Assembly (NCBI RefSeq): GCF_000003815.2
Contig: NC_049984.1
Coordinates: forward strand, 12,705,186 to 12,769,185
Direction of reading: 5' to 3'
Source: Branchiostoma floridae
Lineage: Eukaryota; Chordata; Leptocardii; Amphioxiformes; Branchiostomatidae
DNA length: 64,000 bases
In this document: piece by piece, positions 1 through 64,000 of the stretch
How the letters are laid out: every line of letters starts with the position of its first letter
Position numbering within the stretch: the first letter of the stretch is position 1
The notes under the pieces: model-generated
What the model saw: the letters and a program-made list of their open reading frames with translations, nothing else
What the model was told of the DNA's origin: nothing
The model's database searches: none
Position numbers and translations under genes: made by a program

Positions 1-370
1 ATGCACCAAATACATGTACGTGCACAAGTCATGCATCACATGTATCCATCCACAGCTCAAGTTATGCTGTCCATAGACAGACTCACAAGCACCTGAAGCA
101 TAACCTTCTTGGCAAAGTTTAAAAAAAACACCTTATCCGTGCAAAAAGTCCATTCCTATTTAAGGTGTGTCCAGCCATGCCCAAAGGCCATGATGACTCC
201 TACGTCTGCTGGGCTGACCTGTGGCAGGGGCGGTAGTGCCCCATTGTGGCCGAGGCGCCCGGCTTCCTCCTGCCTGTAGCTGATAAGGACAGGCTGCCTC
301 CATCCGCACCAAACTGCTGATGAGACCTGTAGATGTTCAGCCAGCCCTGAGATAACTGCAGTAATGTAGT

Positions 371-535
371 AACCAGTAAGGCCAAACTGACTTCTTTATA
401 TGGATGACATCCATGCACTCATCAGTTTTCATCAGTTTTAAAAAAGAGTTTGCGACCATATTGTAAAAGCAGGCAGCAAAATGAGGAAATATACTATTAT
501 ATGCTGTAAAGTGAGAAAAAAGAAACTGGATATCA
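371..535. repeat. GTAAGGCC-family MITE-like element, copy 1
   Basis: The block starts AACCAGTAAGGCC and later carries a GACCATATTGTAAAAGCAG segment. The same order is seen at 24551-24729, whose ends are inverted repeats (GTAAGGCCACATTGATTTG against CAAATCAACATGGCCTAC). A third, partial copy is at about 7705-7800. This copy is the most diverged. Family name unknown. Confidence 0.55.
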
Positions 536-670
536 TTATGAGTGAAGTCTTCTAAAGTCAGACATGAAAGGACAAATTTTTTTTAAATCGTTTTATTTGG
601 TATACCATTTTCTGTGTAATTTTATTTGTTCAACCTTCCTGATCACTTATTTCTGTTTCTATATTCCTCA

Positions 671-738
671 TATAACTGCCCTTCGGTGTAACACACCAGC
701 TTTGCAGGCACGTGGTGCAGTAGCAGCTGGTTATATTA
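671..738 (+). repeat. Palindromic dispersed repeat, CpG-depleted copy
   Basis: This 68-bp block matches the reverse complement of 41431-41497 with about nine differences, most of them C to T or G to A at CpG sites. The ends are inverted repeats (around TTCGGTGTAA and TTATATTA, with CCAGCT/AGCTGG inside) around a GC-rich centre. It also stays open in one frame, giving a peptide that resembles the one read from the other copy. Confidence 0.6.
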
Positions 739-3700
739 CTTTGATTTCATTATGAAGGCAACTTTTTTTTGCTCTAATCTTTCTTTTTTTGCATGCTGAC
801 ATCAGTTTTAGGGTGCCCATAGGATGGCCCAACTCTTGAAAACAAGTCTTGCCTGAAGTTTTATGGAACAGAATATTGCTGCCTGGTACAGCAAGTTTAC
901 TGCGCAGGGGCACAGGGATCACAAGTAGCCACTGGTCTGGTAAATAGTCCTGCAGGACCAATTAGTATTATTGACAGAAATTGACCATGTTTGTGTTAAT
1001 CCCTATAGGAAAAGTTAACGATAAGGAATTAAATTCAAATTAATGTCCCCCTGTAAACTTAGACAATGATTGCTTGGAAAATTATCTAACTATGGTAAAA
1101 ACTTTATTGCATTGACAGTTAACGTTATTGTAAAAAAGTTGGATGTGAACTTTTAAGCTTAGGGATGACATCCCAGTACTGCAGCAGAAATTGTTATTCA
1201 GTAAGGGCCTGACCTATGAGTCACATTATATTCATCAATAACTATTACATGTTGTAAAACCTGACCTTTCACAATTTCCCACACTCTGCATTTGCGGGAT
1301 TTTCTTATACCCCACCCTCGCGGGAATCGTCTCCACCCTCCCAGCCTCGTAACTTAGCGCTGATAATGAAACTTCTGCAGGGGGATCTGATAAATGTGGA
1401 CAAGTTACCTTTACTGCAGTCATAAACTGTTTACGACAATTGACGATAACAATACGTGATGCGGCTAAGTGCAAAATGTGCAGGAATATGGGACAACGAC
1501 AAAATGCCTGTTCACAGGATAGCATAAGGTCTGTCACTAGACTGTATTGTCATTTGTTTGTACCATTCCTGTACACATTCATGTTTCATTTTTATGATGT
1601 TTCTTATTAAAATCATGTTAGAAGTAACTGTGTATACTAGACATGTTTTGTGTCCTTTGTTTGATTTCTGTCTGAAGGTGCATTTACATATTAAGATACA
1701 TGACATCGCACACTTTTACATGGACAGATGTAAAAAGTTGATATCTTGATGATGTTGGACGGCTTGCTTTAGTGCGCTCTCTTTATCTTAATGAAGATCT
1801 TGCAAATTATCAGAATGAATGACTATTCTTTCATAAATGTTGTTGATTTGTGGGGAATGTCGGGTTATGACTTTATGTCCCTCATAAAACCCTCGTAAAA
1901 CAGCGCCAAAGTCAGATTTGCATCTCCACTGAGATTGGAGGGTAGAGGGCTAAATTGTTCGCTTCTCAACGGGCCAAATTTCGAATCAAGTCAGAGATAT
2001 TATAATAACATGCAAGGAGGCTGCCATAATATGATGTACTAGTTGTAAATTTGGTGGACCAACAAGTAGAGCCATGAATGCTGAAGCAATGCAATTACCA
2101 ATACAAAGTTAGATCATAACCATACCAAAGCCTTTGGGCTTCCCTATAATGCTGTGTGTATTAGTGAGGCATCAGAATGAGTGTACTTGTGACCATCGAG
2201 GAGCCTTTGATACGGGGAATCTGAAATTCATGCCCGGGGCTGAGTACACAGAGCTGACGTGACAAATAGTGATTGTCAGGAGATTAGAGGCGGCAAGAAA
2301 TTTTCGAACAAGCTCCCCCACTATGAAGTGCTTTTTACGCTGCAGTTACATGTACTAGAGATGGAGATAAGTCTACAGGAATGGGAATGACTTCAAGGCT
2401 ACGCAGTAAAGCTGACAATGATAAACACTCTGCATTGACAAGTAGCTGCCCAGTCAGAAATTCTTGTCTCTCAGAGGATTTCATGTGACTATACAGCGTA
2501 CCGTATTCAAGCCTGGGGCAGGGGAGATAGGAGAGGACGCAGATGATAAATACTGAGAATGGAGAGTTTACCTTTATTGTTCCCAGCTGCCTGATGCAGG
2601 AGACTGGGCACATTCATGTTTATCTGGGCGTGCAATCTTGCATATTGGTGTGGCAGTGTTGGGAGTTTGGTGTGGGGCATAAGTCATGATGTCTCTGACT
2701 CAGACCCACTGATGAGATAGCACAAATATTAGTTTTGGTAATTCTCTTTCAATCCGGCAATGTGAAGAGTTATTATGTTAAATAAGTCGATATCTTTAGA
2801 TCCATGGATTATGCAGCTATTTGAATTGCAGATTTTTGTGTTATTTACTCTCGTGTCAGTATATTGCTTTCAGAGGGACATAAAATAGGGATTTAGAGAT
2901 ATTCCCCAATAATTTACACTTCTTCAATCAAAGCCACATTATGTATACATGGAAAGCAGTTCCCCTTTGAAATCTAGCACCAAATTTTTGTTGCTGTCGC
3001 ACTTACTTTTCAACCCCCGAACAGTAAAACTATACTGCTATAGCACAGAAAAGTATGTGAGTTCAATGGACAGATATGAAAACAGAAAAAAACATATTGT
3101 TAGACTAATTGTGGATCTGAATAAAGTCAAGTCAGTCAGTGTAGTGAGATTGAATGAACTGACATTGGAGACAGTAATCAGTTTCAGAGCCTGAAGTTTG
3201 CCACCAAAGTTGGGGGGGTGAGGTGATGATTGTGTGATCTGCAGGACAATGTAGCCGGAAGGCATGGCTGTCCCGCTGGATAGATGGGGAATCATCACCG
3301 AGTAATGAAGACCCCACCAAATCAATACAAACTGTCAGATCCATCGGCATGGTTGTCTGAAGGGGGGATTCTCATGCACACAGTGTTTGCATTGTGATGA
3401 CAAGACGTCAGAAAGAAGGGCCGGACTCATCAGTTTGCTTATTGATTTGTCTTCCGGGCGGAACCGACTCACACAGGCAATCTAACTTGTCTGTCTGAAG
3501 AAATTTTCAAGTTCCGGGACCTTAACCTACATTTGAATGCAATATGACCAGTCTGACCCATGCGTTGATTTTTTGGTTGAAAAATCACTCAAAATAACAA
3601 AATAAGGAATAACACTAACAGACTTTCATTTCTGAATGCAAGAGTTAATCTTAGAAGCAATGACCTTTTTTAATTGTGTCACGTTTCATTTGTACTATCA

Positions 3701-4173
3701 TCATGCCATATTGCCTAACTGTGTACTCAACTTTATTCCTACATGACTTTCTGGATTCCACAGTCCAGAGCATAGTCCAGTGTTTAGTTTTCATGCCTCT
3801 GGACCAAGAGGTGGGGAGTTGATTCTCATTTGTTGTCACTCACCAGAAATTTGCACCTCTGGAAAGGTTCACAGTCCTTTAATAGGATGGGACTGTTCAA
3901 GCAGTGATGCACTGTGCGTGTCAAAAGGAGCTAGGGAAATTTCGCCAGGATACAGTGAACCAGAAAATGCGGTCTAGAGCATCTGTATTATCCATGACAA
4001 CAAGTTTAGCTCTTCAATGCAGTGAACTTAACTGGTTCAAAATCAGTTCACTTTTTCAATGAATGAGACAACAGAGGAACTTTTGTCTATCATCTTATCA
4101 CTATACTGCTCTTGAGAAAGATCCAGACACTACTTAAAACTTGACCAAACACTGTAAATCCTCTCCACACTAG

Positions 4174-7100
4174 GTGCTGTACGTGCTGCAGGTGTATCAG
4201 AATGCTGATGATGGGAAAGCAGGGATCGTCTCCCTCGCAGAATACCTCCTTACCCAACCACTGCTCTCCTTTGCCATCGCTGACGCGTCCCTGCGTAAGT
4301 TCAAGTCTGTCAATGCAGAGGTGGAGGTGGAAGAGGACATGACTGGAGGTATGGCAACTTTCATGCTATATATCAGTCAAGTTGAACACTACAGATTGAC
4401 AAGTCAGAGCTGTCTACATCTTGACATTTTTAGCTTGAGTCCAAACTTCATCCCTTTTACTCCAATAACAGAAGTTAGGCAATGGGAGGGTTGATGATTC
4501 AACAGTCACTGTTTTGGCAGGTTTGGAACGCCTCCTATCAGAATGAAATGGCATAACAAGTAGATTTGTTTTTTTACAATCTGTTGAGAAGTAATCCAAC
4601 AGAAGATTAGTCAAATGCATCAATAGAATGATCAACTGTTATCATCTCAGGTAGAAATTATAGCATCATGTACTTTTTGAATGCAATGTTTGGTTTGCTA
4701 TGGGAAGGCATAGAAGAGCTTTAAGAGCTTGTGCAGAAAAGTAAGTATTAATGCTGTGTCCATGTACAGGTGAAGGTGACCATTCAGCTTCAAATGACAC
4801 TGGTGTTCTCCTCAAGCTGTTCTGTGTGCACACAAAGTAAGTTGTCAATGTTTCTGTCAATTAGGATGCTTTCTTGTCAACATTTTACAACATATTATGC
4901 AGTCCTGTCACTTGGTCCTCCTCTGCTTTGTGTAATCCTTGATTCATAATTAGAATATGATACAAGATTAACAGTATGATTTAAAACAGAAGAAAACACG
5001 TAAATCACATTTTGTTCTTTATCTATTAAATTCATGGAGTGATCTGTCAATCTTTGTATATCTAGCAGTTGCAGTGTGGTCACATGCCTCTGATGGAAAG
5101 AGGGTGTTACTAGCTTAGTTTTGGTTCAAGTCCAAAGTGATGCTATTACTACCATATGTGACCTAGTCCTGTACACTGCTCTCAGACATGAGTACCCACC
5201 CTACACAAGCCTGTAGATTTTAGATAATATCAAATGACCTTCCATTTTTTATGCATTTATTCACACGAAGATGAGTACATTTGGAAAGAATACTCATCGC
5301 CCATGGACAGTCATGTTTCTTGGCTGAAATATCGGGGCTGTCTGCGGTTTGCTTTTTGACTGTTAATGAGGTTTTCTAGCACTGTCAACATTTCCCAGTT
5401 AAATTTAGTGTGAAAAAAATAATTGTTTAGCTGTGGTGGAGATCTCATGATGCTGTAATGAAAATTGGCTGTTCTGTAATTTCTCTTCATTTGATTGGAA
5501 TATAGACTGGTAAATGTGGTCTGCAGCTGTGGCCAATGCAAGTTCAGACATGCCATGAAGCCTCCAACCTGGAGCCTGCACTTGCCAGGCTATTAGAAAT
5601 GATGAGCATGTTTATCTGTTTGGTAATACGCTCTCACAGTCAGCCTTCTGGGATAATGCCCATCAATCTGAGGCTAAACAGATGGAGTGATTATTGGATC
5701 AGTTCTAAACCTCAGGAGGCATAGGATCAAGGTCATAGTAACATCCAATGTCAAACAAAAATAAAAATCATAACCAGTCCCCTTTAAAGGATAATTTAAG
5801 TGTGTTGAAACAACAATAATCTTATGCAATTTAGAATGTCCTTATATTTGATCAGTTTGAAATCTCTGGAGGCAAAATGTGAAGGTCATACAGTAGGAAC
5901 GTCCATTGTCAGACAGTTTTGAAATTAATCATAATTAGTACTCTTTAAAGTGTGTTGAAACAACAACAATTCTATGAAATATAATCCTGATGTTTGATCA
6001 AGAATACCATGCAGTGTTGAAATGAAGCTTGCAGGTAAACTACCTGGTATGTAATAATCTAGCCATTTGACATCGAGGTATACATGTTGCTGAATCATTT
6101 ATGAGCAGTTTTGACCAGCTCACCTAGACTATTGCTTGACTGTACAACCTAGAAGCTCGGCATTTGACCTTTGGAATCCCAAAATCTTGTTAGCTGAAAC
6201 GTAATCAGTTACTGCAGGTTTTTACGGTTGCTTTGTAGCCGGAGGTAGAAAAACCAATCTTTATTACTTATTACAAGGCTGTAAGGGTTATTCCCCAACT
6301 AGAACAGGGTGAGAATCTCACAGGTTCTCCCCTGGGAAGGTGTTGTCATCAGGACCGTTGCAAGGGCTACCCACGGTTAATCGTGCCGTTTTGACTTTGT
6401 GTGATTGGATTGGCTTTCCAAATTAGCAGGTAGTGGATGGTTAAGTGTGATTACGTTTTGTGGCAGTGTGGACCGTGTGTGGTGATGAACTGAGGGTTGT
6501 AAAAAGATTTTATCATGGATGTGTGTGTGTCCTACATGAGGTGAGGAAAAGCCGTGATGGGTAGGCATGTAAAATCCTGAATGTCATTATGATACAGATT
6601 CATGTACAACATATACCTATAGAGATTCCTGCATATAACCTAGATTCTGATGATACCGTTGTTGAAATGCGTGTAGTTTTAACTTGAGGGCTTTACTTCC
6701 ATTCCTGACTGTCATCTCTGCCTTTCCAGGTCCCTTCAGGAATTACAGGTCAGGTTCAAACCAGCCACAGCTGCCTCCAGGCCGCACCAGCCCCAGTCTA
6801 TTGGCTCAGTCTCACAGGATGACATAGGTATGTATCTTGCCATCGTATTGTTCATTTCAGTGGAGGACAGTGAGATAACCTGTTGTTCAAACTGTTTATA
6901 ATGAGAATGCTTTGTTGTAGTAGCCTGGCCTGTTACATAAACCTTCACTAAGAAGGTTACATTTTTGTAGCACTTGTATGTACATGTATGTATGTGGTTT
7001 GATGGCATAATCTAGGATTAGCTACCCCTAGATTTTCATGAAATTGATTACAACTGTATGACTGTGGTAAGGTGTTGCCCTTTCAAAACAAATGTTAGAT

Positions 7101-10100
7101 TTGGGTCCCCAGGCAGCAGAACTTGCAGTTTTGATATCTCGTGTTCTGAACGTGCTATTGTTTTTGAGTGGTACATAGCTCTTATGCTAGCAGCTTCCCT
7201 TAGAACTGCTGGGGCACTGTAGTTTCAAATGTCAAAACAGAATGACTGAATTTTTGTCTAATTATATTATAAGAATATAGAGTGTTTCAGAAACATATTT
7301 TCATACATTAAAAAGATATGTGAAATCAGTTCCTTTTCTCTCGATCCCACAGCATTGCGAGATGGTCTATCTGACATGAGCGTAGAAACTCTGACAGACG
7401 CAGAGGGGTCAACCTCTGACCTGAGAGGTGAAGGGTCACAGGCCAGTCCAAGTGTCCTAGAGGGGAGAGCAGACAGGGAGGGGACGCCTGTAGCAGAGGA
7501 AACAAGCCCTCCGCCTGAAGACAATGCTGAAGAGCCCATGCTTCTCACTCCTGCTGCATTCACACATGGTACTGCATTGAAAATGTTTATGACACCAATA
7601 TGCAACATTTTCTAGTTGTATTCAACAATGATGAAATTGTCAATAAACATAAATGCTTGCCTTCTGATAGTATTGATCATCAAAAATCATACTTCCAGCT
7701 CTTTGTAAGGTAAGGCCATGTTGATTTGATAATATGGATGCTCATATTTCTGATGCATCATGATTCTGGAAACCCAAAAACTGATGCGGGTGAGCGAATT
7801 AAAGAAAAACTCAAACTCATGATTGAGACAAACTCAGCTCATTATGAGGGATACATCAATTCATTCCTCGATTCCACATGTTTTGTGAACTCCCATCCCT
7901 CTATCTGTCCCGAGCAGAAAGAGGCGACCACACTATGAGAAGTAGTGGCTCCAGCATGAGCAGTTTCACTGCTGTAACTCCCATGGGAAACTCTGTAGCC
8001 AACTCCCTGGATGGCAGCGCCTCCGCACACAGTGTAGCTGAACTGCAGGACATTCTCCAGGCTTCTCCTGAGAGCTCTCTGACACTGACACCAACTTCAA
8101 CAAAGCAAGGTTAGTTTAAACACCACAGCAAACAATGCAGCAATGGTAATATTGTACTTTTTTCTTGATTAGTGTAGTTTTTCTTCCCGTTGATGATGAT
8201 GATGAATTATGACGGATGAGACATCCTTTTATGGTAGCATATTGCATATTATCATATAGCCAGAGGAATGACAAATAAGAAGGCTCCATTTTGCCATAGC
8301 CACTGCCAATGTTACTTCATATTACCACTAATGAGTTCTCAACATAAATCCAACGTGACAGTCAAGTATAGTAGATGTGATCCTGTTACTCTCAACTGGA
8401 CCTATGACTTGACAAATGCTTGACAAAAGTTGTACAAGATTAAAAGATGTGTATGTTATATATTATACAGGACTTGTCTCACCCATGTGTTGGTTTGATG
8501 TATGATGATTGCCATAATGTTAAAGCTTTGTTCACTCGTGGTTTATTTGCTGGTTATAGGAACCAACCATGCCATGACAGTTTTCACCTTATTAACTCTT
8601 ACTCCCATTCCTAGGGACACCAGATGGCCCCAGCCATGTCCCCACCCCCACCACCCTGCCCCTACCTCCCCTCTCCCCACCAGAACAGAAGCCCCTCCCG
8701 CCGGCTGTCCACGCCCGCTCGCCGGACCTCATCTCCTCCACGTCCACCTCCACGGACACGCCCGCGGCCTCCGAGGCGTTAGAACAGATGTTCCAGCAGG
8801 AGAGCCAGCCCAGACCGCCCAGCTCAGGCTCCAGTCTGGAGGAGGTGCTGTCCCCCAGGCTCAGGGGGGCCGAGGGGATGTCACCCAGGGGCAGGGGGGC
8901 CGAGGGGATGTCACCCAGGGGCAGGCCTGAGGTGTGTAGGTCTTCTTATCACCTCTGTGAAAATTGGGGCAGTCAGTTGGTGTACTTGTTTCTTTGCTTA
9001 TTTTGGTGTGTATCTACAGTTGTATGATTATTGCAAAGTAGCAGGATGTAAGACGGGGATGCACCAGGTCTGTCCTACAAGCATCGTGATCAGTCTATGC
9101 TAAGTCTTTATCACCTTCCCACCAGGTTGCAGAGGAGGCAGAGGGCGCCACAGGAGGCGAGGAGAGACCAGACTCCGGGCACGAGCCGGTACAGGACGAG
9201 TACGGCTTACGGTGGCCTCGTGCGCCCGACATCACCATGGAAACGGCGCGGGACCGAGGTCATGTGGAGGAAGCCAGCAGGACTGCGCAGCCTGAACTGG
9301 TGGCCAGTCAGACCAGCAGTCCACCCAGGGAGCAAGACCTACATAATGGGCAGCCAATGGGCAGAAGGTATGGAGAACAGCTTGATAATTAAGTGTACTC
9401 TTTTTTTTTTTAAACAGTGTTTTTCTACTGTGTTGCAAAAGAATAAGACATGATATGTAATATAAAACAGTGAGATGTGACAAATGAGAAATTTTGGGAA
9501 TCCACAATGTCAGTAGTAGGGACATCCCTGTTGGTTAGCTAGTTAGCAGCCCGACAGTTGAGTCCTGGTTAGTTGGTAACTTGTTGAACCCAGTTCAAAC
9601 CCTGGTAAAATATCTCAGGAATACATAAAGTGTGTTCAAGGATAATCCTACATGGTTGTAAGGGGAAAGGGCTAGCAACATACCATTCCCTTTTACATAT
9701 CCAGGTACTGAAACTGCAAGGAATCTTTCTGACCTTTGTACCACTAGGCTCTACAAGGTAAACAACAACCACCACCACTGTCATGATCAATATCAATATT
9801 TTATAACAACAAGTGGTAGAATATGCTCTGCCCCCTACTGCTCCAGCCCCGAACTGCAGGGAGCTGCTGCCGCCCTCCCCACCACCCGCCATGACCAGGT
9901 GTTGCCAGGCAGGTCCACCCCACCCAAAACAGTGTCCCCCAGGGTACACAGAACAGAGGAGAACTACAGGGAAGTGGCATCTCCTCGAACACCACCCAAG
10001 AGGCAGGCAGCTGAGGTAAGGACTTTCTCAATCTTAGAATTTCCTGAACCTGTTCATCCTGCATTTCAATATACCAGTTCTGACACAATTAGCAGTTCAG

Positions 10101-13100
10101 CAATGAGAGAACAGCTATTAGCATAACCATTGAGAAAGTCCCTGCATGTCTGTCAAATAGGCATTTCTACATTTTGACAGAGGTAGCCGGTGCTATGGAA
10201 TCTGTCTATCTATTTAGCATTGTACAGGTCTATTAGTGTTGTGCCTGTGACTAAAGGTGTGGGGAAAAGGCTTGTAATGGGGATTTATGCCTCATTTGAG
10301 AAAAACCCTGATCAGACTCCTTGGCTAGACTTACAGATATTGAAGGCTTGCGACAAGTTGTATACTGTAAATCATAAACAGCCCCTGTCACCTGCAATTT
10401 GAATGTACGTGTAATATGCAAAAGCCAATATTATTTACATTTACACTGGCTGATTAAACTCAATTTCTACAACTGGATAAGATAGAAAGACGCCCATAAC
10501 TCCTCTTCAGCATTTGTAGAAATTAGCAGAAGGAGTCAGTACTACTATTACATGAGATGTAGCTGGAAGAAGAGTGATGGATGTCACTCAAATCTTCTGC
10601 AAGGGATCTTTGTATCTTATCCTGGGGTTGGGATTGAATTGTCTTGTGGAAATTGCTGAAATTTATCATCTCCATGTACAGGTATCATCAGCCCAGCTGG
10701 AGCAGGTGCTGCTGTTGCTACGGCAACAGCAGCAGGAGCTGGAACAGCTGCGGGGAGATGTGCAGAAGCAGCAGGCTGCCAACCAGGCTGTCCTGACACA
10801 GGCTGTCACACAGCAGCTCAAACAGCTGCACGTGTCCACAGGAACCTCTGTGGATAAGGCACTGCAGCAGCATACACAGGCAGAGAGTATCCTTCTGCTG
10901 TAGGGATGTGCTAGGATGGTGTACATGTTCCCATTTTATTTCTGAATCTGGTAACATTAGAAAAAGGAAAACAGGATGTGTGAGTTGGATCAACTGGTTA
11001 TTCAAGACCCAAAACAAGCAGTGTCCCTTTACATGTATTCATCACCAATGATGTGTCCTTGCAGCACTGTGGAGTGTATCCTGGTCACCCCTGTCGCATC
11101 ACAGAGAAATTTCCCCTTGGCAATGTTTAGGATAAATCAAAACCATTTCAGTATCTTATTTAGGTACCAGTTCCTTAACCAGACTCCCCAGGGAAACGTC
11201 TGGATGAGGCTCTTCGTGAGCGGCAGGATCTGGACAAACAGAAGCAGGAGCGCCTCCTGTCAACCGTCTCCCAAACCCTCAACTCCTCCATCACCTCCAA
11301 ACTGGAGAAATGTGTGAAACAGGAGGTCAAGAACAGCGTCCTCCCAGGTAGGAACTGGAACTGATGTCTTGTTGGTTTGTTTGTTTGTTTTTGTTTCCCA
11401 TAACTGGTAAGTTTTGTACATGTACAGTAAGTACCTTCGGAGTAAGACTTAACTGTAAGGTTTGATCCACTGACCCCAGGATGGACCACTACTCTTTTGA
11501 ATAGATATGAATATGTATGAATGTGGTTAGTTCTTAGTATGCTCAATGTAAGGCTCTTCTTAAACATAACACCTCCAGCTTAACACCCTATTCAAAAGTA
11601 ACTCCCTAACTGAAGCAAAGTACTCCAAAGTAAGAATGTGGAATGAATGCAGTTTCATTGAATCAGTGATGTCTATGTTCAGTGTAGATATATTAAATGG
11701 TTGTTAAAATGGTAGCAATTGATTACATGTCTGAGATAGATGATTGATGCAGTTGAAGTTTTCTTAGTCACGATGTGTTACTAACTTATAACTAATTGGT
11801 CTCTCTCATATGGCAACTGTAGCTGTGACCAAGTCCCTGGACCCAGTGAAAGACCAGTTGAACGTGACCATGGCACAGAAGCTCACAGCAACAGATTCAC
11901 TCATGAAGGAAAATATCTCCAAGTTGGTCCGTGCAAAAGTATGTGTATTTCCTGTGTTCTTTAGCAAATAGTATACAATAGGTATGATGCTTAAAAAACA
12001 CAATGGCGACATTTGGATTAGAACCAAGGAAATGCTGGTTAGGGACCTTGTTGTTGAAGTAGGTTAGAAATGTTCTTAAATGATTAGTGTACAATACTAA
12101 TAGTACAGTATACAGAGAACACTAGTATTTCAGGGATTTTAAAATTTTCCTTAACATACAATGTACTACCTGCAATCCTGTATTAGTTCTGGGGTTATGC
12201 AGCAAGAAGAAGATTAACACACTGCCCACAATCCTACCCTTCCAGACTACTGTCGAGGCCATTGGTCAGTCTGCAGCCCAGGCTATCCAGGGTCCGGTCC
12301 AGGCTGCCTACAAGGATGCCTTCCAGTCCACCGTAGTGCCCATGTTTGAGAAGGCGTGTCAGTCCATGTTCCAGCAGATCAACGACACTTTCCAGAGAGG
12401 CACGCAGGACTGTAAGTAACTGGTGGTGGTCACTGGGGGTTAAGAATTTGCATAAAACTGCGGAACAAAAATTGTAGCTGATGTAATTGTACAAAAACAT
12501 GATTGATACCTACCTGATTATAACATTGACACGCAAGGCTAGTCAGTGTTTTTGAATTGTTACATTGTATATCTACAGCACTATTTTCAGTATTGCTAAT
12601 TTGCCATGAATGTAAAATCATGAATGTTGTGCCGACAAATCTTCAGTCAGGTCAGTTCAGTTAGTTGATAGTATGAAGTCAGGAGACCGGAGGTCTCCAT
12701 CTTGGAGGCCAACATCCTCCTCGATCATCTACTTAAGGGTCAGCGATGGTCGACCGTGCCTTCGTTAAATCTTACACTGTAGACATGCTGTGTCTGGCTG
12801 TTAACTGCAGTTCCGTAGTATCTTGCTATGTGGTGTTTCTGCAAGTTATTTGATGTTTTCTCCTGCAGACCTGCAGCAGCTGGAGGCGCACCTGGCGCAG
12901 CAGCGGCAGAGACAGCAGCAGGAGCGCGACCCAGTGCTGACCCAGCTGCAGGGCCTGGTGGAGACCTTCAACAGCAGCGCCTCACAGCTGCAGGATGGCA
13001 TTACTGCAGGGGTCAAAATTGAGCTGGAGAGCCAGCTACAGTCCACCATTCTCAAGTAAGTTCTTGTGTTTTCAAAATAATTAGTATTAAGTTCTCTTGT

Positions 13101-15215
13101 TTGGAATCATCACTGGCTCTATTCAACAATTGTATATAGTTGATATATTTATCAAAACTTGTTATACTCAGTATTGATTTTGAAGACTTGAAGTTATGGA
13201 AGTACAATGTACATTAAATTTTGTACTTGTTTTAAATAAGATAGTAAACTTAGCTGTGCAGTCATTTGTTTGTTTGTTTGTGAATGTAAAAATTATGAAA
13301 TTTTGAAAGATTTGTACTTTTGTCTTATCTGCAGATGTAAAATTTGTAAATGCTAAAATAGCTATGGCAATTAGAGGTCAAGATATGCCAGAAACAGTGC
13401 TGCATTTGCTCCCCAGTTTCGTACAACGTCTAACTAAGTAATATTTTTCTCTATTCTTCCAGCATGCAAGATGTTCTGATCTCCCAGGTGCGGAGAATTG
13501 TGAGAGAAGAAGTTTCCACAGCGCTGAAGGAGCACCAGGCAGCCCTAGGGGAGAGCGTGGTACAGGCCATGAGATCCAGAAATGTCACACCAGTACCCAC
13601 ACCACAGGCAGACACACAGCAGTTACAGATGCAGATCATGGCACTGCTCAGGCAAGGCCAGTTTAACACTGCATTCCAGCAGGTAAGGGTACACATTTCT
13701 CACCAAAACAATATATGTATTAGCTCTGAGATCTTTTTCAAAAGATGAAACTCCTTCGGAAGTATCTTAGCTCTTTTTTTTTCATATAGGTTCTACTTGA
13801 TTCTGAGGTTCAATTTGGTATCACAATTTAAGATGGGCATTTTGGGTCATTATACCAACGTTTTACTTCTTGTTGATTTTTGCTCACATTGCAGTCACAT
13901 TCGTTGTTTGTCATTGTACAATTTTGATGGCATTACATAGAGTTTTCAAGCAGGCTCTGATAGAGACAGTTGCCAACAATAGTCTAAAACAGCCTCTGAA
14001 TTAACAAGACAGCTAAAGTTTGTACGATAATTCTTGCATCTGCTACAGGCCCTGACAGCCTCCGACCTGAGCCTGGTGATGTTTGTGTGCGAGGCCGTCA
14101 GCCCTGCCCAAGTCTTCAGCCAGAGTCCCTGTCCCCTCCAGCAGCCTGTCCTGCTGTCACTCATCCAGCAGCTGTCTGTGGACCTGACACACAACACAGA
14201 ACTCAAACACAGGTAATACTCTCTGTCCATCTGACACACAACACAGAACTCAAACACAGGTAAAACTGTCTGTCCACCTGACACACAACACAGAAGTCAG
14301 AACACAGGTAATACTGTCTGTCCACCTGACACACAACACAGAACTCAAACACAGGTAACACTGTCTGTCCACCTGACACACAACACAGAACTCAAACACA
14401 GGTAACACTGTCTGTCCCCTGACACACAACACAGAACTCAAACACAGGTAACACTGTCTGTCCACCTGACACACAACACAGAAGTCAGAACACAGGTAAT
14501 ACTGTCTGTCCACCTGACACACAACACAGAACTCAAACACAGGTAACACTGTCTGTCCACCTGACACACAACACAGAACTCAGAACACAGGTAATACTGT
14601 CTGTCCACCTGACACACAACACAGAACTCAGAACACAGGTAATACTGTCTGTCCACCTGACACACAACACAGAACTCAGGTAATACTGTCTGTCCATCTG
14701 ACACACAACACAGAACTCAAACACAGGTAATACTGTCTGTCCACCTGACACAGAACTCAAACACAGGTAATACTGTCTGTCCACCTGACACACAACACAG
14801 AACTCAAACACAGGTAATACTGTCTGTGTAGTATTGCTGTTACCTCTGATAGGGGTACTGTTTTTGGTTGTTTATATGTTTCCACACATAAGTCAAGATT
14901 CTTTTGATGTATTTTTTATGAATTTTGGCGTGTAGTTTTTGAGGTCCCTAAGAAATATTGCAATTTCTAGCCTCCTTGCAGTATTTTTTGTTCTATGAAG
15001 ATATCTGACATCTTGTATGTTATTTTCTTCGCAGGTACCTTGAAGAGTCAGTGATGAACCTTGACCTGACCCACCCTGTCACATGTGACCATGCCGCCGT
15101 CGTCCTCAGTGCACTGTGCAAGAAGCTTAATCTATTCATCCAGTCAGAGCCCAACCATAAAATGATTAAGAACATGCGCATGTTAAACATGGCTGCTCAG
15201 TCTCTCATGAAGTAG
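4174..15215 (+). CDS. EDC4: Enhancer of mRNA-decapping protein 4 (Ge-1/Hedls), C-terminal 956 codons, 5' part outside window
   Basis: EDC4 is the P-body scaffold that links DCP1/DCP2 decapping to mRNA decay. Sixteen exons join with consistent phases: 4174-4348, 4770-4836, 6730-6827, 7353-7568, 7918-8109, 8615-8931, 9126-9367, 9847-10015, 10682-10886, 11192-11347, 11823-11938, 12246-12411, 12869-13055, 13463-13682, 14049-14212, 15035-15215 (TAG). The first exon begins VLYVLQVYQNADDG, the segment that follows the WD40 propeller in vertebrate EDC4. Next come a short LLKLFCVHTK strand, a long Ser/Pro/Glu-rich linker with the conserved SPDLISS and WPRAPDIT motifs, a Gln-rich coiled coil (10682-13055), and the conserved C-terminal helical domain (ALTASDLSLVMFVCEAV, PVLLSLIQQL) used for partner binding and P-body targeting. 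The match with vertebrate EDC4 is nearly collinear. N-terminal exons are missing because the window starts inside the gene. The exact acceptor of the 11192 exon is ambiguous (see findings). Confidence 0.95.
7705..7800. repeat. GTAAGGCC-family MITE fragment in EDC4 intron
   Basis: TAAGGCCATGTTGATTTGAT, then a GATTCTGGAAACCC segment, matches the reverse complement of the right arm of the element at 24551-24729. It is a single arm only, about 120 bp before the exon at 7918. Confidence 0.5.
8862..8921 (+). repeat. 30-bp in-frame tandem duplication in EDC4 exon
   Basis: Two near-identical 30-bp units (8862-8891 and 8892-8921) encode a doubled GAEGMSPRGR decapeptide in the Ser/Pro-rich linker. Because the unit is a multiple of three, the frame is kept. 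Confidence 0.85.
14181..14826 (+). repeat. 47-48-bp minisatellite built from an EDC4 exon end and its splice donor
   Basis: The unit is roughly CACCTGACACACAACACAGA, then ACTCAAACACAGGTAATACT, then GTCTGTC. The first unit is the real 3' end of the exon ending at 14212, with donor GT at 14213. Thirteen more AGGTAA donor-like sites follow at about 14258, 14305, 14353, 14399, 14447, 14494, 14541, 14588, 14637, 14678, 14725, 14764 and 14811. Some units are shortened, and positions 4-5 of the donor vary (GTAATA, GTAACA, GTAAAA). Confidence 0.95.
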
Positions 15216-15951
15216 CAGCAACTAATCATCACCAGTCAGACATATGCCTAAAATTACTTCAGCCAACCAGATCCTCCCAAACAGCTCGAATTAGCCAATT
15301 AGATTCAGTCATAGAAAAAGCAAGGTTCTCACATTGTCATCCATTCAGGCAGCTTGTAACAAAGAGATGATGGGATGCACCTTGTTTAGCAGATGATACA
15401 AAGATAGACCAAAAATCCTCCAAAATGTATATTGTCCTTATTGTGTTCAGTGAACAGCAAAAGGTTGATACCTGATGGTTGTTGGGTGTGATGTCTGATG
15501 GATACTTGTATTTTATCAGATGAACATTCTAGTGTGGAAATATTGTTTGTGTTCAACATGGCATATCAACCATATACCTGTTATCTTGCAATAGTGAAAC
15601 ATCCAAAGAGCAATTCAAGAACATATGTGGTACATGCACTTTGCTGTCATAGCTTCATTTGCTATGTCAAGTCTACTGTTTTACTGTATCATTAGCCTTG
15701 TTGCATTGACATACACAATGCATTGTGGATAAAATGTCAAAAATGAAAGACAAACAAAAAACATGTATGAAGCTTGGTCTAGACCTTCACCTTTGACATA
15801 TTACCCACAGTGCAGTTCAGTGCACCTGTGCATGTGCAGTTCAAATCATGAATGCCCTTATAACAGCCAGCAATCATGTTGAAGGAGATTACTCTGTTGT
15901 TCACCTTAATTACATTTCCTCATACATCCCCCGTTCATTAAGGACTTAAAG

Positions 15952-15957
15952 AATAAA
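15952..15957 (+). terminator. Candidate EDC4 polyadenylation signal
   Basis: AATAAA lies about 740 bp after the EDC4 stop with a GT-containing stretch soon after. A second candidate is at 16370-16375. Choice between them cannot be made from sequence alone. Confidence 0.4.
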
Positions 15958-18709
15958 GATCTTCTATCACAGAAGTGTGAGAAAGAAACCAGGGATATTC
16001 CCAAAACTGATAAAAGTTTTTTTTTCTTTTTTAAATAGAGACACACCAAGAGTCTCATCATAGACATGCAAAATGAGCTGAAGTTCATAAAAGATCTGTA
16101 AAGGGAAGACATAACTGCTATATATGAGTACATTTTTGGTTCAAATTCCACAACAACATTTTGTTTTGTTCCAAATTGTAGAATGTTCTTGCAAATATGC
16201 AGTTTAAATCTTCAGGCGTTTCTTTTGAAGAAGGTTTAAAATCAAGCTACATTGTATTTATATGGTTGTGTCTACCTTTGTTGTTTATCATGAACAGTAC
16301 TACCATCACAACAGAAGTACCTGTACCTATGGGATTGGGCTAGCAACAACTTTGTATCATGTTTCTCAGAATAAACTTTGGAAAATACTGATTGACTTGT
16401 CATGTGTATTTTCTTCATCTGGATTGACTTGGGCATGTATATGTATACTTTACAAAATTTACTAGCCAAGTCACCAATAGTGTTAAGGTGTGGAGCTTTC
16501 ATGATGTATCAATGTCCTTGGTCTTTCCAGACAAAACAACTCAATAGTACAGTCACAGCATTCAGATTATCAGCACTTAATGAGGAAATACTATTTATTT
16601 ACCATAAGTAAATGATGGCAATTTCATACAAAGTAATATTAGACATAAATCACACAAATCAGGGCCTCATTTGCATAATTTATCAGGAAATGCCACAATG
16701 GCCAACTTTCGCTAACATATCACTCATACTTCAAACAACTTGTGTTAAACCCATGCATATCTGTGTTTTCCTTTTCGTCTTGTAGGCGGTGGAATAGAAT
16801 AAATCGTGAATCAGTAGAAAGAGGTGTAGAGCTTTAAAAAAAGGTCTAAAAATGACCTGAAAACACAAGCCTGGTCAATCAATCTGCTTGGTTTTGTCCT
16901 TCACTGTGGTTTCATGTAAGGACATGTACAAAAGACTATTTATTTATTCATGCTTGAATATAGACTGATGTAAGACCCAGTCTGTGTTACAGGCTGATGT
17001 AAGACACGTCCTGTGTTGCCCACCAGTGGAAGATTACCCACCTGTGTCACCATTCCCTGAGACATGGCCACAGTAGTGGGGCACCACACAGGTGGTACAG
17101 CCATGCTTCATGCCCGCCTGTCTATTTGTGAACATCGCTTTTCTGTCTCTAAATTGTCTGTAGGAGGCTAGCACCTAATATTTATCACCTCAGCCAGATA
17201 ATCATTCAACTCATCACTGTGCATAAAGATATAACAAGCACATAAAAATAGCAGATGTTGATGTTGTGTAACCAGATGCTCCTGCCTAAGGTTTTGTTTT
17301 GGAAATGATAACCTTCAATTCAGCCAAGGTCACTGATGTTGGATTGTGCACTTCAATGATATTTTGACTTTTCCCCCCAAGCCTTACTAGCTATGGGTTA
17401 TGTTGTAGTAATAAATGCACACACACACACAGAGGCTTTTGTATTATGAAGCATGATTGAGATACCTACCTACCTACCAAGTCCCTTGACCTCCTGGTCG
17501 TTGGGGGGACAAGGTAGACAAAAAGATGGAGATACACTGAACCCCAAATTCACCCTTTGGAGTCAAACCCATCCCAGGTGGGCCCCTTCCACTACATACA
17601 CACCCCCTACCTGCCCCCATTCATCCCCCATCACCAGTGATCCTTATAGAAGGGGAATCCCCCATGCTCAGCCAGCCATCATGTAATCTTAAGGTGAGGT
17701 TGCATCATCTCCAGTAAAACCAAACGCAACAGGTAACTCCCATGAGAGTGACTCATGAGTATTTCGGGGGATGACCTGCTCACAAGCCAACAAGAACCAA
17801 CATGCTTGCTCACGAATTTTCCACCTTATTTGAAAGGCCATCATGCTTTCTTCCCATAATAAATTCAAGATTCAATCTATTCTGTTATCAGAGAGCCAAC
17901 CACTTGTCAGATTGCCTGCAGTACTTTGTATGATACCCACCCAAATAAATGACCTACAGCACACTTCACATGCTGGGAGCTTGATTTAGCTGCCCACATG
18001 CCCAACTTGGCCGTTCCTATTTTAGACCTTCCCCTTATGTCCTTTATAGCTCCCCACAGCTGTTAGTTATCACAGTCCCTGGCCTTTAGACCCTGCCTGG
18101 AATGAACTGTGACCTCCCTCTACAGGGGCTAGAAGGGAGTAGAGCAAAGGTGAAGGTTTTAGAGAATTCTCCACTTTGGCACAGATATGTGTGTCAACTT
18201 TTTCTATGCCAACACTACACAGAACTAGGGGGCCCAAACATCACTTCACCCACCCCCCATGACATATTTATCAATCTTTAAGGGTAAAAAACTGATTTCT
18301 AGTGTATCTAATAACCAAAAATCATCAGTTACCAAGACACAAACACTACCTAAAATAACTACAAAGGATTTTTCATGAAACTTATTTTTCATGGATCATG
18401 TGGAGGTGTTGGCACAAAAACAGACAACTGCTTGCTGGCCACTTTTTGCTGACCTGATAATATGAAGGACTGAACTGAGCCTCTGGTTTGACAGAGGCTT
18501 TGCCAGGTCACACACCTTGACATGTGCACAAGATGAACCTTGTACCCACTCACAATGGTTTACTGGCAATGATTTATAAATGTGCAAACATGCAGTGACC
18601 TTTTTTTCCAAGTCAGCAACTCATGACTGAAGTACCCGAACATTGCCCTGAGTACCACAGGGCAGATTCGACCTCATCAAAATTCATTCACACAAACGGC
18701 ATTTTGTTG

Positions 18710-18880
18710 GCAAAGGACATCAAATGTTAAATCTGACATCTGAGTGATGAAAACCTAGAAGAATCAATTTCTGACACTTTTGTTACATCACTTCGGGCAA
18801 AATGTAAAAAAAAAAAGAATCATGACATTCTCAGGGCAGTAATTGGAAACCGAACATTAATTTTCCTAGGCGTTAGGGGC
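18710..18880 (+). repeat. Dispersed repeat, copy at 18.7 kb (partner at 28.6 kb)
   Basis: GTTGGCAA...GACATCTGAGTGATGAAAAC ... CTAGGCGTTAG occurs in the same order at 28595-28745 (GACATCTGAGTAATGAAAAC ... CTAGACGTTAG). The copies are diverged; boundaries and class are unknown. Confidence 0.5.
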
Positions 18881-18962
18881 ACTCTCTCTCAGTCACATGA
18901 ACAGACACACAAAAAGTACATGTACCACGTGAAGTCTGATTAGAACAATAAATACACCACAC

Positions 18963-18968
18963 TTTATT
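18963..18968 (-). terminator. Candidate polyadenylation signal of the C/EBP alpha-type gene
   Basis: TTTATT on the + strand reads AATAAA on the minus strand, about 390 bp past the stop codon at 19357-19359, a reasonable 3'UTR length. Confidence 0.4.
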
Positions 18969-19356
18969 CACAATTTGTCATAATCGCACATCAGACGATT
19001 TGTAATGAAGAAGATACTTAAAAACTACTTTGGATATAATATAGTTTTGATATTTGGCCCTAATGGCATATCTAGCATTTCTACAGCACACCTTACACTT
19101 CAGCACAAAAAAAGCATCTCCAGATTTCAAAGCAGAGCCTTTGAATATGCTGGATTGTCTTATAAAACGTTTACATGTCACACAAGTAATTTGCTCATTG
19201 AACTGAGCATATGAAGTATATAGTAGTCTATATAGGTGAGTCCGATCTGGTACTTTTAAGCGAGAGTGTTTTTGCATGGATGAATGACAGGACTGCATGC
19301 GGCCACAGGCCCTGCTGCGTAGGATGTCACATGGCCGGCAGGTTTGGCGCGAAGCT

Positions 19357-21519
19357 TCAATTACGGCTGGCCTTGCCCCCGCGGGCTGCACTGACATTGG
19401 TGAAAAGGGACTTAAGGGTGTCGAGCTCCTTGGTCAGAAGTTCCACCCGCTTCTGGAGCTTCTCGTTCTCCTGTTGAAGTTCTTGGACCTGCAGGGAATG
19501 ACAAAAGGAACTGTTAGCTAAGAGCCCACCTCTCATCCGCAGTCTTAGATCTACTAAAGGTTGCAGTGTATCAATTCACGCTTACTTTCAACATCATCTC
19601 CTACTTCCAATGTCAACACATGAAACAAAATACTTCAATGTCCATCAATGTACAGTTATCACTTAATTCAGAGACTGACATGCATACACTTTTATGAAAG
19701 GAACAATGGATGATAATCTGATAGTTAGAGATACACACCTTCTGCTGAGTTTCCAGATTGCGCTGCTTGGCCTTCTCGCGGGACTTCCTGACCGCAACGT
19801 TGTTGCGCTGGCGGCGTGTGGTGTACTCCTCAGTCCCCTTCTGCAGGGCCCGGCGTCCACCACGAGATGACTGTGCCTTTCCTGGTGCTGAGGGAGGTAA
19901 AGTGGACAGGTTAGATAGTCCAATGAACAAAGTTGTGAAAAAAGGACAGATAATAAGACATATGATCTATATACTATGGAATCCCTTTTCACGTTATGAT
20001 GGAGATAATGCTACATGATGTATTGTCATTTTGGCATCTATAAGAAGCATGCTTGACTTTCAGGCTCTTTGACTTGTCATGTGTGTCCCAGCTTCCTCCT
20101 CACCCCATGACCTCTTACTACTGATGTTGGCACAAAGGGGCGTGTTAGGGGAGGGGGTCCCACCATCCACCGGCTTTCCCAGAACACTAGAGTTCTACTC
20201 TTGGACACAATTTCATCCCCGCCTTTAGGATTGACATTTTACAACAAGTCTGTATCTAGAAGATCTCTACTCGAAATCTAAAATACAGTATTTTAACTGA
20301 GAAAGAGCAGAAATTATAATTTTTTTAACGTCACATGAAGTCTGCCCTGGGTACAAAGGGTACGTGCCCGGCATGGGAACTATCACCACGTGGCGCAGTC
20401 CGGCGTCCTACTCGATTTTATCAACCAAATGTTAAAATTCACGTTAAGAATGTATACATCAATTCTGAAACATGTTCCTACCTGGCCTATTCTCCGATGG
20501 TGATCCGATGTCACTACTTGGCGAGGCGTGGGAACTTGCCGAGTAGTCCTCCTGGAGGTAGACGGGCTCTTGCTTCACCGGCACCGAGGCGATGTCCGGG
20601 GAGGCTGCGGTGGTGGTAGTGGGGGTGTTTGTGGCCGGGGCTTGCGTCGACTCGGACGTGAGCTGCGGCATGTAGATGTCGTCTAGTGCGTCAAATGGAT
20701 CAGGCAAGGCCGGAGGTGCTGCTACGGTTGGGGTGGCTCCGCTGTCCGAAGACTTGGAGAACTTGTCTTTGTCCAGATCGCTCTTGGAGAGGCCCAGCTC
20801 AGCCAGGAGGTCCTCACCACCCGAGTCCAAGTGCCACCGCTTTGCACTTTCCTGGAGGGAAAAGGAGAAGTGATACTTAATTAAGGGAAATAAAAATAGA
20901 CGATTCTTGTACTGTCTTCTTTAAAAGCTCTATTTTTGTAAAGTTCTGTAGAAAAGAGGCTAGCGAATTTGTACCATATGCACAAAGGATCCACGAAGGA
21001 CACGTTACTTATGTAGATCACGCAGGGTGAGAAAGGTGAAAATTCATGAGACACAATATTTCTGTGACATACCTGAATGTAAACACTTAAATCCACGGAG
21101 TCCTCGCCGTCACAAAGTGTGCTGAGGTCCGGGAAACTCTGCTCGCGCTCGAAAGTGAATACCGTTTTCTGTTTGCCGGTGGATTCCAGTTCATAGAAGT
21201 TCGCGGGAGACGAGACCGGAGTCGGGTCCATCTCTGCGCGGTGACATGACTGATCCTGGCCGAATGAGAAGTCGTGGAAAGCCGTGGTTTCTGTTGGGAA
21301 CGTAATAAAACCTTCTCGGGAATGTATGTTGTCGGCGGGATCGTATTGTCCGGCCGAGTGTCCGAAATTGTCACTGATTCTGCGAGTATAGCCTGGAAGA
21401 GCTGTTAGTTCGGTCATCAACGTACCGGTGATTTCGCAACAAGAATGTAACCGGGTGACGACGGCTCGATTTGTAGCAACGTCACAGGTTGCATTACTTA
21501 ATTGGTCCTTCATACCCAT
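19357..21519 (-). CDS. CEBPA: C/EBP alpha/beta-type bZIP transcription factor, complete, four exons, 365 aa
   Basis: This is a nuclear DNA-binding activator that dimerises through a leucine zipper. Exons (minus): 21519-21073, 20851-20482, 19887-19739, 19488-19357; phases 0, 1 and 0 all fit. The start is the first ATG after an in-frame TAG; a second Met is two codons later. Residues 141-149 (DSVDLSVYI) match the conserved C/EBP transactivation motif DLSAYI. Exon 2 has VPVKQEPVY, a likely SUMO site (VKxE) as in vertebrate C/EBPs. The bZIP is residues about 292-356: [20 protein letters not shown] as basic region, then [16 protein letters not shown] and a heptad zipper. One intron splits the bZIP exactly at K|V, at the start of the zipper. 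The symbol marks the class: one gene like this may be pro-orthologous to vertebrate CEBPA, B, D and E. Vertebrate CEBPA/B/D are intronless, so the three introns are notable. It lies head to head with the C/EBP gamma gene. Confidence 0.93.
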
Positions 21520-21598
21520 CCGCTAATCTTAATTCCTGAATGCTCGGTGCCTACGGCAGGAAATCCATATCAAATAATAATTTTTAAACGCATTGACA

Positions 21599-21606
21599 TT
21601 TTTATA
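21599..21606 (-). promoter_or_regulatory. TATA box of the C/EBP alpha-type gene
   Basis: The minus strand reads CTATAAAAATG here, about 80 bp upstream of the ATG at 21519. That would place transcription start near 21570 and give a 5'UTR of roughly 50 nt. Confidence 0.55.
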
Positions 21607-21747
21607 GGTGTATGCTCGGAATAGTGTTACTTGTGTGTCGTAAACTTGAAGACAATTTTCGAACTTTATTGTGTAGCGGAAGAGTTTCCCATCATCAAGA
21701 AAGTGATGCATTTGTAACATCCGGGACCTTTCGTCTAAAAATAATCC

Positions 21748-21755
21748 TTACGTCA
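21748..21755 (+). promoter_or_regulatory. TTACGTCA: CRE/C-EBP-ATF-like element
   Basis: TTACGTCA is a CRE variant bound by CREB/ATF factors and by C/EBP-ATF heterodimers. It sits between the two C/EBP genes, about 145 bp upstream of the minus-strand TATA box, suggesting auto- or cross-regulation. An 8-mer can occur by chance. Confidence 0.4.
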
Positions 21756-22084
21756 TGCTGCCGAGCTGTGATTGGCTGAATGGGGTGCGGCAATGACCCG
21801 GATGTACTGAAGCTCGGCAACTCTCTGGAAACCCTTTTTCTCCTGGAAAAAAATGAGACTTTCCTGCTACCAGTTCAAAAGAGAAAATAACTGCATATGA
21901 TGTAGTTTTCCGACAGGTTTTTCCTTTGTGCAGTTTACGACGTAGAATTGTGAAAGGCGCGAAAAATGTTGACCAATCAGCTTGTAGATTGCATAAGCAA
22001 ACGAGTGATGATGCAATGACATACTATACAGCCTCTGATTGGCCATCATGGAAGGCATGCGTCCTGCAGAAGGAGTTGTTTTGA

Positions 22085-23460
22085 GCATGGCTCTGGTACT
22101 GGTGAGGTTGTAGCTTGTCTAGGACGATTTTCTCCGATTACACGCTGTGTTCTTGGATAATTTTACTACGACAGTATACTTCGATAACTAGAGAACATCT
22201 GGGGGCGTTTTGGCACGTGAAAGCTACGCGAGGACGCTCTTCTACGGGCCCAGAAAAAAGGTAAGCTCGCCACCCACGCCCGCCCTGCCCCCCTGTGTGT
22301 AAACACGTTGGCGGGATCGGTTGTAACACCGCATGTGCAAACTGTACTGAAATGTGTTTCTTTCCTAGTTTTCTCAATATAATGCTAAAATTTCCGTTAT
22401 GTCAATAACTAATAAAGACAGATAACTAAAACATACTATGAAATTATTATTTTACTCCGTCACATCGATATTTCGTCACCGAAATTTGAAAGTTGTCTCT
22501 TGTAGAAATTTAAATTTGCAATGGGCCCCGCCTTTAATGCATTGCTGACCCTAGCTAGGGTGAATGGGGCAGGCGATGGGGTATGTGTGTTTCTGGGCTT
22601 CCATTTCTAATTTGGACGTGACTTGTGGGTCTGTATACCATCAGAACCACTCGTAGCTTTAATCAAGAACCACATGGCATTACTGATGTCATCAGAAATG
22701 TGGTTTTTAACCAACTAAACATGACCGAAGATTTACACGATTCGACATTTCAGCGTGCGTGACATGCTCCCTTACCTGACGTTTTTACAGCAGAAAATCC
22801 GTTAAAATGATCCAATTGAATGCCTGCACGGGATTACCATTTCAGATGATAATATTTATGAAAAACTTTCGTACAACATGGATTGAAGTTAGCCCTTTTA
22901 GCGGGGAATTTGAAATAAATGGTTGGCCATGCCCTGCTGTTTGTTTACAGAAAACTGGAATGATGTAACGCCTACTACTAGCACTGTGTAGTAGGGCGGG
23001 TGTCAGGTGTCAGCGGGGCGCACGTGGTTATATGCCAGTAACCATTCTGATTGTTTTCCGTGACCAAACGGACCTAGATATTATACTAAGGGCAAAACAT
23101 GTACAGGGCACCACATAATTTAAGTCCGTGTGGTTAAAAAAAATCAAACATTTCTCTTTTGTGTTTTTTACAATTTCCACAATATCCTCACCTGAATCTT
23201 CATTTTTTGTCGCTGACTTTTGATTACTCTTGAAAATAAAATTGCGTATATTATAAACAATTTCTAAGCTGATTTCGATGGGATAGGTTCACGTAATGGT
23301 ATTGTAGTGTCGTCTTTTTCATGTTTTTGACATTTTTCTTTTGTTTGTGTTTTTCAGGTCGACATCAACTTTGGTGTTTGATTTCTGTTGTGTTGAAGGA
23401 CGAAGTGCTGAACATCTCTGATCTGTCTGTCTCAAGTGCCAGAGTACCTGTCCCAGCTTC
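22085..23460 (+). other. CEBPG: 5'UTR of the C/EBP gamma gene with one intron
   Basis: A good donor (AAAAAAG|GTAAGC, GT at 22261) and acceptor (TTTTTCAG| ending at 23357) bracket a 1,097-bp intron. The second exon (from 23358) has no ATG before 23461. A non-coding first exon followed by a single coding exon is also how vertebrate CEBPG is built. The 5' end (about 22.09-22.15 kb) is a guess. Confidence 0.5.
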
Positions 23461-24057
23461 ATGGCGGATATTGATGTTAAAAGTGAGCCTACTGACTCCA
23501 GTGACAGTAGCCCAGGGTCGCCCCCTGTCCTTAGCCCAGGCACCTCATCTGGTGGGAGAAGGGGCGGCGGAAAGGCATCCAAGAAGTACCTGCATGACAA
23601 AAATAGTGATGAGTACCGCAAGCGACGGGAGCGCAACAACTTGGCGGTGAAGAAGAGCCGTGACAAGAGTCGCCAGAAAACCCAGGAGACTCTCCGTCGC
23701 GTGCAGGAGCTGAAGGAAGAAAATGAGCGCCTGGAGCTCAAGATCAAAATCCTGTCCAAGGAACTTAGCGTACTGAAGGATCTCTTCCTGTCGCACGCTG
23801 GCAGCTTACCGGGGGAGGACGCCCCATGCCTTCTGGGGGGAGTTACTGCAGCACCCCTCCCCATGTCCACTCCTGCTGAGGAAACCAAAAGTTCGTCCAC
23901 TGCGACTTCCACCTCCAACATTTCTCTTTCAAATGGGACTATCAATGCCACAGTACGAGAAGTAGCAGGTATACTTCAGGGTCTAGCTGTGCCAGTTAGG
24001 GCGAATAACCAGGCTGTTCTGAATGACCATGAGTATGCAACCACTGTGAAGTCATAG
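23461..24057 (+). CDS. CEBPG: C/EBP gamma bZIP transcription factor, complete, 198 aa
   Basis: C/EBP gamma is a nuclear bZIP protein that heterodimerises with other C/EBPs and with ATF4; it lacks a strong activation domain. The coding region is one exon. After a short Ser/Pro/Gly-rich N-terminus, residues 47-110 carry DKNSDEYRKRRERNNLAVKK then SRDKSRQKTQETL and the zipper VQELKEENERLELKIKIL with KELSVLKDLFL. The NSDEYR...RRERNN, VQELKEENERLE and KELSVLKDLFL blocks are diagnostic of the gamma type. VKSEP (residues 6-10) is a possible SUMO site. At 198 aa it is longer than human CEBPG (150 aa), mainly in a Ser/Thr-rich C-terminal tail. It is divergent from the C/EBP alpha-type gene, as in human. 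Confidence 0.95.
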   Translation: MADIDVKSEPTDSSDSSPGSPPVLSPGTSSGGRRGGGKASKKYLHDKNSDEYRKRRERNNLAVKKSRDKSRQKTQETLRRVQELKEENERLELKIKILSKELSVLKDLFLSHAGSLPGEDAPCLLGGVTAAPLPMSTPAEETKSSSTATSTSNISLSNGTINATVREVAGILQGLAVPVRANNQAVLNDHEYATTVKS

Positions 24058-26520
24058 CAGTGATGTGTGTACATGTGTGCAGAACACTTGTACTTAGTAG
24101 CTTATCCCATGCTTCAGTGTTTATTCTATAGATTGCCTAGAAAGGTTCAGCTATAGACGTTATATTGGGTAAGAGGCAATGGAAGTACGCTTTCAGCATT
24201 GTGACCTTTGCTAAACAGATATTTTTGCAGTTGTTGGGCAAAAGCACACTACCAGTAAAAAAGGAAATGCCACTAAAATGTAGCCAGAAAATGTAGAATT
24301 GTGATAAATGTATTTGTAACCCTGCTCAAAGCAGTCTTTCAATAAGTATGATGTGAAAGTGTAGTTGAAATGGGCTGTAATGTTTTCAGTACAGTTACTA
24401 AAAATTGTCACACTAAAGCCAGCACCATTGGGGTGCTGTTTTCCACCAACAATGAATCATGGAGATGTGGAACTGTTTTTTATGTGTGTGACACAAAAAA
24501 AAGGTTAACACAAATATATATATGATAAGATAAAGAATTTTTTGGCTGTAACCAGTAAGGCCACATTGATTTGATTATATGGAAGACATCTGTGTGCACG
24601 TCAATTTTTGGCCATTTCCATATGAAAGTTTTCAACCATACTGTAAATTGTACAAAGCAGCTGCAAAATAAGCAAAAGTGGGGTTTCCAGATGATGTCAT
24701 CAAAATAATCAAATCAACATGGCCTACAAGGCTACACAAATATCTCAAAGCCGTATCATTTATGACAACACTTCTGTATTCTGTGACCAACAAGCACAAA
24801 AATCACTATATCAAAGATACCACTGTGGTGTAAGATTGACATTTAGTTCAGTAATGACAAGGCACGCAACCACTTTCTTGGTAAGATAGCAGTGTTATGT
24901 GCTAGCACTGTACAATAAAAAAACTTGGTAACCACAAATTAAGACAGCAGAAATGAAGGGTTTTGTAAACAAGGTGAGATGGAGTTTAAGTAAGTCATTT
25001 AAAAGTAGCAGCCCAAATAACAGGATTCTATGATGATTACAGGTATTGCAAGAGTTGCATATAACTGGCACTATAAACATCTTGCATGTAGACACCATCT
25101 GGTTAATGGCAATCATGGGAACTGTCCATACCATCTATACACATACAGAGCAATGTTCACACTTTCCTTTATGCCAGAAAATACCACTTACTTTCCTTGG
25201 CAACATTTGAAGATGAAGTTAAACCAGTACAATTACCTATAGTGCCAGTATGTATGTATGTATGTATGTAAGAAAGAAACTACATATATGTAGTCAGGCA
25301 TGCCTCTGTTCCCCTGTTGTAACAGATCACACTCAGAAGTGGTACTGATGTTGTAATACTTCATGGTTTTGTGATGGCAGCTAAATGTGTCAGTGGCCAG
25401 AGGAAATTTTCTTTTATTTATAGTTTCTCTTTTATATTAGTTGCTTGAATAGCCTGTAACTGAGCTTATAGTTTGGGTGACATCAAGATAAGTGAGAAAG
25501 AGACAACATCTGGGTTTAAGATAAGGGGAACAGTATTCCCTCCATGGCTTAAATATTGAAAGCTGTGTAATTTTTTCAGCAGAAGATAGTTGAAAGTAAC
25601 AGTTTAATGACATTTAACCAGATATTTTTATTTGGCCAGCACACCAACAAGCCAAGCAATGCAATTGGTACAGAGCTGTTAAATTTTCTTCATGCAATCA
25701 GAGCTGTGAGTGACATTGCATGGTATATCTGTGTAGCAATGGTCAGTTATATCAGCTATGATGCTTATCATGAATATACAGTATTTCTTCTGTTGTCTGA
25801 CAGCATTGAAAAATATAGGATATCATTGTGGAATGTAAAGTTGTATCTTGATGCAAGCTATGATTACTGTCCAGGAAAACTTAGTTCATGTGTTTTATCA
25901 ATATCAGTGCAAAAGGAAGAAATCTAACAACCAAGAACATGCATACTGGATGTGTTCGCTCACTGTACTGCCAGATTCTTCCTTGTGAGACTGCACCAAT
26001 TTGTAAAATTCAGGAGATGGGAATCACACATAATATTATTATCATTGATGGTTAGCAGCACTGTTACTCATACTGAGTTATGTCGTGGATATTGACATTG
26101 TATGTCGTAAACAAGAAACAAAATGGTGGTTTTTCTGTTATTGTATCACAGTAAAAAATAGCTGGACACCGTGGTTAAACTGCTTATGTAAATGCCAATT
26201 CTTGCTCTTGTATATTTTGCTATATCCCTTTCCTGCTATATTCACATTAAACTTTAAAAAGTTTTGTACCAAACGACATTGTGAAGTGTCTTCTTTTACC
26301 ATCATGTTTTAGTGGTCAGTGAATGGTATTGATTTGTTATAAATACAATGTAGTTACACTTGTAATTTTGAATGGTTTAGAAGAAAAAGACATCAGAGAG
26401 ACTAGCCAGTTTCAGCAACCAGACCTTAGTGCTGCAGATACAATGCAAGTTGTGAGCTTATTTGTTACATATTATGTAGTTACTTTTAAAACCGCTAGGG
26501 GGCGTTGGTACATGTAAGCT
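24058..26520. other. C/EBP gamma 3'UTR and AT-rich flank
   Basis: No coding exon was recognised. It includes a candidate AATAAA at 24914-24919, one complete GTAAGGCC-family element (24551-24729), and a GTAT microsatellite at about 25250-25270. Where the transcript ends is not clear. Confidence 0.5.
24551..24729. mobile_element. GTAAGGCC-family MITE, complete foldback copy
   Basis: The ends are inverted: AGTAAGGCCACATTGATTTG on the left, CAAATCAACATGGCCTAC on the right, with outer match extending into ATTATATGG/AATAATC. Length about 180 bp, no coding capacity. Related copies at 371-535 and 7705-7800. Confidence 0.65.
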
Positions 26521-26568
26521 TCTGATCTCTCAAAAATGCCCCGGTCATTCACTCCGTGAACTTCAAGC

Positions 26569-26712
26569 ATAAGATAGTACTAGTATCATGTGCTGGCAAA
26601 AAATTGTAGCTGGTGTAGGGGTTAATTAACTTTCCTAGGTCGGCTACACTCCTTTACCAGCTTATGATACTATCTCATGCCAACGGTTTATCTGCTTGGA
26701 GATTGTCGCTCA
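26569..26712. mobile_element. Palindromic MITE (ATAAGATAGTA family), copy 1
   Basis: The left end CATAAGATAGTA is inverted at the right as TACTATCTCATG, with TGCTGG/ACCAGC inside. It is followed by a tail (CGGTTTATCTGCTTGGAGAT) also found after the related element at 31303. Confidence 0.6.
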
Positions 26713-26869
26713 GCGTAAGTGGAGTGGGATCTTGGCATTCAGGGATTTGGGGTAAAACTTAATTTGAGAAAATCATTGTAAGTCATCATGCTTTTCGTTT
26801 TCAAAAAAGATTGAAATGATATTTTCAGGATTGATCGAACATTCGCAATGATCTAGCTGCTGGGGAACC

Positions 26870-27570
26870 GCTATCGTTGTGAGACGCCCGGACACACCAC
26901 ATGACCTGGTGTTCCGAGAGGACAGACAGGGGGCGCTTCCATTGTCGTCATTGATAATAGTATTTGACGATTTACGATAGCTACAAGAAAAACCTGCTCG
27001 GTTTTAGTGTTAGAGGGTAACGTAAAATCTTGGGTTACACATGATGCACTCGTAAGCGCAAGATACCCACACCATGGATCCTTCCGACCGTCCTCCTAGT
27101 GAACCCCCAGCCACAAGAACAAGGCTGACATTATCACTGCACAAAGCTGCCCTTACGCCAATATTTGACGGCCATCCTTCCCAGTGTGACCAGGTGTGTT
27201 GGTTTTGGCGGCAGATTAGACCAGTAAAACGGCCTGGGATGGCTTATCCAACCGCAAACACCCGGCTCGCTCACAGCTCTACAAAGATCGCCGAATAGAC
27301 CAACTCCGAGAAGGACCTTTGTTGTGCATGTGAAACGTGGTGAAAGAGAAAGTAGTATTATTGTGCACTAACAGTGAGAAGGGTCTAGCCGTGACACCGC
27401 GCTCTTGTTGACATACGTGGGGTTGATACAGAAACAATATTGTCCCTGTTCAACAGACTCAAGTACCCGCTTTCACCGCGGAGGAAGTCATCACGAGCTG
27501 AGCTCACGGACGAGTCGGACAGCATCACCTTTCCGAGCGCTGCAATGTCGCACCGAACGACTGGGTAAGT
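26870..27570 (+). other. GC-rich block with a possible unassigned first exon
   Basis: An ATG at 27074 in perfect Kozak context (ACCATGG), preceded by an in-frame TAA, opens 40 codons (MDPSDRPPSEPPATRTRLTL, then SLHKAALTPIFDGHPSQCDQ) ending at a possible donor (CAG|GTGTGT, GT at 27194). A better donor, CTGG|GTAAGT, is at 27565. No family was recognised and no partner exon was found downstream. It could be a first exon of an unknown gene, a non-coding RNA, or chance. Confidence 0.2.
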
Positions 27571-28594
27571 GGGGTTCTATACTAACGGGGACATTGTCCT
27601 GGTCGTCAGGATTTTCGCATTTTGGTAGTTTTCTTTTGTATGAAAATGGACGTATTCCCAGGTATTTTAGCTATTTTGCGGACTGTTGGAGCACTACATA
27701 TCATCATTATCGTCATTAATATGATGTTCAGCCTTTTCAGTCTTCCCATTTTATTGTTTCACTCAGATGTTTCACTTACGGTCACATTCGTCGTAGGCCG
27801 CCCTGCGATGTTGATGCCGATGTTGATTTTCCTGTAACACATGCTGGTATACGTACATTGTGTCATTGACCGCGCCCTTAGTTCCAGTCAAAAATTGATG
27901 TACTTAGTACATCAATAGTAACGTTACCAGTAATGATCAGCCGCGTGTGCTAGACCTCATGGATCTGTGGAAAGAACGTGACACCGCAATATTAAATACT
28001 TCGACGCTCCTGTTATGGCATCGTTTTATTTTCCCTTTTCCTTCTTCTATATGTTCTTTATATCACCATAAGTTGGATGTTAGTGCAGCATTGGCATTTG
28101 TACTAAGTTGTAGTCATTTTTCTAGTATTTGCACCGACTTAAACAAAACTTTCCACACCCATGGCGACAGAGGTTTGGCCTAGCAGGAAAGGAATGATAG
28201 AAAGTAAAAAAGAAAAAGGTATTATTAGCATCAAGTCTTTCGTCCAGTACCATGGGTTGGGTGCCCTTCGAAGAGTTTACTTTCACGAGTTCACGAAGTG
28301 CTGCTACAGATAACACATTCTCGCCCTAAGTCTCCACGAATCTACAACTCTTCCTAGTGTTTCATCTTCGCCTTTGATTCGGCGATCTGTTCCCAGTACC
28401 CAAATGCCACCATATGTAGCGTTGAAACATCTCACGTCAACACTAGTGCCCAACGTGGTGGCGGAGGGTCAGGGATACATGGTTACTCATTCTTTCGGCA
28501 TGGGTCTATCTTCGGCAAAGGCAAAGAATTTTCAGGCTCTCAGGTCAATCCTAGCAAAACATGCCGACCCCAGCATTTCAAGTTTGGGGGTCGA

Positions 28595-28745
28595 CCGTTG
28601 GCAAGGCCAAGGGACGTACAATTTTCGACTGACATCTGAGTAATGAAAACGCTCTTTACTACAGTTTTCCAACCTGTGAACTCCAAACTCTTTTTTCAGG
28701 ACTGTGATCGGAAACGCGGCATTGATTTTCTAGACGTTAGAAGTA
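28595..28745 (+). repeat. Dispersed repeat, copy at 28.6 kb
   Basis: Diverged second copy of the segment at 18710-18880: GACATCTGAGTAATGAAAAC, then CAGGACTGTGATCGGAAACG and CTAGACGTTAG in the same order and orientation. Confidence 0.5.
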
Positions 28746-29445
28746 CCGATAAACGCGTGGGGTTCAAGATCAAGGGTGTACAGGCAAAATTGTTGTAACA
28801 GACGAGTGAGAGGTGACGGAGAGACCACGCAGGTGACTTCGCGTGCTTGGTCCACTCGCCCCCAATCAAACCTCGAGAAAGACCAAGACATTTCACACCC
28901 AACCATAAAGTCTTGTCGGACCATGTATGACGTATCGTCTGTTATTGTTTCTCGGCCTATCCCCAAATGGCTATACCCTCTCGGGGTCGGCAGAGCCAGT
29001 CCCGGCATGGGCACCATTTCAAATTGAATGTGGTGACCAAATCCACAGACAAATGTTCTCTCCATAGCCAGCATAGATAACGTTAGTCTTGTAGAGACTA
29101 AAATTGTGCACTTTGAATAGAAAAGGCACTGTGTATTGGCCGTACGTTGTGCACAAGTTGGTGGTTGTGTATTCTAATGCAATATAAAGATCTCGTCGGT
29201 TGATCGAAAATGTCTTATTTTAACAAAATGATAGGAATGACTTCCTCTATAACTAACTTTCCTGCACAATCACTCAGAGTGTTTTAAATAGTCTGATTGA
29301 TTGGAGAAGAATGATTAATGCAACTTCTCGAAATCGCTATTACACATGTTAAGAAATCATTGAAACTCTTTTAAGTCAATACAGTAAACGCACAGATTAC
29401 ATGCATATCAAGGCATCCAGAAATAAAAGCGTTATAGTAATAGTA

Positions 29446-29605
29446 ATGCTGTAAATTCATTTATCTTCACAGGAATTAATTTTGCGGTAGAGGGGGACAG
29501 GAGGGTTCACGATTGAAAAAATCTGTTGTAACGCATTGGAAACACATTGATGGTGTTGTCGATTTTCACAGCGAAAATAAAATCATCGCAAACTTTTTCA
29601 AAATG
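29446..29605. repeat. Diverged TACTGTAAATGCA-family fragment
   Basis: AATGCTGTAAATTCATTTAT followed by TTTTGCGGTAGAGGGGGACA resembles the end of the complete element at 58063-58272 (TGCATTTA next to the CCGCTACCGCGAA arm, read on the other strand). Confidence 0.45.
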
Positions 29606-30204
29606 ACTGTAGTGAAAAGATGTCTCCACAAAAGGGTCGACCGTCCTCCCGACATCACGTGACTAATCCTCGCACCTGCGAGCTAAATTTAGATTTTTAA
29701 GGACAAGGGGTCAAGTGTGTGGGTCCCGGCAGTGGTGGTGTGACTGAGCGGCTCCTCTCATCCCCTGCCCCTGCAGACGACCCAGACAAACACTGTAGAC
29801 ACGAGATGACTGGGGTGACACTGCCTCCATGCGTCATCTGGGCGACAAGACCGTGCCGAGCTCCCTCCACACAGTGCTCATTTGTGAACCTGTCTATGAA
29901 CGGGTCTCTATCCGTACCCAGCTGTACTTGCGCACGGCCATTGGCGTCTGTGTTTAGCGTTAGATGTCCTCAAACTTTGGTCACAAGAACATGGTAAACA
30001 CCTCCTAACGTCCTGTTGTGTTACAATACTACAGAGAACATCACTCAATGCCTGACAGCTGCTTTATTAGCTTAGCTGAGAAGGTTATGCTTTTGGTAAT
30101 GTTTGTATCTATAAATGAAAACTCAATAAACTATGGACGGACTGTCATGAAAGTTTGGCATTATGGTTAGGTCTTGTCCTATGTACTATCGAATAGGCTT
30201 TTAC

Positions 30205-30320
30205 ATTTGCCCCCCTGTCGGCTTTCCGCGGTACTGCAGCAGAATTCCAGTTTTGATATGTCGTATTTTGGAGAAGCTTTGGTCATGATTTTTGGATAAC
30301 GCTTGTTTATACAGTTCCTA
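30205..30320 (+). repeat. Fragment of the CTCCATG-TIR element family
   Basis: GGTACTGCAGCAGAATTCCA, then GATATGTCGTATTTTGGAGA and TTTGGTCATGATTTTTGG, is collinear with about 34464-34535 of the complete element at 34269. Confidence 0.5.
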
Positions 30321-30650
30321 CCCTTTGAAATCTTAATAAGCGCCCGCGGGGGAGAGGAGTGCGTGTGTTTGTACAATATAGATGAAGAGGGAGCAGGTAT
30401 CAGTCCGATGATCAATCGGAGGCAAGGCAGCATCAAAAGGGCCGACCAGTATCCAACAGTTCGTTGGTCCTTTGGAATTAGATTTGGATACTGTCTTGCC
30501 ACCAATATGTCTACTTGGGAGCCTGGATACTAACAATGTCTCTCTCCAACATTTGCTCGGAGAGTATCACTGCCAACGCGATATGCATGCAGTACTCGTC
30601 ACCTCCGCCAGGATGCCGGTGTCAATCGCATCACATTTGTGACGGCACTA

Positions 30651-30719
30651 GAATCCAAACCAGTCGTAGCTGCCGAGTCTCTTGCGAATAGACTCGGCAG
30701 CTATAATAGGTTTGGATTC
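30651..30719. repeat. Near-perfect hairpin (two nested stems)
   Basis: An outer stem (GAATCCAAAC / GTTTGGATTC) encloses an inner perfect 14-bp stem (TAGCTGCCGAGTCT at 30667-30680 / AGACTCGGCAGCTA at 30690-30703) with a 9-nt loop. It looks like a small foldback element or cruciform site. No terminator role is implied in this eukaryotic context. Confidence 0.8.
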
Positions 30720-31302
30720 CAGACTAATTTTGACTGATATCCATCTCTCGATAGCTAAACGTAGATGTTGACGTCCAGAGTAAGCGTTCTTGAACACAGC
30801 GAGACGTCTTGCTCCTATTCGAAGAATTTCTGACAGCTTCGGACGTCTTCTAATGGCACTAAATATCCAGAATCTTTGATCAGTTGGAACTAGGCAGTGA
30901 GAAACTTTGAAACTTGCGATAATCCGGAGAACTGCAGATGTATTTCATTTCTTCTTTATGGGGCACGGGGTCATTGACACTTGTTGCCGGGCCACACATG
31001 CAGGGGGGTCCACCCCGTAAGTAGGGCGGAAACACGTGGATATGGCGAAACGTTCGGGGTGCGTTCGGGGCATGTTGTTTGTGGGATGGGTCAGTTCGCA
31101 GGAGATGCGGGGATGGTCGCTTGGGGCGAGGAATTTTCGCCGCTTAGATGAGAAAGTCTTGCTGGTCACGGGGGAAGAATGTCATCCGATGAGTCACCAG
31201 TTTCTTTGCATTTGTAAGATATCATTACTGGCAAATTAATATAACCTGCCCAAGAAAACCACTCAGGGGACAAAATCTGGTGTGTATTAACAGGTGGTCA
31301 CT

Positions 31303-31480
31303 ATAAGATAGTATCAAAGCTGGCCAAGGAGTATAGAATCAGTATAGCTGGCCAAAGAGAGTCAGCCGGGCCTTTGGTCGACTAGACTCCTTGGCCAGCT
31401 TTCGTATACTATTTTATGGCACCGACAAATCTGCCTAGAGATTATGCCACCGGTAAATCCGCCTGGAGATTAGGTCACTA
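31303..31480. mobile_element. Palindromic MITE (ATAAGATAGTA family), copy 2, with tandem tail
   Basis: Left arm from 31303 (ATAAGATAGTATC, AAGCTGGCCAAGGAGT) is inverted at 31385-31416 (ACTCCTTGGCCAGCTTT, CGTATACTATTTTAT). The tail carries a direct duplicate of about 30 bp: CACCGACAAATCTGCCTAGA and CACCGGTAAATCCGCCTGGA. Partial relatives are at 33160-33262 and 49436-49555. Confidence 0.7.
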
Positions 31481-31683
31481 CAGACAGGACTCTTTATGCT
31501 TGTGTCAGTTTGAAACAGAACCTCCTAAAGGTCGTCATGTATAGGTGGTCACTTGCACAGGTTTGATCTTTTGGGATTTGGGGACTGTATTTTGAGGTGA
31601 CTTGTGCACGCGTTTGTCACACGCACTCTATTCTCTTCAAAAAACGTCCGTGCGAAGATTATTATGGCATCAGTTTCATCTGT

Positions 31684-31795
31684 AATACTGTAACGTTAAA
31701 TGCATTTAAGGTCGCGGGCATTTTCTTTCGCGGTAGCGGGGAAATGGAGCTTTTGCAGTGGTTTTAAGTTCGCGGATAAGTTAAATACTAAGTAT
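31684..31795. repeat. Partial TACTGTAAATGCA-family element
   Basis: TACTGTAACGTTAAATGCAT, then TTTCGCGGTAGCGGGG and TTAAGTTCGCGG, matches arms of the complete element at 58063-58272. Confidence 0.5.
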
Positions 31796-33159
31796 GAGGT
31801 ATTTTTGGAACATGTTTATAACATAAGGTTTCACCAAACATCTTCACCCTCTCGTCCCCGGGGTTACAGACAGGATTAACCTGGGTGCTCTCGTGTCAGA
31901 CTTCCATGCCCCGTGAAGACTCAGTGTCCGCCGCCCGCGGCTAACGGCACACATCGGTGCCCTGTCCAATTACTTTTATGTATTGTGTTCACCCGATTCT
32001 GTCACTTTCAATGTAACAACATATGCTATACACTAGCAACGTTTGGACCGACGTAATCTGTTTCATCTTTGAACCGCCTCGGACGCAATTTCTATACTCG
32101 GGCCGATCAGCCTGGTTAGTTAATTGGTTATATTTAGAGAAAAAAAATCTGTCGCAAAGTTAACTGTCAGTGTCAACTACTTGTAGTCAGCTCTAAGGCA
32201 TGACCAACATGGAAGCTTAGTCCAAGCAGGTTCCTTGCACAGTTGCTATGTGTTTGTTATCAGACATGTGCAGCAGTTGTTGTCTTGGAGTTACAACAGA
32301 ATTCATCAAAGTTTCCGTTGGATGTTTGACCAACGTTGCAACATTTGAAAACTATAAACTATAGTCACATCATTGTTAACGATAATTATAAGATATGTTC
32401 TGCTGAAGTGCTGTTTCATCCAATCCCAGTAGAGCCGGAAGGCACACCTGTGACCGGTAGTCATCTCACATGCATTTTCGAACGTTAATCATGGCAGAGG
32501 AAGACCCTTTGACTGTACTGTACAATACAGCACTAGTTTTCCTCGTGTTTGGCCTGGTCCTGTCCTGATCTGATGATGATGTGTAAGGTCTTGCCTCTTC
32601 CGGTGATTCAACCAGGCCGACACGTATTGAACATAAACGGTTAATAGGGTCGGAAGGAAAGACAGAAATATTTACATGAACTGCACGTCGTGATTCTAGC
32701 CACTGTAACATCATCGCACGTGGCGTGGGCGAGGAGGAAAGGGGTTGTTTGAGGGCATTCTACATTAAGTCATACTTAATCACGTCAAATTATAAAATTC
32801 GGTGCCATAAGCAGATATCTGCATATATCTTTAAATGTGACAAATATCACAATGTAAAAAGTGTAAACGCATACAATATTGCCTAAGAGATACTGAAACC
32901 CCCTGATACTACTGATTGTCTCATGTTAGCCTTTGTTTTCTAGTAAGTAGAATTTTAAGATTTACTTACCTATATTTTACATCTATTCTGTAGATGATAG
33001 TCGATGTCTCCTTACTTCATGTTTCTTCGACAACCATAAACTTAATAACAAGCTATGAATGTTAGCAACATAATATATAATAATCAAATATGAATTAGCA
33101 CCTGAAAGCCTAAACTACAGTGCTGTAAACTTAAGGGTAGCTTTCTCCCCATTTAGTCC

Positions 33160-33262
33160 CCAATCTTCGAGCAGATTTATCGGTGACAGGGTATACTGGT
33201 ATCCAAAGGGCTAAGCAGTATCCAACAGGCCTTGCCACGGATAGATCTGCATAGAGATAACT
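33160..33262. repeat. Diverged ATAAGATAGTA-family element
   Basis: GAGCAGATTTATCGGTGACA on the left and ACGGATAGATCTGCATAGAG on the right resemble the tail motif of the 31303 element, with AGTATCCAACAGGCCTTGCC between. Similar wording occurs at about 30430-30500. Confidence 0.4.
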
Positions 33263-34268
33263 TACTCCCCTCCTTTAGGCTTTACCACAATAAAAAGAGG
33301 CTTAAGCACAGTTTTGTTCTCGGAGCCGTTTTGCCTAAGCTTTATCACATTTGCGTGTGACTTGCGTTGTCCTGAAGTGGTTTTCTTTTTTAATACTTGG
33401 GCCCGGTCGTGCGATCGTCGTGCAAACTGTGAGCACTGGTGAGATACTAAATTTAGTAGCCATGCATATATCGTACAAAAGCGAGGCTTAGTCTCCGTGA
33501 AATTGTACTGCATCAAAATCAAACGAATTACGAAGACCTACGCTGAACCTGACCAAGCAAAAATAGACCACTACTGTGATGTGATGATATCACTGTACCT
33601 AGCTCTGACGTTAGTGTTTGCCCGTCTGTGGTATGGAAAGCACCAAGCTGAGGCGGGGGAGGGGGTCGCGGGAACCAGACTCTCAGCGGGCGCGAGTGTT
33701 TAGTTTGACGCATCAATATTTACGTGAGAAGCCCGCATGAGTAAACGTTTGGGCTGCGAAGAGCATTCGAAATGTCAGGAGTAAGATGGCAGCAGAGCAA
33801 GGCATGATCACCAGACATCGGGTCGGCGGAAGTGACTGGAACGCCGTAACTTCTGCACGTGTGCTCGCGTGTTGTGTGATGGGGCTCTACCGCACGTGAT
33901 TGCACACGTACAAAATCACCACGTATGGCAACCACTTGTTGAATAACAACAAGCTATGTTCTTTGCCCACAACCAAGTAGTTATTATAACTCTCTGTTAC
34001 CTTTCTCTGGGCAATAATGACAGGTTCTACCTCACACCGCAGATAGGAGTCGCCCAAACATGACACTGGTGAGTTTACGTCGGATACCCCACCCCCATGC
34101 CCCAATGATGGGTCACAACTATAGCAACTGGAGTAGATTTTTGTATCCATACAGACTTCTCAACCCAGCGAGTGCATCTGTTGTCCTCCCTGTCTATTGA
34201 AATAAGAACTTTGACATCCAGTCATTTACCAATTTGAAGAACTTGATTATTCACGTAACACTTACTTG

Positions 34269-35032
34269 TTACCTCCATGAAAAAATGGAGGTATAGTTTT
34301 TGGTCTGTCTGTGTGTCTGTGTGTCTGTCTGTGTGTGTGTCCGCATATTTGTGGACATCATAACTTGAGAACCTCTCGATGGACTACGATGATATTTGGT
34401 ATGTGGGTAGGGGTTGGGAAGACGAAGGTCAAGGTCAATTTTGGGCCCCCTGGTGTGTGACCTTGGTACTGCAGCAGAACTCCAATTTTTTGTATCTTTT
34501 TATCTGGACATGCTATGGTCTTGATTTCTTGGTGGCAGATAGCTTTTGATGTAAGGAAGAAGTGGTGTATGTTTGGACCCCCTAGCAGCTTGCTCTGGAA
34601 CTGCAGGAGCATTTTTGTCAAAATCTTCCAAGAAGCATAACGGAACATAGGAATGATGAATTTCCATGATATTTGGTATGCAGGTACATGTAGCAGAGAT
34701 GTACATAATGAAATCAAAATTATGCAATTTGGACTTCATTTGCATACTTAATGAGGAAAATGTATATTTACAGTGTTTTCCAATATATCACTCAAGTACA
34801 TGTTACATATGTAGTTTGTGGCAGGCGGAAGTTAAGCAGATACTAATTATGCAAATAAGTCCCTAATTTGCATAATTAATTTGAAAGTGTCCTAATTTTT
34901 CTTATTTCGTGTAGTAAATGATTGGTCTGTCAACACTGTGACCTGTGTACGTTAGTTAAAGGTGTACATAAGCAAGCATAAATTATGCTAATGTGAAAGT
35001 CATTTGCATAATCAGAATATTTCATGGAGGTA
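34269..35032. mobile_element. 764-bp non-autonomous TIR element (CTCCATG family)
   Basis: The ends are TTACCTCCATGAA and TTCATGGAGGTAT in inverted order. The left end also forms its own hairpin (TACCTCCAT, 6-nt loop, ATGGAGGTA). A GTCTGTCTGTGTG microsatellite follows the left end. There is no transposase-like open frame. Four partial copies were seen in this window: about 7090-7215, 30205-30320, 38450-38655 and 49290-49440 (inverted). Confidence 0.75.
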
Positions 35033-35107
35033 TGAGGTCTCCGAACTCTAGTTGTAGCTGTTTGAAATAGAAGCCCTGCCCATCTCGGTCAAAACATAGA
35101 AATGCAA

Positions 35108-35190
35108 AATTTTGACGTAAATATAGCTACTCTCTCATTGGTCAAACCACTAATTGTCATGTTGTCATTGGTTGAACTGCTAATTGTGTT
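35108..35190 (-). repeat. CCAATGA dispersed repeat, copy 1 (inverted)
   Basis: The minus strand reads CAATTAGCAGTTCAACCAAT ... CAATTAGTGGTTTGACCAAT. This matches the direct copies at 45420-45510 and 46881-46975. Confidence 0.5.
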
Positions 35191-35836
35191 GAACAGTCAA
35201 CATCTGTCTTCAAATGTGGTGAGTTGGCGAACTGACATGAGTCCAGGCCAAGGTAGTAGTGATCACGTCCTCTGGCAGTCTGTGTGTGCAGATTTACGAT
35301 GTCGGAGCTCTCAGTTTAGAGAGAAGGTCAGCTCCGTACGTGCACCCTTATACATTATCTGAAGTCACTGGGAAACCCCGAACCTAACAGTTGTAAATTA
35401 GAGCACTTATGTGTACAGTTTGAAAACACATCAAGGGACGATGGAGGGGTAACCGCCCATACCCTGACCTTGACAGCCGTGGCTTTTTCAAGGACGCTGT
35501 AAATTTTCGTAATGGATTAAACCGTGCGGCAAATGGGACAAATCAGCTCAAGATGGGACAAAGATGCCCGGTCGTCTGTTGTGTAGGAGGAGGCTGTCCA
35601 TGGTGCTGAATATTCATTCCGTGTATTACAGTTCACTACATGCTTCGCTACAACATAACGAACTAAAGCTTCCCTTGAACATACGCACAATTTTTTTACC
35701 CTGAAATTTTCAATGCTCCTTTTAGCACAAAGAGTTGAAATTGCAGCAAATTTTCCGACCTAAAGCGTACCTGAAAATATGGTAACAAAAAGTTCCAATG
35801 TCAAACTAAATGCCTGGATAAACTGTGCTTAAAATT

Positions 35837-36113
35837 TTACGTTTGTTTTACCAACATACCTATGCTGTGTTGGGTTAAAGTCCTTCCTGCACTAGCGGTG
35901 CCCATATTGACGTTTCTGCGGTTTTGGGCCACACAACCTACTTTTGCGCAATCACTACAACACGAAGCTGGTAGGGGTGTGTGTTCAACTATCATACTCT
36001 TTCCCTGAAAGCAGTATGTACCAGAATTAAAGTATTTGGTATAGCTCGGTCGAACCCACAACCTAGCGATAGAGAATGCAAGGCAAACACTCAACTCACT
36101 TGGCCATTGCACC
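35837..36113 (-). mobile_element. tRNA-derived SINE-like element
   Basis: On the minus strand, TGGCCAAGTGAG (36106-36095) fits the tRNA/Pol III A box at 11 of 12 positions, and GGGTTCGACC (about 36057-36048) fits the B box core GGTTCGA. About 38 bp separate them, close to tRNA geometry. A tRNA gene is unlikely because no closed acceptor stem is visible. The 3' body down to about 35837 is of uncertain extent. Confidence 0.5.
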
Positions 36114-36994
36114 GGTTCCTATGCACTGTATATTGAAATAATACTTCCAATGTGTGTAGTTCCTTGCCAACATACAGAACAGCACCTTTAAGTAGACATT
36201 TCCCCCTATGACCTTTTCCGCGCTTGCCTTTATCCGTCGTGAAGCTGCTTGGCTTGTCTAAATATTTAAGGCGTCCACGTGACGCAGGACTGTAACCAGC
36301 TCTGATCTTGTGCCCAGGGGCGGGTGGTATTATGGGATAGGGGTGATCCTTACTGTATATTTTGCCAAATTAAGGTAACATCTGTATCGGTTTGTGATGT
36401 TTTCTCAACGTTTTCAAGCTTTACACCAATTGTTTGTCATAGGTTAACCAGCCTTCAAAATTGCATACGTACAGTTCTTATCTAACTTATTTCAATAACC
36501 ATTTCATAATCCTTATCTATATTTCTCACCGGCTTATTTTTTAAAAAATCATTAAATCGTTCTTACTGTGTCTTTATCTTTTATTATCTCGTTATCCTTA
36601 TGAATCCTTATTACTTTTAATCATTATAAGTATGTATGATTTTATTTCTCGAAAATAGTTTTATGGAGGTAGTTTATCATATTGTGTTATTTCATGTTTG
36701 TTGTGCAAATAGATAACGTTACATTAATATACAAACAAAATAATTGTCTCCGCGATCCTCGCAGGAGGAAGGGTCCAGACGTACGGTCAAGCAAGTGATG
36801 CTCTCTAAACGTACAGAACTGCTAGTGCGGTTCCACCTCCCCTTATTTCTCATGTCTGTACACAACAGATCCTGTTGTTGATGGTCAAAAACTACAGACA
36901 AAAGTCGTAATGTCACAACTTTCTCGCGTATTCTGTTCAAGCTTTTTAACCAAGCCCTTGTCTCCCACGAGCTATCTGAAAGTCGTTAAAGGGA

Positions 36995-37009
36995 GGGGGG
37001 GGGGGGGGG
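36995..37009 (+). repeat. Run of 15 G
   Basis: A homopolymer G tract, possible G-quadruplex or sequencing weak point; length may be unreliable. Confidence 0.9.
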
Positions 37010-38449
37010 TTAATGGAGGAAAACACTGATCATCAAAGGCACTGACACTGCTGACTGCGTGAAAGACACTTCACAGCTTGCGTACAGGCATGAACTCTAC
37101 TGAACCGCTGTCAAACAGAGGTCTTAAAGACTTCAAGGGATGGCTAAGTTACAGTGGGTGGGCATCTGTGAACTGTAATAAATGTGTGTATGGATTGTCC
37201 GAACAAAATACAGGACTAAACGTCTTTCACGTGTTACACACATAAAGCTCGTCCATATCGTTCATTGCTTTCAACAGTTACACATAGGGTCAACGCCCGA
37301 TGTCATCATATAAAATGGTACTAAAAGCCCTTCGGCCTGTCCCTAACAGTCAACCCGTCAGTAATTATCGTTTGGATATGTATTATGTAATCTTGGGGGT
37401 TTCTGTGTATATCGTGATGTCGTAAGTTGGATATATCTTTGTCACATGTACTCCACGTGGTGACCATCTCTGTCAGTAGACCGAGAAAGTGTCCTAGTTT
37501 GCGTGTCAGCTGGCAGTAATAAGCGCCCGTACATGTCTGTGCAGTACGTGTACATCAGAATGTGAGCTCTTGCAGAAGATGGGTGCTACCTTCTTGCCAA
37601 AAGCAGAGGTTTTGTACGAGTTGTTTTTATTTGTTTCGTATAAACGGTAAACCGCATTTAGGCATATGCGTAACATGTAACACGTAGTACAGCATGTTCA
37701 AGCTGTGTACCGGCATGAAAAGTGTTATCCACTCACAAAGAGAAGGATGATCGACTCTTTCGGATAGGCGTGGATGATGGAGATGTGGATTTCCTCAAAC
37801 ACTGTACGTCCCTTCCGAGAGGACGTCCCTAGCCGAATCTAGGCACTCATTTTCACCCGTGTCTAGTAGGAATATGTTCTATGCCCCAAACGAAGGGCAC
37901 AACGCCTCTCCCAAGGGCACAACATCTGAGTCTCCTATGGATTCAAACCAACTTTAGATTCTAAGTGAATAACCCTGACCACAAGACTAACTTGCTACCT
38001 TCCACCAACTTGCGCGGTTTTACTGCAAGGCATGTTATGTAAGTGGGCCGAAGGTTGCGCATGTTTGGATCACCTTTACCAAAATATTGGGTCTTGTGGC
38101 TGTGGCCTTGGGCGGTTACGTAACGTGCGTGGGACGTTTGCCTGTATACAGCGGACAACAAGCGTACCAGGATGTTTCATAGGATTATGTTAACACAGTC
38201 AGCGATGTCATTTATGTTGTCACGAAAGCTGGCAGCCAACAGGCTAATGCCACTTTATAACCATTGTGTATGTACAGTATACTGACAGTGCGCGCGGTGT
38301 GGTTAGTTTGCCCACGACTTTTGTAGGTTTATTTTGTTCACCTGTTTGGAACACTGGCGCACATTATTGGTTCAACAGACAAATAAAATGAAAATGCTAA
38401 CGTTTATTATTACAGACTAGGAAGTATTGAAAGTAGTGATTACAATATC

Positions 38450-38655
38450 ATCTCCATAGTTTGGGTATGTCTGTGTGTTTGTGTTTTCGGATTTTTGTAG
38501 TCAGTATAAGTCACCACCCTCTGGATGGATTACGATGATATTTGATTTATGGGTAGGTGTTGGCAAAACGAAGGTCAAGGTCAATTTTGAGCCCCCTGGT
38601 ATGTAACCGTTGTACTGCAGCTGAACTTCTGTTTTTGTATTTATTCCGGATGGTG
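38450..38655 (+). repeat. Partial CTCCATG-family element
   Basis: GATGGATTACGATGATATTT, ACGAAGGTCAAGGTCAATTT and TTGTACTGCAGCTGAACTTC are collinear with about 34376-34490 of the complete element at 34269, without the TIRs. Confidence 0.65.
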
Positions 38656-39139
38656 GCGTAAAGCCGGCGGTGCAGTGTATGAGGGAGATTTAGATGCAAT
38701 CCTCAGCTTCAAACCTGATAGAAGAGGAACAGAAGTGCCCCGGTGTGCGTGGCCAAAAACGCGAACTATAGAGAAGCCACATAACACTATTCTCCAAGCA
38801 AAGGTTTCCACTCTTACCGTACCCCATCCTATGCACATGGCTGGATTTTCAGACGACCGATCCACCTATTCGTCTTAATTCGTCTTGACTGTCGTCACTT
38901 GGTAAGTTATCTTAACGTCTCGCCCGTGTTCAAACCGGAAAGCCCAAACATACATATCGTAAATCAGTCCTACTTAAAACTCTATTCAGACACGAGTAAC
39001 CAGCCTTGTGGTCTTTCCAATGCCCGGCTACAAGTGAACAGTTAAAAGGATACATATATGCGTTCCATATGGAAACTCCCTTCGGCATATGGACAATATT
39101 GAAATAACTTTTGAAGTAACAATATTGAATTTTTTTAAA

Positions 39140-39365
39140 CAACGACGCAGTCATATTCGTCGTAGGTCGTCGTTTTATGTCGTTGGGTTTTCACTGAGTA
39201 GGCTATGACAGAATCGACAGCCGATAAAGATCTAAGACAACTTTTCCGTAGCAAACCGCTGAATTTTCTTACGACACGTGCACGGTTATCCCAAGAATGA
39301 TCTCAATTTGAAATCGTACTATGATCGAACGACGACTCGAATGCGAGTTTAGCCGTGGCCTGACT
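39140..39365. repeat. TACGAC-rich dispersed repeat, copy 1
   Basis: GCTGAATTTTCTTACGACAC then TATCCCAAGAATGATCTCAA matches 44765-44825 (GCTGAATTTTTATACGACAA, TATCCCAAGAATACTTTCAG). Shorter pieces with CGTCGTA are at about 27780 and 52390. Confidence 0.5.
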
Positions 39366-41430
39366 GCAGTACTGGCACGGAACGATATGATGATGATGAG
39401 CATACGCGATAGTTTTAAAGCGTCTATCTGTACTTTTGTGGACCTTCTGCCAAGTTTTGGTCTGCTTTCATTTACCCTATTCTATTCTTAGAAGTCCTTA
39501 CTGGAGACCCAGCCATTCTCCTATAGCTGCCACCGCTTGCCATGTGTTTAGCTAGACATGGATTCTTCCTCACGTTTATTTACAAACACTGGAAGATACG
39601 AAACGATTAGTGGTGTTTGTGTTTACAGAGAAAGCCAAGCTTCTTTGATCATTTGTCGTTTTCTGTACATCCCGCTGCACATTCTTCTCCTCTGATGTAC
39701 CCGAAAGTTCGACAGTAACAAAGTGACTTTCCTGTTGTCTATAAATTATACACATGGTATTCACAGCCCGGTGGATCACTTTGAAAGTGAGGATTCCCAG
39801 AATAACTTGCGCCCGGTGATATTTCCGGTGAAAGCGCTGAGAATGCAGGTCTACAGTATCCACTGACCGACCGTAAACCCCTGTTGTTTATTGAACTTGT
39901 TGGGTGTTGACACGAGATATTCGGACACACACACTGACCAGACCTAACAGAAACGGACTCTTCTAACCTTTCATTCGGTACGGCTATCTACACCTGGCCC
40001 TATCACGGAGCTTAACCATCTGTAAATAAAGAAGATGGCCTGTGTTTGCCAGGTCTGCCCTTTATCGTTCGGAACAAGAGAATAAGCGGAAAATAAGAAT
40101 TCATTCATCCCTTTTATCCTGATTTCATTAGTCTGTAACTGAACGCTCCTGTAGTTCACAAGAAAGCATCAAGATGGTTGAAATTTTGTCACTTTATAGA
40201 TCTTTATAGTATTTCCGAGCACAGACTATCAACCACCCAGAAGTCATGATGACTTCATGGCCAGATCACGAGACATAAAAATCGGTGGTTCCGCTGCAGT
40301 ACCATGCACGAAAAGCTTCCAGGGCCCCAAAATCTATTTGTCTCTTCAAACACCCACCTCCTACCAACAGACACATGAACAGACAGTTAGAAGCACCCGA
40401 AACATAAATTTCTTGATGAAGATAAGGAGCAGAAAGGGGACATATAACTAAGATCCTTGCGTATGGCTTCCACTGAAGTGAAACGAGAAGGATTGCCGAA
40501 GTATTTTCTTGCTCTTACATTTGGCTTGATCTACATGTACTCAGACAGATCGAATCTTGGGTATGATGTTTACGTACCATTTCTCACACGAAAGGAGCAT
40601 GTGTCTTCATACCTTCAACACCACTCCGTCCTCACCACCCTCTGGTGTAAAACAATATTGTTGGCACGGGTGTCAGTGTATCCAGCATCGTAGAGGAATG
40701 TTGGGACTGGACAGACTTCTTCTACTGTCTGAAGTTTGTCGGTCCGGTACTCTATAAGCTATAACTCTAGTTCACATTTATCCGTGAGGTGACCTTTATC
40801 CGTTGTCTTTAAAAACAGCACATTCAGGAGTATTAAATCTCTGGACAGTGGTTGGCAAATTTGCCATATTTTCAAAATGTTCCGATTTGAAACCACCGTC
40901 CGTTGACTTCATGTCCCTAAATACGTTTTTGTTTTTCTTACAAACAACGAATATACGTTACCCTCTGATAAAGGTGAACCAGCATTACACTCGTTTTGGC
41001 GAATTCCATTAACTCAATGTCATCATTTTCTTACCTTAAGCTTGTTTTTCGCAACCATGCACCACTATCTGTAGATTACAACCGGCTCATTCTTTTTTGC
41101 TTACAAATCCCCCTGTTTAACAAGACAAAAAAAATGATCCAGCGGTAAACTACAGATGATAGTACACAGGCTATTGGTTTGTTCAATGCAAATGGCGAAA
41201 ATATTGATAATGACGACAAGGTAGCGTCCCTTTACGAAATTCAACTACTTTACAATTTCAGCATTTTTGCGCTGTAACTTGATTTCTTTGATGCAAATAA
41301 GAACTTTCCCAGAACTATCGTAGAGTGGAATTTGTTATCACCAAGTACAGTAGGGGCATCTTCTCTGGGTAGTTTTAAAGAACGCTTGCAGATAGATGTG
41401 CAAAAGTTAGGTGTAATGAGTCGTTCGGTG

Positions 41431-41497
41431 TAATATAACCAGCTGCTGCCGCGCCGCGTGCCTGCGAAGCTGGTGTGTTACGCCGAACGGCGGTTAT
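41431..41497 (-). repeat. Palindromic dispersed repeat, CpG-rich copy
   Basis: TTCGGTGTAATATAACCAGCT at the left pairs with AGCTGGTGTGTTACGCCGAA at the right around a 23-nt GC-rich loop. The reverse complement matches 671-738. This copy keeps the CpGs that the other has lost. Confidence 0.65.
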
Positions 41498-42169
41498 ACC
41501 GGCTATATAGATACAGATACAGATGAGGAAAGCATTCTTCCTCCCCCCAAAAAAAGAACGTGATAATGAGGACAAGGCTACGTCTAAGTACATGCGAACT
41601 GGACCTTGGAACGTGTCTCCTCACTTTACTGTTGATCGATGTGTCTGAACTACTTTTAGCTGGGAGGCCAAGACCTTGACCGGCTTGCTGGTATGATGTT
41701 TGACGGCAGCAGGCACCCGTGACGGCACTTTAGATTTGTAGGCCACCTGGCGGCCGGTAGCCACGACGCAACCGTCTAGCATTGAAGGGGACTTGAATAA
41801 AGGCATCAGGATTATGTTCGCCATTCAAACGTGTGCTTTCTCTATCTCTCTCCCTCTCCCTCTTTCTGTGACTCCTTGTTTTTGATTCGATGACAATAAA
41901 ATAACAATGTAACGAACGGTTGTTTTGATGTCGGAGTTTCCTAATTGGGAGAAGTATGAGAAACGACTACGTCAGACGAGACCGTGCCCCCAAGAAAGAA
42001 ACAGAAGCTGTCAGCCGTTACTGTCAGGCATTTTCCCAGGAACCGAGCCTTTCAAGGCCGGGCCGAGCAGCACAAAGCAAACCCCAGCCGTACCACTTGC
42101 CACTGAGACTGCAAAGTACATGAGGTCTTAGTGTCGATATAAACAGAGCAGGATTTTTACTTTCAATAG

Positions 42170-42559
42170 AACCCGAACCTGCGGTCCTGTCTCACAGGTC
42201 TGGCTGATGTTTGATTGGCTGACTTGACTCCCGACGGCGGCCTGTAGCCAATTAACGCGCGATAGGTTCTTGGCAAGGACTCTATCTTTGGCCACATTAC
42301 ACTTCAGCCAGGAAGACAGACACAGAAGCGCCGGCCGGCCCGGCTTTACTAAAGATCCCCCAGCACCTCAGGACGCACAGGCTCGCGTCACTACGACGTC
42401 GGGAGAAACTGACGCACCGTCCGCCTCTCACCTGCGGAGTTGGGACGGAAGCAGCAGTTTGGACGCACCTTCCCAACGACGCGTCTGCAGTTTGCTTCCT
42501 GGAGAGAGTTGTGCTTTCCGTTTCCCAAGGACTTCTCGGATTCAGCTACCTCTTATCGG
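42170..42559 (+). promoter_or_regulatory. GC-rich block with CCAAT boxes and a splice donor; possible promoter/first exon
   Basis: Two CCAAT boxes in opposite orientations (ATTGG near 42213, CCAAT at 42248-42252) precede a CpG-rich stretch ending at a good donor, TATCGG|GTAAGG (GT at 42560). It could be an untranslated first exon of the downstream CAP-LCCL gene or of a non-coding RNA. No direct support. Confidence 0.2.
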
Positions 42560-44659
42560 GTAAGGTTGACGTTTCGTGGTCTCTGGGTGACGTGGGATTT
42601 ACAAAGTGACAAGCTGCTCTGTGCTACAAGTATATATACATCTGTTATCTCTCCAACCTGAACTCCCCAGGTACCTCTCATATTGCGTCTACAAAACGTT
42701 GTGCATGAGTCTCATTGCGCTTGTAGTAAATAACGCCTCTAAAGTCAAATACACACTCAGAAGTCAGAAGTGAAGTTTCCAAGCCGCTGTCACCAAATGT
42801 TATCTGAGAAATTGCCTAGAACTGCGTGGGTTAGAATAATGGCTCAAATGTCCTTGACTAATGGCACAGATCGTCACCCTTGCTTCCTATTCCTCTTGCA
42901 ACTTCTCTGAGCTGAAAAACATGTATTTTCGCCATACGCTGTTTTTCTTCGGGGGTGAGGGGGTGTGCTTAACACATAGAGAGACTTGGGATGAAGTTTC
43001 AGACTGTCTCCATCATCACACGTTTACAGTAGCCTCTACAAGACCTACCCGAGGGGTCATAGACAGTAGAATTCTGCAAAAATAGGGCAACTAATTGGCC
43101 AGGCCAGGGGAGTCTGCCCGCGGCATTCTAAACTCGTGCATGCAATAATTACACCATAGTGGCCGAATCCCCTATTCATTCTCCCTATAGCCCCACTGTT
43201 GGTGTGCCGTACGTAGACACTAGGTACGCCAGTTCTCAGACGTGGCCATGGTAGACAGACCCACGATCTCCGCGGGCCGTGGCCAAACCTAAGCCGCCAC
43301 AGGGTAAATTTGGGCCGGGCTCGAGAGTCGTTTCTATCCTACCAATATCCAGTCACATACAGAGGGACTTCCCCCGGAAAGAAACGAACAGCTGATGGTA
43401 ATTTCCTCAGTACCTATTGGATAGAGAACAGACTGCCGGAAAAAATACGGGGGCGCGCACTACACCTAGCGGGAATAACGGTTCGCCTCATGATGGGAAG
43501 TAAATCACTACAAGAAATTAAAAGGCACCCGACTCCGAAGGCCAAGAGAGGGGTACCCTCCCGATAAGGGTCTCCAAAATAGCCGACTGCACCCCCATGG
43601 TGTTTTACATGTCCCTCAGACAGAAATACCTGAGGTTTGGGGTTATCTATAACCAATCATATGAGCTGTACAGTACTAGTATTCGGTAACTGAAAGCAAG
43701 GAGGGCTTATTAAAACCTCCTTGCTGAAAGTAAGTTGCTTTGAATAAAGACTTGCAAGTACTCTAAAATAAAAACTGAAACTGGCTTCCTCACAAAGATA
43801 AAGCTTAAACGTAATCGTTGTAATTTTCACTAATTGGACTGACATATGTCGACAACCTGATGTTTGGAACGGAACTGGAAGGTCGGTGTAGAAAACTACC
43901 TGGTGAAAAGTTATGATTATTTCGTGCGCGGGTCTTTCCCTCTCGTGCTCGAGTTCTCTTCACAGACACAGACGATCACAAGACAAGTGGACTTGAGCCA
44001 AGAAGAGCCAAGAGGGATCGTTCATTCACTTCCGACAAGTTTTATCCCTTCTGGGTCGAAAGCTTTAAGCCGCGTGTCTTTCCAAAATACTTGTGTTGGG
44101 GATGTGGCAACATCGCCCAAGCTTTGGTCTTATGTAAACGCCCTTCAACAGTAACCAACGGGCAGACATTCACATATGGTATATGTAACACTCTAAAGAA
44201 CAGTAACCCCACTGTTGCAAACTGACGTCGTGTCTACAAAACGAAAGAATAGAAGAAAAATAAAGGGATGATCCATTTCATATCAATTTGTACAGCTGGG
44301 TTTTTGAATATTGTTGAATGTGTATACTCTGGTGTCTGGTCTAACCCTCTTATCTCCGTATGCAAATCTTTTTCCTGAAACGACGTTATTTAGCACCGTC
44401 ACCAACTATACAAACTTCTCTGAACGACACATTGCACCAATAGCTTCCTGTTTCTGATAACCTCTGAGTTGGTCACGTACAAGTTGTCCATGCCGCCGGT
44501 ACTTTCTGGGATCGTTAACAGATGGACAGGACGCCATGTGGCGGGAAGACGAGGCTTAGTTAAGGTTGTTGAACTTCAGTGTTGTGTTTGTGAGGGCACA
44601 GGGATAAAACTTCCGTAAAGAGCCTAGCAACTCAGAAATTTCGTAGCAATAAAGCAAGT

Positions 44660-44870
44660 TCTTTCGTACTTAGTTGTACGATTTTTATGTTGTGGGATTT
44701 CCAAGCAGGCTGTCACGACTAAACCGACTGCCGACAAGTGACCGAAAGTATTTTCAGTGACAAGACAGCTGAATTTTTATACGACAAATGTACGACTATC
44801 CCAAGAATACTTTCAGTTTGCAGTCTTGCGTTGATCGTACGACGATCGTACGATAAATGTGACCAGACCC
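44660..44870. repeat. TACGAC-rich dispersed repeat, copy 2
   Basis: Second copy of the 39140-39365 element. It includes an internal palindrome GATCGTACGACGATCGTACG near 44833. Confidence 0.5.
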
Positions 44871-45419
44871 TTCGCAATTCTGGGTGACCCTGATGAGTAT
44901 CACCTGTAACTGCTCTTTGTTCACTTACTGGCAAGAGTTCCGAACAAATTGTTTTTGTGATTTCTTCTTGCCTTCATTTAGGAAGTAAAAGGAAAATAAA
45001 TTTGAGGGGATGGAGGTTCCTCATTACCGCCCAGAACTCGTTAGTGATCATTGCACAGGTCGCTCCAGGGTTAATGTAGACAAACGTGTCGGGTTTTAGG
45101 CACGGGGTTCGCCGTGGGGATCCCGAGGTCAGAGTCAGGGGTTTCAGCCACCGGCTAATCTGATTAGGGGCTAAGGTATCACAATTAGATTAGACGGGCC
45201 CCTGTGTCCTCACCAACAGGCCACGGATCTTAAGAACATTAAGAACAAATCTCCTTGTCTGGGGACTAATCACTCCCCACTGTGAGAGGGAGAGTACGGG
45301 AGAGTCGTTTCGTTGTGTTTTGACTTTTCTGTGCGTGTTTGTGTGTCAAGGGCAGTCTGACATAACACGCAAAGTTGTGTAAGAGTAAGTAGACCGATCC
45401 CGACTGTCTATCAAAATTA

Positions 45420-45510
45420 GTAGTTCAACCAATGATAGAATTGCAATCAGCGGTTGAACAATGAAAGATTGGCTGTCTGTACGTCATATATTTACATTTT
45501 TGTGTTTTTA
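45420..45510 (+). repeat. CCAATGA dispersed repeat, copy 2
   Basis: TAGTTCAACCAATGATAGAA, GCAATCAGCGGTTGAACAAT, then ATTTACATTTTTGTG. Same order as 46881-46975. Confidence 0.55.
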
Positions 45511-46880
45511 TCTTGCCGTTCTACGTTTCGACCGAGGTGGTCGGGGGTACGGGATTGGTCTATCCATAGATTTGTTTATTCGCTCATGTCCCAGAAGCTC
45601 TACGATAACTCTTGCAATCTGAATTCGGATCAGTTTTAAACTGAATCAAAGTCGTGAAAGTCAATTTATGGCAACCTAAAATTATCATGATAATTATTGA
45701 CAAAATTGGCCCATAGATGTAACGTTATGGCATGATAGCATTTCTATAGTTTGCGGAACTCTAGGAATTTCTGTGTAAGAAAGCCATAGCCCCTAACCCT
45801 AGAAGAATATCCCTACTGCGTTTGTCACGTGGATCAAAGTGAAACTCCCGATGTCTTGAGACGACTTACGACGTCTCCAAGCGTGTCTAAGCAGTCTAGC
45901 GGCTTTGAAGTTCTCGGTCAGGCCGCGGGCACCTACACGGTGGTGGGAGGTGAACATGCGGCAGTAAATCTCTGTTTCTATTACCACAAACATTACCCTG
46001 TACTAGCATGTAGGATTTAAGGCTATCGCTCAAGCCAAATAGACAGACCTGCCGCCGTTCTTGCAAGAAATGGGAACCGGCTGTCGGTCGGCTTTTACGG
46101 GTGGGAAATTTGAATTGCCTCCGGTGTTACAGATGACATAGCATTACTCAGGGTAGGATTCTAACCCTCCTTCATACCATAGCTTACCCCGGTGAGTCCG
46201 ATCCCAAAGCCTTCAAAAGATGCAGGATACGACTCTGTATGCCCCCTTTCCACTAGACGGCGATCGCCAAACGAACAAAATTCGATTTGTGTGACCTTTG
46301 GTTTTGTAATTATGATGTTAGATGTAATAGTATGATTTAGATAAAACACACAAAACGTTAAAAATCATTTTTATCTATAAAATTCGTTGAACAATCTTCG
46401 ATCGCTCGGTGGTCTCAGCCTTTAGTAGAAAGTGCTGTTACCGACGTGTGTGCCCCGCATGCCTCCAGCAAGCATCCCGATCCTCTAGGAAAGAACAACA
46501 TTCCAGAGCAAAGTCGCACCCTAACGATTAGCAATTAAACGGCTGACTTACAAATTAAGGCGACTAATTGAGCGTAACAAGGCCGTGTGCAGTACAAGCA
46601 CCCCTTTGGGACGACTGATGCGATCAGTACTTCAGACGACAGAAATTTCTGGTATGGACTTTCTCTCCTTGGCTTCAGCGGTAATGACATGAAATAATCC
46701 TCGTCTTTACCCCCTAGTTAAAGCCCAAATCTCCACAGTACCCCCTATGTCGTCATGGCTGTCGTTTGCATGTTGCTGTAATGACCAGGTCACACGGAAA
46801 GTCCACGCCCGGATTGAAGATGTTTAAACAGCTCGGACACCACAGAATAGACCCTCCTGCATGACTGTCCATCACAATTA

Positions 46881-46975
46881 TCAGTTCAAGTTCTGTAACC
46901 AATGACAACATCGCAATTAGCGGATTGACCAATGAGAGACTGTTTGCATATCACTCCAATATTTGCATTTTTATG
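46881..46975 (+). repeat. CCAATGA dispersed repeat, copy 3
   Basis: Direct copy 1.46 kb after 45420: GTAACCAATGACAACA, GCAATTAGCGGATTGACCAA, ATTTGCATTTTTATG. Confidence 0.55.
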
Positions 46976-47679
46976 TTTATGTTTTATGCGTTATGGTATC
47001 ATCCTTTAGTAGCCACAGAACAAGGCTTCAACTCCTCCTTTCACATAACTCCACACCACCTCGACTTTAACGGATTGGATCTGCTAAGCCTATATTCTAA
47101 GCCATCAAATCCAAGTCAAATAAATATAGCACAGGTGCATTTTTCTCTCGAGCCACGCATAGCTTTTACATCGAAGGTCATTAGTTTTTCGTGGTGGACT
47201 AAATCAGTAAATGACTTGAAAATGTTTCCAGTAGGCCCAGTGCGGCATCTGAAGCATTCAGACTGTTTTTACTAGTTTCGTAATCAGCTTTACAGCACGT
47301 GTTAGCTCATTACCTTTACATCTTATACCATATACAGACTGAGGGCAGCTCAGTACTTCACAACTCTTTCTGCCAACATTGAGGAGCTTTTGCATCGGGA
47401 AAGGGATTACGTAACACGGATTTGTTGGATAGTAAGCCTGATATGTGTGAGGGTCAAGTGGTTTTATTCTGTAAGCAAGAACTATGTGCAAAGTCCCGGC
47501 TACATAACTTCTCACATAGCTAAGTCTAAGACCTGCTCCCCAAGGAGAACGTATGCTGAAAGCAAACCTATCTTTACAAACCATTAGCTCGCCTTCTCTC
47601 TCTTCAACACCTTCGTCTGGTGCAAATCCGTCACTGATGATGAGGGTTTCTGATAATGGTAAGCTGTTGCAGCATGGTG

Positions 47680-47986
47680 TAGCCTGGTAACCATACTACC
47701 GTGAGCTCCCGGGTATCTCTAGGCTGCTGGTAGCCAGATGGTCGTGTACTGACTCCTATGGCCGGCTGAATCCCCTGGCATTCTATTCACCCTATTTGGC
47801 CAAGTTCTGCCATTTGTCCAGCGATCCACGGAGCCTGGTAGAGGCTAGGCTGCATTTTTACAGGGTCACTAGTGATTAGGAAGGCAGTCTGGAATGATAG
47901 GCTGGCCCGCTGTTAGGAAAAGGCCATTGCTTTTTAGTAGGGCTTGGGCCTACTGAGCCGGCCCGTTTAGAATGGTTACCAGGCTA
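47680..47986. mobile_element. 307-bp MITE with perfect 15-bp TIRs
   Basis: TAGCCTGGTAACCAT at 47680-47694 and ATGGTTACCAGGCTA at 47972-47986 are perfect inverted repeats. The interior is GC-rich, with no open frame of note. A related internal segment (GGCATTCTA, GGCCGAATCCCCTATTCATT) occurs at about 43085-43200. Confidence 0.8.
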
Positions 47987-49289
47987 GCATGGAGCGAACT
48001 CTCGAACTCCAAAATCATGGTAGGTACAGACAGCTTCTGTTGCTGAAACCGTGGAAAGGTATCTATATTTGACCAGTTTGTTACGTGTAGTTTTGCGTCT
48101 AGGGAAAATGCAAACTATTACGTCGATGATATACAAACAGAACACAAAGGCTTCTGACTCCTATTTTCGCGACCACAAGAATTTTCCAATTAAGTAAGGG
48201 GGAAATTGAAACCTACCCAAAGTTGGTGTCTGCCCATCAAAAGCAAAACCATCTGGATGCAGTAGAGGGCTGGCATCACAGCCAGGGCTGGTCATAGAAG
48301 ACTACGCTAAGTTTCACTTCACAAGGTTTCATAGAAGTACATGTACTAACTAGAATTTCAATCTCAAAAAGAAGAAAGACAGATTTTCAAGGAAGCCATG
48401 TGAGCTAGATGCCTAGTCCCCCTGGAGCTAGTGCCTAGTCTTGGCTACGTGGGAAGCCAGTGTGTTTTAGATCACAAGTCCATACTGAGTTGTGTTGTGG
48501 AAGAGGAGCAGGTGTGAACGCCTGTGTCGTTGAAAAGGTCTGGGTACATTGCTTTGTATTGTCTACGATAAGTTGGAGGCTCGCCCAGGTTGGTAACAGA
48601 CACTATACAGGCCGTGGCCGCTGGCCAGCCTAAACGTTTGGACAAGAGACGTCAAAGGTCCAACGTCGTGGCGAACGTCCAAGCGCATGCAGGGGCCTGG
48701 GGGGAGACGAGGACGGCTCGCGGTTGGCTGACGCTTCAGGAGATGCATGACAGTAAACAGGACGACCCCGCGGCCCGGAGTGCCGACCGACTTTCATCAC
48801 AGGGAGCGAGAACAGGTGAAGCTGTGCAGATCTCCGTAAAAGACGCCTGAACTAGTCCAGGACAGATCACTGACGATCGGGGGTCTTTTGATCCATCCGT
48901 GTGTCACTTGTTTTTAAAAGGCTAGACTGATAGGCCATCTTTTTTTTAAACAAACAAACGGCACCCTCTTGCTACCGCGTCCTCAAATGCTCCGAAAGAA
49001 AGTTGCAATGCCATTTTCTTCTCACTAGGAGGCTCTTATCACCCTAAGCAACGTATTGATTCAATTGATCGTTGTCGTTACGTAATCAAATAGAGTAGAT
49101 ATATCGGACGAATTGATATCGTTTAATTAAGTATTAAAGCGACTTTTGAAACTCGATTACCGGATTCGGCTTCTGACCTAAAAGAAACAAGAATGAAACA
49201 CCTATTATTTACCACAATGGAATCAAACTATTTTCAGATAGATTATGCAAATAATATCTTAATTAGCATAAAACTGTTGGCATCCCTTC

Positions 49290-49555
49290 CTTTTTCAGTT
49301 ACAGTTCCCCAAAAGTATGACCATGGGTTTTAAGAACACGAGATATCAAAACCCGACGTTCCTCTGCATTAGTTTAGACAACTGCTAGGGGGCCATTTAT
49401 CGACCTTGATCTTTGTTATCCCTACTCTTACCCACCTACCAAATATGGGTACTCCTTGGCCGGCTACACCCATTGGCCAGCTTTATGATGCACATGTACT
49501 TACCGTATGCCACAGTAGGATCTGCTTGGAGATCATAGGAATTTGTAATGTCATA
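49290..49555. repeat. CTCCATG-family fragment (inverted) next to an ATAAGATAGTA-family fragment
   Basis: About 49290-49440 reads, on the minus strand, like the ATATTTGGTA...AAGGTCAAGG part of the 34269 element. From 49444, ACTCCTTGGCCGGCTACACC and GATCTGCTTGGAGATC match the palindromic MITE family at 26569 and 31303. Confidence 0.45.
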
Positions 49556-50518
49556 TTAAGCCCATTTACAAATCACATTGGGTAAACAAGGTGAACCTTT
49601 TTAGTGTCTGGTACAAGGTACCCGTAAGCAGGTTGACCTGAATAGTGACCTTGAAAAAAATTTACAGGGACAAACAAACGGAGAAGGTCGCCGAGTATCG
49701 ACTACGATAAACACATGCGTAGAACTTCGTCCCCTATCTCAACCGTGACGGTGGAGTGGGCATCTTTAAATGCTCACTTTAAAAAGTACAGCATCTCAAA
49801 CAGTTGCCCTGGCCAAGACTTTCTTTCACTATTAGCAGCATGTTCCTTTGAGTAAAAACACGATGTTCCTGATATTGGCACCATTGACAGGCCTGTCATA
49901 AAGAATGTTTGTGCTTTATTGAAAGAATGTCCCTTGTGAAGACAAAAAAAGACACGTCATGATCCTGTCAACCCTTACCCTAAACCTGAGGATAATCTTG
50001 TAAAACGGTGCAGAAATAAAGCTTCTTTACATTCCTGAGCCAGAATAATAAACTACGGTAATGAACAAGTTTTGATAAGTCATGGCCAGGACCGAATACG
50101 TGACTTTTTGCTATGGAGACAATCACTCTACTGACCTAGCCATTTTAACGATTCTTGGATTGTATCTTTACCGATTTAAAGGTCACAGGCTGGTAAAGAT
50201 TCATATGTTGACGTACATGTAGCAATGACGTATTTTGAAGATACATGAAATCAGTTTAACAGTTCTGTTGGCAGGTAACCCTCAGTCATTAATTCATGAA
50301 TGTAAAACTCAATACGACACGTTGAAGCCCTGTTGATGTCACAGATCCTGTGATAAAAAGGAATCCAACAGGAAGAACAAGATGGCCGTAAAATGTCTTG
50401 AGTGTGAGTCCTTCTGATCCTGGCAGAAGACCAAACAGCCTTGTCCCCGTAGCAGGGTGGAGACGTGTTTAAGAGTTTTGAAGTGATCACCTTGGCCCAC
50501 AAACCGGGAAGTGCCAGT

Positions 50519-50675
50519 CCAATGACAGGCGAACAAACACGCATCGCATCATTGGCGAAGGTCACACCGGAAATAGTCACTTACGCAACGAGAGCTTTCG
50601 CGCGGAATCACGACCTGTCACCGAAGGCAGGGCACATAAAAATAGCTGAGCCAGAGCCAGGAGTCAGTTGGAACA
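50519..50675 (+). promoter_or_regulatory. Core promoter candidate of the CAP-LCCL gene
   Basis: A TATA-like ATAAAAATA (50636-50644) lies 30 bp before an initiator-like TCAGTT (A at 50666). Two CCAAT boxes precede it (50519-50523 and 50551-50555, the second inverted). A donor AATCAG|GTCAGT at 51081 could end the first exon and splice to the acceptor before 51705. Confidence 0.4.
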
Positions 50676-51704
50676 AGCACGGACCGGGAGAGCACTACAG
50701 AGGCTAGCTTATATAAACAAGCAACGATATTGGGATTGCCATTCTGCATCGCGGACAATCAGAACAACACTTCCGACGATCTTGCTTGGTGTACTGAGCA
50801 TTCAGTTGCAGCAACTTTTTTTAACCTCCTTGGTTGCAGGCAGATTCAAGAGACAGTACAAGGTTTGTCTCCGGTATACCGGTATCTTACTACTATCTGC
50901 CTCATAGGTGACTACGAAGATGTAAAATATAATCCAGTATAAACTGGAATGTAAAGTATAAACTTTCATCCATGTACAAACGTCTACATGTGAGTAAATG
51001 TAAATTAGGGTTGCCGGTGCACTTTTGGCCATGCTGACATTGCTGCTTACGAGTTGCATGGTGGTTGTTGTGAGAATCAGGTCAGTATTTGATCCTGGCA
51101 GCGGTGCCAAGGAAAGATCAGAGCCATTGCCTATCAGCTTTCCACGTGGTGGACAGCCAACAAACAACTTACGAAACCAACCAGAAGCAGCTGGTGCCTT
51201 GTGTTTTTCCAACCATCACGACGAACGTTGTAGTACGGAGAGCGTTTCGAAAGATCTTCATCCAGAATTACACATCAAGAGAAGCTGGGATACCAGACCT
51301 AGAGCGCGTGGTGCAGGACACATCGTACTGAACGAACCGTTACATATACCGTTAACATTGTCCTCTTATTTTGTCAACATGAGATCGAGAAAGTGTATGA
51401 TACTGTACAGGGTGAAGGAGACACGGTGTTTGGAATACGGCAATGCGTTTGGGTTGACTTACCACTTACGTGACAAACCAGTATCGAACATCTCGGACAT
51501 CCCAACAGCATCGCTGGTGTTTCAGATTTTTCACCTATTTAATTTCAATATGATGTTGTTGGATAGACACGTAGACCATCTGTCTATGTTCATGGCACCT
51601 CTGCAGTTGAATACTATCCTACCGGCACTTTGGGGGGCTACATGGAGTCAGTCAACGTCTGTACTGATGATATTTTGTAACGCCTGTTCTTTTTGTTTCT
51701 CTAG

Positions 51705-52086
51705 AAGCGTGATGTTGCTGTGGACCACGTTAAGCCTGTTCGGCTTGGTCGTCGCCGCGAGAAAGAACGCCACGTCTGCCGATCTGACGGACATCGACTG
51801 GGACGGGCAGGGATGGGTGGGGACAGACAGGTGGTCTCTGACGGCACCCTCCCCGACCAGAGGTCCCTTCGGCAGGGGTCGGGTTGGAAACACCGTCACC
51901 AGTGACGTGGACACGGTACCGAGCCCAGACAGTGAACGCAGCGGCAGGGTACGCAGACAATCGCTCTACAGATCTTTTGGGGACCGCGTGAACTACCTGA
52001 CGAACGCGGAGAAACTAGCGCTGCTGCAGAAACACAACGAACTGAGGGGAAAGGTGCAGCCCTATGCCTCAAACATGGAGGAGATG
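51705..52086 (+). CDS. CAP-LCCL exon: signal peptide, propeptide, CAP start
   Basis: A polypyrimidine tract (TTTTTGTTTCTCTAG) ends at 51704, then seven bases and ATG at 51712. The exon ends ATG|GTGAGT (GT at 52087), phase 0, after ASNMEEM; human CRISPLD exons break at the same place. An open frame continues upstream to 51025, but it lies across the acceptor and has no family match, so I take 51712 as the start. Confidence 0.85.
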
Positions 52087-55000
52087 GTGAGTCACTTCTA
52101 CTGATTTCATATTTGTAATGACGAGTTGTTGAGTGGTCCTTGGGTTTTACGTAAGGTGAGATGGTCCGTCATCATGGTTGAAGAAATGCGTACTTCCCAC
52201 CTGGTTGCTTAACCCACAGAGCAACTGGAACCACCCTGAGTCCTTCTCAGAAGACAGACCCAGGATCTAAAAGTTAGCGTTCCGATGATGTTTCCACTTC
52301 CTATCCCAAGGCTCTTTGGCAAACTGTATTGGGTATAACTCGTTGATGTTGACGATTCACTGAAGACTAAGTAATAGTACATTACGGTCATATCGTCTTC
52401 AACCGTCGTACGATTTTGGACACCGTATGCGCATTGCTTATGATACTCAAGTTTGCCCCTTAGCCTGCGAACCGGTAGAGTATAACAGGATGAAGAGATC
52501 TTCCTTGCGAGAAACGTTGTACAAATGTGATACTGTCAGAGGGAGACATAGTACGTGCACGATTAACCAAATCAGAGGATTCCACTTCCACACGTGGTAA
52601 AGGGGCGAGGCTTCCATATGGGAGGAAGGGCGGAGGGAGAGACAATGATGGTAACGACAGTGACATCTCAACCGGTAGTGGACTCATCCCAAGTTTATTT
52701 GCTTAAACCCTCACATGCTAGAGGAAAATCACTACGTCAGCCTGACTCAATCCGGTGATAAACTAATTCGTAAACAATCTTTAAGATCCAACTCTTTTCA
52801 ATAGTACAATTGCGCTACCTTCACCTTATAGGCTCACCTCATGTCGCGTGCCTTGTTTCAGGTGATTTTGCTTGAGTTGAGGAAAAAAAAGCTTTGGTGC
52901 CAAATGTGACAAACCTGATCCCCATTCCAGTGCATTATGCCTTCGTGTTTGTCCGACGGAAGCTGCGGCCAACGTGTTTAGTGCCAAACCACTTTTGGCA
53001 TGCATGGAATTTAGGAGAAATTGTAATGGGTAAAACACCTACCTTCAGCATGAATTACGTAAGGGTTACTTTCATAGCGTACCTTGTGGATATCACACAG
53101 TGACACATCTCATCGCCATTATAGTTCATAAAAATTCACAAAGAGACCATGGCTTCAATGTCTTGTACCGTATTCAAATGAAAACGTTGACTTTAGATCT
53201 TTGCACAATTGGAAAACAGTCGCATCGTCCTTTCGGACGGGAACGTAAAACAGGTGGCCCTGTATATATAGAGCTTATGGCGTCAAACCTCAGGACGTAA
53301 AAGAGAGAGAAGGGTGATCCTGTGTGGGTCTCTCGACCTTCCTTCAACGATAGCTGGCATAAAAGCGTCCTTTTCTTGCTTCGTTCTCAGCCTAAGATCT
53401 CCCACTTTACATTTTTTAATGAAAGACGAAAACTGTTTTAAGTTACGAATCGTAATGACCCCCCAAATCGTTCCCTTAGGTAAAAGAAAGAACCCAGCAC
53501 ACTTATCGAGAAGACCGGTGATTCAAAAAAAAAGAAGTCGTGCTTTGTTTTCAGTCTGAGATCTCCCACTGTACCTCTTTTTGGAATGAAAGACGAAAAT
53601 CGTTTGAAGTTACCGATCGTAATGACCCAAAAATCGTTCCCTAGGGAACGCTTTGATCAGTACCCACCGCCCCACCTGTCAGTGCTCTTATCTGTTTAAC
53701 GTCTACAGCAACAGAGTTGTTTGTGAGAAAGGTGCCTGGTCCGTGTTCCTGATTCTGACCTGTTGATATGGACCACACGCGTTTTTCTACAACTTAGTAT
53801 CGCCTTTGGATTTTTTTCCAACGAACCATCGTTGGTATAGGTGGCAACACGAATTTGTTGTACTGTAAACTCGTACAAAAAGTAAGGCATATGCTGAAGC
53901 AAAGAGCAATGCCACCTTTAAACTAGCATAGGGAGCCCAAACGTTGATTGTCGTTGATTGACTGTCGCTGGATGACTCTAGAGAAGATGACGACAGCAGA
54001 GCTGTATTTTGATGTACATGTACCAGCTGTGATCTCGTGCCAGCAGTGTATAAGACCTTGAGCCTGTCAGAGTGTTAACAGCCGCGCGACGATGACATGT
54101 TCCAGCCCGTACCAAATCTACCACGAGTAATGTGATTCTGAATGAGCCTTGCTATAAAGGGGGGAGGGGGGAGTAGTGATTCCTTTATACACAACTCTAA
54201 TTGACAATTTTATCTAAGTGCACTTGCATAGTTGAGGTGAGTTTTTCTAGCCGTTGAAACTCGTCTTTATCTTGGACAAAAGGTATGAAAACCTCGGGTT
54301 TCGACATTACAGTTGTTACTCTTTTTTTGACGACACTAATTGATCATGACCATGGTGGTGATACAAAACAAGAACAGAGATTATCAAGAAGACAGTACAT
54401 TGACAGGTTTCTAAATCAGTTCGATACGGCATCAGTCTCAAAAGCTTCAGGTGTTTTCTTCTTCAGGTGCTTTCCGCTTCATTTCCAAACCGGGGCCCGG
54501 TCGGGCTGTTTGTGAGAACTGAAAATAGAAATGTATACTATAATATACACAAATAATACCCACGAGTCCACGACCAATCTCTTTACGTCTTATATATATC
54601 ATACATTTTGTTCTTGAAAGCTGCCCGACCGGACATGTGGCGTAGGCCTTATAATAGGCTCTACCAGTACAAGTCGACTAAACCACTAGAAATCGGGTGC
54701 AATAGAAACTCATAGAGCCTGCTGGGGAGGCTATGGGGCACCCCGTGTTCAAGAACCACTCGTCGGTGTTAGATCTCCCCATCAGTACCAAAAGGCATCT
54801 TGGCTTTAGCCCCATTAGGGACCACCAGCTTTGGTTTACTGAGTCGTTAGGATGAGCTGAAGCAGCGATCAGTGGGCAGGAACCTCGTAATTGATGTGAT
54901 TGGATTGGATTGAGACAAAAGCTGTACTATGCAGAACGCTGTTCCCGGAAACCACTAGCCGTGTACAGAATAGTGGAAGTTGAGCTTGTGTGTGTATGAC

Positions 55001-58000
55001 TTAACCTCTGATGACAAGTCTAAAACATATGCAGACGGATAACAAGTGAACTACTAACATCTGCAGTAGGCATGGTACAACTGGCAAATACATCGTTATG
55101 CCTCGAAATACTGTGTCAAAATTGAAGCTTGCTCCTGATTTTTTTTATAGTTTGAACGCATCGGTGAACTTAATGTTAGTATGTCAGCATATACCCTAAT
55201 CATTGTTTGCGCTGAGCTTGCCTAATAAGCATTCCGCATGTTTTGTAGACACTAGAGGTTTATCGACATTGCCTACTATTAGTGTTCTTCACGTTTGGCT
55301 GCCCTTTCATTTAATGAACAACAGTTCCAAACTTGAATGGTTGAATGTTGAAAACGGATGTATTTTTCTTGTATTTGTTTGTCTTTATGCATATGTGGGT
55401 TCGCAGTGATGTGAATATTGCAAAGTGTTAACATATTAGTGAAAGTGGTGCATTAGGATACTTGGAGGATTGGAAGTAGGGTTTGGCGTGGGTCCAAGTA
55501 GTTGTAGTTGTAGTTCAGAGTCAAGCAGATGCATGGCTCCCACAATAATGTCACATCGTTTAAGGGTACCTACTATGAGCTTGTCACAACGCTATTCAGC
55601 TATATCGTATCAGGCTCATATAGCTCCATATGCTAATTTCTTGCGGCACTGAAATGAAGGAGATGTGTTTAGGCTTGTTGACCCTGTGTCATTTGATTGC
55701 TCCTGAGACCTTAACGTTGACCGTCCAGCCTTNNNNNNNNNNNNNNNNNNNNNNNNNNNNNNNNNNNNNNNNNNNNNNNNNNNNNNNNNNNNNNNNNNNN
55801 NNNNNNNNNNNNNNNNNNNNNNNNNNNNNNNNGGGGGGGGCACACACACCCACACACACATACATACATACACACGTACACATACAGAGGCACACACACA
55901 CAAACATGCATTCACACGTACACATACATACGCGCACGTGACAAACACACACACACATGAACACACACTCACAAAGAAATATTTTGTCCCACTCTTTTTT
56001 GTCGACTGTTTGCGCAGTAGAACGAACACCATATGTTTCAGCAAAGTTTACTTCTACCCAATCCATGTAGCGTTATACTGTTACGTTTTAGCATCTCCAG
56101 AAACTAACCCATCATCCGATCACTGCCTAACATCATGCTTTAACTGCCTACGTGTAAAACCCTGCTACACCGTTCATTTTGCCACCCACTGTCATCCCTT
56201 CATGTTAATCGGCTTCTGTGTGTGTGAGTGGGTCGAGAACGATAAGGACGTGAGTTTAACATGTACTAAGGGCTACGTCACTTTTTCAAACCGAGGTCCG
56301 GCCGGGCAGCTTTCAAGAACGAATTGTATGAAATAAAAGACTTAACAAGACGTAAAGAGAATAGTCGTGGGCATTATTCATATTTTATGTGTACATTTCT
56401 ATTTTTCTTTTCCACAAACAGCCCGACCGGGCCCCGGTTTGGAAATGTGACGTTTGCCTTAGTAATGTTCAGAACCTATCTGCGGGTTCCATGAAAGGAC
56501 ATTTGACGTAAAATTTGTGCACGTGGATGGTGCAGAAGATATGTGACGGCAGACCGTGTCAGCAAACCGGTCTGCTATCATGTCAGAAGTATCGTATCTA
56601 GATATTCGCAATGAAGACACTCGTAAACAGTCGCTGGAATTAGAAACTGTCAATGTAGATGTCACGGTCAATGTCATCTCGCTGACCGGTTGGCCCACAT
56701 CCGCGAGTGCACCATAACTTTATGGGGGCTTGGGGTGTGGACAAGGTATAAAGAAAGAAAGAAGTGAAAATGTGAAAAAAATGATAAAGAAATTGCTGAA
56801 AAGAAAAGTGCACTAGCTTATCCTATCTAGCTAACCCTTTTCTCTACACCACAAAACATCTCGCTAATGCACTGAAATTGTACTGTTCTGCGATATGACA
56901 TTGAGGTAACAGGTTGTTTCGCAACAATGTCAGTTTGCAACCGTCAGTTCGCAACAAGACAAGTCTTTTCGCAACAAGGTACAAGTCGTTTCGCAACATT
57001 TTAACGTTATTAATCTTGATAGCCTAATAGTATTAGGAATCGTAGTGCTAACATAATTGTATTCCTTCCACGTAAAAATCTTACCGGGTGCGAAAGACAA
57101 CCACGGCGGAAGAGGAACATGGGGCCGTATGGACCTGACAGCCCGATGATTTTCATACGCCGGGTGGTACAGTTTCATACGCGGCGTGCACAGGCAGGAG
57201 TATAATTATGTTAGGAATACGATTTCTAATACTATTAGGCTATCAAGATTAATAACATTGAAATGTTGTGAAACGACTTGAACCTTGTTGCGAAAAGACT
57301 TGCCTTGTTGCGAACTGACGGTTGCGAACTGACATTTTTGCGAAACAACCTGTAACCGACATTGACTGTCTCGAATGGCAACGGCGGTTTATAAGACGGA
57401 AATCTAAGCGCCATTACAGAAGTAGGTCTAGGCGTTAGCACTCTACGTGTGCCTTGTGTGCACCAAATTAATTGATGCTTGTAAATCGGAAAGGTAAGAG
57501 TGCAAAGGTTGCCAGAGGATGGATATTGAAGCCAGATGTACATGTCAGCATTAATTCAACGGGAAGGGTTGCAGGCACACATGTGACAGTGGTGTCGTGA
57601 ATTTTGTCCAAGTTTTCGCCTCCTGCCTTATTGACTGCCTTCATCTGTCAACGGTTTGGGGTTAGATAAGATTTTGAAAATTGCTATCATCTCATTCCTG
57701 CACAACAAGTTGTGACAACTTTTTAATCCTTTCATTATCATCATTGTCGTCACCATCGTCCGGTCTTTCAACCGTAAAGGGTACATTAAGTGTCCTACGG
57801 AGATCTCATTCTGTATAGATACACATGTTCATGCACATTCTCCTCCACGACTCTAGCCCGCCCCTATTGGGTAGGCTCAGCCCTAAACCGGACTGAGGTT
57901 TCCGAGAGTTAGCTTTCAGCCAATCGGTAAATCGGCTTTACGTAAAGAAAACATTCAGGCGATTCTGTGGTGATTCAGGTGGAAACCTCAGCCGGTTTAG

Positions 58001-61000
58001 CAGAGCCTCCACAAGGTATTATATCGGCCGCGGGCGAGGTTCTGCGTAGGAGACTGGGTATATACTGTAAATGCAGAAATGTTCGCAGTGGATTAATGTT
58101 CGCGGTTTGCGCGGCGACCACTTCACCACGAACTTAAAACCACCGCGAACATTTTTCTATTATGGTATTAGACTGCAGTTTATGGTGTTACCGCGAACTT
58201 AAAACCATCGCGAAAGTCCTTTTCCCGCTACCGCGAAATTAAATCCCCGCGAACTTAAATGCATTTACAGTATTCAGTAATGTTACCTACCTAGTACATA
58301 CATGTAGGATCTCTACGTCATACGGTCTTCACTATAGATAAATCGTAACTTTTGGTGTCAACTTATCTAACACTCGAGTCATACTATTTTGGATCTTTTG
58401 GATACTAATCTGGATCAGACCTTGATAATTGATATATTCATCATATAAGCTACAAATGCAGAGAACTACGAACTAGTAGAAATGATCTGAACAAAATCTA
58501 CGTTACACATCCTTCTTGAATTCTTCAGTAAAGGTTTCAACGACCATGTGTCGCCTTCATCGCAATGAAGCAAACACTATCGGTGCTATATGAACTAGAC
58601 AGAGACAATTACGTCACAATTATGCAATACATTGAGTTCGGATTGCACTGACTCTGTGTAGTTCATGTAGCACCAATAGTATTTGTTTCATTTTATACTG
58701 ATGAAGGCAACAGATGGTCGTCGAAACGTTTACTGAAGAATTAAAGAAGGTTGTGTAACAAAAAAGACTTTGTTCAATTGATCTACCATTAGTACCAACC
58801 CGATGAAACTATTTACGGATATTGTAAATGTTACATTAATTTTTGTCACCATCTTTTAGATGAATATGTCAAATCTTTGTGTATCTCTTCCCAGTAGCCC
58901 CATGTGCGTGTAGACACTCTCAAGATCTTCAGTTGTTAAGTCCAGCAATGTTTATGCCACTTCCCTTAAATGTCACGTGAAATCTTTTGCAGAGGAAACT
59001 GGATTGGCTACGCCCCCTACAAGCGGGGACGGCCCTGCAGCCAGTGCCCACCGAAGTACGGCGGGCGCTGCGCCAACAATCTATGCACAAGTAAGTTCCA
59101 CATATTTAAGTGCGTTATACGACACCATTAACATAAGGTCATAGATAAAGAAACTCGATGCCACCTATTTGTATCTCAACTACTTTACAGATAAGCAAAT
59201 AGATATCATAGATTTTGCTTCATGACAAACAAAAAAGGATGAATTCCAGTAATAGTTTTTGCCGACGCCTCGGGGGCGAGCCTAACATTCAATTTTTCCT
59301 GTCTTTTCCAGCGTATGACTCTGACTACATTGATCTACCTTTTCTGACAACACTTCCTTCCAGGACAAACACACAGCTATTCTTTGACAATGTGTAGTCA
59401 GATAGTCCTGTGTTACACGGTGTATGTATTAGTTGATCCGTCGGCTGTTGTACTTGGATAGAACCCCTGTAGTTTGTAACTCAGTTTGTAGTGTATTAAC
59501 GTGTGTAGTAGTACGCCCCTCACGCAACCCTTCCCTTTCCTTTCCCCTGACCCGCCACTTTCACGCAAAGTGCAAGGCACTCTGGAGGACTATGGGATCA
59601 TGATGGACCCTGAAGACGAGGAAGAGTTCAACACAATCGAGACTTACAATGGCGACAACAGTTTAGATCGTAATGATAACAGGGGCCAGGAGTCTCAAAT
59701 GACAGCAACCACTCCTGTGCCAACCACAACTACTACAACCCCAGAACCTACAACAACAACTACAACAACCCCAGAACCTACAACAACAACGACGACTCCT
59801 GAGCCAACGACCACAACAACTACGACAACACCAGAGCCAACTACGACAGTCCCCGAACCAACTACGACTATCGCTCCCCTGACAACAGCTAAACCCACCA
59901 CAGCGCGGCCTACCGAGGCAGCTGAGAACGACAGAAGGGTGGGTCAGGTGTCCGAAGGCCTTACGGAAGAGGAGGGAGACGGTAATGTTTACTCCGAAGC
60001 GCTTTGATTCCATCCACCCATCCATTGGCTGGCGCACCCTCAGCTAGCGTCTTCCACACCGCATTTCTACATTTACTAAATACATGTGAAAACACGCAAC
60101 TAAGAGAGCAATATCACAGTTTGTAAATGTTTACGCCACATATAACACCAACAGCTTTGTTGTCTAACCCTATCTGTAATCTGATCTCACATGTCATACT
60201 GCTCTTTAAAGCTTGCTGCAAGATCAAATATTATATAATTTTTTTTTTTGCGCAAGGCCTAACAGCATTTGACTTGAAATTGTAATGAGCAGTCACCAAG
60301 GAAAATGTATTCATGTAGAATTCTCTGAGAAAGGTTTTCTTTTGTGACCGTTAGTAATTAATGACAAAACACAGGCCCTTTATTTGTAATATGCCAGCGT
60401 GGTTAAAAATCCACAGGTGCATTGGGTGTTCAAAAGCTGTTGCGCGCTGGCCGTTTTGGTCATGTTCTGGCATGTAATACTCAGCGTATGGGTATACCAT
60501 ATTCATACGAGTAACGTTTCGACGATATACAAAACTTTTAAGTAGCAGGAACCATTCGTTTGTCCGTCTGCTTCTCTGTGGTGTGTTTGTACCGCCTTTG
60601 TTCGCGCGTCTGCATGTCAGTGTCACAGCTACGGACGACAATATGACTAGAATACTGTTGCAGTTTGATGAGCAGGCATGGCGGCAACTGGTGCTAATGA
60701 CATCACATTTACCCGTCAGCGTTAAGCTGTTGTTCCTTGTGAATATGCAAGCATGAATATAAGTGAACAAATCATGTGTATTGTAAAATGTAAGTAACCT
60801 GGTAAATGAGACAGACACAAAATCGACGCTATCTCCAACGCTGCGGAGGCTCTGCTGAAACCGGGATGAGGTTTCCACTCTTGTAGAGGTGGCCTTTAAA
60901 CAGCTACCAGTCAATCAAAGAATTGGCTTTAACTAAAGAAAATACTTTAGGCAATTCCCTGATTGACTGACAGTTGGTTAGGGGCCACGCCTACGAAAGT

Positions 61001-63254
61001 GGGCCCGTTTGGCCAGAGCCTCCCCAAGATATGTTATTATAAGCCGCGGAAAGGCTTTGCGTAAAATAATGATTAATGAATCGACGAAGATTATTACGTT
61101 GTCGGCACTGTCCGCCATTTTGATTTTTATGTCCTTATTAACGTCACCTCATTCAAAAGTCATCCAAAGTTGCATTACGTCTTCGTATGATTTCATTTAA
61201 AGCTTAAATGTGGAATTCTTTTACCCACTCGACACAAATAGGCCGCAATTGATGTGAAGGGGATGTACTCAACCCCCACACAATTCTGCATGACTGCCTA
61301 AAGGATGATGGTCAAATCACTCATGTCACTCAAGGTCCCCATTATCATAGTGTCTGTATCAGTTCATGGGGGTGACTAAAGTTACTAAGCGAAGCCTAAC
61401 TTCTTTTAACACCGTTTCCTTTCAAGTAACGTAACGTAACTTTTAACGTAACGTTATCATTCTTAAGGATCATGAGTCGTTTGGTTCTCAAACCATAACA
61501 TCGAAGTTAAGTTGGGAACAATGACAATCTGAATGAATGCCATGCCGTAAGTGTATATGTAACAGTTTCCAACCCAAAGTGTCCTGTTGTCCAAGCACTT
61601 CATATTGATTCACAAGTCCTCATCGATCTCCACAGACTCAGTATATGGCCAGAGTCAAGGGTCTGATCCCAGAAGTCGGAACAGAGACAGTAACAGAAAC
61701 AGGGACAACCAGGTGGCGGAGACGTCATACCGCAGAAGCAATTACGTCACTCCCCGCACGAAGCTCTCCACGGAGCCGGAGTCGAGGGAGGTGTCAAGCC
61801 AGGAGTTTTTGGGTTTGTAGAGAAGAATTCTGTCTTCTCAACTAAGCGCGCTGTCAAATTGCAAGGTAGTCTTACGGTCGACGAACGATCACAAATCAAG
61901 GGCATTCACCGCGCTTACCAAACAGATCAACTGATCTTAGGAATGCTCAGAATTGTGCGGGGTCATCAAAGTTCCAGTCAAGTATCCAGTAAGAGAATCG
62001 GAACTAATAAATTACATATGACGAGACAACGTTGAGTCTTTGAGTTAGATTTCCTGTCCTTTGCATCAAGGAGGTTAAAAAATCCTTGTTTCCATACATT
62101 GTTATGCGAGGTAGAGTCAATTCCAAGTCACCGAGATGATTTTGAAATAATATTTGTAATAAGTTTGAACTATTTTGAGTAAAAGAACATTTCAGTCACT
62201 GAAGTTCGAAATTGTTCAAACATTTCAAAATGAAAGTTTAAACATGTTTGAACCTTTTTACATTTGTTGGAACATTTGGGAAAGTAATGATATAATTATC
62301 TCTTTATTTAGAACAATTTTCAAACATCTATGTGTTTTTGTTATTGTTCCAACATGTTCCAACATTTTGTGTCATTTTTTCCCTCCATAAAAACCTTTAT
62401 TGACCCCATAAACAAAGCTGCTAAGCCTGGTCCTTTGTTTGCCTCTTGTATTTTTAGATTTTCTTAAGTATACACTGGTGAGTCTTTTGTGAGAAGGTGG
62501 CAGACAGACATAATTTCCTGCACTTGCCAGGGATGTGTGAATTGCCCTCTTCCCAGCCCACTGACCCAATTCCATCATATTGTTTCCATGTTCGAACATG
62601 TGATCACAAATGATGCATCTATGTTGGAACAGTTTAGAAACTAACAGAAATAATGTATTTGATGTTAGAAATGTTTCTAACATGTTTGAATACTATAGAA
62701 ATATTTAGAACGTTACATAGATGTTATGAATAGTTCTAAACAGTTACTTATCACAGTTAGATTGTTACAAAGACTTCCAAAATGTTAGAACAAAAGGAAA
62801 GAAACACCCTCTCGGTAATATGGAATCGACTCTATAATCAATCTTTTATGTCAAACGTTTTTGTCAACCCAATGGCCAGGTGTCCTGCCACCATGGTGTA
62901 CTTTTACAGTGCGCTCGTATATTAGACGTAAGAATGTACCTCTGTACACACCACATCAAGCGCACGTATTTGTCTCTTCTTTTTCAGTGCGAAAAGCTAC
63001 TTGTAGGACTAAAATAACTGAATGCAGGGAGGAACCATGCATCAGGTAAGGCTACATTTGAGTCCAAGAGGTCTTATTTTCTAATGAAAATATGTTGGCT
63101 TTCAAAAAGAACATCCATGTAAATAGTACTGTCAGTGCCACAGTTATGACGGAGTTTTGGAAACAGACTGTCCTTCTATTCCGGCAGATACCGCTGCCCT
63201 GCCAACTGTGGGTACATCGGTGACGAGGTGATCGGGACGCTGTGGTATGACGCG
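51705..63254 (+). CDS. Secreted CAP + LCCL domain protein (CRISPLD-like), 5' part of gene, runs off the window
   Basis: CRISPLD proteins are secreted glycoproteins with a cysteine-rich CAP domain and two LCCL domains. Exons supported: 51705-52086 (ATG at 51712), 58993-59090, 59581-59981, 61636-61790 or -61812, 62988-63045, 63188-63254. The first encodes a signal peptide ([16 protein letters not shown]), an NAT glycosylation site, a furin-like RVRR and the CAP opening [20 protein letters not shown], as in vertebrate CRISPLD (LHNKLRGQVQPQASNM). The second encodes the CAP end and hinge, [20 protein letters not shown] then [10 protein letters not shown]. The third is an acidic then Thr-rich linker; the fourth an Arg/Ser/Asn-rich linker. 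The last two start an LCCL domain: [35 protein letters not shown]. The CAP core exons between 52086 and 58993 were not found; a 100-N gap lies there. Whether this is the orthologue of CRISPLD1/2 or an amphioxus paralogue is undecided. Confidence 0.85.
53377..53650 (+). repeat. Direct repeat of about 105-110 bp, two copies 164 bp apart
   Basis: 53377-53481 and 53541-53650 share AAGATCTCCCACT/GAGATCTCCCACT, GAATGAAAGACGAAAA-type and CGTAATGACC...AAATCGTTCC segments, about 80-85% alike. Both lie in the first CAP-LCCL intron. Confidence 0.75.
54479..54642 (-). mobile_element. MITE with CCGGTCGGGC TIRs, copy 1
   Basis: Left end TTTCCAAACCGGGGCCCGGT, right end AGCTGCCCGACCGGACATGT, about 165 bp. 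The second copy (56277-56451) is in the opposite orientation on the other side of the assembly gap. Confidence 0.75.
55733..55832. other. Assembly gap (100 N)
   Basis: Exactly 100 N, the usual placeholder for unknown length. It is followed by GGGGGGGG and a CA-rich tract, and sits in the intron where central CAP exons are missing. Confidence 0.98.
55833..55975 (+). repeat. CA-rich microsatellite at gap edge
   Basis: Eight G followed by interrupted (CA)n, ACAT and ACGT variants. Such tracts often break assemblies. Open frames that span the N run are artefacts. Confidence 0.9.
56277..56451 (+). mobile_element. MITE with CCGGTCGGGC TIRs, copy 2
   Basis: GTCAC...TTTCAAACCGAGGTCCGGCC at the left, GCCCGACCGGGCCCCGGTTT...GTGAC at the right: TIRs of about 33 bp with few mismatches. 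Interior AT-rich, with TTTACGTCTT-type sequence shared with copy 1. Confidence 0.8.
56905..57357. mobile_element. 453-bp foldback element with about 160-bp arms
   Basis: The left arm (56905-57066) and right arm (57197-57357) are near-identical inverted copies. Both contain several spaced TTTCGCAACA/TTGCGAAA units at the outer end and TTGATAGCCTAATAGTATTA-type sequence at the inner end. The loop of about 130 bp carries two TTTCATACGC(C/G) motifs. No coding capacity. Confidence 0.9.
57871..58049 (+). mobile_element. GAGGTTTCC-family MITE, copy 1
   Basis: CTAAACCGGACTGAGGTTTC and GGAAACCTCAGCCGGTTTAG form inverted repeats. A tail (AGAGCCTCCACAAGGTATTA, CCGCGGGCGAGGTTCTGCGT) follows. The same layout is found at 60836-61062, and a cut-off copy begins at 63889. 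Confidence 0.7.
58063..58272. mobile_element. 210-bp MITE with perfect 13-bp TIRs
   Basis: TACTGTAAATGCA and TGCATTTACAGTA are perfect inverted ends. Inside are several alternating CCGCGAACTTAAA/TTCGCGG blocks. Related partial copies at 29446-29605 and 31684-31795. Confidence 0.85.
58502..58759. mobile_element. 258-bp foldback element with hammerhead-like core in both arms
   Basis: Left (from 58502, GTTACACATCCTTCTTGAAT) and right (to 58759, AAAGAAGGTTGTGTAAC) arms of about 98 bp are inverted copies. The right arm reads CTGATGA (58698-58704), then a GGC...GTCGTC segment and GAAACG (58723-58728). See findings. Confidence 0.8.
58993..59090 (+). CDS. CAP-LCCL exon: CAP end and cysteine-rich hinge
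   Basis: The acceptor TTTTGCAG and donor A|GTAAGT are both good. The product [20 protein letters not shown] plus [10 protein letters not shown] aligns with vertebrate CRISPLD residues at the CAP/hinge border. It enters with one base of a Lys-like codon (NN|A) and ends in phase 1. Confidence 0.9.
59312..59397 (+). CDS. Possible alternative terminal exon (CAP-only isoform)
   Basis: After a strong tract (TTTTTCCTGTCTTTTCCAG) the frame inherited from the hinge exon (phase 1) stays open for 28 codons, [20 protein letters not shown] then TQLFFDNV, and stops at TAG 59395-59397. No phase-compatible donor is seen, so it would end the protein. No AATAAA follows within the next few hundred bases. Confidence 0.35.
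59581..59981 (+). CDS. CAP-LCCL exon: acidic then Thr-rich mucin-like linker
   Basis: The exon enters in phase 1 after a long pyrimidine tract and ends GAC G|GTAATG (GT at 59982), phase 1. It encodes [19 protein letters not shown], then repeats of [10 protein letters not shown]-type rich in Thr and Pro (about 59710-59900), then [19 protein letters not shown]. The Thr/Pro tract is a likely site of dense O-glycosylation. Vertebrate CRISPLD has a short plain linker here. Confidence 0.8.
60836..61062 (+). mobile_element. GAGGTTTCC-family MITE, copy 2
   Basis: GGCTCTGCTGAAACCGGGAT, GAGGTTTCC, then CCAGAGCCTCCCCAAGATAT and AAGCCGCGGAAAGGCTTTGC, same orientation and order as copy 1. Confidence 0.65.
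61636..61812 (+). CDS. CAP-LCCL exon: Arg/Asn/Ser-rich linker
   Basis: The acceptor CTCCACAG precedes 61636. With the previous G it reads [20 protein letters not shown], continuing to [11 protein letters not shown]. The obvious donor (GAG|GTGTCA, GT at 61791) leaves phase 0, but the LCCL exon needs phase 1. A weaker donor, TTGG|GTTTGT (GT at 61813), gives phase 1 and the junction QEFL|V|RKATC. Confidence 0.65.
62112..62834. mobile_element. 723-bp TIR element rich in TTGGAACAT motifs
   Basis: The ends 62112-62136 and 62810-62834 are inverted repeats (TAGAGTC(A/G)ATTCCA...ACCGAGA, 21 of 25 match). The flanks inside are full of TTCAAACAT, GTTCCAACAT, TTAGAAACTA-type words. The centre (about 62390-62600) is unlike the rest and may be a later insertion. 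No transposase frame. Confidence 0.7.
62988..63254 (+). CDS. CAP-LCCL exons: first half of an LCCL domain
   Basis: Exon 62988-63045 (acceptor CTTCTTTTTCAG) and exon 63188-63254 (acceptor CCGGCAG, donor GCG|GTAGGT) join in phase 2 to give [20 protein letters not shown] then [20 protein letters not shown]. The spaced Cys and the RCPANC and GTLWY motifs are typical of LCCL (human CRISPLD: YQCPAGC...IFGTLFYES). The remaining part of the domain lies beyond the window. Confidence 0.9.
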
Positions 63255-63888
63255 GTAGGTGGTAGAACTTGACACGTAAAGGAATATGTGAAAGAACACA
63301 GTTTTTGATTAAAGGAAATAACTGAAAATGTGCCTTTCACAATCTTATGTTTAAGAGGAATCTCATGTCGACGTAGGTTTATTGTAAAGTCTGGCATTTC
63401 TGTTTTTGACGAAGTTGCCCTGCTCATCGGAAAAGAATAGATATAGATCCAGCGCTGTTCCTCACATGACTAGACTTCTGAACGCTTAATTGCCTTCGCT
63501 GTGTTCGCTACTCGTTGTGTTTTGAACTGTTTTATATATGTATGATAATATCCTATATATATGTATGATATTCTATGAACATCTGTGATTTAAATACCCC
63601 GAAACTGTATCAACTGTAAACGTCGTTGACCGACGATTTTAACTTGTGTATTTAGACCAGTATATTTTAATCAGTGTATCTAGAGCTCTTGACATTTTTA
63701 TCTTGTGTAGTTTACCACGCAATTCAGCCGTTGGCTGCAAGGTGGCAACTGTGACGTCTGACTTTTGAATAAACCATTATTATAATAACTGCAACACAGA
63801 CGAAAAGGGATGCCGAGCATTATGTATTAAATGGCATTTTCTCTGGCATTAAGTCTGAAGTTCTTGTCGTTTATAAAGATTTCGTTGA

Positions 63889-64000
63889 CAGAGGAATCTG
63901 AGGTTCTGCTAAATCGGGCAAAGGTTTCTTATTTTGAGGGCGTGGCATCTAACAAACTGTTAGCGAATCACAGAATTGACTAAATTGTCTTCTTTTGGTA
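63889..64000 (+). mobile_element. GAGGTTTCC-family MITE, copy 3, cut by window end
   Basis: GAGGAATCTGAGGTTCTGCT, AAATCGGGCAAAGGTTTC and GCGAATCACAGAATTGACT follow the order of copy 2 (60836-61062). Confidence 0.6.

Follow-up and report, generated by a model that had tools for sequence, protein, structure and literature searches.

The EDC4 gene and its last intron

The window, that is the whole 64-kb stretch of DNA analysed here, carries an amphioxus gene for EDC4, for which 16 exons were placed by eye from position 4174 to 15215. The joined exons make up an uninterrupted reading frame of 959 codons, whose only stop is the terminal one. Residues 830–950 of the joined model match the Pfam family EDC4_C (E=2.4e-48), the only family to pass in the Pfam search of the model, and the penultimate and last exons joined by themselves also match it (E=1.5e-42). 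At its 3' end the gene is organised as follows:

14049..14212, + strand, penultimate coding exon, 164 nt, ending ...LTHNTELKHR, with its frame in phase with its neighbours
14213..15034, + strand, last intron, 822 nt, the second longest of 15 in the exon model
15035..15215, + strand, last coding exon including the stop codon, from the exon model

The start of the last exon at 15035 is the one given in an earlier first-pass annotation of this DNA.

A tandem array across the exon–intron boundary

TRF finds a single 656-bp array at 14172–14827 (period 47, 14.2 copies, 91% matches, score 1094), in agreement with the minisatellite that the first-pass annotation had placed at the exon end, although its limits of 14181–14826 were slightly short at the 5' side. 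Cut at CTGTCTGT, the array falls into 14 units followed by a partial one:

14172..14218, + strand, array unit 1, which holds the authentic donor, GT 14213 (TRF and unit cut)
14219..14819, + strand, array units 2–14, intronic, with 13 decoy donors (unit cut)
14260, 14308, 14355, 14402, 14448, 14496 and 14543, + strand, decoy donor GTs of units 2–8
14591, 14639, 14680, 14727, 14767 and 14814, + strand, decoy donor GTs of units 9–14

This cut agrees with the earlier placing of the authentic donor in the first of 14 units, ahead of 13 decoys. The unit size of 47–48 bp given then has to be widened to 40–48 bp, the lengths in order being 47, 47, 48, 47, 47, 46, 48, 47, 48, 48, 41, 47, 40 and 47 bp, with a mode of 47. 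Unit 1 consists of 41 nt of the exon 3' end and 6 nt of intron, which puts the exon–intron boundary inside the tandem repeat. The motif CAGGTAA (CAG/GTAA, with the slash at the splice site) is present in 14/14 units, as had been said of its last six bases, AGGTAA; the 64-kb window holds 19 copies of it on the + strand (14 of them inside the array) and one on the − strand.

Between units there are substitutions, a single inserted base and 7-bp deletions of two kinds, and all 13 intron units carry CC where the exon unit has GG. Six of the 48 alignment columns are variable overall and none of the seven of the donor core; with most columns invariant, chance by itself yields such a core with P=0.37, and we rejected it as evidence of selection on the decoy donors. 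In a search of the assembly (513,431,437 bases, 431 contigs), the array DNA matches this locus only, in the window at 12,705,186–12,769,185 of its contig.

For the remaining 14 donors of EDC4, TRF and a repeat finder showed no further array that copies a donor, and the sole other array in the gene lies at 8842–8931. It is made of three 30-bp in-frame units of the type GAEGMSPRGR and stops exactly at an exon end (donor GT 8932), with the donor itself left uncopied.

Origin of the array

The two edges of the array are marked by a short direct repeat:

14172..14180, + strand, presumed seed CTGTCTGTG, exonic copy, a 9-bp exact match to 14820–14828
14820..14828, + strand, presumed seed CTGTCTGTG, intronic copy at the 3' edge of the array, an exact match to the exonic copy

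The bases to the left of the two copies do not match, and an exact 9-bp match confined in this way to the two edges is what would be expected of a seed for the first duplication. Judging from the sequence, we propose, as a point new here, that this 9-bp direct repeat, whose copies bracketed a single unit length, is the probable seed of the array. CTGTCTGTG would have stood once in the exon and again 47 bp on in the intron, and slippage or unequal exchange would have duplicated the segment between the two. Repeated rounds, in some of which two units were copied at once, would then have led to 14 units. Since the unit pair 3–4 is identical to the pair 7–8, and units 9 and 10 are equal and have a variant in common, the later rounds copied one or more units at a time, in a presumed order of events. 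The intron has its own acceptor and, after subtraction of units 2–14 (601 nt), 221 nt of sequence, and therefore predates the array.

Relation to mirages and other repeated donors

Amphioxus arrays at an exon–intron boundary have been named "mirages" and were first reported for Adh3; two globin genes, BflGb6 and BflGb9, were added later, and in the excerpted report the Adh3 data and the globin RT-PCR suggest that mirages do not interfere with regular splicing (PMC3087553). The same excerpt gives two haplotypes with 6 and 3 mirage units and proposes a route to new introns (PMC3087553). A further paper, also as excerpted, adds a PGBD5 mirage, cites troponin C and again gives regular splicing for amphioxus mirages (PMC3902484).

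As far as these excerpts describe them, the mirages of Adh3, the globins, troponin C and PGBD5 resemble the EDC4 array in that they span the exon–intron boundary, hold AG/GT in many units and have the authentic site at one edge, with an Adh3 unit of 10–72 bp (PMC3087553, PMC3902484). The EDC4 array differs from them in lying in another gene, in its 14 units, in involving the 5' splice site and in the in-frame stop that follows the first donor. It is a further example of the known mirage kind, in EDC4. A literature search on amphioxus and Branchiostoma minisatellites found no EDC4 paper, which is no proof of absence from print.

A comparable arrangement is described for the human ABCA7 intron 18 VNTR, with 25-bp units in 12 to about 427 copies (PMC5954066). 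In the excerpted account, the VNTR, like the EDC4 array, begins at the GT of the authentic donor and multiplies that donor, whereas its unit is shorter and without copied exon sequence (PMC5954066). Frameshifting ABCA7 isoforms amount to 14 ± 6 and 2 ± 1%, the second being taken here as unit retention; retention of one unit is given as a minor isoform unaffected by VNTR length, while longer alleles show more exon 19 skipping and lower expression (PMC5954066). The Rogers model of intron gain, as set out in the excerpt, is akin to the EDC4 case because duplication of an exon segment with AGGT (AG/GT) supplies splice signals (PMC4974935). In EDC4, by contrast, an intron with its own acceptor was already there, and no new intron or exon is evident.

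Minisatellites elsewhere in the genome

The genome was sampled at round coordinates in 20 pieces of 10 kb each, with 22,688 positions being N and 177,312 bases readable, and TRF arrays were kept if their period was 25 or more and their copy number 1.9 or more. This yielded 28 arrays covering 10,056 bp, or 5.7% of the readable bases. Two of them, at loci L012 and L022, look like donor mirages on the basis of an open frame plus a donor, a number that counts those recognised and is not a rate, as the other arrays were examined less closely:

L012, 2786-3637, mirage-like array with six AAG/GTTTGT donors at intervals of 144–148 bp, all preceded by the same open frame
L022, 2511-2936, − strand, mirage-like array of 2.5 copies with three AAA/GTA donors at 168-bp intervals, following a calmodulin-like exon

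The L012 frame has no Pfam match and a best PDB match of E=0.6, and its status as an exon therefore rests on the open frame. For L022, the likeness to calmodulin comes from the PDB search only; Pfam returned no EF-hand match for this frame, just weak matches to other families.

With a matrix made from the 15 EDC4 donors placed by eye, 13 of the 28 array unit consensuses hold a donor-like site at least as strong as that of EDC4. Dinucleotide shuffles give 11.0, and 44 of the 200 shuffled sets have 13 or more; a preference of minisatellites for donors is thus unsupported. Donor-like motifs are not enriched in array units and minisatellites are dense, so that mirages look like by-products.

Three other features of the sample may be recorded. 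In L012, reading through the first decoy stays open, and retention of one 144-bp unit could add 48 codons with no stop. In L023, a 172-bp array (328-966) has copies 97% alike, of which only the last, read on the − strand, stays in open frame across a site at which two additional bases are present in the others; this is perhaps an exon boundary too. An 87-bp in-frame array in L025 (7239-7751) lies within a long frame with leucine-rich repeats.

Donor strength and RNA structure

Donors of the array were scored with a small matrix built from the other 14 EDC4 donors, placed by eye. The authentic donor scores 5.42, above just 2 of these 14, whose scores are flattered because they are the training set. 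Among the decoy 9-mers, 8 of 13 are identical to the authentic one, four score higher (5.76) and one, the nearest decoy, lower (3.25). In U1 pairing energy the authentic donor, at −8.1, is outdone by 3 of the other 14 EDC4 donors. The 9-mer gives the authentic donor no advantage, and the sequence of the site therefore does not explain why the first donor would win. In vitro, of two strong equal donors in cis, the intron-proximal one tends to be favoured, which would predict more decoy use than is proposed here.

RNA structure in the array might shield or expose donors in such a way that the first one wins. CTGT, able to pair with an ACAG that precedes the GT, stands after all 13 decoys, and the authentic donor alone has CTCT. 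Its 9-mer also has the highest predicted open probability of the 14 donors in three settings (0.090 versus at most 0.048, 0.054 versus 0.031, and 0.036 versus 0.021), which drops to 0.057, 0.028 and 0.023 when position 14221 is changed in silico from C to G. However, the gain in openness is less than twofold, and the opposite substitution makes 8 of the 13 decoys more open but the other 5 less open. Moreover, the fourteen other EDC4 donors range from 0.0002 to 0.094, so widely that the differences between array donors say little. With an effect this small and inconsistent across the in-silico tests, we rejected structure as the cause of first-donor choice and regard it as very unlikely.

Removal of units 2–14 in silico brings the predicted openness of the authentic donor down to 0.020, 0.004 and 0.003 in the three settings, because the donor can base-pair with the post-array sequence (z about −1.5 to −2.1). 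As the other EDC4 donors cover the same range of openness, we draw no conclusion from this removal.

As a separate observation, at 14805-14870 of the window the post-array sequence is predicted to fold onto the last of the decoy donors (−19.3 kcal/mol, z −2.06); before the expansion, its partner in such a fold would have been the authentic donor.

The 20 nt before the AG/GT of the units have a pyrimidine share of 0.30–0.45, against 0.75 for the true acceptor. Recursive (ratchet) splicing and micro-exons made from units were ruled out, since these acceptor-like sites are without a strong pyrimidine tract.

Consequences of decoy use

Splicing from a later donor leads directly into a stop:

14214..14216, + strand, in-frame TAA, read as AG/G TAA, met by every transcript spliced from a decoy donor

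Because the penultimate exon ends in AG, reading through the authentic donor gives AGG TAA, and the position of this stop confirms the earlier claim that any later donor meets TAA at once. According to the frame, all 13 decoys are predicted to give an identical protein, which lacks its final 59 residues and with them about half of the EDC4_C domain. The usual decay rule applies to a stop more than 50–55 nt before a junction. The distance from the stop to the new junction is 91–597 nt for 12 of the 13 decoys and 43 nt for decoy 14260, which falls short of this limit, so that it alone may escape decay. According to an excerpted review, Dcp2 and Xrn1 are bound by the C-terminal part of human EDC4, and in Drosophila EDC4 an invariant arginine is required for P-body localisation (PMC8984151).

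Interpretation

We read the EDC4 array as a mirage minisatellite seeded by a direct repeat, with the first donor used nearly always, a small leak to decoys and little effect, and give this reading a probability of about 0.86. Almost all splicing would go to the upstream donor, the one adjoining the full exon, near-exclusive use being most likely by analogy with the reported systems. A few percent or less of the transcripts would use a decoy, perhaps 14260, and give EDC4 without the last 59 residues; with little effect from this leak, the array would drift in copy number. It is most likely a by-product of dense minisatellites and not a switch.

Of the first-pass interpretation, the multiplied exon end and donor stand, as does the ending of the protein by later donors, and the preference for the first site holds by precedent only, as given in the excerpts (PMC3902484, PMC5954066). 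Its suggestion of autoregulation is unsupported: nothing in the anatomy speaks for it, and the same architecture appears at two unrelated sampled loci.

We consider it very improbable that the array acts as a splice dial tunable by copy number, with allele length setting the balance between full-length EDC4 and a form without the C-terminal helical half. If it did, the short form may escape decay and mRNA decapping would vary between lancelets, and, with mirages dense in the genome, many genes could be tuned at once.

It also seems scarcely probable that the decoys form a splicing-to-decay switch, in which high EDC4 or decapping capacity would shift splicing to later donors and, through the stop at 14214, lead to degradation. 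Every decoy does yield the same in-frame stop and 12 of 13 lie beyond the 50–55 nt of the decay rule; yet the nearest may escape at 43 nt, the donor core shows no sign of selection (0/7 columns variable, P=0.37), the same design is seen in sampled loci other than EDC4, and EDC4 is a decapping scaffold and not a splicing factor able to read a donor. A literature search on EDC4, XRN1 and alternative splicing, not aimed at autoregulation alone, found no report of EDC4 autoregulation by splicing.

An assembly artefact, in which reads of the repeat were stacked into surplus copies, is barely credible: such arrays are hard to assemble and one globin mirage was misassembled in a draft, as the excerpted report notes (PMC3087553), but the units differ from one another by substitutions, the inserted base and the two 7-bp deletions, and the contig around the array is of chromosome size (28.1 Mb). 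The true number of units may differ somewhat from that assembled, while the existence of the array is hardly in doubt.

As a mirage, the EDC4 array offers a clean natural test of donor choice, with up to 14 equal donors, the true one being the most distant from the acceptor. Should mirages prove as frequent as this small sample implies, many such natural tests with copy-number variation would be at hand, and they would become a way to ask how the spliceosome picks among equal donors and how minisatellites could give new exon ends or introns.

Other features of the window

In the 64-kb window, no Rfam family reached threshold and no tRNA was found. A run of 100 N at 55733-55832, an assembly gap, adjoins a CA-rich stretch. 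A bZIP frame at 23422-24057 (Pfam bZIP_2, E=2.7e-14) is C/EBP-like by eye, and a frame similar to it lies on the − strand at about 19613-20010.
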